A DNA stretch of 64,000 nucleotides from Erwinia sp. JUb26 (GTDB taxonomy: Bacteria; Pseudomonadota; Gammaproteobacteria; Enterobacterales; Enterobacteriaceae), in contig NZ_RJVB01000013.1 in NCBI RefSeq assembly GCF_003751505.1, positions 1 through 64,000 of the forward strand, given 5' to 3'. The notes beneath the pieces are model-generated. The model saw only the letters and a list, made by a program, of their open reading frames with translations. It was not told the origin of the DNA and did not search any database. Below are positions 1-64,000 of this stretch, piece after piece. Every line of letters starts with the position of its first letter. The first letter of the stretch is position 1. The position numbers and the translations under genes were made by a program.

Positions 1-17
1 ATCAGTACAGAATCGGT

Positions 18-94
18 GGAGCGGTAGTTCAGTTGGTTAGAATACCTGCCTGTCACGCAGGGGGTCGCGGGTTCGAGCCCCGTCCGTTCCGCCA
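18..94 (+). tRNA. aspT: tRNA-Asp (anticodon GTC)
   Basis: A 77-nt cloverleaf with an encoded CCA end, GTC anticodon in the loop CTGTCAC, and a TTCGAGC T-loop. It is almost identical to E. coli tRNA-Asp. In E. coli this gene and the next one lie just after the 5S rRNA of rrnC, so the window probably starts immediately downstream of an rRNA operon that is outside the view. Confidence 0.98.
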
Positions 95-101
95 CCCTTT
101 T

Positions 102-177
102 AGGGGCGTAGTTCAATTGGTAGAGCACCGGTCTCCAAAACCGGGTGTTGGGAGTTCGAGTCTCTCCGCCCCTGCCA
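102..177 (+). tRNA. trpT: tRNA-Trp (anticodon CCA)
   Basis: A 76-nt tRNA with an encoded CCA end and the anticodon loop CTCCAAA, matching E. coli tRNA-Trp. It lies 7 nt after tRNA-Asp and is probably co-transcribed with it from the upstream rRNA operon. Confidence 0.98.
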
Positions 178-188
178 GATAGAGAAAA

Positions 189-218
189 ATCCTTTGCTTA
201 GGCAAAGGATTTTTTTTT
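189..218 (+). terminator. Rho-independent terminator of the tRNA (rrn-distal) transcript
   Basis: A 9-bp stem ATCCTTTGC/GCAAAGGAT with a 4-nt loop is followed by eight T residues. It ends the transcript carrying the two tRNAs. Confidence 0.93.
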
Positions 219-297
219 GTCTGCAATTCAGAAAATTCAGCCCGCAGTAGCAAAAAACGCGTGGCTTACCCCGCTCATATGCAAAAATCACTCGTTT

Positions 298-322
298 TAA
301 AGAGCCGTTGAGCGGCTCTTTT
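298..322 (-). terminator. Terminator downstream of hdfR
   Basis: A perfect 10-bp inverted repeat (AAAAGAGCCG/CGGCTCTTTT, 5-nt loop) lies between the rrn-side terminator and the end of hdfR. It gives a T run on both strands and could work in both directions, but its position suits hdfR best. Confidence 0.8.
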
Positions 323-346
323 GTCGTTTTTATCAACGTTTATTGC

Positions 347-1168
347 TCAGGTATTGACCGAAGATTTGATGAGTTGACGAATATGTGTTTGCTGATCGCT
401 ATTCTGTAACCAGACTGCATATAAAGGTCTGACGACAACGGCCGTGTCCTGTACAGAGAGAAGATCGCTATATTCTGCCTCCCAAAAGTCCGGTAAAAAT
501 GCACAGGCTCCGGTGGTATGTAGCAGCTGACGCGTTAAATGCGCAGAGGTTGTGGTCAGTACCGGGATGTCGTCAGCACCGGCCAGATAATTTTCATGTT
601 GATGAAAATCGGCACCCCATTCCAGCTTAATGTAAGCATATTTCTCCTTTTTCTCTGATTTTCGCGATCTGAAGAGCGTCAGCGAAATATGACCGATTTG
701 ATGGCTTGTCAGCTCGTCCATTTTTGGGGCTTCAGTGGTGATCAACAGATCAAGCTGGCGCTCATGCAACTGCTTAACCAGCAGATGGCGTTGTGCAACG
801 CGAGCCTCAAGATGCAGGCTTTCATGCTGCTGGTACAGCGTTTGCAGCCATGGCGTCAGATAAGCCTCCCAGAGCGAAGCGCTGGCCCCTATCGACAGTT
901 CATGCTGCTGTTGGGTATGCGAGACCTCTTTTTTAGCCATTTGCCACGTATTCATCAGGCTCTCTGCATAGGGCAGCAAACGCTCTCCCGCTGAGGTTAG
1001 CCTGATATTGTTGCGATGCCGGGTAAACAGGTTCACGCCCAGCTGGTTTTCAAGCTGCCGAATGCGAAAACTAACGGCGGACTGCGTTAGATAGAGTGCT
1101 TCCGCAGCTCGTCCAAAGTGGCGAGTTCTGCTCACTTCAAGAAAGGTTTTTAGTAATTCCGTATCCAC
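347..1168 (-). CDS. hdfR: LysR-family transcriptional regulator HdfR
   Basis: A 273-residue LysR-type regulator. The N-terminal winged helix covers about residues 1-60 ([21 protein letters not shown] is the recognition-helix region) and the substrate-binding fold follows. In E. coli HdfR is about 280 residues; it represses the flagellar master operon flhDC and is itself repressed by H-NS. The protein start MDTELLKTF and the place between the rrn-distal tRNAs and maoP match the E. coli locus. It is divergent from maoP, with about 120 bp shared between the two starts. The assignment rests on sequence resemblance and synteny. Confidence 0.95.
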
Positions 1169-1289
1169 AGCTATCTCCTAAAAAACATTTGTCGTTATGA
1201 TTTAAATGTTTTGTTTTACACTCTGTCAAGCCTATCTAATACTCCGCGCCATAAATAGCTCGGCCTTAAAAGAGTTAGGAGCGTGTAAA

Positions 1290-1628
1290 ATGGCGGAAAG
1301 CTTCGCAACAACCAGTCGTTTTTTTGATAACAAACATTATCCCCGCGGGTTCTCCCGGCACGGCGATTTCACCATCAAAGAAGCCCAACTTCTTGAGCGT
1401 CATGGTTATGCTTTTAACGAGCTGGATCTGGCAAAGCGTGAGCCGACGACGGAAGAAGAGCGTCTGTTTATTGAGGTGTGCCGCGGCGTGCGTGAACCGC
1501 AAACCGAGGCAGAGAGAGTCTGGTCTAAGTACATGACCCGTATTCAACGTCCTAAGCGTTTTCATACCCTTTCAGGCGGTAAACCGCAGATGGAAGGCGT
1601 GGAAGACTATTCGGATAGTGACGATTAA
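1290..1628 (+). CDS. maoP: Macrodomain Ori organization protein MaoP (YifE)
   Basis: A small soluble 112-residue protein, close to E. coli YifE/MaoP over its full length. It begins [14 protein letters not shown] and ends in an acidic tail (EDYSDSDD). In E. coli MaoP works with a short nearby DNA site, maoS, to constrain mobility of the Ori macrodomain. I cannot identify maoS here by sequence; the divergent spacer with hdfR is one place to look. The start at 1290 is chosen because TAGGAG lies 9 bases upstream; the frame stays open further upstream but without a ribosome site or family similarity. Confidence 0.95.
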
Positions 1629-1632
1629 GATG

Positions 1633-1653
1633 AAGGGGCTCCGGCCCCTTTTT
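1633..1653. terminator. Bidirectional terminator between maoP and comM
   Basis: A stem AAGGGGC/GCCCCTT with TCCG loop is followed by T's on the plus strand and preceded by an A-rich stretch. It separates the convergent maoP and comM genes. Confidence 0.85.
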
Positions 1654-1661
1654 CATGCCTA

Positions 1662-3182
1662 CTACCCCAGACTTTTTTGTAGATGAATCAGTAATCGATC
1701 CATTCCCCGATAGCTCACCGCTTCAGTCAAATATTCCCGATTAATTTCATCATCACCCGCCAGGTCGGCGATCGTTCGCGCTACCTTCAAAATGCGCTGC
1801 CAGGCCCTCACCGACAGTCCTAGCTGATTCAATACCTGTTCCAGCCATTCGGCATCTTCATTTTTTAACATGCAGCAGTTTTTGATTTCATTATTACTCA
1901 TCAGGGCGTTCACTTTCCCAATGCGCGCCAGCTGGCGTTCACGAGCAACGACAACACGTTGCCGGACGGTAGCACTGGATTCACTTTCACTCCTTTGTGC
2001 ACTCAGCGTTCCGGTCGGTAGCAGCGGCACTTCCAGTGAAAGATCAAAACGGTCAAGGAAAGGGCCAGATAACCGGCTCAGATAGCGCAGCGTCTGCTGT
2101 GGAGAACAGCGATTATATGGGCCGCTATAGTGCCCTGTAGGGCTGGGATTCATCGCGGCGATCAGCTGGAATCGCGCCGGGTAGGTCACTTTAGCGCGGG
2201 CGCGGGATATACCGATCTCACCGGACTCCAGTGGCTCACGCAGGGCATCCAACGCACGGCGTTCAAACTCCGGAAGCTCATCAAGAAACAACACGCCGTT
2301 GTGTGCCAGTGATATTTCACCCGGCTTTGGCAACGCACCACCACCAACCAAAGCAAACAGAGACGCGCTGTGGTGAGGAGAGCGAAACGGACGCTGGCGC
2401 CAGTGAGCATGCATACCGTCACTCCTGACGAGGCTGGCAATGCAGGCACTCTCCAGTGCTTCCCGATCGCTGAGCGGCGGCATAAGGCTATTCAGACGCG
2501 TTGCCAGCATGGTCTTACCGGTACCGGGCGGACCGATGAGCAACAGATTGTGCCCGCCGGCAGCAGTAATCTCCAGTGCGCGCTTGGCCTGCTGCTGGCC
2601 TATGACTTCCTGCAGGTCACCTTCCACTGCCGGCAGGTCATCATGCTTTACGCACGCGCGTTCCAGCTGTGCTTCGCCATGCAGAAAAGCGCAGACCTCC
2701 AGCAAATCGCGTGCGAGTAGGTTATCACCGTGTTCTATCAGGCCAACCTCTGCGAGATTGTCCGCAGAGAGGATAAGCTGCCTTCCAGCCTCCTGAGCGG
2801 CCATGGCGGCCGGGATGACCGCCTGTACGCCCCGTAGAGCGCCTGTCAGCGCCAGTTCGCCCAGGAATTCATAATGCAGGAGTTTCTCCGCAGGAATTTG
2901 CTCTGAGGCTGCGAGAATGGCAACTGCGATAGGAAGATCGAATCTTCCCCCTTCTTTGGGTAAATCGGCCGGGGCCAGGTTAACGGTAATGCGCTTTGCC
3001 GGGAAAGAAAATCCACAGTTAATAATGGCGCTGCGTACCCGATCTCTGGCCTCTCTGACGGCAGTTTCAGGTAAACCCACCATGGAAAGCGCGGGAAGCC
3101 CGTTACTCAGATGAACTTCAACGCAAACCTGCGGTGCCTGAATGCCAATCGCCGCACGCGTGTAAGCAACAGATAGCGACAT
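1662..3182 (-). CDS. comM: Mg-chelatase-like AAA+ ATPase ComM (YifB)
   Basis: A 506-residue protein with an N-terminal Lon-protease-like fold (about 1-170), a Mg-chelatase AAA+ core with Walker A GPPGTGKT (217-224) and Walker B VLFLDE (297-302), and a C-terminal lid domain. In naturally competent relatives ComM is a hexameric helicase that drives branch migration during integration of incoming DNA; in E. coli its role is less clear. Length and order match E. coli YifB. An AGGAGG-like ribosome site lies just before the ATG (complement of CCTCC at 3187-3191). Confidence 0.96.
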   Translation of the reverse strand: MSLSVAYTRAAIGIQAPQVCVEVHLSNGLPALSMVGLPETAVREARDRVRSAIINCGFSFPAKRITVNLAPADLPKEGGRFDLPIAVAILAASEQIPAEKLLHYEFLGELALTGALRGVQAVIPAAMAAQEAGRQLILSADNLAEVGLIEHGDNLLARDLLEVCAFLHGEAQLERACVKHDDLPAVEGDLQEVIGQQQAKRALEITAAGGHNLLLIGPPGTGKTMLATRLNSLMPPLSDREALESACIASLVRSDGMHAHWRQRPFRSPHHSASLFALVGGGALPKPGEISLAHNGVLFLDELPEFERRALDALREPLESGEIGISRARAKVTYPARFQLIAAMNPSPTGHYSGPYNRCSPQQTLRYLSRLSGPFLDRFDLSLEVPLLPTGTLSAQRSESESSATVRQRVVVARERQLARIGKVNALMSNNEIKNCCMLKNEDAEWLEQVLNQLGLSVRAWQRILKVARTIADLAGDDEINREYLTEAVSYRGMDRLLIHLQKSLG

Positions 3183-3448
3183 GGAACCTCCTTTTAGGCC
3201 ACTGTGCGCAACTATTGTTCATCTGACGATTGGCAGAAGGAATCACTGTGAGACGGGCCGACAGCTATTTTGCGGTGATGCAGGGCGTTTCATCAGGTTG
3301 CGATCCGTCGCGAAAATTCCACTATGTGGAAATAAAGCGATCACGACAGGTGAGTATTGAAAATTCCTCAACATCCTCTTATCCACTGAATAACAATAGT
3401 TTTTACTTTTATTGCGGACGAGGTCATAAAATAAAATGATGAAAAAAG

Positions 3449-3476
3449 TTGAATATGGTTACGTAACTGTGATAAC
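3449..3476 (+). promoter_or_regulatory. Candidate promoter of the ilvLXGMEDA operon
   Basis: TTGAAT (3449-3454), a 16-bp spacer and GATAAC (3471-3476) predict a start near 3483, about 36 nt before ilvL, similar to the E. coli leader. The DNA between about 3360 and 3450 is AT-rich, as expected of the IHF-bound activating region known upstream of the E. coli operon; I did not assign an IHF site. The rest of the comM-ilvL spacer (3183-3448) shows no gene I can support. Confidence 0.55.
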
Positions 3477-3518
3477 TCTATAGACATTAATTCGAACAAG
3501 TGAATTGAAAGAATCCAA

Positions 3519-3617
3519 ATGAAAGCCCTTCTACGAGTCATTAGCCTAGTCGTCATTAACGTCGTCGTGATTATTATCACGCCGTGCGGGGCTACGCTCG
3601 GAGAAAGAAAGGCTTAA
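3519..3617 (+). CDS. ilvL: ilvGMEDA operon leader peptide IlvL
   Basis: A 32-residue peptide (MKALLRVISLVV... ending GATLGERKA) in which 15 residues are Leu, Val or Ile, including runs VVV and III. It matches the E. coli 32-residue IlvL in length and design. Ribosome stalling on the Ile/Val/Leu codons when those charged tRNAs are scarce prevents formation of the downstream terminator hairpin. No strong Shine-Dalgarno is visible before the ATG; GAAAGAA (3507-3513) is the only purine-rich stretch close by. Confidence 0.95.
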   Translation: MKALLRVISLVVINVVVIIITPCGATLGERKA

Positions 3618-3639
3618 AAATCAAGCCTGAATTCGAAAG

Positions 3640-3674
3640 AACCCCCGCACCGAAAGGTCCGGGGGTTTTTTTTT
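3640..3674 (+). terminator. ilv operon attenuator (terminator hairpin)
   Basis: A GC-rich hairpin with CCCCCG pairing CGGGGG, one internal mismatch, and a GAAA tetraloop at 3652-3655 is followed by nine T residues. It begins 22 nt after the ilvL stop codon and is the terminator arm of the branched-chain attenuator. Confidence 0.95.
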
Positions 3675-3703
3675 GCAAGGCAAAACGTGTTAAGGAACAT
3701 AAG

Positions 3704-3754
3704 ATGAACAGTAGCATAAAATGCTGTTGTTCCCAGCAAGAGGCGGGGGAATAA
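3704..3754 (+). CDS. ilvX: Micropeptide IlvX
   Basis: A 16-codon ORF ([16 protein letters not shown]) sits between the attenuator and ilvG. It has a good ribosome site (AAGGA at 3692-3696, 7 nt before ATG) and stops 2 nt before the ilvG start. E. coli has a 16-residue peptide, MNNSTKFCFSRFRTGN, in exactly this place. Length, the first residues and the spacing are conserved while the second half is not. Its translation probably feeds ribosomes to ilvG; no biochemical role is known to me. Confidence 0.8.
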
Positions 3755-3756
3755 CT

Positions 3757-5403
3757 ATGAATGGTGCACAGTGGGTGGTTCAAGCTTTGCGAGCGCAGGG
3801 AGTCGAGACCGTATTCGGCTATCCTGGTGGAGCAATTATGCCGGTCTATGACGCGCTCTATGACGGCGGTGTCGAACACCTACTGTGCCGCCACGAGCAG
3901 GGTGCTGCTATGGCCGCTATCGGCTTTGCCCGCGCAACCGGAAAAGTCGGTGTCTGCATCGCCACTTCTGGCCCCGGCGCGACCAACCTGATTACCGGTC
4001 TTGCCGACGCGCTGCTGGATTCGGTTCCCATTGTTGCTATCACCGGGCAGGTCTCTTCTGCGGTCATGGGCACCGATGCCTTCCAGGAGATCGACGTTCT
4101 GGGCCTCTCGCTGGCCTGTACCAAACACAGCTTCCTGGTGGAATCACTCGATGAGCTTCCGAGCGTGATGGCTGAAGCCTTCGCCATTGCCAAATCCGGT
4201 CGTCCCGGCCCCGTTCTGGTTGATATTCCTAAGGACATCCAGCTGGCCAGCGGCGATCTGACTGCCCATCTGCTGCCGGTTGAGCAGGAGCAGGCTCATC
4301 CGCACGCTGAGCTTCAGCAGGCCCGTCATTTGCTGGCGCAGTCGCAAAAGCCGATTTTATACGTGGGTGGCGGCGTAGGGATGGCCGATGCGGTGCATGC
4401 GCTGCGCGCCTTCGCTAAAGAAACCGGCATCCCTACCGTTGCGACCCTGAAAGGCCTGGGCACGCCGGACATGGAAGATGAGTGCTATCTCGGCATGCTG
4501 GGTATGCACGGCACCAAAGCGGCGAACCTCGCCGTTCAGCAGTGCGATTTGCTGATTGCCGTCGGTGCTCGCTTTGACGACAGGGTAACCGGCAAGCTGG
4601 ACACCTTTGCCCCGCACGCCAGCGTTATCCATATGGATATCGACCCGGCGGAGCTGAACAAACTGCGCCGCGCACACGTTGCCCTGCAGGGCGATCTGAA
4701 CAAGCTGCTGCCGGATCTCTATCAGCCGGTGGCGATCTCCGCCTGGCGCGAAGAGATCAAGGCGCTGAAAGCCGATCACGGCTGGCGTTACGATCACCCG
4801 GGCGAGGCGATTTTTGCGCCGTTGTTCCTGAAGCAGCTGTCGGACCGCAAAGCGGATAGCAGCGTAGTCACCACCGATGTCGGCCAGCACCAGATGTGGG
4901 CGGCGCAGCATATGAGCTTTACCCGCCCGGAGAATTTCATCACCTCCAGCGGTTTGGGCACCATGGGCTTTGGCCTGCCGGCAGCCGTGGGCGCACAGGT
5001 GGCCCGTCCCGACGATACCGTGATCTGCGTCTCCGGCGATGGCTCATTTATGATGAATGTACAGGAGCTGGGCACCATCAAACGCAAACAGCTGCCGGTG
5101 AAAATCGTGCTGCTGGATAACCAGCGCCTGGGTATGGTGCGCCAGTGGCAGCAGCTGTTCTTCGAAGAACGTTACAGCGAAACCAATCTCTCAGATAACC
5201 CGGACTTTCTCACACTGGCTAGTGCTTTCAATATTCCCGGCCAGCGCATTACCCGTAAAGATCAGGTCGACGCCGCATTAGACGCTTTGCTGCACAGTGA
5301 AGGGCCATACATGCTCCACGTCGCGATTGACGAGCATGAGAACGTCTGGCCTCTGGTACCGCCCGGTGCCAGCAACGAAAATATGATGGAGAAAACCTCA
5401 TGA
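3757..5403 (+). CDS. ilvG: Acetolactate synthase II, large subunit
   Basis: A 548-residue thiamine-diphosphate enzyme that condenses two pyruvates to acetolactate (valine/leucine path) or pyruvate with 2-ketobutyrate (isoleucine path). The catalytic Glu is E47 (CRHEQG), and the ThDP/Mg motif starts GDGSFMMN and closes with LLDNQ. The frame is open throughout, unlike E. coli K-12 where ilvG is frameshifted. The start at 3757 gives the usual 548 residues and follows a purine-rich AGGCGGGGGA; a longer frame from 3721 would run over ilvX. The end overlaps ilvM by 4 nt. Confidence 0.98.
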
Positions 5404-5657
5404 TGCAGCATCAATTGTCTATCGAAGCGCGTTTTCGCCCGGAAATACTGGAGCGCATTTTACGTGTGATCCGTCACCGTGGTTTCCAGGTATGCACGAT
5501 GAATATGGCTTCGCTGGCGAATACCGACAATATTAATATTGAATTGACCGTTGCCAGCCAGCGTTCAGTCGATTTACTGTCAACACAGTTAAGTAAATTG
5601 ATGGACGTTGCATGCGTTCAGGTTCAACAACAGACAACACAACAAATCCGCGCTTAA
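5400..5657 (+). CDS. ilvM: Acetolactate synthase II, small (regulatory) subunit
   Basis: An 85-residue ACT-domain protein ([23 protein letters not shown]...). It is the regulatory subunit that stabilises and activates IlvG. It matches E. coli IlvM over the whole length, including the ending QQIRA. The ATG overlaps the ilvG stop (ATGA), implying translational coupling and matched subunit levels. Confidence 0.97.
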
Positions 5658-5675
5658 GCGGGCAAGGAAATAAGC

Positions 5676-6602
5676 ATGACGAAGAAAGCTGACTTTATCT
5701 GGTTCAATGGCGAGATGGTTAAATGGGAAGACGCGAAGGTGAGCGTTATGTCCCACGCACTGCACTACGGTACGTCCGTATTTGAAGGCGTCCGTTGCTA
5801 TGACTCGCACAAAGGACCAGTGGTCTTCCGCCATCGTGAACATATGCAGCGCCTGCGCGACTCTGCAAAAATCTACCGTTTCCCTGTCAGCCAGAGCGTT
5901 GATGAACTGATGGAAGCGTGCCGCGAAACGCTGCGCAAAAACAATCTGAAAAGCGCGTATATTCGTCCGCTGGTGTTTGTGGGCGATGTGGGCCTGGGCG
6001 TGAACCCGCCAGACGGCTACAGCACTGATGTGATCATCGCCGCGTTCCCGTGGGGTGCTTACCTGGGTGCTGAAGCGCTGGAGCAGGGCATCGATGCGAT
6101 GGTGTCTTCATGGAATCGCGTGGCACCAAACACCCTGCCCACCGCGGCGAAAGCAGGTGGTAACTACCTGTCTTCCCTGCTGGTTGGCAGCGAAGCGCGT
6201 CGCCATGGCTATCAAGAAGGTATCGCACTCGACACTCAGGGCTACATCTCTGAAGGCGCCGGTGAGAACCTGTTTGAAGTGAAAGACGGCATTCTGTTTA
6301 CCCCGCCGTTCACCTCTTCCGCACTGCCGGGCATTACCCGTGATGCCATTATTAAACTGGCGCAGGATCTGGGCATCGAAGTCCGTGAGCAGGTGCTGTC
6401 GCGTGAATCACTGTACCTGGCGGATGAAGTGTTTATGTCCGGTACTGCTGCTGAGATCACACCGGTTCGTAGCGTTGATGGCATCCAGGTGGGTGAAGGT
6501 AAACGTGGTCCGGTTACCGAGCGTATTCAGTCTGCATTCTTTGGCCTGTTCACTGGCGAAACTGAAGACAAATGGGGTTGGCTGGATCCGGTTAACTCAT
6601 AA
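5676..6602 (+). CDS. ilvE: Branched-chain amino acid aminotransferase
   Basis: A 308-residue fold-type IV PLP enzyme that carries out the final transamination for Ile, Val and Leu. The PLP lysine is in TAAKAGGNYL (near residue 159), followed by the conserved EGAGENLF segment. It is the third gene of ilvGMEDA, 18 nt after ilvM, with GGAAATAA ahead of the ATG. Length equals the E. coli enzyme within one residue. Confidence 0.98.
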   Translation: MTKKADFIWFNGEMVKWEDAKVSVMSHALHYGTSVFEGVRCYDSHKGPVVFRHREHMQRLRDSAKIYRFPVSQSVDELMEACRETLRKNNLKSAYIRPLVFVGDVGLGVNPPDGYSTDVIIAAFPWGAYLGAEALEQGIDAMVSSWNRVAPNTLPTAAKAGGNYLSSLLVGSEARRHGYQEGIALDTQGYISEGAGENLFEVKDGILFTPPFTSSALPGITRDAIIKLAQDLGIEVREQVLSRESLYLADEVFMSGTAAEITPVRSVDGIQVGEGKRGPVTERIQSAFFGLFTGETEDKWGWLDPVNS

Positions 6603-6667
6603 GAACTATGTATTTTCTCGGGCGTCAGTTGACGCCCGCGTACCATCGATTTCTGGAGTAATAGAGC

Positions 6668-8518
6668 ATGCCTAAGTACCGTTCCGCTACCACCACTCAT
6701 GGGCGCAATATGGCGGGTGCCCGTGCCCTGTGGCGCGCCACAGGAATGACCGATGATGACTTCGGTAAGCCGATCATTGCAGTCGTCAACTCCTTCACGC
6801 AGTTCGTGCCGGGTCACGTTCACCTGCGCGATCTGGGTAAACTGGTCGCTGAGCAGATCGAAGCGTCAGGCGGCGTGGCGAAAGAATTTAATACCATCGC
6901 CGTTGATGATGGTATCGCCATGGGTCACGGCGGAATGCTCTATTCTCTGCCGTCACGTGAACTGATCGCCGACTCGGTCGAATACATGGTTAACGCACAC
7001 TGTGCCGATGCCATGGTGTGTATCTCAAACTGCGACAAGATCACCCCGGGAATGCTGATGGCGTCGCTGCGCCTGAACATTCCGGTTATCTTCGTTTCCG
7101 GCGGCCCGATGGAAGCTGGTAAAACCAAGCTGTCGGATAAAATCATCAAGCTGGACCTCGTCGATGCAATGATTCAGGGCGCAAACCCTAACGTCAGCGA
7201 TGCCGACAGTGACCAGATTGAACGTTCCGCCTGTCCGACCTGCGGCTCCTGTTCCGGTATGTTCACCGCCAACTCGATGAACTGCCTGACCGAAGCGCTG
7301 GGTCTGTCTCAGCCGGGTAACGGCTCGCTGTTGGCGACGCACGCCGACCGTAAAGAGCTGTTCCTGACCGCCGGTCAGCGCATCGTTAGCCTGACTAAGC
7401 GCTATTACGAGCAGGATGACGCCAACATGCTGCCGCGTAACATCGCGACCAAAGCCGCATTCGAGAACGCGATGACGCTGGATATCGCCATGGGCGGTTC
7501 CACCAATACCGTTCTGCACCTGTTGGCGGCCGCGCAGGAAGGTGAAATCGACTTCAACATGTCCGATATCGATCGCCTGTCACGCAAAGTTCCGCATCTG
7601 TGCAAGGTGGCGCCAAGTACGCCGAAATATCACATGGAAGACGTTCACCGTGCAGGTGGCGTGATCGGGATTCTGGGCGAGCTGGATCGTGCAGGGCTGA
7701 TCGACACCAGCGCGCGCAATATCCTGCAGCAGACCATGCGTGAAACGCTGGATCAGTACGACATCATGCTCACCAAAGACGAAGCGGTGAAAAAGATGTT
7801 CCGCGCTGGCCCGGCCGGTATTCGTACCACACAGGCTTTCTCACAGGATTGCCGCTGGGACACGCTGGATGATGACCGTCAGGAAGGCTGTATTCGCACC
7901 CGCGAAAACGCGTTCTCTCAGGATGGTGGTCTGGCTGTGCTGTACGGCAACATCTCGGAAGATGGCTGTATCGTGAAGACCGCTAGCGTAGATGCTGAGC
8001 TGTTGACCTTCAAAGGCCCGGCAAAAGTCTACGAAAGTCAGGATGATGCGGTAGAAGCGATCCTCGGCGGCAAAGTGGTGGCGGGCGACTGCGTTGTTAT
8101 CCGCTACGAAGGGCCAAAAGGTGGTCCTGGCATGCAGGAAATGCTCTATCCAACCACCTATCTGAAATCGATGGGGCTGGGCAAAGCCTGTGCGCTGATC
8201 ACCGATGGCCGTTTCTCTGGGGGATCCTCCGGTCTTTCTATTGGGCACATCTCACCAGAGGCGGCAAGCGGTGGCACCATTGCGCTGATTGAGAATGGCG
8301 ACATGATCGAGCTGGATATTCCGAATCGTCGCATCCATCTGGATCTGCCAGACAACGAAATCCATGCGCGTCGTGAAAAAGAGCTGGCGCGCGGTGATGA
8401 GGCATACACGCCACACGGCCGTGTGCGTCAGGTCTCCTTCGCCCTGCGCGCCTACGCCACTCTGGCAACCAGCGCCGACAAAGGTGCCGTCCGCGATAAG
8501 AGCAAGCTGGGAGGCTAA
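6668..8518 (+). CDS. ilvD: Dihydroxyacid dehydratase
   Basis: A 616-residue iron-sulfur enzyme that dehydrates dihydroxy-isovalerate and dihydroxy-methylvalerate to the corresponding keto acids. Cluster cysteines are visible in CISNCDK and [11 protein letters not shown]; the C-terminal segment [14 protein letters not shown] is typical of the family. A 65-nt gap separates it from ilvE, large enough for the weak internal promoter known in E. coli, though I do not assign one. A TCTGGAGTA ribosome site precedes ATG. Confidence 0.98.
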
Positions 8519-8522
8519 CGAT

Positions 8523-10067
8523 ATGGCTGAGTCTCAACCGCTACCCGCACAGCCCTGTGGTGCGGAGTATCTGCGCGCGGTGCTTCGCGCGCCGGTGTAT
8601 GAAGTCGCGCAGGTAACGCCGCTGCAGAAAATGGAGAAAATCTCCTCGCGCCTCGGCAATACTATTCTGGTTAAGCGTGAAGATCGCCAGCCGGTTCACA
8701 GCTTTAAGCTTCGCGGTGCCTACGCAATGATTGCCGGGCTAACCGAAGAGCAAAAGGCGCGGGGCGTTGTCACTGCGTCTGCGGGAAATCATGCTCAGGG
8801 CGTGGCGCTATCCGCTACCAAACTGGGTATTAAATCCCTGATTGTTATGCCGGTTGCCACGGCGGACATCAAAGTAGATGCGGTGCGGGCATTTGGCGGT
8901 GAGGCTTACCTGTACGGTGCTAACTTTGATGAAGCGAAAGCCAAGGCGATAGAGCTGTCGGAACAGCAGGGCTATACCTTTGTTCCGCCATTCGATCATC
9001 CGATGGTGATCGCCGGCCAGGGAACGCTGGCGATGGAGCTGCTGCAGCAGGATGCGCATCTCGATCGCGTGTTTGTCCCGGTAGGCGGCGGCGGTCTGGC
9101 CGCAGGCGTTGCGGTACTGATCAAGCAGCTGATGCCGCAGATTAAAGTGATTGCGGTTGAATCTAACGACTCGGCCTGCCTTAAGGCGGCGCTGGATGCC
9201 GGTCAGCCGGTCGATTTGCCACGCGTTGGGCTGTTTGCCGAAGGCGTGGCGGTGAAGCGGATCGGTAGTGAAACCTTCCGTCTGTGCCAGGAGTACATCG
9301 ACGACATCGTGACCGTAGACAGCGACGCTATCTGCGCGGCGATGAAGGATTTATTTGACGATGTGCGTGCGGTGGCCGAACCCTCCGGTGCCCTGGCGCT
9401 GGCCGGGATGAAGAAGTATATCCAGCAGCACCAGATCAAAGGTGAACGCCTGGCGCATGTGCTGTCAGGGGCAAACGTCAACTTCCACGGTTTGCGTTAT
9501 GTCTCAGAACGCTGCGAGCTGGGTGAACAGCGTGAGGCGCTGCTGGCCGTCACCATCCCCGAACAGCAGGGCAGCTTCCTGCGCTTCTGCCAGCTGCTGG
9601 GCGGGCGTTCGGTCACGGAGTTTAACTATCGCTATGCCAACGCCGATGATGCCTGCATTTTTGTCGGCGTCCGATTGACCCGCGGGCTGGAAGAGCGCCA
9701 GGAGATTCTGGAGCTTCTTACCGAGGGTGGCTACAAGGTGGTGGATCTGTCCGATGACGAGATGGCGAAACTGCATGTGCGCTACATGGTCGGCGGTCGT
9801 CCATCCAAGCCGCTGCGCGAAAGGCTGTTCAGCTTCGAATTTCCGGAAGCCCCGGGGGCGCTGCTGCGCTTCCTGCAAACGCTGGGAACGCACTGGAATA
9901 TCTCTCTGTTCCACTACCGCAGCCACGGAACCGATTTTGGTCGCGTGCTGGCCGCGTTTGAACTGAGCGATAACGAACCGCAGTTCGAAGAGCACCTGGC
10001 GGCGCTGGGCTATGATTTCCATGATGAAACCAGCAACCCGGCGTTCCGCTTTTTCCTCGCCGGTTAA
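8523..10067 (+). CDS. ilvA: Biosynthetic threonine deaminase
   Basis: A 514-residue PLP enzyme converting threonine to 2-ketobutyrate, the entry step of isoleucine synthesis. The PLP lysine is K62 in HSFKLRGAY and the glycine-rich phosphate loop is VGGGGLAAG. Two C-terminal ACT-like regulatory domains follow (about 335-514), the site of isoleucine feedback inhibition. The start at 8523, 4 nt after ilvD, gives the exact E. coli length and follows GGGAGGC; the frame is open further back inside ilvD but has no support. It overlaps the tail of ilvY by 4 nt. Confidence 0.98.
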   Translation: MAESQPLPAQPCGAEYLRAVLRAPVYEVAQVTPLQKMEKISSRLGNTILVKREDRQPVHSFKLRGAYAMIAGLTEEQKARGVVTASAGNHAQGVALSATKLGIKSLIVMPVATADIKVDAVRAFGGEAYLYGANFDEAKAKAIELSEQQGYTFVPPFDHPMVIAGQGTLAMELLQQDAHLDRVFVPVGGGGLAAGVAVLIKQLMPQIKVIAVESNDSACLKAALDAGQPVDLPRVGLFAEGVAVKRIGSETFRLCQEYIDDIVTVDSDAICAAMKDLFDDVRAVAEPSGALALAGMKKYIQQHQIKGERLAHVLSGANVNFHGLRYVSERCELGEQREALLAVTIPEQQGSFLRFCQLLGGRSVTEFNYRYANADDACIFVGVRLTRGLEERQEILELLTEGGYKVVDLSDDEMAKLHVRYMVGGRPSKPLRERLFSFEFPEAPGALLRFLQTLGTHWNISLFHYRSHGTDFGRVLAAFELSDNEPQFEEHLAALGYDFHDETSNPAFRFFLAG

Positions 10068-10945
10068 AGCAGATTCCAGAACGCATCAATAAGCGGCTCA
10101 TTGAGCCGCTTTTTTTGTACGCAAACGCCCAGTTCGAACGGCGCAACCATCTCCACGTCTTCCAGTTCCAGAATACGGTTACGAACCGGTTCCGGGCTGT
10201 TCTCCAGCACCACATCCGGCAGCAGCGCAATACCGCAGCCCAGTGCTACCATCGAAACAATCGCTTCATGCCCGGATACCGTGGCGTAAATCATGGGATT
10301 CGCAATATGACGATGGCGAAACCAGAGGTCGATGCGGCGGCGCGAAGGCCCCTGCGCGGGCAGGATAAATGGGATCTGCGCCCAGTCCGGCTCTGCCTGG
10401 GTTGCCTGGTTACGTACCGGGCAGGGCAGTGCGGGCGCAATCAATACCAGCGGGATCAGCCCCAGCGGCATAAAGCCAATGCTGGCGGGGAGCGTTTCCG
10501 GGCGGCCGGCGATGGCGATATCCACTTCGTTTGACTGCACCTTCTCCACCGCATCGGCGGCATCGCCGGTGGTTAGCTTGATTTCAACCAGCGGATGTTC
10601 CGCGCGAAAGCGGTCGAGAATGGGCGGCAGGTGGCTGTAAGCGGCGGTCACCGAACAGAACAACTTCAGTTCACCGCTCAGCGATGGGCCATTCTGCCCG
10701 ATGGCGTGGCGCATCTGCTGATACTGCAGCAGCGTCTGCTGAGCGAACTGCCGCAGGCGCTCACCGGCATCGGTCAGGGTGACAGTGCGGTTATCGCGCA
10801 GGAACAGCGCCTGGCCCAGGTCTTCTTCCAGCCGCTGGATCTGGCGGGAGAGCGTGGAGGGGCTGACGTGCATGGCGCGCGCACTGCGCCCGAAATGACG
10901 GCTTTCCGCCAGATGAAGGAATAATTTCAGGTCGCGCAAATCCAT
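10064..10945 (-). CDS. ilvY: LysR-family activator of ilvC, IlvY
   Basis: A 293-residue LysR-type regulator with an N-terminal winged helix (FGRSARAMHVSPSTLSRQIQ) and an inducer-binding fold. IlvY binds acetohydroxybutyrate or acetolactate, the substrates of IlvC, and activates the divergent ilvC. The start at 10945 (MDLRDLKLFLHLAESRHFG) is chosen by family resemblance; the frame is open 11 codons further but without similarity. Its stop overlaps ilvA and its last codons contain the ilv operon terminator. Confidence 0.96.
   Translation of the reverse strand: MDLRDLKLFLHLAESRHFGRSARAMHVSPSTLSRQIQRLEEDLGQALFLRDNRTVTLTDAGERLRQFAQQTLLQYQQMRHAIGQNGPSLSGELKLFCSVTAAYSHLPPILDRFRAEHPLVEIKLTTGDAADAVEKVQSNEVDIAIAGRPETLPASIGFMPLGLIPLVLIAPALPCPVRNQATQAEPDWAQIPFILPAQGPSRRRIDLWFRHRHIANPMIYATVSGHEAIVSMVALGCGIALLPDVVLENSPEPVRNRILELEDVEMVAPFELGVCVQKKRLNEPLIDAFWNLL
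10091..10117 (+). terminator. ilvGMEDA operon terminator, inside the ilvY coding sequence
   Basis: AAGCGGCT and AGCCGCTT pair around a 5-nt loop, then seven T's. The hairpin begins 24 nt after the ilvA stop. It lies wholly within the last codons of ilvY on the other strand. Confidence 0.9.
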
Positions 10946-10967
10946 GGAATCGAGCCTCGTTTTTACG

Positions 10968-10982
10968 TTGCAGAACATGCAA
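10968..10982. promoter_or_regulatory. Candidate IlvY operator in the ilvY-ilvC spacer
   Basis: TTGCA-N5-TGCAA is a perfect dyad with the T-N11-A form expected of a LysR-family site, 23 bp upstream of the ilvY start. A second, weaker element (TTTCAGCAATAG, about 11007-11018) lies closer to ilvC. IlvY is known to bind two adjacent operators here in E. coli; the exact positions are my inference. Confidence 0.55.
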
Positions 10983-11106
10983 TGTCACGTTGTTAATATA
11001 TCAATTTCAGCAATAGATTTCCTGTCATATGATAGGGTCTATTCAGGGCGGAGAAATCGACAGCCCGGACAACAAATAATACGCGAACACAACCTCAGGA
11101 GTGCCC

Positions 11107-12585
11107 ATGTCTAACTATTTCAACACTTTGAACCTGCGCAACCAGTTAGCGCAATTAGGTAAATGCCGCTTCATGGCGCGCGAAGAATTTGCTGATGAAG
11201 CAAGCTACCTGAAAGGTAAAAAAGTCGTCATCGTTGGTTGTGGTGCACAGGGCCTGAACCAGGGTCTGAACATGCGCGATTCTGGCCTGAACATCTCTTA
11301 CGCTCTGCGTGCAGAAGCGATCGCTGAGAAACGTGCTTCATGGCGTAAAGCGACCGAAAACGGTTTCCAGGTGGGCACTTACGAAGATCTGATCCCACAG
11401 GCTGACCTGGTTGTTAACCTGACTCCAGACAAGCAGCACTCTTCTGTTGTTCAGGCAGTACAGCCGCTGATGAAAGACGGCGCTGCGCTGGGCTACTCTC
11501 ACGGTTTCAACATCGTTGAAGTGGGTGAGCAGGTTCGTAAAGACATCACCGTAGTGATGGTAGCGCCTAAGTGCCCGGGTACGGAAGTTCGTGAAGAATA
11601 CAAACGTGGTTTCGGTGTGCCGACGCTGATCGCGGTTCACCCGGAAAACGATCCGAAAGGCGAAGGCATGGCGATTGCTAAAGCCTGGGCAGCAGCGACC
11701 GGCGGTCACCGTGCGGGCGTGCTGGAATCCTCTTTCGTTGCGGAAGTGAAATCTGACCTGATGGGCGAGCAGACTATCCTGTGCGGTATGCTGCAGGCTG
11801 GTTCTCTGCTGTGCTTCGACAAGCTGGTGGCGGAAGGTACTGATGCGACTTACGCAGAAAAACTGATTCAGTTCGGCTGGGAAACCATCACCGAAGCCCT
11901 GAAGCAGGGTGGTATCACGCTGATGATGGATCGTCTGTCTAACCCGGCTAAACTGCGTGCTTATGCGCTGTCCGAACAGCTGAAAACCATCATGGCTCCG
12001 CTGTTCCAGAAGCACATGGATGACATCATCTCCGGTGAGTTCTCTTCCGGTATGATGGCTGACTGGGCTAACGACGACAAAAACCTGCTGGGCTGGCGTG
12101 AAGAGACCGGTAAAACCGCATTCGAAACTACCGCACAGTTCGAAGGCAAAATTGCCGAGCAGACCTACTTCGACGAAGGCGTAGTGATGGTTGCCATGGT
12201 GAAAGCGGGCGTTGAGCTGGCGTTTGAAACCATGCTGGATGCGGGCATCATCGAAGAATCTGCCTACTACGAATCACTGCACGAGCTGCCGCTGATTGCG
12301 AACACCATCGCACGTAAGCGTCTGTACGAAATGAACGTGGTTATCTCTGATACTGCAGAATACGGTAACTACCTGTTCTCTTACGCGGCGGTACCATTGC
12401 TGAAAGAGTTCATGACCACGCTGCAGGCGGGCGATCTGGGTAAAGCAGCAAGCACTTCGACTACCGTTGATAACGCACAGCTGCGCGACGTGAACGAAGC
12501 GATTCGTCAGCACCCAATCGAATCTGTAGGCCGCACCCTGCGTGGCTACATGACCGATATGAAACGTATCGCAGTAGCAGGCTAA
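11107..12585 (+). CDS. ilvC: Ketol-acid reductoisomerase (NADP+), long class II form
   Basis: A 492-residue Mg- and NADPH-dependent enzyme that isomerises and reduces acetolactate/acetohydroxybutyrate. The Rossmann motif [14 protein letters not shown] is at about residues 45-58. The length shows the duplicated C-terminal knot domain typical of the long enterobacterial form. The start at 11107 ([10 protein letters not shown]) follows CAGGAG at 11096-11101. It is divergent from ilvY and induced by its own substrate through IlvY. Confidence 0.98.
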
Positions 12586-12616
12586 TTCTCAGCGGATTAA
12601 TCGTCTGTCAGAGCGA

Positions 12617-12645
12617 AAAATGGCACCCGAGGGTGCCATTTTTTA
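12617..12645. terminator. Bidirectional terminator between ilvC and ppiC
   Basis: AAATGGCACC pairs with GGTGCCATTT around CGAG, with T's on the plus strand and A's before the stem, so it can serve both convergent genes. It overlaps the last codon of ppiC. Confidence 0.9.
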
Positions 12646-12924
12646 TTTGCGGTACAGCACTTTAATGATGTGGTAGCCGAACTGGGTATGCAGCGGGCCC
12701 TGTGGTTCGATCAGCGGGCAGGAGAACACCACTTTATCGAATGCCGGTACCATCGCACCCTGTTTAAACTCACCCAGATGTCCGCCTTTTTTACCGGAAG
12801 GGCAGGTAGAGTGTTTCTTCGCCAGCTTTTCAAAATCACCACCCTGCTTCAGCTGTTCCAGCAGATCCAGTGCCTGTTTCTCTTCTTTAACCAGAATGTG
12901 TAGTGCTGCTGCCATTTTCGCCAT
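12643..12924 (-). CDS. ppiC: Parvulin-type peptidyl-prolyl isomerase PpiC
   Basis: A 93-residue single-domain parvulin without signal peptide. Conserved elements include [30 protein letters not shown] and [11 protein letters not shown]. It isomerises X-Pro bonds in the cytosol. Size and sequence match E. coli PpiC, one of the smallest parvulins known. Confidence 0.97.
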
Positions 12925-13070
12925 GTTGTTCTCCAGAATATTGAGTCAGTCAGGCCAGTAGGCCGGATGGCGCTTACTATACCTGCTCACTCTTTCCGGC
13001 GCGACTGCTCTACAGGCAGGCTTTCTTTGGTTATACTTCCTGCCTGTTTTATTAGTGGAATAATCAAGCT

Positions 13071-15089
13071 ATGCGTCTGAATCCTGGTCAGCAACACGCC
13101 GTCGAATTTGTTACCGGACCCTGTCTGGTACTGGCTGGAGCCGGGTCGGGTAAAACGCGCGTGATTACCAATAAAATTGCGCATCTGATCCGCGAATGTG
13201 GCTATCAGGCGCGGCACATTGCCGCCGTGACCTTTACTAATAAAGCCTCGCGTGAGATGAAAGAGCGCGTGGCGCAGACGCTGGGCCGTAAAGAAGCGCG
13301 CGGGCTGATGATCTCCACTTTCCACACCCTCGGCCTGGAAATCATCAAGCGTGAATATGCCGCGCTGGGGATGAAATCTAACTTCTCGCTGTTTGACGAT
13401 CAGGACCAGCTGGCGCTGCTGAAAGATCTGACCGAGGAGTGGCTGGAAAACGATAAAAATCTGCTTCAACTGCTGACCTCGACGATCTCAAACTGGAAAA
13501 ACGATCTGCTGGATCCGCCGCGTGCCGCCGCAGGCGCGCAGTCCGAGCGCGACAAGCTTTTTGCCCACTGCTATGCGCTGTATGACAAACATCTGAAATC
13601 CTGCAACGTGTTGGATTTTGACGATCTGATCCTGCTGCCCACGCTGCTGTTCCAGCGCAATCTGGAAGTCCGCGAACGTTGGCAGCAGCGTATACGTTAC
13701 CTGCTGGTGGATGAATATCAGGATACCAACACCAGCCAGTACGAACTGGTTAAGCTGCTGGTGGGCAGCCGGGCGCGCTTCACTGTCGTTGGGGATGATG
13801 ATCAGTCTATCTACTCCTGGCGCGGGGCGCGGCCACAGAATTTGGTGCTGCTGCAAGAGGACTTTCCGGCTCTGCAGGTGATCAAGCTGGAGCAGAACTA
13901 CCGCTCTTCAGAGCGAATTCTTAAAGCGGCAAATATCCTGATTGCCAACAATCCGCACGTCTTTGAAAAACGCCTCTTCTCCGAGCTGGGATACGGTGCT
14001 GAGCTTAAAGTGGTGATGGCTAACCATGAAGAGCACGAGGCCGAGCGGGTGGCGGGCGAGCTGATTGCACACCACTTTATCAATAAGACGCAGTACAAGG
14101 ATTACGCCATTCTCTATCGCGGCAATCACCAGTCGCGGGTGTTTGAAAAAATGCTGATGCAGAACCGCATCCCATATCGGATTTCCGGCGGAACTTCGTT
14201 CTTCTCGCGCCCGGAGATCAAAGACCTGCTTGCCTATCTGCGGGTGTTAACCAATGCCGATGACGACAGCGCCTTTATGCGCATCGTGAATACGCCCCGG
14301 CGTGAAATCGGATCGGCCACGCTGCAAAAGCTGGGTGAATGGGCGATGCAGCGTAATAAAAGCCTGTTTACCGCCAGCTTTGATATGGGGCTGAGCCAGA
14401 CGCTGACTGGGCGCGGACTGGAATCACTTCAGCGCTTTACCCACTGGCTGCAGGAAATTGCCCGACTGGCCGAGCGTGAGCCGGTGGCGGCGGTGCGCGA
14501 TCTGATCCACGGCATCGACTATGAAAGCTGGCTGTTTGAAACCTCTGCCAGTCCGAAAGCGGCCGAAATGCGCATGAAAAACGTCAATACGCTCTTCCAG
14601 TGGATGACGGAAATGCTCGAAGGCAGCGATATTGATGAACCGATGACGCTGACGCAGGTGGTGACGCGCTTCACCCTGCGCGACATGATGGAACGCGGCG
14701 AGAGCGATGAAGAAGCCGATCAGGTCCAGCTGATGACGCTGCACGCGTCGAAAGGCCTTGAGTTCCCCTACGTCTACCTGGTGGGCATGGAGGAGGGTCT
14801 GTTACCTCATCAGAGCAGCATTGATGAAAACAACGTCGAGGAAGAGCGTCGGCTGGCCTATGTTGGCATCACCCGCGCGCAGAAAGAGCTGACCTTCACC
14901 CTGTGCCGCGAACGCCGTCAGTACGGCGAATTGATACGGCCGGAGCCCAGCCGTTTTCTGCTGGAGCTGCCGCAGGATGATTTGCAGTGGGAGCGAGAGC
15001 GCAAGGTGGTCAGTGCGGAAGAGCGGATGCAAACCGGCCAAAGTCGGGTAGCCGGTCTGCGGGCGATGCTGGATAAAGCAAAAAAATAA
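13071..15089 (+). CDS. rep: ATP-dependent DNA helicase Rep
   Basis: A 672-residue superfamily 1 3'-5' helicase. Walker A is AGAGSGKTR (about 22-30), motif II is LVDEYQDTN, and motif III is [13 protein letters not shown]. Rep travels with the replisome and clears proteins ahead of the fork. Length is within one residue of E. coli Rep. It is transcribed alone, convergent with gppA, leaving only 9 bp between the two stops and no obvious intrinsic terminator. Confidence 0.98.
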
Positions 15090-15098
15090 TACGCGATA

Positions 15099-16583
15099 TC
15101 AGACGACGGTCAGATTCCAGTGAACGTAGCTTTGCCAGTGAACTTCCTGCTCCAGCAGCTCGGCGCGCAGCGGATGCGCGCGTAGCCAGCCGGCGGGCAG
15201 CGTCAGATTCAGCGTATCATCATCGGCCTGTAAACGGACCGCGGGCAGCGTGTTATCGCGACGACGACTGGAGAAGATAATCGCCAGACGCAGCAGGCGG
15301 CACAGGCGCTCAGCCACGCGCGGCGGTACGGCATTTTGCTGGCTTAACAGCGCCAGATCGATGCCGTTGACCTGGTTCTGCAGCAGGGTGGCCAGCAGCT
15401 TTTTCTGCGCGGGTGTGAAGCCCGGCAGGTCCAGATGACGTATCAGATAAGCGGAATGCTGCGGAGCCTGGCGGAAATCGACGCTCAGGCCAATTTCATG
15501 GATTAAACAGGCACTCTCCAGCAGGTCGCGGCTCAGATCGTCCAGCTTCCAGCCGTGGCTGACCTGACGGGTAAAACTTTCTGCCAGCTGGCGAACACGC
15601 TCTGCCTGCTCAACATCAATCGCGAAGCGGCGCTGAATATTGTGCAGCGTGCGCTTGCGGATATCACGATCGACCGGAAGATGCAGCATGCCGTACACCA
15701 GGCCTTCGCGCAGTGCGCCACCGGCCAGCGTCATGCTGCTGATATTCAGTTCGGTGAAAATGGCGATAAGGATCGACAGCCCGCTCGGGAACACCAGAGC
15801 GCGTTCCAGCGTCAGCCCTTCGATTTCCAGCTCTTCCAGCTTTCCGCACTGAATAGCGCGCTGTTTGAGCTGCTGCAGTTTATTCAGGGTAATGCGTTCA
15901 TCCATTCCCTGCGCCATCATGATTTCCTGCAGCGCCTGCACGGTGCCGGACGCACCCACACACACTTGCCAGCCGTGTTCACGCAGAACACTCGCTACCG
16001 GGCGGATCATTTCACGGGCAGCCTCTTCGGCCTGCGCGAAATTCTCTTTCCCCAGATGGCGGTCGGTAAAATAACGCTCCAGCCAGGTAACGCAGCCCAT
16101 CGACAGGCTGAACAGCGAGGTGGTTTGCGAACCTTTGCCGGTGACCAGTTCCGTACTGCCGCCGCCAATATCCACCACCAGGCGTTTATCGGAACCGCCG
16201 GTTGTGTGGGCGACGCCCTGATAAATTAGCCGGGCTTCCTCTTCACCGCTGATCACATTGATCGGACAGTTGAGGATTTTCCTGGCCTTAACCAGAAAAC
16301 TGTCGGCGTTGACGGCGATACGCAACGTGGCGGTGGCCACAACGCGAATTTGCTCCGGGGGAATATCCTGCAGCTGTTCTGAAAACAGCCGCAGACACTG
16401 CCAGCCACGCTCCATGGCCTCTTCAGAGAGATGGCTGCTGCCATCCAGACCGGCAGCAAGACGCACTTTACGCTTGATGCGGGCAATGGTCTGGATACTG
16501 CCAGCCACCTCGCGCACCACCAACATATGAAAACTGTTCGATCCCAGATCGATTGCAGCATAGAGTGATGACGCGCTGAGCAT
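15099..16583 (-). CDS. gppA: Guanosine pentaphosphatase / exopolyphosphatase GppA
   Basis: A 494-residue Ppx/GppA-family phosphatase that converts pppGpp to ppGpp. The actin-like ATPase fold is shown by [11 protein letters not shown] near the N-terminus and [10 protein letters not shown] about 130 residues later; a C-terminal HD-like helical region follows. The start at 16583 gives exactly the E. coli length. It lies 7 nt after rhlB, so the two form an operon as in E. coli. Confidence 0.96.
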
Positions 16584-16590
16584 AGAGACG

Positions 16591-17883
16591 TTAACCTGAG
16601 CGTTTACGGTTAGGGTTTCGCGGTGCGCTTCCACGGCGATTGTTGTTACCCCCACGGCGCAGATTGTTGCCTGTGCGGTTGCGGGTTAAGCGTTTTGGCG
16701 GCGGCAGTTCACTCATCAGCGCATCGCTGTTATAGCGGCTGACCGGAATGCTGTGGCCAATATACTCTTCAATCGCGGGCAGGTTCAGCGCGTACTCTTC
16801 ACAGGCCAGGCTGATTGAGTGTCCGTTAGCGCCGGCGCGGCCGGTACGTCCGATGCGGTGAACGTAATCTTCGCGATCGTCAGGCAGATCGTAGTTAAAC
16901 ACGTGCGTGACCGCAGGAATGTGCAAACCACGGGCGGCGACGTCAGTCGCAACCAGGATATCCACATCACCTTTGGTGAAATCGTCCAGAATACGCAGGC
17001 GTTTTTTCTGAGCCACGTCACCGGTCAGCAGACCGACGCGATGACCATCGGCGGCCAGGTGGCCCCAGATATCTTCACAGCGATGCTTAGTATTGGCGAA
17101 AATAATTGCCCGGTCAGGCCACTCTTCTTCCAGCAGCGTTTGCAGCAAACGCATCTTTTCTTCGTTGGAAGGATAGAACAGCTCTTCTTTAATACGGTGC
17201 CCGGTTTTTTGCTCTGGCTCGACTTCAACGTACTCGGCGTTGTTCATATTTTCGAAAGCCAGCTCACGCACGCGGAACGACAGCGTGGCGGAGAACAACA
17301 TATTCAGACGCTGGTTAGCGGCAGGCATGCGGCGGAACAGCCAGCGGATATCTTTAATGAAGCCGAGATCGAACATGCGATCGGCTTCGTCGAGGACAAC
17401 GACCTGGATAGCACCTAAATTAACGTGATTTTGTTTCGCGTAATCGATTAAACGGCCCGTGGTGCCAATCAGAATATCGACACCGCTTTCCAGCACTTTC
17501 AGCTGTTTATCATAACCATCGCCGCCGTAGGCCAGGCCGAGTTTCAGCCCGGTAACCTGCGCCAGCGGTTCCGCATCCGCGTGGATCTGAACGGCCAGTT
17601 CACGCGTCGGAGCCAGAATCAGCGCGCGCGGTTGGTTAACCTGGCGGCCTTCCGGAGCAGGGTGAGAAAGAAGATGATGAAACGTTGACGTTAAAAACGC
17701 CATCGTTTTGCCCGTACCGGTTTGCGCCTGACCTGCTACATCACGCCCGGAGAGCGTAAAAGGTAATGCCAGCGCCTGAATAGGCGTGCAATTATGAAAC
17801 CCTTTATTATCAAGAGCTTCAATGACCTGAGGATGCAGGGCGAAGTCGGAAAACTTCTTTTCGGTTAAGTGTGTTTTGCTCAT
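16591..17883 (-). CDS. rhlB: ATP-dependent RNA helicase RhlB
   Basis: A 430-residue DEAD-box helicase of the RNA degradosome, where it unwinds RNA for RNase E and PNPase. Visible motifs are the Q motif ([13 protein letters not shown]), [15 protein letters not shown] and [11 protein letters not shown] basic Arg/Asn/Gly-rich tail of about 35 residues follows ([17 protein letters not shown]), slightly longer than in E. coli (421 residues). It is divergent from trxA. Confidence 0.97.
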
Positions 17884-18013
17884 AGTGTGGTAGAATATCA
17901 GCTAAGTATTGCTTTACGAAAGCATATCCGTTGAAATAAAAGCAGTGAAATTGTTAACCTGATGCTGCTTAACGCTACATCATCAAGATTAAGATAATCC
18001 CCCTGGAGTAAAC

Positions 18014-18343
18014 ATGAGCGCTCAAATTGTTCACCTGTCCGATGATAGCTTCGAAACTGATGTCCTGAAAGCTGATGGTTTAACGCTGGTAGACTTCTGG
18101 GCAGAATGGTGTGGCCCTTGCAAGATGATTGCCCCGATCCTGAACGAAGTTGCCGAAGAGTATGAAGGCAAGCTGACTATTGCCAAGCTCAACATTGATG
18201 AGCACCCGGCTACCGCGCCGAAATACGGCATTCGCGGTATCCCTACGCTCCTGCTGTTTAAAGGCGGCGAAGTCATTGCGACCAAAGTTGGCGCACTGTC
18301 TAAAGGTCAGCTCAAAGAGTTCCTGAACGCGAACCTGGGCTAA
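18014..18343 (+). CDS. trxA: Thioredoxin 1
   Basis: A 109-residue thioredoxin with the active site WCGPC and the cis-Pro segment [11 protein letters not shown]. It is the general cytosolic disulfide reductant, donor to ribonucleotide reductase and methionine sulfoxide reductase. CCTGGAG precedes the ATG. Length equals E. coli TrxA. Confidence 0.99.
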
Positions 18344-18708
18344 TCATGCTTTGCCGGCGACTGGCGGTTTGGAATTTTTCTCAGACCGCTAGACGACCGG
18401 CATTAAGCGTGCTAAGTTAAATCTACTGCACGACGAACTTACCTTGTAGTTTGCACCTTATAGAATGACTCCTTGTTGAACACTGTATTCATCAGAATAT
18501 TACAGCTACTCAGCAATCTGACGGTTAGTATCTATTGATTTTCCGGCTTCTTGTCCTCACCGTCCCTTCGTTTCAGATCTGCGTTTTCCTGCACGTGATC
18601 ATCGAGCGGACTTCGGAATCAAGAGCCAATTAAACAGGCATGGATCTTTCGCCATACCATTTACGACAAACAATTCAAGTTTTACCCCGAGTTTAAGAAC
18701 CCACCATT
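18344..18708 (+). promoter_or_regulatory. trxA-rho intergenic region and rho leader
   Basis: 365 bp without an established gene. A long hairpin at 18352-18402 (TGCCGG/CCGGCA outside, GCGGTTTG/CAGACCGC inside) is the likely trxA 3' end but has no T run. The following C/T-rich stretch (about 18538-18600) resembles the E. coli rho leader, where Rho terminates its own transcript, so it is the expected autoregulatory region. A TTG-initiated 32-codon ORF (18535-18633) sits where E. coli has rhoL but lacks a ribosome site, so I do not call it. Confidence 0.5.
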
Positions 18709-19968
18709 ATGAATCTTACCGAATTAAAAAATACGCCGGTTTCAGAACTGATTACCCTCGGCGAAAATATGGGGCTGGAAAACCTGGCGCGCTTGCGCAA
18801 ACAGGACATCATTTTCGCCATCCTCAAGCAGCATGCTAAAAGTGGCGAAGATATCTTCGGCGATGGCGTTCTCGAGATATTGCAGGATGGATTTGGTTTC
18901 CTCCGCTCCGGAGACAGTTCCTACCTCGCAGGCCCCGATGATATCTACGTTTCCCCTAGTCAAATCCGCCGCTTTAACCTCCGCACTGGTGACTCCATCT
19001 CTGGCAAAATCCGTCCGCCAAAAGAGGGTGAGCGTTACTTTGCGCTGCTGAAAGTTAACGAAGTTAACTACGACAAACCGGAAAATGCGCGTAACAAAAT
19101 CCTGTTTGAAAACTTAACCCCGCTGCATGCGAATTCTCGTCTGCGTATGGAGCGCGGTAACGGGTCGACTGAAGACCTTACCGCACGCGTGCTGGATCTG
19201 GCATCACCGATTGGCCGTGGCCAGCGTGGCCTGATCGTGGCACCGCCGAAAGCCGGTAAAACCATGCTGCTGCAGAATATTGCGCAGAGCATCGCTTATA
19301 ACCATCCTGACTGTGTGCTGATGGTGCTGCTGATTGACGAGCGTCCGGAAGAAGTGACCGAGATGCAGCGTCTGGTTAAAGGTGAAGTGATTGCTTCTAC
19401 CTTCGACGAGCCGGCATCACGCCACGTACAGGTTGCCGAGATGGTGATCGAGAAGGCTAAGCGCCTGGTTGAGCATAAAAAGGATGTGATCATCCTGCTG
19501 GACTCCATCACCCGTCTGGCGCGTGCCTACAACACCGTTGTTCCTGCCTCTGGTAAGGTTCTGACCGGTGGTGTGGATGCGAACGCCCTGCATCGTCCAA
19601 AGCGTTTCTTCGGTGCTGCACGTAACGTTGAAGAGGGCGGAAGCCTGACCATCATCGCTACGGCGCTGGTCGATACCGGTTCTAAAATGGATGAAGTTAT
19701 CTATGAAGAATTTAAAGGTACCGGCAACATGGAGCTGCATCTTGCGCGTAAAATCGCCGAGAAGCGCGTGTTCCCTGCAATCGACTATAATCGTTCAGGT
19801 ACGCGTAAAGAAGAGCTGCTTACCACATCCGAAGAGCTGCAAAAAATGTGGATCCTGCGCAAAATCATTCACCCAATGGGCGAAATCGATGCGATGGAAT
19901 TCCTCATTAACAAACTGGCGATGACCAAAACAAACGACGAATTCTTCGACATGATGAAACGTTCGTAA
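18709..19968 (+). CDS. rho: Transcription termination factor Rho
   Basis: A 419-residue hexameric RNA-dependent ATPase. The N-terminal helix bundle and cold-shock-like RNA-binding fold (GFGFLR) are followed by an ATPase core with Walker [10 protein letters not shown] and arginine/Q-loop segments ([12 protein letters not shown]). It has exactly the E. coli length and is nearly identical to it. The ATG is 365 bp after trxA, leaving room for the autoregulatory leader. Confidence 0.99.
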
Positions 19969-20048
19969 TGGTTTGATGATGCTTTGAAAGCGGCGCGCTC
20001 CTGTAGCGTTGCTGTTTTTATTGTCTTCGCCAAAAAACAAACTCGGGT

Positions 20049-20077
20049 AACGCCACGCTTAGTCGTGGCGTTTTTTG
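20049..20077 (+). terminator. Terminator downstream of rho
   Basis: A 9-bp stem AACGCCACG/CGTGGCGTT with 6-nt loop and six T's, 80 bp after the rho stop. The following 177 bp up to wecA must hold the ECA operon promoter; I see no unambiguous -35/-10 pair. Confidence 0.93.
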
Positions 20078-20254
20078 TTTTTGACCTATACGCTAACCGG
20101 TTAAGGGAGAACTAAACCTGGTGTATGGTGCAGGACTGCAATAAAACGACGTTAGTTTTGCTCGTCCTGATCGATTAAATCAGAATTACACGGATGATTA
20201 TGGCACTAATTTTGCTTATAACATTACGCAATTCTTCGCAGAGAGCTGATTAAT

Positions 20255-21343
20255 GTGAATTTACTCAATATGAGTACTGAGCTTGCACTGACTTTTGTTT
20301 TTTCGCTGGCGTTTCTATTTTTTGCCCGTAAGGCAGCTAAGAAAATCGGTCTGGTTGACAGACCTAACTATCGCAAGCGCCATCAGGGCGTGATCCCGCT
20401 GGTGGGTGGTATTTCCGTGTTTGCCGGCAGCTGCTTCGCTTTTGCCATTTCCGATTACTACATTCCCCATTTTATGCTTTATCTGGGATGTGCAGGCAGC
20501 CTGGTGCTGGTTGGCGCTCTGGATGACCGCTTTGATATCAGCGTGAAACTTCGTGCCGTGGTTCAGGCTGGCGTCGCCGTGGTGATGATGGTGAAGGCCA
20601 AGCTGTATCTGTTCAGCCTGGGCCACATTTTTGGCCCCTGGGAACTGGTCGTTGGTCCGTTTGGCTACGTGCTGACGCTGTTTGCCGTCTGGGCCGCGAT
20701 CAACGCCTTTAATATGGTTGACGGAATTGATGGCCTGCTGGGCGGCCTGTCCTGCGTTTCATTTATGGCGATGGGCATCATCCTGCTCTTTGACGGCCAG
20801 ACCAGCCTGGCGATGTGGTGTTTCACGATGATCGCTGCCATTGTCCCCTATATTCTGCTTAATCTCGGGATGTGCGGTGGTCGCTACAAGGTCTTTATGG
20901 GCGATGCCGGCAGCACCCTGATCGGCTTCACGATTATCTGGATCCTGCTGGCCGCCACCCAGGGGGAAAGCCACCCGATCACCCCGGTTACCGCGCTGTG
21001 GTTGATCGCTATTCCTTTGATGGATATGGTCGCTATTATGTATCGCCGTCTTAGCAAAGGGATGAGCCCTTTCTCGGCAGATCGTCAGCATATTCATCAC
21101 CTTATTATGCGTGCGGGCTTTACCTCACGGCAGGCATTTATGCTGATTACGCTGGCGGCCGCGCTGCTGGCGGCGATCGGTGTGCTGGGCGAATACCTGA
21201 GTTTCACCCCGGAATGGGTGATGCTGATCCTGTTTTTACTGGCTTTTATGCTTTACGGCTACTGTATAAAACGCGCCTGGCGCGTTGCGCGGATGATCAA
21301 ACGTATCAAGCGTCGCCTGCGTAATAACAATAACGATAGCTAA
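20255..21343 (+). CDS. wecA: UDP-GlcNAc:undecaprenyl-phosphate GlcNAc-1-phosphate transferase WecA
   Basis: A 362-residue polytopic inner-membrane enzyme that begins ECA (and often O-antigen) synthesis by making GlcNAc-PP-undecaprenol. Family motifs are VGALDDRFD, NMVDGIDGLLGG and the cytosolic HIHH (RQHIHHLI); about 11 hydrophobic segments are visible. The start is GTG at 20255 (MNLLNMSTE..., like E. coli MNLL...). First gene of the ECA operon. Confidence 0.97.
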   Translation: MNLLNMSTELALTFVFSLAFLFFARKAAKKIGLVDRPNYRKRHQGVIPLVGGISVFAGSCFAFAISDYYIPHFMLYLGCAGSLVLVGALDDRFDISVKLRAVVQAGVAVVMMVKAKLYLFSLGHIFGPWELVVGPFGYVLTLFAVWAAINAFNMVDGIDGLLGGLSCVSFMAMGIILLFDGQTSLAMWCFTMIAAIVPYILLNLGMCGGRYKVFMGDAGSTLIGFTIIWILLAATQGESHPITPVTALWLIAIPLMDMVAIMYRRLSKGMSPFSADRQHIHHLIMRAGFTSRQAFMLITLAAALLAAIGVLGEYLSFTPEWVMLILFLLAFMLYGYCIKRAWRVARMIKRIKRRLRNNNNDS

Positions 21344-21389
21344 ACTTTTTAACTGATTGATAGATGCCCTGACAATAAGGAAATGATGT

Positions 21390-22451
21390 ATGACCCATCC
21401 TGTTGCTGCCGATAACGAGCTGGATATTCGCGGTCTTTGCTGCGCGCTATGGCGCGGTAAATTCTGGATTATTGGTGGAGGTGTGCTGTTTGCTCTGCTG
21501 GCCTGGATTTACACGCTGCTGGTTACGCCGAAATGGAGCACCACGGCCATTACCGATCGGCCAACGGTTAACATGCTGTCCGGCTTCTATTCCCAGCAGC
21601 AGTTCCTGAATAACCTGGATCAGCGTGCTGGTAATCTCAGTCTGAACGCGCCACAGCCCACGGTGATGGATGAAGCCTACCAGGAATTTATCATGCAGCT
21701 TTCCGCCTGGGATACCCGGCGCGACTTCTGGCTGCAGTCCGATTACTACAAGCAGCGCCAGACCGGTAGCGCGCGGGAAAATGCGGCGCTGCTGGATGAG
21801 TTGATTGCCAACATCCAGTTCCAACCGGCGGACGCGGCGAAAAACATCAATGACACCGTTAAGCTGATAGCCGAAACCTCGGGGGATGCCAATACGCTGC
21901 TGCGCCAGTACGTGGCCTTCGCCAATGCGCGCGCGACAACGCATCTTAACGAAGAAGTGACCGGTGCCTGGGCGGCACGCAGCATCCAGTTGAAAGCGCA
22001 GATTAAGCGCCAGGAGGCCGTGGCCACTGCGATTTACGATCGTGAGATCCACAGCGTTGAGCAGGCGCTGAAGATTGCCCAGCAGCAGGGCTTCGAGCAG
22101 ACGAAAACCGATACGCCGTCCGAACAGCTACCGGATTCCGAACTGTTCCTGCTGGGGCGGCCAATGCTGCAGGCGCGGCTGGAAAACCTGCGTGCCAGCG
22201 GCCCTTCTTACGATGTTGAGTACGACCAGAACCGTGCCATGCTGGCCACGCTCAACGTCGGGCCAACGCTGGTTAAGTCATTCCAGACCTGGCGCTATCT
22301 GCGTACGCCGGAAGAGCCGGTAACCCGTGACAGCCCGCGCCGTCTGTTATTGATGATCATGTGGGGAGCGGTAGGAGCCCTGACCGGTGCCGGGACCGCG
22401 CTGATACGCCGACCTCGCAAGGGTCATGTTGTTAATCAACGGACCAATTGA
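21390..22451 (+). CDS. wzzE: ECA polysaccharide chain-length modulation protein WzzE
   Basis: A 353-residue Wzz-type copolymerase with two membrane segments (about residues 28-48 and near 320-340) flanking a large periplasmic helical domain. It sets the number of ECA trisaccharide repeats added by WzyE. Similar in length to the E. coli protein (about 348). AAGGAAATG spans the ribosome site and lies 6 nt before ATG. Confidence 0.95.
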
Positions 22452-22461
22452 GAGAGCGCCG

Positions 22462-23592
22462 GTGAAAGTATTAACGGTTTTTGGCACGCGCCCTGAGGCG
22501 ATAAAAATGGCCCCGCTGGTCCATGCGCTGGCGCAGGACCACGAAATTGAGTCCCGCCTGTGCGTCACCGCTCAGCACCGTGAGATGCTGGATCAGGTAC
22601 TGCACCTGTTCTCACTGGTGCCGGATTACGATCTGAATATCATGCGTCCGGGACAGGGGCTGACCGAAATCACCAGCCGCATCCTTGAAGGGTTGAAAAC
22701 GGTGTTTGCCGACTTTACCCCCGATGTGGTGCTGGTTCATGGCGATACCACCACCACGCTGGCAGCCAGCCTGGCGGCGTTTTATCACCGCATCCCCGTC
22801 GGGCACATTGAAGCGGGCTTGCGCACCGGGGATCTCTATTCCCCCTGGCCTGAAGAGGCCAACCGCACGCTGACCGGGCACCTCGCCAGCTACCATTTCG
22901 CGCCGACCGAACGTTCCCGGCAGAACCTGCTGCGTGAAAATCTGCCTGATTCGCGGATTTTTGTGACCGGCAATACGGTGATCGATGCGCTGTTCTGGGT
23001 ACGGGACCGCGTGCTGAACGATGACAGCCTGCGCACCAGCCTTGCGGCGCGCTATCCGTTCCTGGATGCCGATAAAAAGCTGCTGCTGGTGACCGGACAT
23101 CGTCGGGAGAGCTTTGGCGGCGGTTTTGAGCGTATTTGTAACGCGCTGGCGGAGATCGCCCGCCTGAATCCGCAGCTGCAGATCGTCTACCCGGTCCACC
23201 TCAACCCGAACGTCAGCGAGCCGGTGAATCGCATCCTGAAAGGTATCGACAACATCATCCTGATTGAGCCGCAGGAGTATCTGCCGTTTGTCTGGCTGAT
23301 GGACAGGGCCTGGCTGATCCTCACCGATTCCGGCGGCATTCAGGAAGAGGCGCCGTCGCTGGGAAAACCGGTGCTGGTGATGCGGGATGCGACTGAACGC
23401 CCCGAAGCGATTGAGGCCGGTACGGTCAGGCTGGTGGGGACGGACGGTGCCAAAATAGTGAGTGAAGTGACCCGCCTGCTGACCGATGAGGCCGCATGGC
23501 AAACGATGAGTCACGCACATAATCCCTACGGCGACGGGCTCGCCTGCCAGCGCATCGTGCAGGCCTTAAAAAATAATCGGATTACATTATGA
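22462..23592 (+). CDS. wecB: UDP-N-acetylglucosamine 2-epimerase (non-hydrolysing)
   Basis: A 376-residue epimerase making UDP-ManNAc for ECA. Conserved segments: [35 protein letters not shown] and [11 protein letters not shown]. The GTG at 22462 ([13 protein letters not shown]) gives exactly the E. coli length; a frame that stays open further upstream overlaps wzzE and has no similarity. The stop overlaps wecC by 4 nt. Confidence 0.97.
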
Positions 23593-24851
23593 ATTTCAAC
23601 ACCATTTCAGTTATTGGCCTGGGGTATATCGGCCTGCCAACCGCCGCGGCCTTTGCCTCACGCCAGAAGCAGGTTATCGGCATTGACGTGAATGCCCACG
23701 CAGTGGATACCATTAATCGCGGTGAGATCCATATCGTTGAGCCCGATCTCGATCGGGTGGTGAAAACCGCCGTTGAGGGCGGGTTTTTACGCGCCGCGAC
23801 CCGCCCTGAACCCGCCGATGCCTTTCTGATCGCCGTTCCTACACCGTTTGAAGGTGACCATCAGCCAGATATGTCCTATGTTCGCGCCGCTGCGGCCTCG
23901 ATTGCGCCGGTGCTGAAGAAAGGCGATCTGGTGATCCTGGAGTCTACGTCGCCGGTCGGTGCTACCGAGCAGATGGCCGAATGGCTGGCCGGCGAACGTC
24001 CTGACCTGAGCTTCCCGCAGCAGGCGGGCGACGCGTCGGATATCCACATTGCCTACTGCCCGGAGCGCGTGCTGCCGGGGCAGGTGATGGTTGAGCTGTT
24101 TAAAAACGATCGGGTCATCGGCGGCATGACCGCCACCAGTTCGCAGCGGGCCTGCGACCTCTACAATCTGTTCCTTGAGGGTGAGTGCGTGGTGACCAAC
24201 GCCCGCACCGCAGAAATGTGCAAACTCACCGAGAACAGCTTCCGCGACGTTAACATCGCCTTTGCCAACGAACTCTCGCTGATCTGCGCCGAGCAGCAGA
24301 TTAATGTCTGGGAATTAATCCGTCTGGCTAACCGCCATCCGCGGGTGAACATCCTGCAGCCGGGTCCGGGCGTAGGTGGCCACTGCATCGCCGTCGACCC
24401 GTGGTTTATCGTCGCGCAAAACCCGCAGCAGTCGCGCTTGATCCGCACCGCGCGTGAAGTAAACGACGCAAAACCTCACTGGGTACTTGAACAGGTGAAG
24501 CAGCAGGTGACAGAGTGCCTGATGGCCAGCAATAAGCGCGCCAGCGACCTGAAAATTGCCTGCTTCGGCCTGGCGTTTAAGCCGGACATCGACGATCTAC
24601 GCGAAAGCCCGGCGATGCAGGTTACCCGGCTGATTGCCGACTGGCATCAGGGCAGCACGCTGGTGGTGGAACCGCACGTGCAGCAGCTACCGGAAAAACT
24701 GCGGGATAAAGTCACGCTGTTGGCGCTGGACGATGCGCTTCAGCAGGCGGATGTGCTGGTGATGCTGGTCGATCACCGCCAGTTCAAAGCCATTCAGCCT
24801 GAAGCCGTGCAGCAACGTTTTATCGTCGATACCAAAGGCGTATGGCGATGA
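23589..24851 (+). CDS. wecC: UDP-N-acetyl-D-mannosamine dehydrogenase
   Basis: A 420-residue NAD-dependent dehydrogenase oxidising UDP-ManNAc to UDP-ManNAcA, the second sugar of the ECA repeat. The Rossmann motif [11 protein letters not shown] is at residues 10-20 and the C-terminal UDP-binding half contains [13 protein letters not shown]. Unlike in E. coli, the next gene is wecD: rffG and rffH are not between them. Confidence 0.97.
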
Positions 24852-24887
24852 TCGCCGTTTCTGCTTTTCATGCCCGTGGAGTTGCGT

Positions 24888-25583
24888 ATGTTTGCCACGC
24901 TTAAACCCCTCGCATGGGAAAATGAATTTTTTGGTCAGCGGAGTGCCCTGCTGGAGTTGCAGGGCGAAAAGCCGCTGGCACTCGCCGCGCTGGATGACTG
25001 GCCGCTGGTGCAGGTGAAAGTGCTGGCTCAGCAGAGTGCCGAGCTGGATGCGCTTAGCGCGCTGGGCTTTAGCATGGTGGAAGGGGAAGCGGACTGCGTG
25101 CTGGGAATTACCCCTGCCGAGCGCCCAACCGGGATTCGTATCGCCCGCGCCGAACATATTCCGGCCCTGCGCCAGGCGGCGAGTGAAGCCTTTATCTGGA
25201 GCCGCTTTCGTGCGCCCTGGTTTGCCGTTGGTGACAGCGGACGTTTCTACGCGCAGTGGATCGAAAACGCCGTGCGCGGCACTTTCGACCATCAGTGCCT
25301 GCTGGCGGTGGATGAACAGGGCGCTATGCAGGGCTTTGTTTCCCTGCGCGAGCTGGAGGACGGGACGGCGCGCATTGGGCTGCTGGCCGTGCTGCCCGCT
25401 TATCAGGGATTAGGCATTGGTCAGCGGCTGATGGATGCGGCAAATGACTGGTGCCGCGCCAGACGCCTGACTCGACTTCACGTTGCAACGCAGCTGGGCA
25501 ACCTTGCTGCGTTGCGTCTCTATCTTCGCTGCGGTGGCGTGATTGAACGTACCGCCTACTGGTTATACAGGAAAACGCCATGA
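24888..25583 (+). CDS. wecD: dTDP-4-amino-4,6-dideoxygalactose N-acetyltransferase WecD
   Basis: A 231-residue GNAT-family acetyltransferase that completes dTDP-Fuc4NAc, the third ECA sugar. The family-specific segment FRAPWF..SGRFYAQWIENAVRGTFDHQC is visible, and the acetyl-CoA loop is in LPAYQGLGIGQRLM, better preserved than in E. coli. The start at 24888 is preferred because GGAG (24878-24881) lies 6 nt upstream; an ATG at 24870 is in frame but lacks a ribosome site. Overlaps wecE by 4 nt. Confidence 0.93.
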   Translation: MFATLKPLAWENEFFGQRSALLELQGEKPLALAALDDWPLVQVKVLAQQSAELDALSALGFSMVEGEADCVLGITPAERPTGIRIARAEHIPALRQAASEAFIWSRFRAPWFAVGDSGRFYAQWIENAVRGTFDHQCLLAVDEQGAMQGFVSLRELEDGTARIGLLAVLPAYQGLGIGQRLMDAANDWCRARRLTRLHVATQLGNLAALRLYLRCGGVIERTAYWLYRKTP

Positions 25584-26710
25584 TCCCGTTTAACGCGCCA
25601 CCGGTGGTGGGAACTGAACTCGAATATATGCAGTCGGCCATGGGCAGCGGCAAGCTGTGCGGCGATGGTGGCTTTACCCGCCGCTGCCAGCAGTGGATGG
25701 AACAGCGGTTTGGCAGCCGTAAGGTGCTGCTGACGCCGTCCTGTACCGCCTCGCTGGAAATGGCGGCGATCCTGATCAACATCCAGCCCGGTGATGAGGT
25801 GATCATGCCGAGCTACACCTTCGTCTCAACCGCCAATGCCTTCGTTCTGCGCGGCGCCACCATTGTCTTTATCGACGTGCGCCCGGATACAATGAATCTT
25901 GACGAGACGCTGATTGAAGCGGCGATCACCGAGCGCACTAAGGCGATCGTGCCGGTCCACTATGCGGGCGTGGCCTGCGAAATGGACACCATTATGGCGC
26001 TGGCAAAGAAGCATAAACTCTGGGTGATTGAAGATGCCGCACAGGGCGTGATGTCGACGTATAAAGGCCGCGCGCTGGGTACGATTGGCCATATTGGCTG
26101 CTTCAGCTTCCATGAGACAAAAAACTACACCGCCGGGGGCGAGGGCGGTGCGACGCTGATTAACGATGCGGCGCTGGTTGAGCGTGCGGAAATCATTCGC
26201 GAAAAAGGCACCAACCGCAGTCAGTTCTTCCGCGGCCAGGTCGACAAATATACCTGGCGCGATATCGGTTCAAGCTACCTGATGGCCGATCTGCAGGCCG
26301 CCTATCTCTGGGCGCAGCTGGAAGCCGCAGAGCGCATCAACCAGCAGCGTTTACACCTCTGGAAAAATTATTACACCGCGCTGGAACCGTTCGCCGAGCG
26401 CGGGCGGATCGATCTACCGGTCATCCCGGCAGACTGTGAGCACAACGCGCATATGTTCTACCTGAAGCTGCGCGATAATGACGATCGCACCGCCCTGATT
26501 TCCTGGCTAAAAGAGGCGGAAATCATGGCTGTGTTCCACTATATCCCGCTGCACAGTTCGCCTGCCGGACAGCGCTTTGGCCGTTTCCACGGCACCGATC
26601 GCTACACCCAGCAGGACAGCGATCGTCTGCTGAGGCTGCCGCTGTTCTATAACCTTTCTGATAATAATCAGAAAACGGTGATTGGCTCCTTACGCAGCTA
26701 TCTTTCCTGA
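25580..26710 (+). CDS. wecE: dTDP-4-amino-4,6-dideoxygalactose transaminase WecE
   Basis: A 376-residue DegT/DnrJ/EryC1-family PLP aminotransferase that makes the amino sugar acetylated by WecD. The PLP lysine lies in FHETKNYTAGGEGG. Length is the same as in E. coli. Its substrate, dTDP-4-keto-6-deoxyglucose, must come from an rmlA/rmlB-type pair elsewhere because rffGH are absent from this operon. Confidence 0.97.
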   Translation: MIPFNAPPVVGTELEYMQSAMGSGKLCGDGGFTRRCQQWMEQRFGSRKVLLTPSCTASLEMAAILINIQPGDEVIMPSYTFVSTANAFVLRGATIVFIDVRPDTMNLDETLIEAAITERTKAIVPVHYAGVACEMDTIMALAKKHKLWVIEDAAQGVMSTYKGRALGTIGHIGCFSFHETKNYTAGGEGGATLINDAALVERAEIIREKGTNRSQFFRGQVDKYTWRDIGSSYLMADLQAAYLWAQLEAAERINQQRLHLWKNYYTALEPFAERGRIDLPVIPADCEHNAHMFYLKLRDNDDRTALISWLKEAEIMAVFHYIPLHSSPAGQRFGRFHGTDRYTQQDSDRLLRLPLFYNLSDNNQKTVIGSLRSYLS

Positions 26711-26711
26711 T

Positions 26712-27959
26712 ATGTCGCTGGCCAGAGCTTCCGTGTGGACCGCCGCGTCCACACTGATAAAAATTGCCGCCGGTTTGCTGGTGGTGAAGATGCTAGCGGT
26801 GTCGTACGGCCCGTCGGGCGTGGGGCAGGCGGGTAACTTCCGCCAGTTGATTACCGTGCTGGGCGTGCTGGCCGGGGCGGGGATATTTAACGGCGTGACC
26901 AAGCTGGTGGCGCAGCATCAGCAGCAGCCGATGGAGTTGCGTGCGGTGACCGGCACGGCTTCGTGCATGGTTCTCGGCTTCTCGCTGCTGCTGGCGGTCG
27001 GTTTTCTGCTGTTTGCCGCCCCCATCAGCCAGGCACTGTTTGATGATGTGAAGTACCAGCAGGTGATTCGCATCGTGGCGTTTTTACAGCTGGGCATCGC
27101 CTGGGCTAACCTGGCGCTGGCGATCGTCAAAGGTTTCCGCGATGCGGCCGGGAATGCGCTGGCGCTGATCGTCGGTAGCGTTATAGGGGTAGCGGCATGG
27201 TTTGTCTGCTACTGGCTGGGTGGCTACAGCGGCGCGCTGGTTGGGCTGGCGATGGTGCCCGCGCTGGTGATGATCCCGGCGATGGCGGTGCTGGCCCGGC
27301 GCGACCATCTGCCGATGCGCTATCTGCTGCCAATGTGGCAGCCGCAGTATGCCCGTCAGCTCGGCAAGTTTACGGTGATGGCGCTGATTACCGCCGTCAC
27401 GCTGCCGGTGGCGTGGGTGATGATGCGTAATTTGCTGCAGGCGCACGCGGGCTGGGAACAGGTGGGGCTGTGGCAGGGGGTGAGCAGCATCTCCGACGCC
27501 TATCTGCAGTTTATTACCGCCTCGTTTAGCGTCTGGCTGTTGCCAACGCTGGCGCGTCTGGAGAATAAGGCGGATATTTCTCGGGAGATTATGCGTGCGC
27601 TGCGCTTTGTTCTGCCTGCGGTGATGGTCGCCAGTTTCTGCGTCTGGCTGCTGCGCGACTTCGCCATCTGGCTGCTGTTTTCCAGCCAGTTTACCGGCAT
27701 GCGCGACCTGTTTGTCTGGCAGCTGATTGGCGATGTGCTGAAGGTCGGCTGCTATGTCTTTGGCTATCTGGTGATCGCCAAAGCGTCCCTGCGTTTTTAC
27801 ATTCTGACTGAAGTGAGCCAGTTTATCCTGCTCACTGGATTTTCCCGCTGGCTGATCCCGCTGCACGGTGCAGCAGGGGCAGCGCAGGCATATATGGCGA
27901 CCTATATCGCTTACTTTGCGCTCTGTGCAGGCGTATTTACTCTCTACCGTAGACGATAA
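26712..27959 (+). CDS. wzxE: Lipid III flippase WzxE
   Basis: A 415-residue polysaccharide transporter of the MATE-like PST family with about 12 membrane segments. It flips undecaprenyl-linked ECA trisaccharide to the periplasmic face. The start at 26712 ([13 protein letters not shown]) is one base after the wecE stop and matches the E. coli N-terminus; the longer frame runs into wecE. The stop TAA shares a base with the wecF ATG. Confidence 0.96.
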
Positions 27960-29035
27960 TGACCACAGTAATCCATCTTTTAGGCTCGGATATACCGCAT
28001 CATAATCAGACGGTTCTGGGCTTTTTTAACCAGGTAATGTATGACGTGGTGCCCACGGCGGCCCCGCGTCAGTTCTGGCTGGTATCAAACCAGCCCTCTG
28101 TGGCCGAGCAGTACCCCCGGCTGCAGATCCGCGCGTTTACCGATAAAAGTGCGCTGGCTGAAGCGGTCATCGATCTGGCTCGTCGGCAGCGCGACACGCG
28201 TTTCTTCTGCCACGGGCAGTTTAATCCTAAGCTTTGGCTGGCGCTGCTGTCAGGCAAGATTTCACGATCACAGCTCTACTGGCATATCTGGGGCGCTGAC
28301 CTGTATGAGGATGCGACCAGCCTGAAATTCCGCCTGTTCTATCTGCTGCGTCGTCAGGCGCAGAAGCGCGTGGCGCAGGTGTTTGCGACCCGGGGTGACA
28401 TCACCCATTTTCATCAGCGCCACCCGCACGTGCCCGCGTCGCTGCTCTATTTCCCGACGCGGCTGGCACAGAACGTGCCGACTGCTCAACCGCATCAGGG
28501 GCCACTGACGATCCTGCTGGGTAACTCGGGCGATGCCAGCAACCGCCATATCCAGGCGCTACAGGAGATCCATCAGCAGTTTGGCAGTGACGTGAAGGTT
28601 GTGGTTCCGCTGGGCTATCCGGCGAATAACGACGCCTATATTGCTCGCGTGCGTGCCGCTTCGGATGCGCTGTTTACCTCCGGTCAGGTACAGCTCCTGA
28701 CGGAGAAAATGGAATTCAACGACTATCTGCAGCTGATCTCTCGCTGCGATCTCGGCTGGTTTATTTTCGAACGGCAGCAGGGTATCGGCACGCTGTGCCT
28801 GCTGATGCAGGCCAATATTCCTTTCGTTCTGAATCGTAAGAACCCGTTCTGGCAGGATCTGGTTGAACAGCAGGTGCCGGTACTGTTTACCGGTGACGCG
28901 CTGGATGCCGCGACGGTTAGTGAGGCGCAGCGGCAGCTGAGCCTGATGGACAAGCAGCAGATCGCCTTCTTTGAACCGGGCTATCTGGCGGGCTGGCAGC
29001 AGGCACTGCGGTTGGTGGAAGGAGAACGCACATGA
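27959..29035 (+). CDS. wecF: TDP-N-acetylfucosamine:lipid II N-acetylfucosaminyltransferase WecF
   Basis: A 358-residue cytosolic-face glycosyltransferase (GT56 family) adding Fuc4NAc to form lipid III. It starts [20 protein letters not shown] and contains the family segments [10 protein letters not shown] and [13 protein letters not shown]. Start and stop overlap the neighbouring genes by 1 and 4 nt, indicating coupling. Confidence 0.96.
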
Positions 29036-30399
29036 GCTTATTAGAATTTTCCGGGCTGCTGGTCGTCTGGCTGCTGTGCGCAGGATTTATTCTGACGCTG
29101 ACCTGGCGCGAGTTTCGCCGGGTGCGGTTCAACTTTAATGTCTTTTTCTCGCTGCTGTTTCTGCTGACCTTCTTCTTCGGTTTCCCCTTCACCAGCGTAC
29201 TGGTGTTTGGCTTTAACGTCGCCGTGGTACCGCCGGAATACCTGCTTCAGGCGATGCTGGCGGCGGGCTGCTTCTATGCCATCTATTACGTGAGCTATAA
29301 AACCCGGCTGCGCGCGCGCACGACAAAGCCCGCGCGGCAGGTGTTCACCATCAACCGCGTGGAGGCGAACCTGAGCTGGATGCTGCTGGCGCTGGTCGCG
29401 CTGGGCACGGTCAGCGTGTTCTTTATGCACAACGGCTTCCTGCTGTTCAAACTGCACAGCTACAGCCAGATCTTCTCGGCGGATGTCTCGGGCGTTGCCT
29501 TAAAGCGCTTCTTCTACTTCTTTATCCCGGCGATGCTGGTGGTCTACTTCCTGAAGCAGGATTTTCGCGGCTGGCTGCTGTTTTTAATCAGCACCGTGGC
29601 CTTCGGGCTGCTGACCTATGTGATTGTGGGCGGTACGCGCGCCAACATTATTATCGCCTTCGCTCTGTTCCTGTTTATCGGCATCATCCGCGGCTGGATC
29701 ACCCTGTGGATGCTGGTACTGGCGGGCGTCGGCGGTATTGTCGGCATGTTCTGGCTGGCGCTGAAACGCTATAACCTGGATGTGAGCGGCTCGGAGGCGT
29801 TTTATACCTTCCTCTACCTCACCCGCGATACATTCTCGCCGTGGGAGAATTTGGGTTTGCTGCTGCAAAACTACGACAAAATCAGCTTCCAGGGGCTGGC
29901 GCCGATCGTCCGGGATTTCTACGTCTTCATTCCCAGCTGGCTGTGGCACGGTCGTCCGTCGCTGGTGCTAAATAGCGCGAACTACTTCACCTGGGAAGTG
30001 CTGGATAACCATTCCGGGCTGGCGATATCACCGACGCTCATTGGCTCGCTGCTGGTGATGGGCGGGGCGCTGTTTATTCCTCTCGGTGCCGTTGCCGTCG
30101 GACTGATTATCAAGTGGTTTGACTGGCTGTATGAAAAAGGCCAGCAGGAGCAAAACCGCTATAAGGCTGCGATCCTGCAAAGCTTCTGCTTTGGCGCGGT
30201 GTTTAACATGATTGTACTGGCGCGAGAAGGCCTGGATGCGTTTGCTTCCAGAGTGGTGTTCTTCTGTGTCATTTTTGCGGTCTGCGTGGTGGTGGCGAAG
30301 CTGCTTTACTGGTTACTGGATAGCGCCGGATTAGTCCGCGACCGCAACGCTGTTCGCCCACTCGCCGCGCAGCCCGATGCGGGCTCTGGGCCGTTTTGA
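29032..30399 (+). CDS. wzyE: ECA polymerase WzyE
   Basis: A 455-residue integral membrane protein with about 11-12 hydrophobic segments that joins ECA trisaccharide repeats on the periplasmic side. Conserved loops include [11 protein letters not shown] and [14 protein letters not shown]. Similar in size to the E. coli protein (about 450). The ATG overlaps the wecF stop. Confidence 0.96.
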
Positions 30400-30421
30400 T
30401 TTCAGACTTAAGGTAAATACC

Positions 30422-31162
30422 ATGCATGCCTCTGTAACCGTGCCGCAGTATCAAATTCGCGGCCTGTCGCTGGCCGGATTTCGCGATATGGCGGAGTTTG
30501 TCGATTACCTCAATCAGGATGGAAAGCTGAAGAGTGGAACGCTGGTGGCGATCAATGCGGAAAAGGTGCTGACGGCGGAGAATGATGCCGAAATCTTCCA
30601 GCTGATTGCCGCTGCAGAATACCGCTATGCCGACGGCATCAGCATTGTGCGTTCGATTCGTAAGAAGTATCCAGAGGCTCAGGTATCCCGTATTGCCGGT
30701 GCCGATCTGTGGGAGGCGCTGATGGAGCGGGCCGGACGCGAGGGGACCCCCGTATTTCTGATCGGTGGGCGTCCTGATGTCCTTGAGCAAACTCAGGATA
30801 AGCTGCGCCGTCAGTGGAATGTGAATATTGTCGGTGTGCAGGATGGCTACTTTACGCCTGACCAGCGCGATGCCGTCCTGGCACGCATGATTGCCAGTGG
30901 GGCAAAGCTGGTGACGGTGGCCATGGGCTCGCCGCGCCAGGAGCTCCTGATGCGTGACTGTAAGGCCGCTTATCCCGATGCGCTGTATATGGGCGTGGGT
31001 GGCACCTATGACGTATTTACCGGGCACGTGAAACGCGCACCCAAAATTTGGCAAAAAATGGGCCTGGAGTGGCTGTATCGCTTACTTTCACAGCCGTCGC
31101 GTCTTAAACGCCAGCTCAGACTGCTGAAATATCTCAACTATCACTGGAAGGGCGATCTTTAA
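30422..31162 (+). CDS. wecG: UDP-N-acetyl-D-mannosaminuronic acid transferase WecG
   Basis: A 246-residue GT26 (WecG/TagA/CpsF) transferase adding ManNAcA to GlcNAc-PP-undecaprenol to form lipid II. Family motifs are VAINAEK, YADGIS, GSPRQE and [17 protein letters not shown]. The start at 30422 follows TAAGG (30410-30414) and gives the E. coli length. Last gene of the ECA operon; yifK, which follows in E. coli, is absent. Confidence 0.96.
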
Positions 31163-31291
31163 TTTCTGGATAAGTCGCGACGGTAATACGTTGCTGCTGT
31201 GGTTTTTCTGTACGAAAAGGCGGAAAAATGCTGCGAGTTTAGACGGAATGCACAAAGCGTAATCAAACGCGTTTTTTTGTGAAAAAAGCAC

Positions 31292-31320
31292 TGGACAGGT
31301 AGGGCTCCTGTCCGTAGTAT
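31292..31320 (+). promoter_or_regulatory. Candidate promoter of the Arg-His-Leu-Pro-Pro tRNA operon
   Basis: TGGACA (31292-31297), a 17-bp spacer and TAGTAT (31315-31320) lie about 20 bp before the first tRNA. The following sequence is C/G-containing (GCACATCCGC), compatible with stringent control. The rest of the 179-bp wecG-tRNA gap shows nothing else. Confidence 0.5.
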
Positions 31321-31341
31321 GCACATCCGCAACGGCGCTAC

Positions 31342-31418
<77 letters not shown>

Positions 31419-31491
31419 TTAAGTTTGTGCGCAAGAGCTGCGGTGGTATCATTACCGCGTTATAAGCAGTAAGAAGTTGGAAGTAGTTGTG

Positions 31492-31567
31492 GTGGCTATA
31501 GCTCAGTTGGTAGAGCCCTGGATTGTGATTCCAGTTGTCGTGGGTTCGAGTCCCATTAGCCACCCCA
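31492..31567 (+). tRNA. hisR: tRNA-His (anticodon GTG)
   Basis: 76 nt with encoded CCA and anticodon loop TTGTGAT. The G at 31491 supplies the extra 5' G-1 that pairs with C73, the identity element for histidyl-tRNA synthetase. Confidence 0.98.
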
Positions 31568-31580
31568 GATTTTGTTGAAT

Positions 31581-31667
31581 GCGAAGGTGGCGGAATTGGT
31601 AGACGCGCTAGCTTCAGGTGTTAGTGTTCTTACGGACGTGAGGGTTCAAGTCCCTCTCTTCGCACCA
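31581..31667 (+). tRNA. leuT: tRNA-Leu (anticodon CAG)
   Basis: 87-nt class II tRNA with a long variable arm (GTTCTTACGGAC region), anticodon CAG and encoded CCA. It corresponds to leuT. Confidence 0.98.
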
Positions 31668-31697
31668 CAAAATCTTTAAGTGAAAAGAAGTTATGTT

Positions 31698-31774
31698 CGG
31701 CGAGTAGCGCAGCTTGGTAGCGCAACTGGTTTGGGACCAGTGGGTCGGAGGTTCGAATCCTCTCTCGCCGACCA
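31698..31774 (+). tRNA. proM: tRNA-Pro (anticodon TGG), copy 1
   Basis: 77 nt with anticodon loop TTTGGGA and encoded CCA, corresponding to E. coli proM. Confidence 0.98.
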
Positions 31775-31850
31775 ATTTTAAAATCCTGCAGTAGCGGGGT
31801 TTTTGCTTAGAGCCTGAGGGTTTTGAGCGATGCAGTAAGGTAGTACAGTT

Positions 31851-31927
31851 CGGCGAGTAGCGCAGCTTGGTAGCGCAACTGGTTTGGGACCAGTGGGTCG
31901 GAGGTTCGAATCCTCTCTCGCCGACCA
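31851..31927 (+). tRNA. tRNA-Pro (anticodon TGG), copy 2
   Basis: Identical over all 77 nt to the copy at 31698-31774 and offset by 153 bp. E. coli has one proM here, so this is a tandem duplication. The spacer between the copies is not shared with the sequence flanking the pair. Confidence 0.98.
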
Positions 31928-31934
31928 ATTAAGA

Positions 31935-31962
31935 AACCTGCTTGAAAAAGCAGGTTTTTTTT
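31935..31962 (+). terminator. Terminator of the tRNA operon
   Basis: A 9-bp stem AACCTGCTT/AAGCAGGTT with a GAAA loop and eight T's, 7 nt after the second tRNA-Pro. Confidence 0.95.
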
Positions 31963-32125
31963 CGTTTGTCATTCAGCCACGTGTTATCCGGCAACTTCTC
32001 GTATCTTTTCCAAAATCCTCTTTCTTCCCATCATGACTCGCCAACTCAGCGTATCAGGAAGTCTCCCGTCAACGTTCGTGCATCCGCCTACAGTACTGTT
32101 TTCGTTTTTCCGGAATATCGCTGTT

Positions 32126-32239
32126 TGTCGTCGCGTTGAGACGTTTAACCTGCTGTTATTAATAAGGTTTACCTAACTATGCGCTAGTTGTCTCCGTTTA
32201 GAGACGCTTTATCCAGGCTGGTGTCCGCTTTTGACGACG
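32126..32239 (+). promoter_or_regulatory. Three GlrR-type activator sites upstream of glmZ
   Basis: Three copies of TGTC-N10-GACG occur at 32126-32143, 32189-32206 and 32222-32239. The published GlrR site is TGTC-N10-GACA. GlrR is the sigma-54 enhancer-binding partner of the GlrK kinase and controls glmY, and in many enterobacteria glmZ. Offsets of 63 and 33 bp are close to whole helical turns. A candidate IHF site (AATCATAGCAGTA, 32287-32299, two mismatches to consensus) lies between these sites and the promoter. The remaining DNA from 31963 to 32125 shows nothing I can name. Confidence 0.75.
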
Positions 32240-32328
32240 GCGGTGAGAGGTGGCGTAATGCTAAAAATGACATTAAAAGTGATAAAAATCATAGCAGTAG
32301 AATATTAGGAATTTTGGAAGTGCCATTC

Positions 32329-32344
32329 TGGCACAGGCTGTGCA
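32329..32344 (+). promoter_or_regulatory. Sigma-54 (RpoN) promoter of glmZ
   Basis: TGGCACAGGCTGTGCA matches the -24/-12 consensus with the GG and GC elements at the required spacing; only the first T of TTGC is changed. The predicted start is 32355-32356, exactly where the glmZ homology begins. A TATATC at 32351 is less well placed for sigma-70. Confidence 0.8.
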
Positions 32345-32355
32345 ACACTATATCT

Positions 32356-32558
32356 GTAGATGCTCATTCCACCCCTTATGTTTGCTTAGGCTTCATAAAC
32401 CTGGGAATGACGCAGAGCCACTTTACGGTACCCGTTGTCCAGCCAGCCAATATCGCTAACGTCTTATTGGAATATCGGGCACAACGTTGAGTCGGGTACC
32501 AATCGGTTGTCTTAACCGACCTGATCGTTACACCTGCCCTCGGGCAGGTGTTTTTTTT
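32356..32558 (+). ncRNA. glmZ: Small regulatory RNA GlmZ
   Basis: About 203 nt that closely follow E. coli GlmZ: the same 5' end GTAGATGCTCATTCCA, the first-hairpin strand GGAATGACGCAGAGCC, the internal ACAACGTTGAGT, and the GGTTGTC/ACCTG region before a terminator hairpin (32530-32558: ACACCTGCC/GGCAGGTGT plus eight T's). Hfq-bound GlmZ activates glmS translation; RapZ with RNase E destroys it unless GlmY competes. Position upstream of and divergent from hemY is as in E. coli, but aslA and aslB are missing. Confidence 0.95.
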
Positions 32559-32567
32559 GCCTGAAGC

Positions 32568-32601
32568 GAAAAAAAACCGCTATCTCAGAAAGATAGCGGT
32601 T
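32568..32601 (-). terminator. Terminator of the hemCDXY operon
   Basis: On the minus strand an 11-bp stem AACCGCTATCT/AGATAGCGGTT with 5-nt loop runs into a tract of eight T's. It lies 53 bp after the hemY stop and tail to tail with the glmZ terminator. Confidence 0.93.
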
Positions 32602-32654
32602 GGATAAACCCTCAAATACCCGCGCCACAACGAAAAGTCGGTGACGCTGGTTGT

Positions 32655-33845
32655 TCAGGAATTATTTTTCAGCGTCAGCAGCAGACCATCGCGGCGCATT
32701 GCCGCAGCCTCTTCGGGTTTATGCTGGCGGTCCAGCGTGTCTGCCAGCCAGGCATAGTCAAATGCGTCAGGACGCTGCTGCAGTGCGGCGCGGAAGGCTT
32801 CGCTGGCCTGCTCCCACTCGCCGTGCTGCATCAACAGCTGCCCCAGCGTACTGTGGAGCAATGGCGTGGCGCCGTGCTGCTTGATCTGCTGGCGCAGGGC
32901 TTTTTCCAGCTGCTCGGGATTACCGGATTTCAGGCGCGGCATCAGCAGAACCAGGCGTTCATCATACTGACGCTTAAGACCATCCAGCACGATTTGCTGC
33001 GCGGTCTCATGGTCGTCACAGACGATAAGATGATCCGCCATTGCCACCTGCAGGGCCGTCTCATGCCGGGTTTTTCGGCTCTGATTTTGCCACCAGCGTT
33101 TCAGACCATCGCTACCCTGATCGGCCATGGCCTGATTCATCAGGCCCAGCCAGGCCTGCTGCTGCAGAGCAATACGGTGGTTGTCATCGCCCAGCTTCAC
33201 TTTCTCCATCGCGGGCAGAATATCCAGCAGCGCGCTCCAGGCACCGGTGCGGATATAGGCCTGTTCCGCCAGGCGTAGTACTTCCGGGTGACGCGGCGCG
33301 ATCTCCAGCAGACGATCGATCCCGTGACGAGCGGCATGATCCTCATTGCGCGCCAGCTGAATACGCACGCGGGTAATTTCCACCGGCAGCGGATCGCCAT
33401 CGTTTAGCTCGGTAGCGCGTTCAAGGTGCTGATTGGCACGGGCCTCATCGCCGCGCTGCTGTGCCGCTTCGGCCGCCAGCAGATAGTTGATCATCGGCTG
33501 GTCGGCGTGATCGGCATTGCGTGAAAGCAGCTTTTCAACCTGCTGATGGTCACCTTCCGCCAGTTTGACCAGCGCCGCCTGAGTCTGCCGGCGTGCGCTG
33601 CGGCGTTTCCTGCCGGTAAACCAGCCACGCGTGCGTGCTCCGGTGCGGAAAATACGGCGCAGCAGCCACTCAATCCCGAGGATCACCAACAGGGACAGGA
33701 TCAGAATAATCACCAGGCCGGTCACGCTGGTTTCAATATTCCAGTTATCGGTCTGAATCAGTACGTAGCCCTGATGACCTGCGATCATGGGCCCCAGAAC
33801 CACACCGTCAATCAGCAGAAGGAACAGTAGAAGAACTTTTAACAT
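32655..33845 (-). CDS. hemY: Protoheme IX biogenesis protein HemY
   Basis: A 396-residue inner-membrane protein with two N-terminal membrane segments (about 5-25 and 42-60), a basic loop (RRSARRQ), then TPR-like helical repeats to the end. The operon link to heme synthesis is conserved, but the biochemical role is not settled; it is unrelated to the protoporphyrinogen oxidase also called HemY in Gram-positives. It starts 2 nt after hemX. Confidence 0.94.
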   Translation of the reverse strand: MLKVLLLFLLLIDGVVLGPMIAGHQGYVLIQTDNWNIETSVTGLVIILILSLLVILGIEWLLRRIFRTGARTRGWFTGRKRRSARRQTQAALVKLAEGDHQQVEKLLSRNADHADQPMINYLLAAEAAQQRGDEARANQHLERATELNDGDPLPVEITRVRIQLARNEDHAARHGIDRLLEIAPRHPEVLRLAEQAYIRTGAWSALLDILPAMEKVKLGDDNHRIALQQQAWLGLMNQAMADQGSDGLKRWWQNQSRKTRHETALQVAMADHLIVCDDHETAQQIVLDGLKRQYDERLVLLMPRLKSGNPEQLEKALRQQIKQHGATPLLHSTLGQLLMQHGEWEQASEAFRAALQQRPDAFDYAWLADTLDRQHKPEEAAAMRRDGLLLTLKNNS

Positions 33846-33847
33846 CG

Positions 33848-34987
33848 TTATTCTCCCTGCTGCTGAGGAGTGGCTGGTGCAGCAGCGGGCTGCGCCAGCA
33901 GATTACGCACGCGCGTCTGCATCAGCTTATCAAGCAGCGGCTGGCTCTCCAGTGAGTCCGGTACATCCATCGAGATGCTTTGCTGGCTCAGCTCATCCAG
34001 CTGATCGAGGAAGGCTTTGGTGTTGGCATCGTCAGTGTCGTACCAGGCGCGAACCCAGCCGGAAACGGTATCAATCGACTGTTTGTAGATTTCATCCTGG
34101 TGACGCGGCACGGCCTGCGCGGCAATCAGCAGGCGCGAGCGGATATTCTCACGCAGATAGACATCCTGATTCGGGGCCAGTAGCGGTTCGGCAGTGGCAT
34201 CACGGCGGCGGATGGTAATAAAGTCATCCATAAAGTTATGCCAGCTTTTGACCAGATTTTGCCGCCATTCACGTAATGATGATGACAGTTCACCGCTGTT
34301 CGCATCCATTGGCGCATCGTCGTTATCATTATCGGCGAGGCGCAGGTTATCGATGCCGTTGGACAGCTGGTTCAGCTTGAGGATGACGCCGTCGTAGTCA
34401 ACCTGGCTAAGTGCGGAAAGGGTGCTGATGTCGTGGGTTAGCGCGCGTCGTGCTTCAAGCAGGCTCGGGTCGTTCATATCGGCCAGGCTGGCATCGGCAC
34501 TTTTCAACAACGCGGCGGCTGTTGTGACATCCTGGTCGCTCCACAGCTTGCGGCCCGCCATTTTGACCAGGTAATCCGCCTGCGACAGCATCCAGGTATG
34601 AACATCATTGCCGGAAATGGTGGCCACTTTTTGTTTCAGTTCATCCAGTTGCTGGCTCAGGGCTGCCTGCTGCTGCTGAGCCGCATCCAGCGCCCGGGTT
34701 TGCACCGACAGCTGCTCGACCAGCGACTGTTTGTCATGGGTAGACTGCTGTTGCAAATCGGCAATCTGAGCGGCCAGTGCCTGACGCGCCTCTTCCTGTT
34801 GTGCAACCTGATGTTTGCTATTCAGCCACAGGCCGACACCCAGCGCTAATGCAATGGCAATTGCCACCGCGCCTAAAACGACGCCGTGATTTTTTGATTT
34901 TTCCGAAGGCGGCTGCCCGGAGGTTGAGTCTTTAACCGCAGGGGTAACATCTTCAACCATGGCGGAGGAATCTTTTTGTTCCGTCAT
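33848..34987 (-). CDS. hemX: HemX protein (putative uroporphyrinogen-III C-methyltransferase family)
   Basis: A 379-residue protein with a cytosolic N-terminus, one membrane segment (about 33-55), a Gln-rich coiled coil (about 57-120) and a helical periplasmic domain ending in an Ala/Pro/Gln tail. It was named for a methyltransferase, but no catalytic methyltransferase motif is visible and the function is uncertain. Third gene of hemCDXY, 57 nt after hemD. Confidence 0.93.
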
Positions 34988-35044
34988 AATGGCTCATCCC
35001 ATATTTTAAGTGTGATATACCTTAATCTTCCCGCTCGCGAAATC

Positions 35045-35794
35045 TTAAGAGTATAGGTCCAGTGCGCGCAGCAGCGCGTCATTATCGGCACCCCCGGCGA
35101 CACAAACGTTCGCCCAGCCCAAATCCCTGGCCAGAGTGGCTAAACGTTCACTGACGACCACCAGCCGACAGTGTAATAACCAGGCATCCCGATCGATAGT
35201 GGGAAACAGGGCGTAAAGCTGTTGCAGCATCTCTCCGCTGGTGACGACCAGCGTATCTATCCCGCGATCGCGCCATCTACGGCCTTCTTCAGCGCCGTGA
35301 TAATGCTTTGCACAGCGTTGATAGCACTCAATAAACTCTACCTGAGCGCCGCGGTTATGCAAAGTTTCCCCCAGCAATTCACGTCCGCCGTTGCCACGCA
35401 AAATGAGCGCCTGCCTGCCGGCGACCTGCTGAAGCTCGGGTAACTGAATCAGAACTTCACTGATTTCCTGTTCGTGCGGCCAGGTGACAGAGTGCCCGCT
35501 AACCGCATGCAACGCCAACGCCGTGCTGCGGCCTATTGCATAATAGTTCAGACCGGCGGGCCAGGTTTTACCAACCTGCGTTATCGCCGGATTGGCGTAG
35601 TGGATGGCATGCTGAGAAAGGATAAAAACCAGATCGTTTGGCCTGAGTGCCTCAAGCCGTGCGGGAAGGCGATCGAGTTGCCCCCCCGGAGTGAATTCAA
35701 TCAGAGGAAATGCCCAGGCAGCCTGCCCGCGGCTACGCAGCCTGCTAACCAGTTGGTCAGCTGCCGGTGACGGGCGGGTGACCAGAATGTTCAT
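35045..35794 (-). CDS. hemD: Uroporphyrinogen-III synthase
   Basis: A 249-residue two-lobed enzyme that cyclises hydroxymethylbilane with inversion of ring D. It begins [15 protein letters not shown]; the TSGEMLQQL region corresponds to the conserved active-site segment. Overlaps hemC by 4 nt (ATGA), so the unstable intermediate's two enzymes are translationally coupled. Confidence 0.95.
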
Positions 35795-36732
35795 GCTGGC
35801 GGGTGTCCCTGATAAACGTCAGCCAGAATTTCCCTGGCGCCGTTATTCAGCAGCTCTTCCGCTAATGAAATCCCCATCTGCTCCGCATCCGCACGCGGGC
35901 CGCGGCGCTCACCGTAGATCGTCCGGCTGCCGTCCGGGGCACCAACCAGGCCACGCAGCCATAATTGATCGCCTTCCAGCACTGCATAGCTGCCAATCGG
36001 CACCTGGCAGCCGCCTTCCAGGCGGGTATTCATCGCACGCTCGGCGCGGACCCGGCAGGCGGTATCTTCATCATTCAGCGCGGCCAGCAGGTGAATCGTT
36101 TCGCTATCGTCAAGGCGGCATTCAATGCCCACCGCGCCCTGTCCGACGGCGGGTAGCGATTCTTCAGCGGGCATAATCTGGCGGATCCGGTCGCTCAGTC
36201 CGAGGCGTTTCAGACCGGCAACGGCAAGGATGATGGCATCGTATTCACCGGCATCCAGCTTGCCCAGGCGGGTGCCGACGTTGCCGCGCAGTGAGCGAAT
36301 CACCAGGTCCGGGCGACGGGCGCTAATCTGGCACTGGCGGCGCAGGCTTGAGGTGCCCACAACGGCACCCTGTGGCAGCGCATCAACGGAAGCATAATGA
36401 TGAGAGACAAAAGCATCGTGCGGATCTTCGCGCTCGCAGATGGTCACCAGGCCCAGGCCTGCCGGGAATTCAACCGGCACATCTTTCATCGAATGGACGG
36501 CGATATCGGCGCGATCGGTAAGCATGGCCTGCTCAAGTTCTTTAACGAACAGTCCTTTACCGCCCACTTTAGCCAGTGGGGTATCAAGGATCACATCACC
36601 GCGCGTCACCATAGGCACCAGCTCAACGCGCAGCCCCGGATGGCAGGCGATCAGGCGCTGCTGTACATATTCCGCCTGCCAAAGGGCAAGGGGACTTTGT
36701 CTCGTCGCAATTCTTAAAATTTTGTCTGACAT
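35791..36732 (-). CDS. hemC: Hydroxymethylbilane synthase (porphobilinogen deaminase)
   Basis: A 313-residue enzyme joining four porphobilinogens. The dipyrromethane cofactor cysteine is C242 in [10 protein letters not shown]; the substrate loop [11 protein letters not shown] is conserved. The ATG at 36732 gives the E. coli length; a TTG two codons earlier is possible. It is divergent from cyaA with a roughly 300-bp shared regulatory spacer. Confidence 0.97.
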
Positions 36733-36894
36733 GCTCAATACCGTTTTGATCGTTCATTGATTATCCTATCATTTAACCGCGAAGGCTGTCAGTGAATAGC
36801 ATCTAAACGGTCGTTCGTAGAAGCATAGCGGTGGATTGACGCAAAATTGTGCTAAACTGTTAACTAGCGCAACTTTCTTTACGGTCAATCTGTC

Positions 36895-36916
36895 TGATGT
36901 TAGATTGATCACGTTT
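36895..36916. promoter_or_regulatory. CRP-binding site in the hemC-cyaA spacer
   Basis: TGATGTTAGATTGATCACGTTT keeps the right half GATCAC of the CRP consensus and a TGT-A left half, and matches the known CRP site of the E. coli cyaA promoter closely. CRP-cAMP represses cyaA there. I see no other certain site in the 36733-37029 spacer. Confidence 0.7.
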
Positions 36917-37029
36917 CCAGCAATAATCTGCACGACTATTTTTAAAGCAAACGGCAGATTTTGGAAAAAGAGTTCTTGTATACCCTTCTCTCCAAGGGTG
37001 TAAGCACTGGGATAATCAGGCGAGACGTC

Positions 37030-39585
37030 TTGTACCTCTACATTGAGACACTGAAACAGAGACTGGATGCCATTAACCAGCTGCGCGTCGACCGCGCACT
37101 GGCTGCAATGGGACCTGCGTTCCAACAGGTTTACAGTCTGCTGCCGACCTTACTACATTATCATCATCCACTGATGCCGGGTTACCTTGAGGGTAACGTC
37201 CCACATGGCATCAGCTTCTACACGCCTGATGAAAGCCAGCTTGTCTATCTTGATGATTTACAAGTGAAATCAGACAAATCCCTGACTGCACCTCCGCGTG
37301 GAGAAATGCCGATCACCGGGGTGTATTCGATGGGAAGCACCTCTTCCGTGGGGCAAAACGCCACCTCCGATCTCGACATATGGGTCTGCCACCAGTCGTG
37401 GCTGGACAATGGCGAGCGTCTGGCCCTGCAAAAGAAATGCACGCAGTTACAAAACTGGTGTGCGGCGATGGGCGTTGAGGTCAGCTTCTTCCTGATTGAT
37501 GAGAACCGCTTCCGCCACAACGAAAGTGGCAGCCTTGGCGGCGAGGACTGTGGTTCAACCCAGCACATCCTGCTGCTGGATGAGTTCTACCGCACGGCGG
37601 TAAGAATGGCGGGTAAACGTATTCTGTGGAATATGGTGCCGCGTGAGGAAGAAGAGCATTACGACGACTATGTGATGTCGCTCTATCAACAGGGCGTTCT
37701 GACGCCGAACGAGTGGCTGGATCTTGGTGGTCTGGGTACGCTGTCGGCGGAAGAGTACTTTGGTGCCAGCCTGTGGCAGCTGTATAAGAGCATTGATTCC
37801 CCGTATAAGGCCGTGCTGAAAACTCTGCTGCTGGAAGCGTATTCGTGGGAATACCCGGATACCCGCCTGCTGGCAATGGACATCAAACAGCGGCTGCACG
37901 ATGGCGAGATCGTTTCCTACGGACTGGATCCGTACTGCATGATGCTGGAGCGGGTAACGCGTTACCTGATCAGCATTGACGATCACGCGCGCCTCGACCT
38001 GGTTCGTCGATGTTTCTATCTCAAAGTGTGTGAGAAGCTGTCTCAGGAGACTGAGCAGTCCGGCTGGCGTCGGGAAATTCTCAGCCAGCTGGTGACGGAA
38101 TGGGGTTGGGATACGCAGCGCCTTGAGGTACTGGACAGCCGTGCCGACTGGAAAATTGGTCGGGTGCGCGAAGCCCACAATGAACTACTGGATGCGATGA
38201 TGCAGAGCTATCGCAACCTGATCCGCTTTGCCCGCCGAAATAATCTGAGCGTCAGCGCCAGCCCGCAGGACATCGGCGTGTTAACGCGTAAGCTTTACGC
38301 CGCGTTCGAGGCGTTGCCCGGCAAGGTGACGCTGGTGAACCCGCAGATTTCCCCCGACCTGTCCGAGCAGCATCTGACCTTTATTCATGTACCGAACGGT
38401 CGCGCCAACCGCGCGGGCTGGTATCTGTACAATCAGTCGCCGGATATGAGTTCCATCATTAGCCATCAGCCGCTGGAATATAACCGCTATCTAAACAAGC
38501 TGGTGGCCTGGGCGTGGTTTAACGGCCTGCTGACCAGCAAAACGCGGCTGCATATGAAGGGCAATGAGGTCTGTGACCTGGCCCGTCTGCAGGAACTGGT
38601 TGCCGATGTGTCGCACCATTTCCCGCTGCGTCTGCCTGCACCAACGCCTAAAGCGCTCTACAGTCCCTGCGAGATCCGCCATCTGGCGATCATCGTTAAC
38701 CTGGAATACGACCCGACATCGGCCTTCCGTAACCAGGTGGTGCATTTCGATTTCCGCAAGCTGGACGTATTCAGCTTTGGCGCTGAGCAGCAGTGCCTGG
38801 TCGGCAGCGTCGATCTGCTGTATCGCAACTCGTGGAATGAAGTGCGCACGCTGCACTTCAACGGCGAGCAGGCGATGATTGAAGCGCTGAAAACCATTCT
38901 GGGCAAAATGCATCAGGATGCCGCGCCGCCGGACGCCGTAGAAGTCTTCTGCTACAGCCAGCATCTGCGCGGTCTGATCCGTACCCGCGTCCAGCAGCTG
39001 GTTTCAGAGTGCATTGAGCTGCGTCTTTCCAGCACGCGTCAGGAGCCAGGTCGCTTTAAAGCCCTGCGCGTGGCCGGACAGACCTGGGGACTGTTCTTTG
39101 AACGCCTCAGTGTTTCGGTACAGAAGCTGGAAAACGCCGTTGAGTTTTACGGTGCGATCTCCAACAACAAGCTTCACGGCCTGTCGCTGAAGGTTGAAAC
39201 CAACCAGGTCCGGCTACCGACGGTAGTGAATGGCTATGCCAGCGAAGGGATCATCCAGTTCTTCTTCGAAGATACGCACGACGATCACGGGTTTAATATC
39301 TATATTCTGGATGAAACCAACCGGGTTGAGGTTTATCACCACTGTGAAGGCAACAAAGAAGATCTGGTGCGTGACGTCAGCCGTTTCTACTCGTCGTCGC
39401 ACGATCGCTTCACCTACGGTTCCAGCTTTATTAACTTCAACCTGCCGCAGTTCTATCAAATTGTGCAGGTTGAAGAGCGCTTCCAGGTGATCCCCTTCCG
39501 CAGCCAGACGCTGACTCAGCTTTGTGCCGCCGTGCCAAACAGTGAAATCAGCGGCGATTATTCGCAGCGCTATCAGATGCACTAA
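37030..39585 (+). CDS. cyaA: Class I adenylate cyclase
   Basis: An 851-residue enterobacterial class I cyclase. The N-terminal catalytic half has the nucleotidyltransferase motif [15 protein letters not shown] (about 90-110); the C-terminal half receives the glucose-PTS signal. The start is TTG at 37030 ([10 protein letters not shown]), identical in context (CGAGACGTC before TTG) to the rare TTG start of E. coli cyaA that limits its synthesis. The last 25 residues differ from E. coli. cyaY does not follow it. Confidence 0.96.
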
Positions 39586-39684
39586 GCCAGCCGGGATACT
39601 CTTCCGGTTGGACTCTGCTTTTCCTGTTGCTTTTCAGTCTTCACCTGCGATGATAGACAGCAACGGGTATCTTTAACGAGCAGA

Positions 39685-39891
39685 ATGAGAATGAAAAAAG
39701 CTATTTGCCAACTGGCACTGTTACTTGCCGTTGCCAGCCTGGCGGGATGCGGACTCAAAGGGCCGCTCTATTTCCCGGCAGACAAAACGAGTAAACCGCA
39801 GGCCACTCAAACCTCTTCGCCGACGCAGTCCGGCAGCAGCGTGTCATCTCCTGCCACGTCCTCCGGGCAGGATGTTAAACCGGTCCAGTAA
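39685..39891 (+). CDS. lptM: LPS-assembly lipoprotein LptM (YifL)
   Basis: A 68-residue lipoprotein. The signal peptide ends in the lipobox LAGC (Cys22), followed by the family signature GLKGPLYFP and a low-complexity Ser/Thr/Gln tail. In E. coli LptM helps oxidative maturation of the LptD-LptE translocon. ATG at 39685 or at 39691 are both possible. It lies between cyaA and dapF as in E. coli but without cyaY in between. Confidence 0.92.
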   Translation: MRMKKAICQLALLLAVASLAGCGLKGPLYFPADKTSKPQATQTSSPTQSGSSVSSPATSSGQDVKPVQ

Positions 39892-39918
39892 ACTATGACA
39901 CACTCGGCGGAGCAGAAA

Positions 39919-40743
39919 ATGCAGTTCTCGAAAATGCACGGTCTCGGCAATGACTTCATGGTGGTCGATGCCGTTACGCAAAACGTTTACTTCTCACCTG
40001 AACTGATCCGTCGACTGGCGGACCGCAATCTGGGGATCGGCTTCGATCAGCTGCTGATCGTTGAGCCACCTTACGATCCCGATCTTGATTTCCATTACCG
40101 CATTTTCAACGCTGACGGCAGTGAAGTCGCCCAGTGCGGCAACGGCGCCCGCTGTTTCGCCCGCTTCGTTCGCTTAAAAGGCCTGACCAATAAAAGCGAT
40201 ATTCGCGTCAGTACGCAAACGGGCCGCATGGTGCTGAGCGTGAATCAGGATGAACTGGTTTGCGTGAATATGGGCGAGCCGAACTTTGAGCCGCAGCAGG
40301 TACCGTTCCGCGCCAACAAAGCCGAAAATATTTACCTGATGCGGGCCGCAGAACAGACCGTGATGTGTGGTGTGGTGTCGATGGGTAATCCACACTGCGT
40401 ACTGCAGGTGGAGAGCGTGAAAACCGCCGCGGTGGAAACGCTGGGGCCGGTGCTGGAAAGCCACGAGCGCTTCCCTGAGCGCGTTAACGTCGGCTTTATG
40501 GAAGTGGTCAACGGCGAGCACATTCGTCTGCGGGTGTACGAACGCGGCGCGGGTGAAACTCAGGCCTGCGGTAGCGGAGCCTGTGCGGCGGTCGCTGTCG
40601 GCATTCAGCAGGGATTACTGTCAGAGAAAGTGCGGGTTGACCTGCCGGGTGGCACGTTAAACATCGCCTGGAAAGGGCCGGGGCATCCGCTGTTTATGAC
40701 CGGGCCAGCCACTCACGTTTATGACGGGTTTATTCATCTATGA
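39919..40743 (+). CDS. dapF: Diaminopimelate epimerase
   Basis: A 274-residue cofactor-free racemase converting LL-DAP to meso-DAP for lysine and peptidoglycan. The two catalytic cysteines are in CGNGARC (C73) and [11 protein letters not shown] (C217). The start at 39919 is supported by GGAG 6 nt upstream and gives the E. coli length; an ATG 24 nt earlier is in frame. Overlaps the next gene by 4 nt. Confidence 0.97.
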
Positions 40744-41450
40744 AAACTGTCGGGGAGCCACAACAGGACAGCAGCGAAGTGCTGTTGGACGATCGCGCCG
40801 TCGGCGATTACCTGCTGCAAAATCCAGACTTCTTTATTCGCAATGCCCGCCAGGTTGAGCAGATGACGGTGCCGCATCCAATCCGTGGCACTGTATCGCT
40901 GGTGGAATGGCAGCTGGCACGCCAGCGCAACCATATTCATCAGTTGGAAGAAGAAATCACCCTGCTGATGGAGCAGGCCAGCGCTAACCAGCAGCTGTTC
41001 GAACGCCTGTTTACGCTGCAGGGACGTCTGGCCTCGGCTTCAAATCTGCAGGATATGCTGAATCGCCTGCATCTGTGGGCGCGTGAGCTGGGGCTGGCGG
41101 GAGCCAATATTCGCCTATTTAGTGAACAATGGCGTATTGGCGCGCCATCCGATTTCACCCAACTGGCGCTGCCAAGGCAGGCGTTTGAATCGGTGCGCAT
41201 TCAACGTCTGGGCAAAGAAAATCACTATCTCGGCAATTTGAACGGGCCTGAACTGCTGCTGCTGCTGCCGCAGGCTAAGGCGATTGGTTCGGTGGCGATG
41301 TCCCTGTTGGGTGAACGCGGCGATCTTGGCGTGCTGATGTTCAGCAGTCGTGACAAGCAGCACTATCAGTCCGGTATGGGAACCATGCTGCTCCAGCATC
41401 TGTCACTGATGCTTCCCGATCTGCTGTCGCGTTGGATTGAGCGCGCGTGA
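40740..41450 (+). CDS. yigA: DUF484 family protein (YigA)
   Basis: A 236-residue cytosolic protein with an N-terminal helical segment ([12 protein letters not shown]), a coiled-coil stretch ([13 protein letters not shown]) and a GAF-like C-terminal half. Function is unknown. It is translationally coupled to dapF upstream and xerC downstream by 4-nt overlaps; the dapF-DUF484-xerC order is conserved widely in gamma-proteobacteria. Confidence 0.93.
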
Positions 41451-42355
41451 GCAGCGAATCGCCCCTGCTCCCTGCCGTAGAGGGCTTTTTGCGTTACCTG
41501 AAGGTTGAACGTCAGCTCAGCCCGCTGACCCTGATTAACTATCGCCGCCAGCTAACGGTGGTGGTTGAACTGCTGGACGCATTAAAGGTCACCGACTGGC
41601 CGCGTCTGGATGCCGCGCTGGTTCGAACGCTCGCTGCCCGCAGTAGCCGCAGCGGACTGAAGCCCGCCAGCCTGGCCCTCCGGCTCTCGGCCCTACGTAG
41701 CTTCCTCGACTGGCTGATTAGCCAGGGGACGATTCAGGCCAATCCGGCGAAAGGCGTTGCCACGCCGCGTGCGCCACGACACCTGCCCAAAAATATTGAT
41801 GTCGATGAAGTTAACCAACTGCTGGACATCGACCTCAACGACCCACTGGCGGTGCGCGATCGCGCGATGCTGGAAGTGATGTACGGCGCGGGTTTGCGCC
41901 TCTCTGAGCTGACAGGCATTGATGTCAACCATCTTGAGCTGGCATCCGGCGAAGTCTGGGTAACCGGTAAGGGCAGCAAAGAGCGCCGCCTGCCGATGGG
42001 AAAAACGGCGGTACTCTGGCTGGAGCACTGGCTGGCGCTGCGGGAGCTGTTCTCACCGCAGGACAACGCGCTGTTCCTGTCTAAGCTGGGCAAACGCATC
42101 TCCGCGCGTAACGTGCAGAAGCGTTTTGCTGAATGGGGCATTAAGCAGGGGCTGTCCAGCCACGTTCATCCCCATAAACTTCGCCACTCGTTTGCTACGC
42201 ACATGCTGGAGTCCAGCGGCGATCTGCGCGCGGTGCAGGAGCTGCTTGGCCACGCCAATCTGGCAACTACCCAGATTTATACCCATCTTGATTTCCAACA
42301 CCTTGCGTCCGTGTACGACGCTGCACATCCCCGTGCGAAACGAGGAAAGACCTGA
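41447..42355 (+). CDS. xerC: Site-specific tyrosine recombinase XerC
   Basis: A 302-residue tyrosine recombinase that with XerD resolves chromosome dimers at dif. The SAM-like N-terminal domain is followed by the catalytic domain: Arg in GAGLRLSEL, Lys in [33 protein letters not shown] with the nucleophilic Tyr. GTG start overlaps the DUF484 stop; the stop overlaps yigB. Confidence 0.97.
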
Positions 42356-43071
42356 TGCATTTTTACCGACCACCGCGTCCCATCGCGGCGATGACCTTCG
42401 ATCTTGATGATACGCTGTACGACAATTATCCGGTTATCGCACGAACCACGAAAGAATCCCACGCCGCATTGCAGGCCCATCATCCGGCGCTAAAAGACTA
42501 TAGCGTGGAGCAGTATCAGCAGGTGCGTCAGCGGCTGCTGCTGGCCGAGCCGGAAATCTATCATGATGTCAGCGAGTGGCGTCGTCGCGCGGTTGAACAG
42601 TCGATGCTCGATGTCGGACTGGCTCCCGTGCAGGCGGCCGACGGCTCGCGCGAAGTGATGTCCGTCTTCGCCGAATGGCGCAGCAAAATCACCATATCGG
42701 ATGAAAACCATGCGACGCTGGCGGCGCTGGCCGAGCGTATTCCACTGGTGGCGATCACCAACGGTAACGCCGAGCCGCATCTGTTTGGGCTGGATAAGTA
42801 CTTCCAGTTTATTCTGCGGGCCGGTCCCGATGGCCGCGCCAAGCCGTATCAGGATATGTATCACTGCGCCGCAGAACGGCTGAATCTGGCACCGGAACAC
42901 ATTCTGCATGTGGGTGACGATCTCACCACCGACGTTGCCGGCGCGGTGCGCTGTGGTATGCAGGCCTGTTGGATTAATTTGCGCGGTGGCAACCTGATGC
43001 ATATCGACGATGCGCGTCTTCTTCCAACGCTGGAGATTTCTCAGTTGGCATCGCTGACTGCGTTGTTATAA
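42355..43071 (+). CDS. yigB: HAD-family phosphatase YigB (flavin precursor phosphatase)
   Basis: A 238-residue HAD hydrolase with the nucleophile motif DLDDTLYDN, the Thr/Ser motif AITNGN and HVGDDLTTDV near the end. E. coli YigB dephosphorylates 5-amino-6-(5-phosphoribitylamino)uracil in riboflavin synthesis, with YbjI. The ATG shares one base with the xerC stop. Confidence 0.94.
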   Translation: MHFYRPPRPIAAMTFDLDDTLYDNYPVIARTTKESHAALQAHHPALKDYSVEQYQQVRQRLLLAEPEIYHDVSEWRRRAVEQSMLDVGLAPVQAADGSREVMSVFAEWRSKITISDENHATLAALAERIPLVAITNGNAEPHLFGLDKYFQFILRAGPDGRAKPYQDMYHCAAERLNLAPEHILHVGDDLTTDVAGAVRCGMQACWINLRGGNLMHIDDARLLPTLEISQLASLTALL

Positions 43072-43091
43072 TGAACTGGTTAAATAACCAG
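43045..43091 (+). promoter_or_regulatory. uvrD promoter with LexA box
   Basis: TTGGCA (43045-43050), a 16-bp spacer and a perfect TATAAT (43067-43072) are followed by CTGGTTAAATAACCAG (43076-43091), which fits the LexA form CTG-N10-CAG and covers the expected start. A hairpin AGAGCGGC/GCCGCTCT (43093-43110) before the ATG may correspond to the transcriptional attenuator reported for E. coli uvrD. Confidence 0.85.
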
Positions 43092-43127
43092 TAGAGCGGC
43101 GTGCCGCTCTCTACCCCGATGGTGCTT

Positions 43128-45290
43128 ATGGACGTTTCCGATCTGCTCGACAGCCTGAATGATAAACAACGCGAAGCCGTCGCCGCGCCGCGCAGCAACC
43201 TGCTGGTGCTGGCGGGCGCTGGCAGTGGAAAAACCCGCGTCCTGGTTCACCGTATTGCCTGGCTGATGGCGGTTGAAAACTGTTCCCCTTATTCCATCAT
43301 GGCGGTGACCTTTACCAATAAAGCGGCCGCTGAGATGCGGCACCGCATCGAACAGCTGATCGGCACCAGCCAGGGGGGAATGTGGATTGGCACTTTCCAC
43401 GGCCTCGCACACCGTCTTCTGCGTGCCCACCATCTGGATGCCAATCTGCCGCAGGATTTTCAGATCCTCGACAGTGAGGATCAGCTGCGGCTGTTGAAGC
43501 GTCTGATCAAGGCGATGAACCTTGATGAGAAGCAGTGGCCTGCTCGTCAGGGGATGTGGTACATCAACGGCAAAAAAGATGAAGGTCTGCGCCCGAAAAA
43601 TATTGAAAGCTACGGCAACCCCATTGAACAGACCTGGCTGCGCATTTACCAGGCCTATCAGGAAGCCTGCGATCGCGCGGGTCTGGTCGACTTTGCCGAG
43701 CTGCTGCTGCGCGCGCATGAACTGTGGCTGAACAAGCCGCATATCCTCAATCACTACCGCGAGCGTTTTACCAACATTCTGGTGGATGAGTTTCAGGATA
43801 CCAACAACATCCAGTACGCGTGGATCCGCATGCTGGCCGGTGACAGCGGCAAGGTGATTATCGTCGGTGATGACGATCAGTCTATCTACGGCTGGCGCGG
43901 CGCGCAGGTGGAGAACATCCAGCGTTTCCTGAACGATTTCCCGGGTGCGGAAACTATTCGCCTTGAGCAGAACTATCGCTCGACCAATAACATTCTGAAA
44001 GCGGCCAACGCGCTCATCGCCAATAACAGCGGCCGTCTGGGCAAAGAGCTGTGGACCGACGGCAGCGACGGTGAACCGATCGCCTTGTATTGCGCCTTCA
44101 ACGAGCTTGATGAAGCGCGCTTTGTAGTTAACCGCATCAAGGTATGGATGGAAAACGGCGGGGCGTTGAATGACTGCGCAATCCTCTATCGCAGCAACGC
44201 CCAGTCGCGCGTGCTGGAGGAGGCGCTGCTGCAAACCAGCATGCCTTACCGTATTTATGGCGGCATGCGCTTCTTCGAACGTCAGGAAATCAAGGATGCG
44301 CTGGCCTATCTGCGCCTGATTGCCAACCGCAATGACGATGCCGCCTTTGAGCGCGTGATCAATACGCCAACGCGCGGCATTGGCGATCGCACGCTTGATG
44401 TGGTGCGTCAGACCGCGCGTGAGCGCCAGCTGACGATGTGGCAAAGTTCGCGCGCGCTGCTGCAGGAGAAAGCGCTGGCCGGGCGTGCGGCCTCGGCGCT
44501 GCAGCGCTTTATTGAGCTGGTGGACTCACTGGCGCAGGAAACCACCGAACTGCCGCTGCATGTGCAGACCGACCGGGTGATCAAAGATTCCGGTCTGTGG
44601 CTGATGTACGAGCAGGAAAAAGGGGAGAAGGGCCAGGCACGCGTTGAGAACCTTGAAGAGCTGGTCAACGCCACCCGTCAGTACAGCTATCAGGACGAAG
44701 ATGAAGACCTGATGCCGCTGCAGGCTTTCCTCTCCCATGCGGCGCTGGAGGCGGGCGAAGGGCAGGCGGACAAGTGGCAGGACGCGGTTCAGCTGATGAC
44801 CATGCATGCGGCCAAAGGGCTGGAATTTATGCAGGTGTTTATCGTCGGTATGGAGGAGGGCATGTTCCCCAGCCAGATGTCGCTGGATGAAGGCGGAAGG
44901 CTGGAAGAAGAGCGCCGTCTGGCCTACGTTGGCGTGACCCGCGCGATGCAGAAGCTGACCCTGACCTACGCGGAAACGCGCCGTCTGTATGGCAAAGAAG
45001 TTTATCATCGCCCATCACGCTTTGTCGGCGAACTGCCGGAAGAGTGTGTGGAAGAAGTGCGACTGCGCGCCAGCGTCACTCGCCCGGTCAGCCATCAGCG
45101 GATGGGTACGCCGGTGGCGAAAAACGACAGCGGCTTTACCCTTGGGCAGCGCGTGCTCCACGCTAAGTTTGGTGAGGGAACGATTGTTAACCTGGAAGGC
45201 AGCGGTGAGCACAGCCGCCTGCAGGTCGCGTTCCAGGGGCAGGGCATCAAATGGCTGGTGGCCGCGTACGCCAGGCTGGAAGCGCTGTGA
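43128..45290 (+). CDS. uvrD: DNA helicase II (UvrD)
   Basis: A 720-residue SF1 3'-5' helicase used in nucleotide excision and methyl-directed mismatch repair and in RNA polymerase backtracking. Walker A is AGAGSGKTR, motif II LVDEFQDTN, and motif [16 protein letters not shown]; the C-terminal RNA polymerase/UvrB-interacting Tudor-like domain ends QGIKWLVAAYARLE. Start at 43128 (MDVSDLLDSLN) by family; the frame is open 9 codons further. SOS-inducible by the box upstream. Confidence 0.98.
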   Translation: MDVSDLLDSLNDKQREAVAAPRSNLLVLAGAGSGKTRVLVHRIAWLMAVENCSPYSIMAVTFTNKAAAEMRHRIEQLIGTSQGGMWIGTFHGLAHRLLRAHHLDANLPQDFQILDSEDQLRLLKRLIKAMNLDEKQWPARQGMWYINGKKDEGLRPKNIESYGNPIEQTWLRIYQAYQEACDRAGLVDFAELLLRAHELWLNKPHILNHYRERFTNILVDEFQDTNNIQYAWIRMLAGDSGKVIIVGDDDQSIYGWRGAQVENIQRFLNDFPGAETIRLEQNYRSTNNILKAANALIANNSGRLGKELWTDGSDGEPIALYCAFNELDEARFVVNRIKVWMENGGALNDCAILYRSNAQSRVLEEALLQTSMPYRIYGGMRFFERQEIKDALAYLRLIANRNDDAAFERVINTPTRGIGDRTLDVVRQTARERQLTMWQSSRALLQEKALAGRAASALQRFIELVDSLAQETTELPLHVQTDRVIKDSGLWLMYEQEKGEKGQARVENLEELVNATRQYSYQDEDEDLMPLQAFLSHAALEAGEGQADKWQDAVQLMTMHAAKGLEFMQVFIVGMEEGMFPSQMSLDEGGRLEEERRLAYVGVTRAMQKLTLTYAETRRLYGKEVYHRPSRFVGELPEECVEEVRLRASVTRPVSHQRMGTPVAKNDSGFTLGQRVLHAKFGEGTIVNLEGSGEHSRLQVAFQGQGIKWLVAAYARLEAL

Positions 45291-45367
45291 TGAAAGGTGG
45301 GCCCGCTTGACGCCTTTTTCGTCTCAGCGTAACATGCGCCCACCATTACCCTAAGAGGACATTCGCC

Positions 45368-45424
45368 TTGGACACACCCAGTAGATACTGGCTCACTGAC
45401 CTGCACACCAGGTACAACTCCTAA
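45368..45424 (+). CDS. corL: corA leader peptide CorL (candidate)
   Basis: An 18-residue ORF (LDTPSRYWLTDLHTRYNS, TTG start) has a strong ribosome site (AAGAGGA at 45353-45359, 8 nt upstream). Its stop codon falls on the first base pairs of a hairpin in the corA leader. In Salmonella the corA leader encodes a short peptide, CorL, whose translation decides whether Rho stops transcription before corA. Position and architecture agree with that; I recall the gene but not its exact sequence. Confidence 0.7.
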   Translation: MDTPSRYWLTDLHTRYNS

Positions 45425-45450
45425 GGCTATCCTCTTTTGCCGATAGCCTT
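45423..45450 (+). promoter_or_regulatory. Hairpin in the corA leader
   Basis: A 9-bp perfect stem AAGGCTATC/GATAGCCTT with a 10-nt loop starts at the corL stop codon, so a ribosome finishing corL would melt it. A second, outer inverted repeat GGTGGGC/GCCCACC (45296-45302 and 45338-45344) lies just before the corL ribosome site and may instead be the uvrD 3' end. Confidence 0.6.
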
Positions 45451-45571
45451 CGTGGTTGTTGGCGACCGCATTTTTCGTCGCTCTGAGTCAGTACATTTCG
45501 CTGACTGAAACGCATGTTTCCCGTGTTCAAGCGCTCTGTCCCACTAGTCACTGCGAATTGGGAGTATTGCT

Positions 45572-46525
45572 ATGCTGAGCGCATTTAAACTGGACCAGAG
45601 CCGTCTGACCCGTCTTGAGCTGGATGATGCCAGCGAAGAGCTGACCGGTTCCGTCTGGGTCGATCTGATCGAACCGGAAGACGCCGAGCGAGACCGCGTC
45701 CAGACCGAACTGGGCCAGAGCCTGGCCACCCGTCCTGAACTGGAAGACATCGAGGCATCCGCCCGCTTCTTCGAAGATGAAGACGGCCTGCACATCCACT
45801 CCTTCTTTTTCTTTGAGGATGCGGACGATCACGCCGGTAACTCAACCGTGGCGTTTACCATTCGCGAAGGGCGTTTATACACCCTGCGTGAACGTGAGCT
45901 GCCTGCTTTCCGCCTTTACCGCATGCGTGCGCGTAACCAGGTTCTGACGGACGGTAACGCCTACGAGCTGCTGCTGGATCTGTTTGAAACTAAAATCGAA
46001 CAGCTGGCCGATGAGATCGAAAATATCTACAGCGACCTGGAGAAGCTCAGCCGGGTAATTATGGAAGGACAGCAGGGCGATGAGTTTGACGCCGCGCTGT
46101 CGACGCTGGCGGAACTGGAAGATATCGGTTGGAAGGTGCGTCTGTGCCTGATGGATACCCAGCGTGCCCTGAACTTCCTGGTGCGTAAAGCACGCCTGCC
46201 GGGTAATCAGCTGGAACAGGCGCGCGAAATCCTGCGGGATATCGAATCCCTGCTGCCGCACAACGAATCCCTGTTCCAGAAGGTTAACTTCCTGATGCAG
46301 GCGGCAATGGGTTTTATCAACATCGAACAGAACCGCATTATCAAGATCTTCTCGGTGGTTTCGGTGGTCTTCCTGCCGCCAACGTTGGTGGCTTCCAGCT
46401 ACGGGATGAACTTTGAGTTTATGCCGGAGCTGCGCTGGAGCTTTGGTTATCCGGGCGCCATCACCCTGATGATCCTCGCCGGTCTGGCACCGTACGCCTA
46501 CTTTAAGCGTAAAAACTGGCTCTGA
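45572..46525 (+). CDS. corA: Magnesium/cobalt/nickel transporter CorA
   Basis: A 317-residue pentameric divalent cation channel with a large cytosolic Mg-sensing funnel, two C-terminal membrane helices and the selectivity motif YGMNF. The C-terminus KRKNWL is conserved. TTGGGAG precedes the ATG. The 281-bp leader after uvrD carries corL and hairpins. Confidence 0.98.
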
Positions 46526-46655
46526 TTGCCCGGGCCCAGCCTGATTTACCGGGCTGGGCCAGCCTTAACTTTCACAAAATGTTTCACGAACTGGTACTAC
46601 GCCCGCGCTACGGGTAGTCTGTCAGCTCTTATTTCAGCTGAGCTCGCTTCACTTT

Positions 46656-47699
46656 ATGGAACGGTTATCCCTGCGAAACCAGTGGGCACTACTGCTCATC
46701 ACATCGCTGCTGTTGGGGTCTGTCCTGCAGGTTTTTCATGTACCGGCTGCGCTGTTACTGGGCCCGATGATTGTCGGCGTGGTAATGGGGCTGTGCGGTG
46801 CGCGGATCCGCATCAGTAAACGCCTCTTCGTGCTGTGCCAGGCGGTACTGGGCTGTATGATCGCCCAGAGCCTCTCTCCCTCCATTCTTCAGCCGCTACT
46901 GGCCGACTGGCCAATCGTACTGTCCGTGCTCCTGATGACTCTTGCAGCCAGCGGACTGTCCGGCTATTTACTGGTGCGCTTTAGCGATCTACCTGGCCCA
47001 ACCGGCGCGTGGGGCTCCTCACCCGGAGGCGCATCCGCCATGGTCGCGATGGCCGGTGACTTCGGGGCGGATACCCGGCTGGTGGCGTTTATGCAGTACC
47101 TGCGCGTGCTGTTTGTCGCCGCTGCCGCCGCGATCGTCGCGCGCATCAGCTTGGGCGACAGTGCGCAGTCCTCGGGGCTGGAGTGGTTTCCACATCTGGG
47201 ACCGGGATTTGCCGCGACGCTGGCGGTGATCGTGCTGGGGGCCGTGCTTGGGCAGAAATTCCGTATCCCCTCCGGCGCATTGCTGCTGCCTGCACTGATT
47301 GGGGCGACATTGCATTCTAGCGGCATGGTAACGCTGCAGGTACCGGAATGGCTGCTGGCGCTGGCCTACGCGCTGATCGGCTGGACGGTGGGCCTGCGCT
47401 TCACCCGCCCTGTCTTTCTGCTGGCGCTGCGCACGTTACCGCAAATGGTGGTGTCGATTATCGGCCTGATGCTGCTGTGTGGCGCCATGGCGTGGATGCT
47501 GACCCGGGTACTGCATGTCGACATGCTGACGGCGTATCTGGCGACCAGCCCTGGCGGGCTGGACACCGTTGCGATTATTGCCGCCGGTAGCCGGGTCGAT
47601 CTGGCTTTTGTGATGGCGATGCAGACGCTACGTCTGTTCTCTATACTGCTCACCGGCCCGGCAATGGCCAGATTTCTCTCACGCTATGCGCGACGATGA
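46656..47699 (+). CDS. AbrB-family (AbrB_dup) inner-membrane protein
   Basis: A 347-residue polytopic protein with about ten hydrophobic segments and an internal duplication: GPTGAWGSSPGGASAMV in the first half and LATSPGGLDTVAII in the second. This is the signature of the family of E. coli AbrB (putative regulator of aidB) and of proteins misnamed ammonia monooxygenase. A transport role is likely but unproven. It has no counterpart at this place in E. coli. Its last 21 nt overlap the end of rarD on the other strand. Confidence 0.85.
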   Translation: MERLSLRNQWALLLITSLLLGSVLQVFHVPAALLLGPMIVGVVMGLCGARIRISKRLFVLCQAVLGCMIAQSLSPSILQPLLADWPIVLSVLLMTLAASGLSGYLLVRFSDLPGPTGAWGSSPGGASAMVAMAGDFGADTRLVAFMQYLRVLFVAAAAAIVARISLGDSAQSSGLEWFPHLGPGFAATLAVIVLGAVLGQKFRIPSGALLLPALIGATLHSSGMVTLQVPEWLLALAYALIGWTVGLRFTRPVFLLALRTLPQMVVSIIGLMLLCGAMAWMLTRVLHVDMLTAYLATSPGGLDTVAIIAAGSRVDLAFVMAMQTLRLFSILLTGPAMARFLSRYARR

Positions 47700-48578
47700 G
47701 CGGCGTAGCGTCCAGAGTGCATCCGCTATAAACAGTGCCAGCGCTGCCCAGATAAAGCCAAAGGTCACGGCTTTATCTGATGTCATCTGCTCACCGTAGA
47801 ACAGCACGGCCAGCAGGAACATCAGCGTCGGGCCAAGATACTGGAAGAATCCCACGGTGGAGAGGCGTAAACGCGTGCAGGCGGCGGTAAACAACATCAG
47901 CGGGACGGTGGTGATAATCCCGGCGGCGGCCAGCAGAACATTGAGGCTCGCCGCATTGTTGCTAAGGTGGCTGGTAGGGCTGTCGACAATGCCGAACAGA
48001 TAAACCGCAGCGGGCACCAATAGCCAGCTGGTTTCAACCAGCATGCCGGTTTGTGCATCCACCGCAATTTTCTTGCGCAGCAGGCCATACATTGAGAACG
48101 TTGTCGCCAGGCCAAGTGCGATAACCGGCACTGAACCAAACTTCCACAGCTGCACCAGCACGCCGCAGGCGGCCAGTGCGACGGCCAGCCACTGTAAACG
48201 GCGGAAGCGCTCACCCAGGAACAGCATGCCGACCAGCACATTGAACAGCGGGTTAATGAAATAGCCCAGGCTGGCTTCCAGCATATGGTGATTATTCACC
48301 GCCCAGATATACAGCAACCAGTTGCTGCAGATCACCACGGCGGACAGGGCCAGCAGCAGTACCTTTTTCGGCTGGGCGGCAATGGCGCGAATATTGCGCC
48401 AGCCGCGGCTGATGCTGATTAAAACCAGCATAAAGAAGAAGGACCAGATGACCCGGTGGGTCATGATCTCTCCGGCAGGCACCTGCTGGATCAGCTTGAA
48501 ATAGACCGGCGCCACGCCCCAGATAAAGTACGCCCCCAGGGCAAAAAGCACGCCCTGACGTGTTTGTTGTGGATTCAT
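47679..48578 (-). CDS. rarD: EamA/DMT-family transporter RarD
   Basis: A 299-residue protein with ten predicted membrane segments in two EamA repeats. It starts MNPQQTRQGVLFALGAYFIWG like E. coli RarD (once linked to chloramphenicol sensitivity). Substrate unknown. It is downstream of yigI with a 3-nt gap, as an operon. Confidence 0.95.
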   Translation of the reverse strand: MNPQQTRQGVLFALGAYFIWGVAPVYFKLIQQVPAGEIMTHRVIWSFFFMLVLISISRGWRNIRAIAAQPKKVLLLALSAVVICSNWLLYIWAVNNHHMLEASLGYFINPLFNVLVGMLFLGERFRRLQWLAVALAACGVLVQLWKFGSVPVIALGLATTFSMYGLLRKKIAVDAQTGMLVETSWLLVPAAVYLFGIVDSPTSHLSNNAASLNVLLAAAGIITTVPLMLFTAACTRLRLSTVGFFQYLGPTLMFLLAVLFYGEQMTSDKAVTFGFIWAALALFIADALWTLRRSSSRIA

Positions 48579-48581
48579 TAC

Positions 48582-49052
48582 TTAACCAATCATGTAGGTA
48601 GCGGTAGCGCTGGCAATGTGTACGCCGGCATCGTTATGAAGTTCAACGCGGGCAACGGAAACCTTATTGCCGCCGCGCAGCAGGCTGCTGCTGGCAATAA
48701 AGCGCTCGCCGCGTCCCGGGCGCAGGTAATCCACGCGCAGATCGATCGTCCCCATACGCGACAGGCGCTGGCGAAGCTCCTCTTCGGTAATGCTTTGCTG
48801 GCGGGTCAGCGCACTGCTGACACAGACCAGCCCCGCCGCCACGTCCAGCACCGAGGCAATCACCCCGCCATGCAGAATTTTTTGTGCAAAGTTGCCGACC
48901 AGCATGGTTTGATTCGCCAGGCTCAGCTGAGCGAAGTCCGGCTCAAGGCGATCGAGCTCCAGGCCGAGCGAGCGGTTGAAGGGCATATCGTAAATGAAAA
49001 TCTCGCCAATCAGCCGACGTGCCGCCGCCTGATCCAAAGGTAACGCTGACAT
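48582..49052 (-). CDS. yigI: Hotdog-fold thioesterase YigI (PaaI family)
   Basis: A 156-residue hotdog protein with the family signature [17 protein letters not shown]. coli YigI is a medium/long-chain acyl-CoA thioesterase active in fatty-acid degradation. Same pairing with rarD as in E. coli. Confidence 0.93.
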
Positions 49053-49222
49053 TATTGTGATCCTGTAAAGCCGGGGAAAAGTAAATCAAAGGTTAATAAG
49101 GTGGGTATCTTATGCTTCGTTGGCAGCGCTTTCCACTTTCAGAAAACAGCACTAAAGCGGGCAGCACTTTATGTGTAGAATGGCGTGCTTTTATCTTCAT
49201 ATTCGCCCACCGGGAGTAAATT

Positions 49223-50107
49223 ATGGCTCTGCTGAAAGGACTGCTGGCAACAGCACTCCTGGTACCGACAATTGCGCTGGCACAGGAAGCGACGCTAAAA
49301 GAAGTGCACGACCGACCTGAGGTTCCCGGTAGCATCATTGCTAACCTGCTGGAAAAACACGATAACCCGTTTGTTCTCTATCCTTACGAGAGCAACTATC
49401 TGCTTTACACCTACACCAGCAATATTAACCGGGAAGCAATCGAGTCCTACAACTGGGGTAATGAAGCCAAGCACGACGAAGTGAAGTTTCAGCTGAGCCT
49501 GGCCTTCCCGCTGTGGCGCGGTATTCTGGGCGATAATTCCGTACTGGCGGCCTCCTACACGCAGAAGTCCTGGTGGCAACTCTCCAACCGTGGAGCGGGT
49601 GCATCATCGCCATTCCGTGAAACCAACTATGAGCCGCAGATTTTCCTCGGCTGGGCAACCGACTATAGCCTGGGCGGCTGGACGCTGCGGGATGTGGAAA
49701 CCGGTCTGAACCACCAGTCAAACGGACGTTCCGACCCGACCTCCCGCAGTTGGAACCGGGTTTATGCCCGACTGATGGCGCAAAATGGCAACTGGCTGGT
49801 GGAAGTGAAGCCCTGGTATCGCCTGCCGGAAAGTGAAAGCAACGACGATAACCCGGATATCACCAAATACATGGGTTACTACCGTTTGACGCTCGGCTAT
49901 CAGATGGGTGACAGCATCTTCAGCGTGAAAAGTAACTACAACTGGAACAGCGGCTACGGCGGTGCGGAGCTGGGCTGGAGCTATCCTATGACGGAGCACG
50001 TGCGTTTTTATACTCAGGTATTTAGCGGCTACGGCGAATCGTTGATCGACTATAACCACCGTCAGACTCGCGTTGGCGTGGGCGTGACCCTCAACGATCT
50101 GTTCTGA
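49223..50107 (+). CDS. pldA: Outer-membrane phospholipase A (OMPLA)
   Basis: A 294-residue precursor with signal peptide (cleavage after ALA, residue 20) and a 12-stranded barrel. The catalytic His and Ser are in NHQSNGRSD, with the Ca-binding region nearby (SRSWNRVYARLM). It hydrolyses phospholipids mislocalised to the outer leaflet upon dimerisation. GGGAGTAA precedes ATG; an extended -10 TGTGTAGAAT lies about 55 bp upstream. Confidence 0.97.
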   Translation: MALLKGLLATALLVPTIALAQEATLKEVHDRPEVPGSIIANLLEKHDNPFVLYPYESNYLLYTYTSNINREAIESYNWGNEAKHDEVKFQLSLAFPLWRGILGDNSVLAASYTQKSWWQLSNRGAGASSPFRETNYEPQIFLGWATDYSLGGWTLRDVETGLNHQSNGRSDPTSRSWNRVYARLMAQNGNWLVEVKPWYRLPESESNDDNPDITKYMGYYRLTLGYQMGDSIFSVKSNYNWNSGYGGAELGWSYPMTEHVRFYTQVFSGYGESLIDYNHRQTRVGVGVTLNDLF

Positions 50108-50429
50108 TTTTATCTGCGCCGGGCAACCCTGCCCGGCGAAGGAAACTCGCTAAACGCTGACCCTCTCCTGTTCAACAGGCCTGCTGCATCCAGCCTTATT
50201 ATGGTTTGCAGTCCGTTACGCAAATAATGCAGCGGCTCATTATTCGCGCAGCAAAACGGCGCGAACCGCTTCGCAAATAAGCAAAATGCTCGCGATAATC
50301 CAGATCTTGCTCCGGACATGGGTTATTATCCTTCGCTGTGGTTGAGTCATGCTCAACCGTCGGTTCCGGCATCACCATCGGGCAGGCAGTGCCCGGTAGC
50401 GCTTCACACCACTTCAGATTGGGGACAAT
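50108..50429 (+). repeat. pldA-recQ intergenic region with several inverted repeats
   Basis: 322 bp with no supported gene. Inverted repeats: CGCCGGGC/GCCCGGCG (50117-50138, probable pldA 3' end, no T run), AATAATG/CATTATT (50223-50244), TTCGCGC/GCGCGAA (50243-50265) and GTTGAG/CTCAAC (50341-50357). The recQ promoter must lie near its end. Confidence 0.55.
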
Positions 50430-52262
50430 GTGTCTACGGCAGCAGTAATCAATAATGAGACGCTGGCAGAGCAGGTACTTCGCGATACCTTCGGCTATCA
50501 GCAGTTTCGTCCGGGACAGCAAACGATTATTCAGGCATCGCTCGACGGTCGTGACTGTCTGGTTGTGATGCCGACCGGCGGCGGTAAATCGCTTTGTTAT
50601 CAAATTCCTGCGCTGGTGCGCGACGGGTTAACGCTGGTGGTGTCACCGCTGATTTCACTGATGAAAGATCAGGTCGATCAGCTGCTGGCAAACGGCGTGT
50701 CTGCGGCCTGCCTGAACTCCACGCAGAGCCGTGAACAGCAGCAGGACGTGATGGCGGGCTGCCGTACCGGTAAAGTCCGCATGCTGTATATCGCCCCTGA
50801 GCGGCTGATGATGGATAACTTCCTCGATCAGCTGACGCACTGGAATCCGGCGATGCTGGCGGTGGACGAAGCACACTGTATTTCACAGTGGGGCCATGAC
50901 TTCCGCCCTGAGTACGGTGCGCTCGGGCAGCTTCGGCAGCGGCTCCCCAATGTACCGGTGATGGCGCTGACCGCCACCGCCGATGAAACCACGCGTAACG
51001 ATATCGTTCGTCTGCTGCAGCTCAACGATCCGCTGATTCAGATCAGCAGCTTTGACCGCCCGAATATTCGCTACACGCTGGTGGAAAAATTCAAACCGAC
51101 CGAACAGCTGCTGCGCTACGTTCAGGACCAGCGTGGAACCTGCGGCATTATTTACTGCAACAGCCGCGCCAAGGTGGAAGATACCGCCGCCCGTCTGCAA
51201 AGCCGTGGATTAAGCGTGGGGGCTTATCATGCCGGAATGGACAATGCCCACCGTGCGCATGTTCAGGAAGCCTTCCAGCGTGACGATTTGCAGATCGTCG
51301 TGGCCACGGTGGCGTTCGGCATGGGGATCAACAAACCCAACGTGCGTTTCGTGGTGCATTTCGATATTCCTCGCAATATTGAATCCTACTATCAGGAAAC
51401 CGGCCGCGCCGGTCGTGACGGCCTGCCGGCGGAAGCGCTGCTGCTTTACGATCCGGCGGATATGGCCTGGCTGCGCCGCTGCCTGGAAGAAAAAGCGCCG
51501 GGGCAGCTGCAGGATATTGAACGTCACAAACTCAATGCGATGGGCGCCTTTGCCGAAGCGCAAACCTGCCGACGTCTGGTATTGCTGAACTACTTCGGCG
51601 AAGGGCGTCAGCAGGCCTGCGGAAACTGCGATATTTGCCTCGATCCGCCGCGCCGCTATGATGGCCTGGTGGAGGCGCAGAAGGCGCTTTCCTGTATTTA
51701 CCGCGTCGGGCAGCGTTTCGGCATGGGATATATTGTCGAGATCCTGCGCGGGGCAAATAATCAGCGTATTCGCGACATGCAGCACGACAAGCTGCCGGTA
51801 TATGGCATTGGTCGTGAGCAGACTAACGAACACTGGACCAGCGTACTGCGTCAACTGATCCACCTTGGCCTGGTGACCCAGAATATCGCGATGTATTCGG
51901 CGCTCCAGCTGACGGAAGCGGCCAGGCCGATCCTGCGTGGGGAAACGCCGCTGATGCTGGCCGTTCCGCGCCTGGTGACGGCGAAGCCGCGCAGCAGCAG
52001 CCAGAAATCATGGGGCGGGAATTACGATCGTAAGCTGTTTGGCAAACTGCGTAAGCTGCGCAAAGCGATTGCCGATGAGGACAACATTCCGCCTTACGTG
52101 GTATTCAGCGATGCGTCACTGATTGAAATGTCCGAACAGATGCCGCTGACGGCTTCAGAAATGCTGAGCATCAACGGGGTAGGTCACAAGAAGCTGGAAC
52201 GCTTTGGCAGACCTTTCCTGCTGATGATTAAAGATCACGTAGATGGCGTCGATGACGAGTAA
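50430..52262 (+). CDS. recQ: ATP-dependent DNA helicase RecQ
   Basis: A 610-residue SF2 3'-5' helicase. Walker A is in [11 protein letters not shown], the DEAH box in [18 protein letters not shown], the RecQ-Ct zinc site uses Cys in [22 protein letters not shown], and the C-terminal HRDC domain ends [17 protein letters not shown] start at 50430 follows TTGGGGACA. One residue longer than in E. coli. Confidence 0.97.
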
Positions 52263-52275
52263 TCGTCATGCATGC

Positions 52276-52293
52276 GGGCCGGGAAACCGGCCC
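52276..52293. terminator. Hairpin between convergent recQ and rhtB
   Basis: GGGCCGG/CCGGCCC with a GAAA tetraloop, 13 bp after recQ. Only a weak T run (GTTC) follows, so efficiency is uncertain. Confidence 0.65.
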
Positions 52294-52305
52294 GTTCACG
52301 TTCTG

Positions 52306-52929
52306 TCAGGCGATACGCCGAGCCGATGCCAGCAGCGCACCCACCGCCATAAATAAGCCCCCGAAAATCCGGTTCAGCAGCTTCATTTGTTGCGGACCTT
52401 TGATCCAGACGGCAATACGCGTGGCCAGCGTGGCATAGCCAATCATCACAATGATATCGACCACGACCGTCGTTACACCCAGTACCAGGTACTGCATCGC
52501 CTGAGGCTGATGTGGGAGGATAAACTGGGGGAACAGCGCAGCAAGAAACACGATGCTTTTCGGGTTGGTCAGGTTAACCAGCACCGCCCGCTGGAACAGC
52601 TTGCGCCTCGGCATCGCCTTCGCCACGGCGTTCAGATCGATCGCCCCGGCAGATCGCCACTGCTGAATACCCAGCCAGATCAGATAGGCCGCGCCCGCCC
52701 ATTTCAGGATCTCAAATGCCAGCAGCGACTGTGAAAACAGCGCACCCAGCCCGATACCCACCAGGACAATATGCAGCGACAGCCCGACCTGTAGCCCGGT
52801 AATGGAGGCGGCGGCACCGCGATAGCCGTGACTGATACCGGTACTCATGGTGTTGATTGCGCCAGAGCCTGGCGAAAGGCTTAAAATGCTGGTTGTTAAA
52901 AGGTAGGTCAGCCACCATTCGATGGTCAT
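52306..52929 (-). CDS. rhtB: Homoserine/homoserine lactone efflux protein RhtB
   Basis: A 207-residue LysE/RhtB-family exporter with about six membrane segments ([28 protein letters not shown] at the N-terminus, [18 protein letters not shown] in the middle). The start at 52929 matches the family; the frame remains open far upstream through non-homologous sequence. In E. coli rhtC lies between recQ and rhtB; here it is missing. Confidence 0.95.
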
Positions 52930-53043
52930 GGGTAAAGCTCCCGAAAAACGCTCAATTGTGACACAATACGTGATTGTTGAACGTTGTGCTATGGGTAACA
53001 ATGGCCTTGCTGAATGGCAAATCACCTTCCAGGAAAAAGTCTG

Positions 53044-54036
53044 ATGGATCATCGTAAACCCGGCTGGTTGACGCGTGAGCAATCCTTTGCGGCCTTTGCT
53101 ACCGGCCCTTTGCTGAGATTCTGGCAGCAGCGTGAGGAGGATGAATTCGCCGGTGTTGGCAACGTGCCCATTCGCTATGCCCGCTTCATCTCTCCGCAAC
53201 ATGACCGCGTTATTTTGCTCTGTCCCGGCCGTATTGAAAGCTATGTGAAATATCCGGAACTGGCTTACGATCTGTTTCACTGCGGCTATGATGTGATCGT
53301 GGTCGATCATCGTGGACAGGGACGATCGGGGCGTTTATTACAGGATTCGCATCGTGGGCACGTGGCGGCCTTCGAAGATTACGTCGACGATCTGGAAACG
53401 CTGTATTTAAAAGAGATCGTTGCACGGCATTATCGTCATCGTTATGCCTTGGCTCACTCGATGGGAGGCGCAATCCTCGCGCTGATGCTGGCGCGTCAGC
53501 CTGCGGCCTTTGATGCGGCGGCATTGACCGCACCGATGTTCGGCATCACGCTGCCGATGCCCCAGTGGATGGCCCATCGCATTCTGGACTGGACGGAAAA
53601 ACGTCCGGCGGTCAGCGAAGGTTATGCCATTGGCACCGGAAAATGGCGTCCGCGCCCGTTTGCCCTTAATCATCTAACGCACAGCCGTGAGCGCTACCAA
53701 CGCAATCTGCGCTTTTATGCTGACGATCCCGGGCTCCGCGTTGGCGGGCCAACCTACCATTGGGTAAGGGAGGGGGTGCTGGCGGGCCAGACGATCCTGC
53801 AGCAGGCATCCCATATCTCAACGCCGCTGCTGCTGCTACAGGCGGCCGAGGACCGGGTTGTTGATAACACAGCGCAGGATCTTTTTTGCCAGGCGATGGC
53901 CGATGCCGGACAGCCCTGCGAAGGAGGCGGTCCAAAAATTATCGCGGGTGCCCGCCATGAAATACTGTTTGAGAAAGACAGTATGCGGGCGGAGGCGCTG
54001 GAGGCGATTATGGCGTTTTTCTCCCGCCATCCCTGA
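53044..54036 (+). CDS. pldB: Lysophospholipase L2
   Basis: A 330-residue alpha/beta hydrolase. The nucleophile elbow is AHSMGG and the C-terminal His is in [18 protein letters not shown] and [12 protein letters not shown] are conserved. It degrades lysophospholipids at the inner membrane. The start at 53044 follows AGGA (53031-53034); an in-frame ATG at 53014 has no ribosome site. Next gene yigL is 69 nt downstream; in E. coli the two share an mRNA stabilised by the small RNA SgrS. Confidence 0.93.
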
Positions 54037-54105
54037 TCACCCGCTACGCGAGGTTTACGTTACCTGACGGGCTCTGCCCGCTAAATGATATTAACCAGAG
54101 GTTTT

Positions 54106-54906
54106 ATGTATCGTATTGTTGCTTCAGATCTGGACGGCACGCTGTTATCTCCCGATCACACGCTTTCTCCTTATGCCCGCGAAACCCTGCAGCTGCTGGT
54201 CCGCAAGGGGATCCATTTTATTTTTGCTACCGGCCGCCACTACATTGACGTTGCGCAGATGCGTGACAGCCTGGGCATTGATGCCTTTATGATCACCTCC
54301 AACGGCGCACGTGTGCACAACACCGCCGGTGAACTGGTTTTCAGCCACAATCTCGATGAAGACATCGCCCGCGAACTGTTTGCTATGCAGCACAGTAATC
54401 CCGACATCTACACCAATATTTATCGCGATGAAGAGTGGTTTCTGAACCGCCATCGTCCTGATGAAATGGATTTCTTCAAGGAATCTGATTTTAACTACCA
54501 GATCTACCATCCCGATGAACTGCCGACGGACGGCATCAGTAAAGTCTTCTTTACCTGTAACGATCCCGATCTACTGGTTCCTTTGGAGCTGGCGCTGATT
54601 GCGCGGTGGGGCGACAGGGTTAACGTGAGCTTCTCGTTGCCAACCTGCCTTGAGGTGATGGCCGGTGGCGTATCTAAAGGTCATGCGCTGGATGCGGTAT
54701 CGCAGTCTCTGGGTTCATCGTTGAAAGAGTGCATCGCTTTCGGTGACGGGATGAATGATAAAGAGATGCTGAGTATGGCGGGTAAAGGATGCATCATGGA
54801 AAACGCCCATCAGCGGCTGAAGGATTTGTTGCCTGAGCTTGAAGTCATTGGTTCTAACGCCGATGAGGCCGTACCAAAAACGCTGCGTACCCTGTTTGGT
54901 GTGTAG
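54106..54906 (+). CDS. yigL: HAD-family sugar/pyridoxal phosphatase YigL
   Basis: A 266-residue Cof-type HAD phosphatase with DLDGTLLSP at the N-terminus, FATGRHY, Lys in SKGHALDAV and the Mg motif FGDGMNDKEML. E. coli YigL dephosphorylates sugar phosphates and pyridoxal phosphate and helps survive glucose-phosphate stress. AGAGG 6 nt before ATG fixes the start. yigM, next in E. coli, is replaced by the accessory cassette. Confidence 0.95.
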   Translation: MYRIVASDLDGTLLSPDHTLSPYARETLQLLVRKGIHFIFATGRHYIDVAQMRDSLGIDAFMITSNGARVHNTAGELVFSHNLDEDIARELFAMQHSNPDIYTNIYRDEEWFLNRHRPDEMDFFKESDFNYQIYHPDELPTDGISKVFFTCNDPDLLVPLELALIARWGDRVNVSFSLPTCLEVMAGGVSKGHALDAVSQSLGSSLKECIAFGDGMNDKEMLSMAGKGCIMENAHQRLKDLLPELEVIGSNADEAVPKTLRTLFGV

Positions 54907-54956
54907 GCGACTGGATTTGTAATCGTTAACCGATCAGTCTGCATTGCCCTCTCATT

Positions 54957-54991
54957 AACCAGGAAATAGTGCCTATTTCCTGGTTTTTTTA
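54957..54991 (+). terminator. Terminator of pldB-yigL
   Basis: A 13-bp perfect stem AACCAGGAAATAG/CTATTTCCTGGTT with TGC loop and seven T's. It marks the end of the conserved core before the accessory stretch; 54992-55188 beyond it holds no feature I can name. Confidence 0.95.
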
Positions 54992-55188
54992 TGTTCATTT
55001 ATCTCCGCGGTCTTATGAAATGTTAAACGCACTGGATAAATAATTGAATCCGTATCTGGATTTGATGTGGACTGAAACACCATGGATAATCAATGACAGG
55101 CGCGAAGTTGAGTTATCCGAGATTGACATGCATTTTTCATAGCGACATGCAGCAGAGATATAATTTTAAAAGCTCATGTTTTAAAAAA

Positions 55189-55626
55189 TTACAGTTGGGT
55201 GTCTGCACCAGGCGTATATTTTCCATCTTCATCACCATCATAACTCTTTTTATTTATGTTCAAGAAAAACTTGTTAAAACACAGACCGTATCGATGAATT
55301 GTCATAATCAGATCGCTGGGAAATCCTTGCTTAACCAGAAGCGAACGGGTCTGAAAAACTAACTGATTGTAATTTTTTTCTTTTGATCCTGATGGATTTT
55401 TTCCCCAAATATTTTGGATGATTTTCTCTTTTTCAATGACGTCATTCATCAGGCAAAGGATTAACGTTTTCTGGTTTTTGCTGACCTTGGCCATAATGTC
55501 AGTGTCTTTCATGATGAGATATTTTTCTTTCAAGATAAGTTTTTCATTCTCATACTTAACCGATCTTGGATCCAGGCTATTCATCTCTACAATTTCTCTG
55601 TTTTCAAACGTGGGGATAGATGACAT
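55189..55626 (-). CDS. ToxR-type winged-helix DNA-binding protein without membrane segment
   Basis: A 145-residue protein not recognisable as a named gene. Residues about 23-118 fit the OmpR/ToxR-type winged helix: KEKIIQNIWG at 67-75, SKEKNYNQLVFQTRSLL (recognition helix) at 81-97, and DLIMTIHRYGLCF (wing) at 105-117. There is no receiver domain and no hydrophobic segment, so it would be a free cytosolic DNA binder. The coding sequence is clearly AT-rich compared with the core genes. The start is uncertain (55626, or Met15 at 55584); no strong ribosome site is visible. Divergent from the membrane-bound relative at 55914. Confidence 0.7.
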   Translation of the reverse strand: MSSIPTFENREIVEMNSLDPRSVKYENEKLILKEKYLIMKDTDIMAKVSKNQKTLILCLMNDVIEKEKIIQNIWGKNPSGSKEKNYNQLVFQTRSLLVKQGFPSDLIMTIHRYGLCFNKFFLNINKKSYDGDEDGKYTPGADTQL

Positions 55627-55913
55627 GCAAAGACAGTCTTTTTGCTAATAAGTCATTTCGTCAGGAAGAGTGTATTGTTTGTAATGGATTAACAGCAATC
55701 TACATTTCATTATTTAAGTTTTATAGATAATTATTCTATATATAATATATATATTAGTTTTATATGTCGCTTTTTAAGTCTTTTGAATTAACTGCTTGTA
55801 AAAAAATAGTGGATTTTTAATAGTGACTCTTATTTTTTTTGGTTGGCGAAGTGATGTCATCATATGCCTGTTATTACCAAGGTAGTCACTCGCTTAGTTA
55901 ATCGGGTGGGGTT
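55627..55913. promoter_or_regulatory. AT-rich divergent control region
   Basis: 287 bp between two divergent winged-helix genes, with alternating A/T runs (about 55725-55770, including TATATAATATATATATTA) that give several -10-like elements on both strands. The composition suits H-NS binding and silencing, which is typical of acquired regulator loci. No gene is visible. Promoters cannot be assigned with confidence. Confidence 0.45.
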
Positions 55914-56711
55914 GTGATTTATTTAATAAATAGAATCTTAAAATATAACGCCTATGATGGAACGTTGTATTTATTGGATGGCAGCATTGATATGCTAACT
56001 CTTAGCAGGGTTGCTAATGAGTTGTTATTGCTGATGGTAGAGAATAATGAGAGTCGATTAGAAAGAGAGCATATCTTGAACGAATTATGGACCCGAAGAG
56101 GCCTGGCCTCTTCGGGTAATAATCTCAATAATTATATATCAGTGCTACGTAAAGCTCTGGCAAGTTTAGGATGCTCTGATTTGATTATTACCATTCCACG
56201 CTATGGCTTTATGTTTAGTGCAGAGATCGATGTTATTCCTGATAATGTTCAAAAAAGTAGGGCGACCAACCCATTTCAGGTCTTATATTCAAGAGAAAAC
56301 CCCTGCCATAACAAACTCAAAAAGATAATGAGTTCCACTGCTACTCTTTTTGTCACTTATAAAGTTAGTTTGTTAAAAATTCTTGTGCTGTTGTGTGTTG
56401 TTTATTCTTTTTCATTGCCATGGAGCAATGATACTCACGGTGAGTATCATTCATTTGGATTAAATAAATGCACTATTTATCTTTTAGATGCGAGAGAAAC
56501 CAACAACAAATCAGAAGGGGTTTCTTCAGTAATAAAAAAATACGTGAATGAATACCACATTAACTGTGGTCGTAAAGCGGATGTTTTTTATTGGCCTGGA
56601 AAGCATCATTTAACGAATGAAAGCACAATGGATAGAGAAATTTTTGCCTGGTGCGATGATAGTCATGGTGCGTCATGCATCAATTACGGTCTGTTCAAAC
56701 ACGAGAACTAA
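55914..56711 (+). CDS. Membrane-bound ToxR/CadC-type regulator (MarT/PsaE-like)
   Basis: A 265-residue protein in three parts: an N-terminal winged helix (about 1-105; REHILNELW, NNLNNYISVLRKAL as recognition helix, IITIPRYGFMF as wing), a linker, one membrane segment (about 151-170, KILVLLCVVYSFSLPW), and a periplasmic domain of about 95 residues with four cysteines (186, 218, 247, 255). This is the layout of ToxR, CadC, Salmonella MarT and Yersinia PsaE. The GTG start follows GGGTGGGG. AT-rich coding. No target operon (pilus or adhesin) lies beside it, so the regulon is unknown. The FidL-like gene starts 4 nt after its stop. Confidence 0.8.
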   Translation: MIYLINRILKYNAYDGTLYLLDGSIDMLTLSRVANELLLLMVENNESRLEREHILNELWTRRGLASSGNNLNNYISVLRKALASLGCSDLIITIPRYGFMFSAEIDVIPDNVQKSRATNPFQVLYSRENPCHNKLKKIMSSTATLFVTYKVSLLKILVLLCVVYSFSLPWSNDTHGEYHSFGLNKCTIYLLDARETNNKSEGVSSVIKKYVNEYHINCGRKADVFYWPGKHHLTNESTMDREIFAWCDDSHGASCINYGLFKHEN

Positions 56712-56715
56712 AGTC

Positions 56716-57162
56716 ATGTCTTTGATCAGGAAGCAGTATCCCGGCTGGGTGGTAATGATTATTCTCTCACTGTGCGTTCTCTGTTTTTTCAATACGGGTA
56801 AGAAGCACCGTTTTACCTGCAGGGCGCAACTGGATACCGGCTCATCGTTCGGCCAGTGTGGTCGCCGAAATCTGCTCGATCTGTTTATGGCGATGGACGG
56901 CGATGGAGACGGTTATTTAATGCTCTCGGGGAAAATGGGATGTCAGGAGAGTTCAGAAGTCATCAACGCTATTTTAGATTTCGACTATGAAAGGGAAGGG
57001 GGGAATTATGACCTGCATGTGCGAAAACACAATGTGGTGATAAGCAAACTACTCCCCCAGTTCAGCGCGGATGATTTAACGGTCGGGATCACCAGGCTTG
57101 ACGATCGGAGATATCTTCTTTCTACCGATCAATATGCATTGCTGGTGTGTAAATCGGAGTGA
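56716..57162 (+). CDS. FidL/PsaF-like membrane partner of the ToxR-type regulator
   Basis: A 148-residue single-pass protein: short cytosolic N-terminus, membrane segment at about 11-26, periplasmic domain with cysteines at 35, 48, 76 and 145 and the acidic motif DGDGDG (61-66) leading into YLMLSGK. A DG.G...LSG core after a Cys is what I recall of FidL-like proteins, encoded next to MarT in Salmonella SPI-3; ToxS and PsaF are functional analogues that stabilise the partner regulator. Start at 56716, 4 nt after the regulator, so coupled; the frame is open further back inside it. Family assignment is from memory, not a search. Confidence 0.72.
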   Translation: MSLIRKQYPGWVVMIILSLCVLCFFNTGKKHRFTCRAQLDTGSSFGQCGRRNLLDLFMAMDGDGDGYLMLSGKMGCQESSEVINAILDFDYEREGGNYDLHVRKHNVVISKLLPQFSADDLTVGITRLDDRRYLLSTDQYALLVCKSE

Positions 57163-57168
57163 CGGGAC

Positions 57169-57210
57169 AATAAGTAGCGGGATTTTTAATGGCTATTCCC
57201 GCTACTTATT
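57169..57210. terminator. Bidirectional hairpin between the fidL-like gene and glpT
   Basis: A 14-bp perfect stem AATAAGTAGCGGGA/TCCCGCTACTTATT with a 14-nt loop between two convergent genes, with A/T-rich flanks on both sides. Confidence 0.8.
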
Positions 57211-57216
57211 ATTTCA

Positions 57217-58563
57217 TTACTGAGCCTTAAGCTGTTGCTTATGCTTCTTTTCACTCATCATGGTCATCGCAAGCAGAATGACTGCCAGAACACATCCGCC
57301 GATCATCACCATAAAGCCACCGTCCCAACCAAAGTAGTCAACGGTGTACCCTACGATAGCGCTGGCAGCAACAGACCCACCCAGATAGCCGAACAGGCCG
57401 GTAAAGCCAGCGGCAGTCCCCGCCGCTTTTTTCGGTGCCAGTTCCAGTGCATGCAGGCCAATCAGCATCACCGGACCATAGATCAGGAATCCAATCACCA
57501 TCATACAGGCCATATCTACACCAGGATTACCCGCTGGATTCATCCAGTAGACGATAGTGGCGATGGTCACCAGGGTCATAAAGAAGACGCCGGTAGCGCC
57601 GCGATTGCCTTTGAACACTTTATCTGACATCCAGCCACACAGCAGAGTGCCGGGAATACCCGCATACTCATAGAAGAAGTATGCCCACGAGGATTTATCC
57701 AGCGTGAAGTGCTTCACTTCTTTCAGATAGGTGGGTGACCAGTCGAGCACGCCGTAACGCAGCAGATAAACAAACACGTTTGCCAGTGCGATATACCACA
57801 GTAGTTTGTTTGGCAGAATGTACTGGGTGAAAATCTGCTTCGCGGTCAGCTCTGTTTCATGCTTTTCATCATAGTCCGGCGGATAATCGTTTTTGTACTC
57901 TTCGATCGGAGGCAGGCCACAGGATTGCGGCGTGTCGCGCATCAGGGCGAAAGCGATAATGGCGATCAGAATGGCACCGAATGCCGGCATGTAAAGTGCA
58001 GCTTTCCAGTCGTTAAACCAGGCCATACCCAACAGGAACAGCAGCGGAGGGATACCGCCCCCAACGTTATGCGCACAGTTCCATACGGAAACGATGCCAC
58101 CGCGTTCTTTCTGCGACCACCAGTGAACCATCGTGCGGCCGCAAGGCGGCCATCCCATACCCTGGAACCATCCGCACAGGAACAGCAGAACGAACATCAC
58201 CATAATGCTGGAGGTTGCCCAGGGTACAAAACCCATGAACAGCATCACTAACGCGGCAAGAATCAGTCCGGCAGGCAGGAAGACGCGTGGGTTTGAACGG
58301 TCAGATATTGAACCCATAATAAATTTGGAAAAACCGTAGGCTATCGAGATGCCTGACAGCGCAAATCCCAAGTCCCCGCGTGAAAAACCCTGTTCAACGA
58401 GGTAGGGCATCGCCAGCGCAAAGTTTTTACGCACGAGATAATAGGCGGCGTAGCCGAAGAAAATCCCCAGAAAGATCTGCCAGCGCAGCTTGCGATACAG
58501 TGGATCAACGCGGCTGACATCAACGCGTGGCTGATGTGCTGCGGGTTTAAAAATACTTAACAT
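57217..58563 (-). CDS. glpT: sn-Glycerol-3-phosphate:phosphate antiporter GlpT
   Basis: A 448-residue major-facilitator protein of the organophosphate:phosphate antiporter family with 12 membrane segments. Long stretches are identical to E. coli GlpT ([53 protein letters not shown]). It imports glycerol-3-phosphate and is the usual fosfomycin entry route. The start at 58563 (MLSIFKP) matches E. coli. In E. coli glpT is followed by glpQ and is divergent from glpACB far from this region; here it stands alone. Confidence 0.96.
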
Positions 58564-58639
58564 TACGGACCCCATGGCTCAGGTAACGAAATCCATGCCT
58601 GGCTGAGATGAAATGCAAACAGTTTCCCTGGTTATGGTA

Positions 58640-58659
58640 AATGTTCCATTTCGAAAGCA
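58640..58659. promoter_or_regulatory. Candidate GlpR operator 1 (glpT leader)
   Basis: AAATGTTCCATTTCGAAAGC fits the GlpR consensus WATGTTCGWTWWCGAACATW at about 16 of 20 positions. It lies between the expected start of transcription and the glpT ATG. Confidence 0.55.
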
Positions 58660-58753
58660 GCGTGGCGATTTTCGAAGAACTGGTTGTGAATTAGTGCGCG
58701 AATGTTACATTTTTATGACGAAATGGCTATATCTGCATCATTAAATGACGTGA

Positions 58754-58773
58754 TATTTTCGTATGCGAACTAT
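58754..58773. promoter_or_regulatory. Candidate GlpR operator 2 (glpT promoter)
   Basis: TATTTTCGTATGCGAACTAT keeps the TCG/CGAAC core of the GlpR palindrome and directly adjoins the CRP site, where a repressor would block the promoter. Further TTCG/TGTTAC half-sites are scattered between 58668 and 58715. Confidence 0.5.
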
Positions 58774-58774
58774 A

Positions 58775-58796
58775 TTTTGTGACTGGTATCACACTA
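58775..58796. promoter_or_regulatory. CRP-binding site upstream of glpT
   Basis: The core TGTGACTGGTATCACA (58778-58793) is a perfect TGTGA-N6-TCACA. It is the strongest CRP match in the window and fits cAMP-dependent glpT expression. It is about 220 bp from the glpT start, so either the leader is long or more than one promoter exists. The following DNA up to yehS (58797-59078) shows only a weak hairpin at 59034-59054 (TAACGCC/GGCGTTA), possibly the yehS terminator. Confidence 0.85.
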
Positions 58797-59078
58797 ATGG
58801 ATCGGTCCAATCCCGGTTTTTTTGGGTTTTGGCGGGCTATATCCGAAATGGAGAGTGATTTAACGCTGGCAATACATTTCCATAAAAAACAGAGGGATTA
58901 ACTCGTAAGATTAATGATAGTTAACGTTTAACCCATTAATTTTAAGGGATATACCGCGATCGTCAAAAATGATCGCTACGCTATCATCGCTGATATTAAC
59001 AGGGCTGAGGGGGGTGTCCGTGTTTAATGAAACTAACGCCCGGTTAAGGCGTTAATTATCTGAAATAAATTGGGATAT

Positions 59079-59549
59079 TTACTTTTTAGCTGGGCGAATT
59101 TTCATCGCAAGGCCTTTAAGGAAATTGCGGAGAATTTGATCGCCACACTCACGATAGTTTTTATGGCCAGGCTTACGGAATATCGCACCAATTTCTGATG
59201 GCCCTACCGCAAAATCGGCGCTTTTTAGCAGATCAATAATGTCGGTGGTTTTTAAATCGAAGGCGACGCGCAGTTTTTTCATGATGATGTTGTTAGTCAT
59301 CTTGCGCTCAATTGACGGCACCGGCGCGTCTTCACTTTTACCGCGACGCTCAAAAATCAGACCGTTTAGGAAATAGCCCATAACGACATCCGGGCAGGGG
59401 CGATAGCCTGGCTCATCTTCTTTTTTCAGGAAGCTGTGCACTTCAGCTTCGGCCACTTCGCTCTCTGCCAGCGCCAGAATGCTCACCACTTTGGCATCGC
59501 TTAGATCCAGCATGTAACGCACGCTGCGCAGGACATCATTATTCGTCAT
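59079..59549 (-). CDS. yehS: DUF1456 family protein YehS
   Basis: A 156-residue protein made of two similar DUF1456 repeats (NNDVLRSVRYMLDL... and MTNNIIMKKLRVAFDL...), each with CPD/CGD-type ends (YRPCPDVV, YRECGDQIL). Equal in length to E. coli YehS, which lies elsewhere in that genome. Function unknown. The start at 59549 is preferred because GAAGAGAG precedes it; an ATG five codons upstream is possible. Confidence 0.92.
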   Translation of the reverse strand: MTNNDVLRSVRYMLDLSDAKVVSILALAESEVAEAEVHSFLKKEDEPGYRPCPDVVMGYFLNGLIFERRGKSEDAPVPSIERKMTNNIIMKKLRVAFDLKTTDIIDLLKSADFAVGPSEIGAIFRKPGHKNYRECGDQILRNFLKGLAMKIRPAKK

Positions 59550-59614
59550 AAATACTCTCTTCATTGAAACTATTGCAGTGAGCGCATTATAGAGCCAATT
59601 GAGCGGTTAGACAG

Positions 59615-59638
59615 GAAAAACCGCCAGCCTTCGCTGGC
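59615..59638 (-). terminator. Terminator downstream of metR
   Basis: On the minus strand a 7-bp stem CGCCAGC/GCTGGCG with 4-nt loop is followed by GGTTTTTCC, giving a five-T run 9 bp after the metR stop. Confidence 0.88.
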
Positions 59639-59646
59639 GAAGTGCT

Positions 59647-60588
59647 TCAGGGATGAGTCACGGAGGTCGGTAACGGCGTTCCGGGGCGAGAAGCATCCCG
59701 CACTCGCGGCAAATGATCGCAGGCGTGCTGACGGGCTGAGTGGATAAAAGCTTCCACTACCGCCTGACGCTGCTCGCCATCGCGCACCGCCGCATAAAGT
59801 CTGCTCCACAGACCGTCACCCAGCGCTTTGGTGACCACCAGTCCCTGATGTTCAAAGCTTTCTACCACCCAGTGCGGCAGGGCGGCAATTCCCATCTGCG
59901 CGGAGACCATCTGAATAAGTAGCAGTGTGTTATCCACGCTTTTCAGCGCAGGGCTCACCCCCGCCGGCTGCAGAAAATGGCGCCAGATATCCAGGCGCTG
60001 GCGCTGTACCGGATATATCAACAGCACTTCACTGGCTAAGTCTTCCGGCGAAATATGGTTCACTTTGGCAAGTGGATGGTCGGGCGCCAGCACCAGCCTG
60101 ACTTCGAAATCAAACATCGGTGAATAGAAAAGACCGCTGCGCGGCAGAATATCGGAGGTCAGAACGATATCCAGTTCGCCCTGCTGAAGAGCAGGCTGCG
60201 GGTCAAACGTCACGCCGGATTTAAAATCCATCACCACCTGGGGCCAGCTCTTGCGGAAATTATTCAGTGCCGGAGTCAGCCACTGAATACAGCTGTGGCA
60301 CTCAATCGCAATGCGCAGCGTGGTCTGGTGTGGCTCATGGCAGGCCTGTAGCGCCTGCTGGATCTGTGGCAGCACCTGCTCGGCCAACTGCAGCAAAACT
60401 TCTCCCTGCGGCGTAAAGCGCAGCGGTTGGCTTTTCCGCACAAACAAACGGAAGCCCAGACGCTGTTCCAGATCGCTGAACTGATGGGATAACGCTGACT
60501 GCGTTTGATGAAGCTGGGCGGCGGCGGCGGCCAGCGAGCCTGAATTTCGCAGGGCCTGCAGCGTTCGCAGGTGTTTAAGTTCGATCAT
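59647..60588 (-). CDS. metR: LysR-family regulator of methionine genes MetR
   Basis: A 313-residue LysR-type activator with the N-terminal HTH ([23 protein letters not shown]) and the effector domain. With homocysteine it activates metE and in E. coli also affects metH, glyA and hmp. It is divergent from metE with a 122-bp shared spacer, the classical arrangement. Confidence 0.97.
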
Positions 60589-60652
60589 GAGAGTCCTTCA
60601 CATCGGCCGTGAACATATTGCGCTTGTGGATAATACAGTACCTGCGGATTAT

Positions 60653-60676
60653 AGCGGTGTAAACATCTGGACGTCC
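60653..60676. promoter_or_regulatory. Candidate MetJ operator (three met boxes) before metE
   Basis: Three adjoining 8-mers match AGACGTCT at 5, 6 and 6 of 8 positions (60653-60660, 60661-60668, 60669-60676; the last is GGACGTCC). Tandem met boxes are how MetJ-SAM represses. A MetR-like half-site TGAA (60610-60613, followed by N5 and TGCG) lies 40 bp upstream. Confidence 0.6.
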
Positions 60677-60710
60677 AAATGATAACACCTAAATGAACAG
60701 GAATCGAATC

Positions 60711-62981
60711 ATGACTATTCAGAACCATACTCTTGGATTCCCCCGCGTCGGTTTGCGCCGCGAGCTTAAAAAAGCACTGGAAAGCTACTGGGCGGGCAAC
60801 AGCACGCAGGAAGCGCTGTTGGCTACCGGCAGCGAACTGCGCGCCCGCCACTGGCAGCAGCAGAAAGATGCCGGTGTGGATCTGCTGCCGGTCGGTGACT
60901 TCGCCTGGTACGATCACGTGCTGACGACCAGCCTGCTGTTGGGCAACGTACCTGCTCGCCACCGGAATAAAGAGGGTTCTGTTGATCTTGATACCCTGTT
61001 CCGCCTTGGCCGGGGCCGCGCGCCGACCGGTGAGCCCGCCGCCGCGGCTGAAATGACCAAATGGTTTAACACCAACTATCACTACATGGTGCCGGAGTTT
61101 GTGCAGGGTCAGCAGTTCAAGCTGACCTGGACCCAGCTGTTGGATGAAGTTGATGAAGCGCTGGCCCTGGGGCATAACGTCAAACCCGTGCTGCTTGGCC
61201 CGGTCACCTACCTGTGGCTGGGGAAAGTGAAAGGTGAGTCGTTCGACCGCCTGACGCTGCTCAAAGACATTCTCCCGGTATATCAACAGGTGCTTGCCGA
61301 ACTGGCGAAACGTGATATTGAGTGGGTACAGATTGACGAACCAGCCCTGGCGCTGGAGTTGACGGCTGAATGGCTGGCAGCGTTTAAACCGGCTTATGAC
61401 GCGCTACAGGGGCACACCAGGCTGCTGTTGACGACCTATTTTGACAGTATTGGCCAGAATCTGCAGACCATCACCGCGCTGCCGGTGCAGGGCCTGCACG
61501 TGGATCTGGTCCACGGTAAAGATGACCTCAGCGTGCTGAATAGCAAAGTGCCGGCGAACTGGCTGCTGTCAGTTGGGGTGATCAACGGGCGTAACGTCTG
61601 GCGTGCCGACCTCAGCAGCTGGTTTGAGCGCCTGCAGCCGCTGGTCGCCCAGCGTAAACAGCTGTGGATTGGATCCTCCTGCTCGCTGTTACATAGCCCC
61701 ATCGATCTGAGCGCGGAAACGCGTCTGGATGAAGAGGTGAAAAGCTGGTTCGCGTTCGCACTGCAGAAATGTCGCGAACTGTCACTGCTGAGCAATGCGT
61801 TGAACAACAACGATGCCGCCTCGCTGGAGGCCTGGAGCGCGCCCGTTCGCGCTCGCAAAACATCAACCCGCGTACACAATGCTGCGGTGAGTCAGCGCCT
61901 GGCGGCTATCACCGCGAAGGACAGCCAGCGTCTGAGCCGCTATCAGGTTCGTGCCGAAGCCCAGCGTCGGCGTTTCCAACTGCCGGACTGGCCAACCACC
62001 ACCATTGGTTCATTCCCACAGACCAGCGAAATTCGCGGTCTGCGTCTGGACTTCAAACAGGGGCGTCTGGACGGTTCCCACTATCGTACCGGCATCGCCG
62101 AACACATCAGGCAGGCTATCGTCGAACAGGAGCGTCTGGGCCTCGATGTGCTGGTTCACGGTGAAGCCGAGCGTAACGATATGGTCGAATATTTCGGTGA
62201 AAACCTCGACGGCTTCGTCTTCACGCAGAACGGCTGGGTGCAGAGCTACGGTTCTCGCTGTGTAAAACCGCCGATTATCATTGGTGACATCAGCCGTCCG
62301 CAGGCGATCACCGTTGAGTGGGCGAAGTATGCCCAGTCGCTGACCGATAAGCCGGTCAAAGGTATGTTGACCGGCCCGGTCACCATCCTCTGCTGGTCAT
62401 TCCCACGTGAAGACGTTTCGCGTGAAACCATTGCGAAGCAGATTGCGCTGGCGCTGCGTGACGAGGTGGCAGATCTGGAAAAAGCTGGGATCGGCATCAT
62501 CCAGATTGATGAACCGGCCCTGCGTGAAGGCCTGCCGCTGCATCAGTCAGACTGGGCTGCCTATCTGGCGTGGGCGGTGGACGCGTTCCGCCTGAATGCC
62601 GCCGTGGCGCAGGATGATACGCAGATCCACACCCATATGTGCTACTGCGAGTTCAATGACATCATGGATTCGATTGCGGCACTGGATGCGGATGTGATCA
62701 CCATTGAAACCTCGCGTTCTGATATGGAGCTGCTGGAATCCTTTGAGGTGTTTGACTATCCCAATGAGATTGGCCCGGGCGTCTACGATATCCACTCGCC
62801 AAACGTACCAAGCGTGGAGTGGATGGAGAACCTGCTGCTGAAAGCCGCACGGCGTATTCCAACCGAACGTCTGTGGGTAAATCCGGACTGCGGCCTGAAA
62901 ACGCGCGGCTGGACTGAAACCCGGCAGGCGCTGGCCAATATGGTGAAAGCGGCGCAGAACCTGCGTGCGGCAAAAGCGTAG
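60711..62981 (+). CDS. metE: Cobalamin-independent methionine synthase
   Basis: A 756-residue zinc enzyme transferring methyl from methyl-tetrahydropteroyltriglutamate to homocysteine. Zinc ligands are in [11 protein letters not shown] and [10 protein letters not shown] near the C-terminus; the duplicated N-terminal barrel begins [20 protein letters not shown]. The start at 60711 ([10 protein letters not shown]) follows AGGAA; the frame is open six codons earlier. Divergent from metR, repressed by MetJ and activated by MetR in relatives. Confidence 0.98.
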
Positions 62982-63016
62982 TTATCGGTGTGAATTGAGT
63001 GGTGTTGTCATCGATT

Positions 63017-63040
63017 GGGGCGCTTAACGCCCCTGTTTTT
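63017..63040 (+). terminator. Terminator downstream of metE
   Basis: GGGGCG/CGCCCC with a 5-nt loop followed by TGTTTTT, 35 bp after metE. It overlaps the end of the convergent dienelactone hydrolase gene by 2 nt. Confidence 0.88.
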
Positions 63041-63875
63041 AGGCCTTCGCCACCACGCCATGCTGGGTAAACCACGCCAGCATGCGCTGCCAGCCATCGG
63101 TGGCGGATTCGGCATGATAGCTGGGACGGTAGTCGGCGTTAAACGCGTGACCGGCATCCGGATAGACGATGATTTCCGCGTGCGCATTGGCCGCACGCAG
63201 CGCCTGGCGCATGGTATCGACCGTATCCAACGGGATCCCGTCATCTTTCGCACCGTAAAGTCCTAACACCGGTGCATTCAGGTCGACCGCAATGTCCACC
63301 GGTTGTTTCTGCTGCTTCATGGTCTTTTCACCAACCAGCTTGCCATACCATGCCACGGCGGCTTTCAGCTGCGGGTTGTGCGCGGCGTAAAGCCAGGTAA
63401 TGCGGCCGCCCCAGCAAAATCCGGTGATCGCCATATTGCGCATATCGCCCTCATGGCGCGATGCCCAGTTCGCCACGTGGTCAAGATCGGCCAGAACCTG
63501 ACTGTCCGGCACTTTACTGACCAGCTCCTTTAACAGAGTAGGGATATCGGTATAGTCGGCGGCATCACCCTGGCGGAAGTAGAGCTCGGGAGCGACGGCC
63601 AGATAGCCTTCGCGCGCCAGACGTCGACAAATATCGCGAATGTGTTCATGAACACCGAAGATCTCCTGCACCACCAGCACGACGGGTAGCGGTCCTGCCA
63701 CATTGCGTGGCCTGGCGTGGAAGGCGGGCATATTCTCACCCTGAGTGGGGATCGAGGTTTCACCAGAAAGAATTTCCGTGTCATCGGTAATAATGGTGGT
63801 GGCCGCGACAGGCTGGACTGCAGGTGCGAAGCTATTATTGCTCAATTTTTGAGTCGTGTTATCTTCGGTTTTCAT
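63039..63875 (-). CDS. dlhH: Dienelactone hydrolase family protein DlhH (YsgA)
   Basis: A 278-residue alpha/beta hydrolase with the dienelactone-hydrolase triad: Cys in GFCWGG, Asp in GAKDDGIP and His in GHAFN. An N-terminal extension (about 50 residues) precedes the domain, as in E. coli YsgA (271). Natural substrate unknown. The start at 63875 is chosen because GGAGAGGA lies directly before it; the earlier in-frame ATG overlaps that site. Confidence 0.94.
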   Translation of the reverse strand: MKTEDNTTQKLSNNSFAPAVQPVAATTIITDDTEILSGETSIPTQGENMPAFHARPRNVAGPLPVVLVVQEIFGVHEHIRDICRRLAREGYLAVAPELYFRQGDAADYTDIPTLLKELVSKVPDSQVLADLDHVANWASRHEGDMRNMAITGFCWGGRITWLYAAHNPQLKAAVAWYGKLVGEKTMKQQKQPVDIAVDLNAPVLGLYGAKDDGIPLDTVDTMRQALRAANAHAEIIVYPDAGHAFNADYRPSYHAESATDGWQRMLAWFTQHGVVAKA

Positions 63876-64000
63876 TGTCCTCTCCATGCATGAACTAAGG
63901 CGATGGGCTAACTATAGCCAGGAAACACTGGCACCCTCGCTGGGTACGGGCTATCTCTTGATCATCAGATAAACCCGATCTGCGGGGTGGGTTGTAGCAA
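63876..64000. other. Window edge: upstream region of dlhH
   Basis: 125 bp with no gene visible. In E. coli the next gene is udp on the plus strand, so its promoter could lie here. An inverted repeat GCCAGGAAACACTGGC (63917-63932) is the only structure noted. Confidence 0.3.

Follow-up and report, generated by a model that had tools for sequence, protein, structure and literature searches.

Co-component systems such as VtrA/VtrC, ToxR/ToxS, PsaE/PsaF and MarT/FidL, as described in the parts of Kinch et al. (2022, PMC9214523) drawn on here, are encoded by cassettes in which the gene for a membrane-tethered winged-helix regulator is followed by the gene for a membrane-anchored, lipocalin-like periplasmic partner; overlap of the two genes is usual, and exceptions are named. 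In Yersinia, PsaE/PsaF is an inner-membrane pair that adjoins the chaperone-usher fimbrial operon under its control (PMC9820224). The portions of that paper used here name no soluble third protein, and, unlike PsaE/PsaF, the pair considered below does not lie beside a fimbria.

Here, we analysed a stretch of 64,000 nucleotides from Erwinia sp. JUb26 (the window), whose slot between yigL and glpT holds genes for a membrane regulator (MEM), its putative periplasmic partner (FID) and a soluble winged-helix protein (SOL), together called a trio. We propose, with a probability of about 0.4, that the trio is a fimbria-control module separated from its fimbrial operon, in which MEM-FID would act on a DNA site and set SOL, and SOL would relay the signal in trans. 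An earlier reading made from the letters alone (the sequence-only reading) had described a minus-strand ORF, a plus-strand ORF and a third ORF coupled to the latter, and all three exist.

MEM (55914..56711, plus strand, GTG start) encodes a 265-aa winged-helix regulator that is anchored in the membrane, as had been claimed: it matches Trans_reg_C over the cut-off (1.5e-9), and ~100 residues follow its single strong hydrophobic segment (maximum 2.26 at residue 145). The periplasmic tail has four cysteines; the cysteines of MEM lie at 161, 186, 218, 247 and 255, with two more. FID (56716..57162, plus strand) is directly downstream in the same orientation, starting 4 nt past the MEM stop, and encodes a 148-aa ToxS/VtrC/FidL-like co-component predicted to consist of one membrane helix and a lipocalin-like barrel. 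Its predicted model (three aligned sequences, mean pLDDT 76.3) places the N-terminal membrane helix at residues 10-25 and gives the periplasmic barrel eight strands. Foldseek matched this model to ToxS (8u2f, 2.9e-4), and in VIA-align the B chains of 8alo and 5kev reached Z scores of 11.2 and 11.0, respectively; the top five VIA-align entries were all ToxR-ToxS, VtrA/VtrC or ToxS structures (Z 10.1-11.2), with other lipocalin-like entries close behind (9.0-9.6). The FID sequence had no relevant match among solved structures. Neither this FID nor five other trio FIDs reached the curated cut-off of Pfam FidL_like (PF15941), so FID is not classed as a member of that family. On the other hand, a profile of eight trio FIDs matched a profile of 14 FidL proteins of the genus, 12 of them over the FidL_like cut-off, at 97-99%, compared with 0.1, 2.0 and 0.1% for three control profiles. 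The proposed FidL-like identity of FID thus survives as a probable distant relationship by profile and fold, and not as family membership in Pfam. The testable features of the published kind of co-component signalling pair are present, and as modelled MEM-FID is such a pair. FID and glpT converge, and an inverted repeat between their ends (57170..57209) reads as a possible shared terminator, and similar repeats were seen by eye at the same ends in three other genomes (G013, G007 and G001).

SOL (55189..55584, minus strand) encodes a 131-aa soluble winged-helix protein. Its start probably lies at the ATG at 55584 and not at 55626, because orthologues align from that Met; the upstream extension of the longer frame from 55626 has two stops in G007. 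Trans_reg_C scored below its cut-off on the window's SOL (19 against 26.2 bits, E 0.0015), and two of the seven other trio SOLs scanned passed it. The predicted model (mean pLDDT 75.8) is a complete ToxR/PhoB/CadC-type winged helix in the order E9-12 E16-19 E22-25 E31-33 H36-46 H52-60 H66-85 E93-96 E100-103, with all features of the OmpR/PhoB/ToxR fold, namely a four-strand N-terminal sheet, three helices and a C-terminal hairpin. Its best match in the PDB, and the sole one at E <=0.001, was PhoB (1gxp, 8.1e-4), and the DNA-binding domains of PhoB, SaeR, TcpP, ToxR and CadC were among the 50 matches listed. No membrane segment was found in any of ten trio SOLs examined, this one included. The description of SOL as a soluble winged helix is therefore borne out by predicted fold and by the lack of a membrane segment, and not by the Pfam score. 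By eye, a short motif around (I/L)(Y/N)(N/K)D often closes the C-terminal tail of trio SOLs from outside the slot, and slot orthologues do not have it (alignment A5). With respect to base composition, SOL (35% GC), the SOL-MEM gap (30%) and MEM (36%) are AT-rich against the window (55%), as had been noted for the whole cassette; FID, at 48%, departs from this.

The slot was read in 22 genomes of the genus, all with yigL (15 further genus genomes lie outside this count). Five carry the cassette, namely the window genome (G000), Pantoea coffeiphila 1480 (G007), G013 and two Erwinia MAGs (G001 and G004). The slots of the other 17 hold glpQ (9), 49-186 bp only (7) or a 5.4-kb insertion (1); no yigM-like ORF was seen among them, ORFs being judged by eye, and no glpQ was found in the stretches searched of the carriers. 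Given these contents, the cassette stands where relatives have glpQ or nothing, and the claim that it replaced yigM is not supported. In the window (54907-59646), as in the 21 other genus genomes read, glpT lies between yigL and metR, and many of these genomes have lost glpQ. A search of the slot for fimbrial remnants returned noise (best E-value 0.034).

G007 and G013 have orthologues of SOL, MEM and FID in the window's order; dN/dS is well below 1, and identity to the window is 69-71%, 52% and 56-60%, respectively, against 97-99% for YigL and GlpT. In G001, a fragmented MAG, SOL is intact (76%), MEM is truncated and FID is frameshifted; in G004, SOL is ~58% and MEM ~37% identical to the window, and no FID was detectable. 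SOL is the best conserved of the three among slot orthologues, with dN/dS of 0.04-0.09 (3 of 6 pairs defined) compared with 0.25-0.29 for MEM and 0.12-0.23 for FID (2 of 3 pairs defined), ratios that are rough because synonymous sites are near saturation. SOL as a decayed copy of MEM, which the sequence-only reading had itself named as an objection, was ruled out: SOL forms a distinct, better conserved clade and is intact where, in G001, the other two genes are broken. Synonymous divergence was 1.3-3.2 in the cassette genes (8 of 12 pairs defined) and 0.6-0.9 in yigL and glpT, a difference that fits exchange or acquisition. Acquisition, also claimed earlier, is further suggested by AT-richness and patchy presence, although five genus members share the slot. 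The same genomes bear on whether the window's cassette is a decaying remnant without function, as the lack of an adjoining fimbrial gene, the damaged genes of G001 and the undetected FID of G004 might suggest. Against this, all three genes are open in G000, G007 and G013 with low, if rough, dN/dS, and a block of the intergenic region is conserved (see below); we consider decay very unlikely.

A SOL profile found relatives in 71 of 392 genomes of the family at E 1e-8, mostly of a non-trio type. Outside the slot, trios occur in Erwinia persicina (G034) and in G236, G239, G401, G444, G790, G802 and G803, and also on plasmid p14VA2 of Serratia marcescens (AP028479.1). The SOL of p14VA2 (L308 4983-5390) has no entry in the annotation listed, and MEM and FID overlap there by one base. 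An order-wide search for more trios matched 3 of 394 genomes, with no new trio seen by eye among the matches. SOL with MEM thus recurs in 14 loci, the five slot loci included; FID is intact in 12 (not G004 and G001), and SOL and MEM are divergent in 12, all three genes pointing in one direction in G401 and G803. In quick trees with long branches, ten trio SOLs fell into one clade (SH-aLRT 99), and nine usable trio MEMs into another (SH-aLRT 85), apart from the MEMs of MEM-FidL loci that have no SOL. The sequences therefore support the inheritance of SOL, MEM and the ToxS/FidL-like partner as a three-part unit, and the three-part system postulated in the sequence-only reading is upheld by this co-inheritance in the trees and across the 14 loci.

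The trios elsewhere mostly adjoin chaperone-usher fimbrial genes, and that of the window's clade is orphaned; the earlier statement that no target lies beside the pair is true of the window and not of its relatives. Ushers were checked by profile in 17 genomes, and among the matches listed an usher gene lies within ~6 kb of the trio in G034, G236, G444 and G401. Usher or chaperone ORFs were seen by eye near the trios of G790, G802 and G803, usher, chaperone, subunit and gsp genes of unannotated loci being named by eye from their ORFs. The G239 locus ends at a contig end, and no fimbrial gene was seen within 5 kb of the p14VA2 trio. The window genome has its matching fimbrial operon on contig C5. 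The regulator next to this operon is a different MEM, whose partner is FidL-like (26.2 bits, cut-off 27), and the operon's usher forms a clade (100/99) with those of the G034 and G236 trios, at 67-69% identity. The C5 locus (L241 8734-11549, G000:C5) also includes an FKBP-domain protein of 768 aa, a lipoprotein-like ORF of 170 aa and an ORF of 209 aa that resembles the LuxR-type protein of the G401 locus.

The most conserved 80 columns of the SOL-MEM gap in four slot orthologues (55683..55762) include 36 invariant ones, and 1 of 5000 column shuffles was equally conserved. When five sub-blocks of the intergenic alignment were compared with the other trios, the one containing the 17-mer was found again in all five gaps (0 of 60 shuffles for each), and the remaining blocks showed no clear recurrence, a longer block around the 17-mer excepted. 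In all 14 trio loci the site lies upstream of SOL and is a direct repeat of two same-strand ATAGATTTTTATTCTGA-like 17-mers 30 or 31 bp apart. In the window, copy 1 (ATAGATAATTATTCTAT, 55723..55739, plus strand, 4 consensus mismatches) and copy 2 (TTAGTTTTATATGTCGC, 55754..55770, plus strand), 31 bp from copy 1, score 20.0 bits as a pair with their own lineage left out (0 of 500 shuffles). Matrices built in this way found the pair in each of the first ten loci at 17.8-32.3 bits (0 of 500 shuffles each). As the 17-mer was picked after the first nine loci had been seen, the four later-found trios, which were held out, are the fair test; the pair is present in all four at 20.9-33.5 bits (0 of 1000 shuffles each), and all pick 30 when the spacing is free between 17 and 60 bp. 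Shuffles were of single bases in the sub-block recurrence test and of two-base blocks in the lineage-left-out and held-out tests. In a search over 17-60 bp, the best second copy was exactly 30 or 31 bp away in nine of ten loci, and in G034 this spacing was second best. In the averaged offset profile -31 was highest with -23 nearly as high, and the two copies in the window rank among the weaker ones, both of which we counted against SOL as a relay. The tandem site is oriented opposite to SOL in 14 of 14 loci, and in G401 and G803, where MEM is not divergent, it lies upstream of SOL and not of MEM. The 17-mer was rejected as a palindrome, 2800 of 5000 column permutations being equally symmetric, and sigma-70-like sites were as frequent as expected (7 found, 7.2 expected).

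The site also occurs at MEM-FidL loci that have no SOL (G000 C5, G013 C4, G011 C9 and G032). Five of 14 fimbrial or MEM upstream regions scored at least 15 bits: those of MEM in G000 C5 (20.0) and G013 C4 (17.3), that of the fimbria in G013 C4 (21.4), and the MEM-fimbria gaps of G011 C9 (27.8) and G032 (15.5). The fimbrial regions of G000 C5 and G007 C8 (11.2) and two other G011 regions (8.6 and 7.4) scored lower, as did the G000 C2 and C1 regions (-11.7 and -9.9). Several of the results away from trios count against the relay. The site is absent upstream of the fimbrial major subunits of G034 (5.8 bits), G239 (likely fimbria, 0.6) and G401 (2.3), so that these fimbriae are unsupported as SOL targets; at MEM of G013 C4 a spacing of 39 beats 31; and two strong pairs (27.5 and 32.5 bits) precede an RTX/BapA-like gene of G401 (L254 8029-8345), so the site is not confined to SOL. 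This gene lies ~10 kb from the G401 trio and is a possible non-fimbrial target. Across 950,745 bases of loci, 13 pairs of at least 11 bits were listed outside ten trio sites, compared with 6 in shuffled sequence. Genome-wide, a single 15-mer gave 11 matches in G000 and 11 for the reversed control, with the trio site not among them, which again speaks against the relay; the pair pattern gave 61 matches in four genomes and 80 for its reversed control. When 17 of these 61, AT-rich and picked by eye, were scored, six reached 15 bits, namely four trio sites, G013 C4 (20.8) and G000:C1:494525 (16.0). The site thus marks trios reliably and, alone, leaves fimbrial control unexplained.

The genes, predicted folds, co-inheritance, linkage and repeated site were obtained by computation. 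From these we infer the binder of the site, the sign of regulation, the cue and the targets, and with them all steps past the DNA site. MEM and FID would form an inner-membrane co-component receptor in which the FID barrel pairs with the periplasmic tail of MEM and senses a cue, and the cytoplasmic winged helix of MEM would read the signal out on DNA. Because the site occurs with MEM where SOL is absent, MEM is the likelier binder, and because the site follows the upstream region of SOL, SOL is the likelier target; together these suggest a relay from receptor through SOL to targets in trans. MEM would act on the tandem 30/31-bp site and so set the level of SOL, and SOL, which shares the fold and is free in the cytosol, may carry the signal to promoters poorly accessible to a protein tethered to the membrane. 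The first candidate target in relatives is the neighbouring chaperone-usher fimbria. In the window genome targets would probably lie in trans, the first candidate being the C5 fimbrial locus, whose MEM promoter region has the same kind of site.

The operator could also be read as that of an antagonist or feedback repressor, with SOL binding MEM's tandem site untethered and damping both its own gene and MEM. The fold shared with MEM, the divergent promoters flanking the site in most loci and the retention of the site in every trio are consistent with such a role, yet the site is also found at MEM-FidL loci without SOL and, where the two genes are not divergent, stands before SOL only. We regard this role as unlikely, and the operator data fit SOL as a downstream relay at least as well as an antagonist or co-regulator.

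Relatives of SOL also directly precede gspC/gspD-like genes of type II secretion (L098, L099, L217, L218, L220, L223-L226, L228, L229, L330 and L331; L307 7001-7258). The gsp genes are annotated in L307, the one record in which annotation confirmed them, and were recognised by eye in the other secretion-linked loci. These relatives are of the same short winged-helix family as SOL and look like an uncharacterised family of regulators linked to secretion; on a plasmid of Pantoea sp. SOD02 the annotation is hypothetical. They differ from trio SOLs in forming a separate clade, some with a C-terminal membrane segment, and in having no strong tandem site. None of 18 upstream regions of non-trio SOL relatives reached 10 bits, and upstream of the type-II-secretion-linked SOL of L330 (G802) lies a weaker pair of the opposite orientation (13.6 bits), a further point counted against the relay; at relatives linked to type II secretion the site is weak or absent. 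In four loci (L215, L216, L332 and L334), MEM, FID and SOL of another clade precede type II secretion genes and all point the same way; these loci have no tandem site (0 of 7 regions reach 10 bits), and the SOL of L215 has a C-terminal membrane segment. The window genome has a 196-aa SOL relative of its own (L104 6914-7504, G000:C10), which has a C-terminal membrane segment and adjoins a prepilin-peptidase-like ORF, with no gspD-like gene seen by eye in the stretch. As the secretion-linked relatives often have no MEM, the SOL family can evidently work without it, and SOL might be inherited together with MEM-FID and yet control a regulon of its own, the two acting in parallel on the same surface structure. 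The separate clade of the trio SOLs, and a tandem site that accompanies them and not the non-trio SOLs scored, argue against this, and we hold it to be rather improbable.

The reading we prefer, in which MEM-FID sets SOL and SOL acts in trans, would amount to a new architecture: the conserved direct target of a membrane co-component receptor would be a gene for a soluble protein related to the receptor's own DNA-binding domain, reached through a tandem 30/31-bp site that travels with that gene. The signal would be handed to a diffusible protein, and a module cut loose from its fimbria would still act in trans. We put this forward tentatively. In the literature searched we found neither a soluble third member nor the tandem site described; this is weak evidence of absence, as most subscription journals lie outside it. 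ToxR-type regulators raise the question of how a transcription factor tethered to the membrane controls promoters far away, and a soluble relative beside the receptor, with a conserved site tying both together, would be a direct and testable answer if true. The site also offers a way to reach the targets of co-component systems, the proteins of which diverge fast. The orphaned trio would be a natural case of a fimbrial control circuit apart from its fimbria.

Control of a second regulator by a membrane pair, as in the proposed relay, is described in the parts of the sources used here for VtrA/VtrC, which act on VtrB (PMC10140157), and for TcpP/ToxR, which act on toxT (PMC11323476). What sets SOL apart from the second regulators of these cascades is that it is a soluble winged helix of a single domain, with its gene adjacent to those of the pair; VtrB is membrane-bound, and ToxT is of another protein family. 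With the co-component systems, as covered in the portions of PMC9214523 used here, the locus shares gene layout and fast divergence, and several of those systems regulate adhesins or secretion systems; they are described as two-gene cassettes, whereas the present unit also includes a gene for a soluble winged helix and a tandem site.
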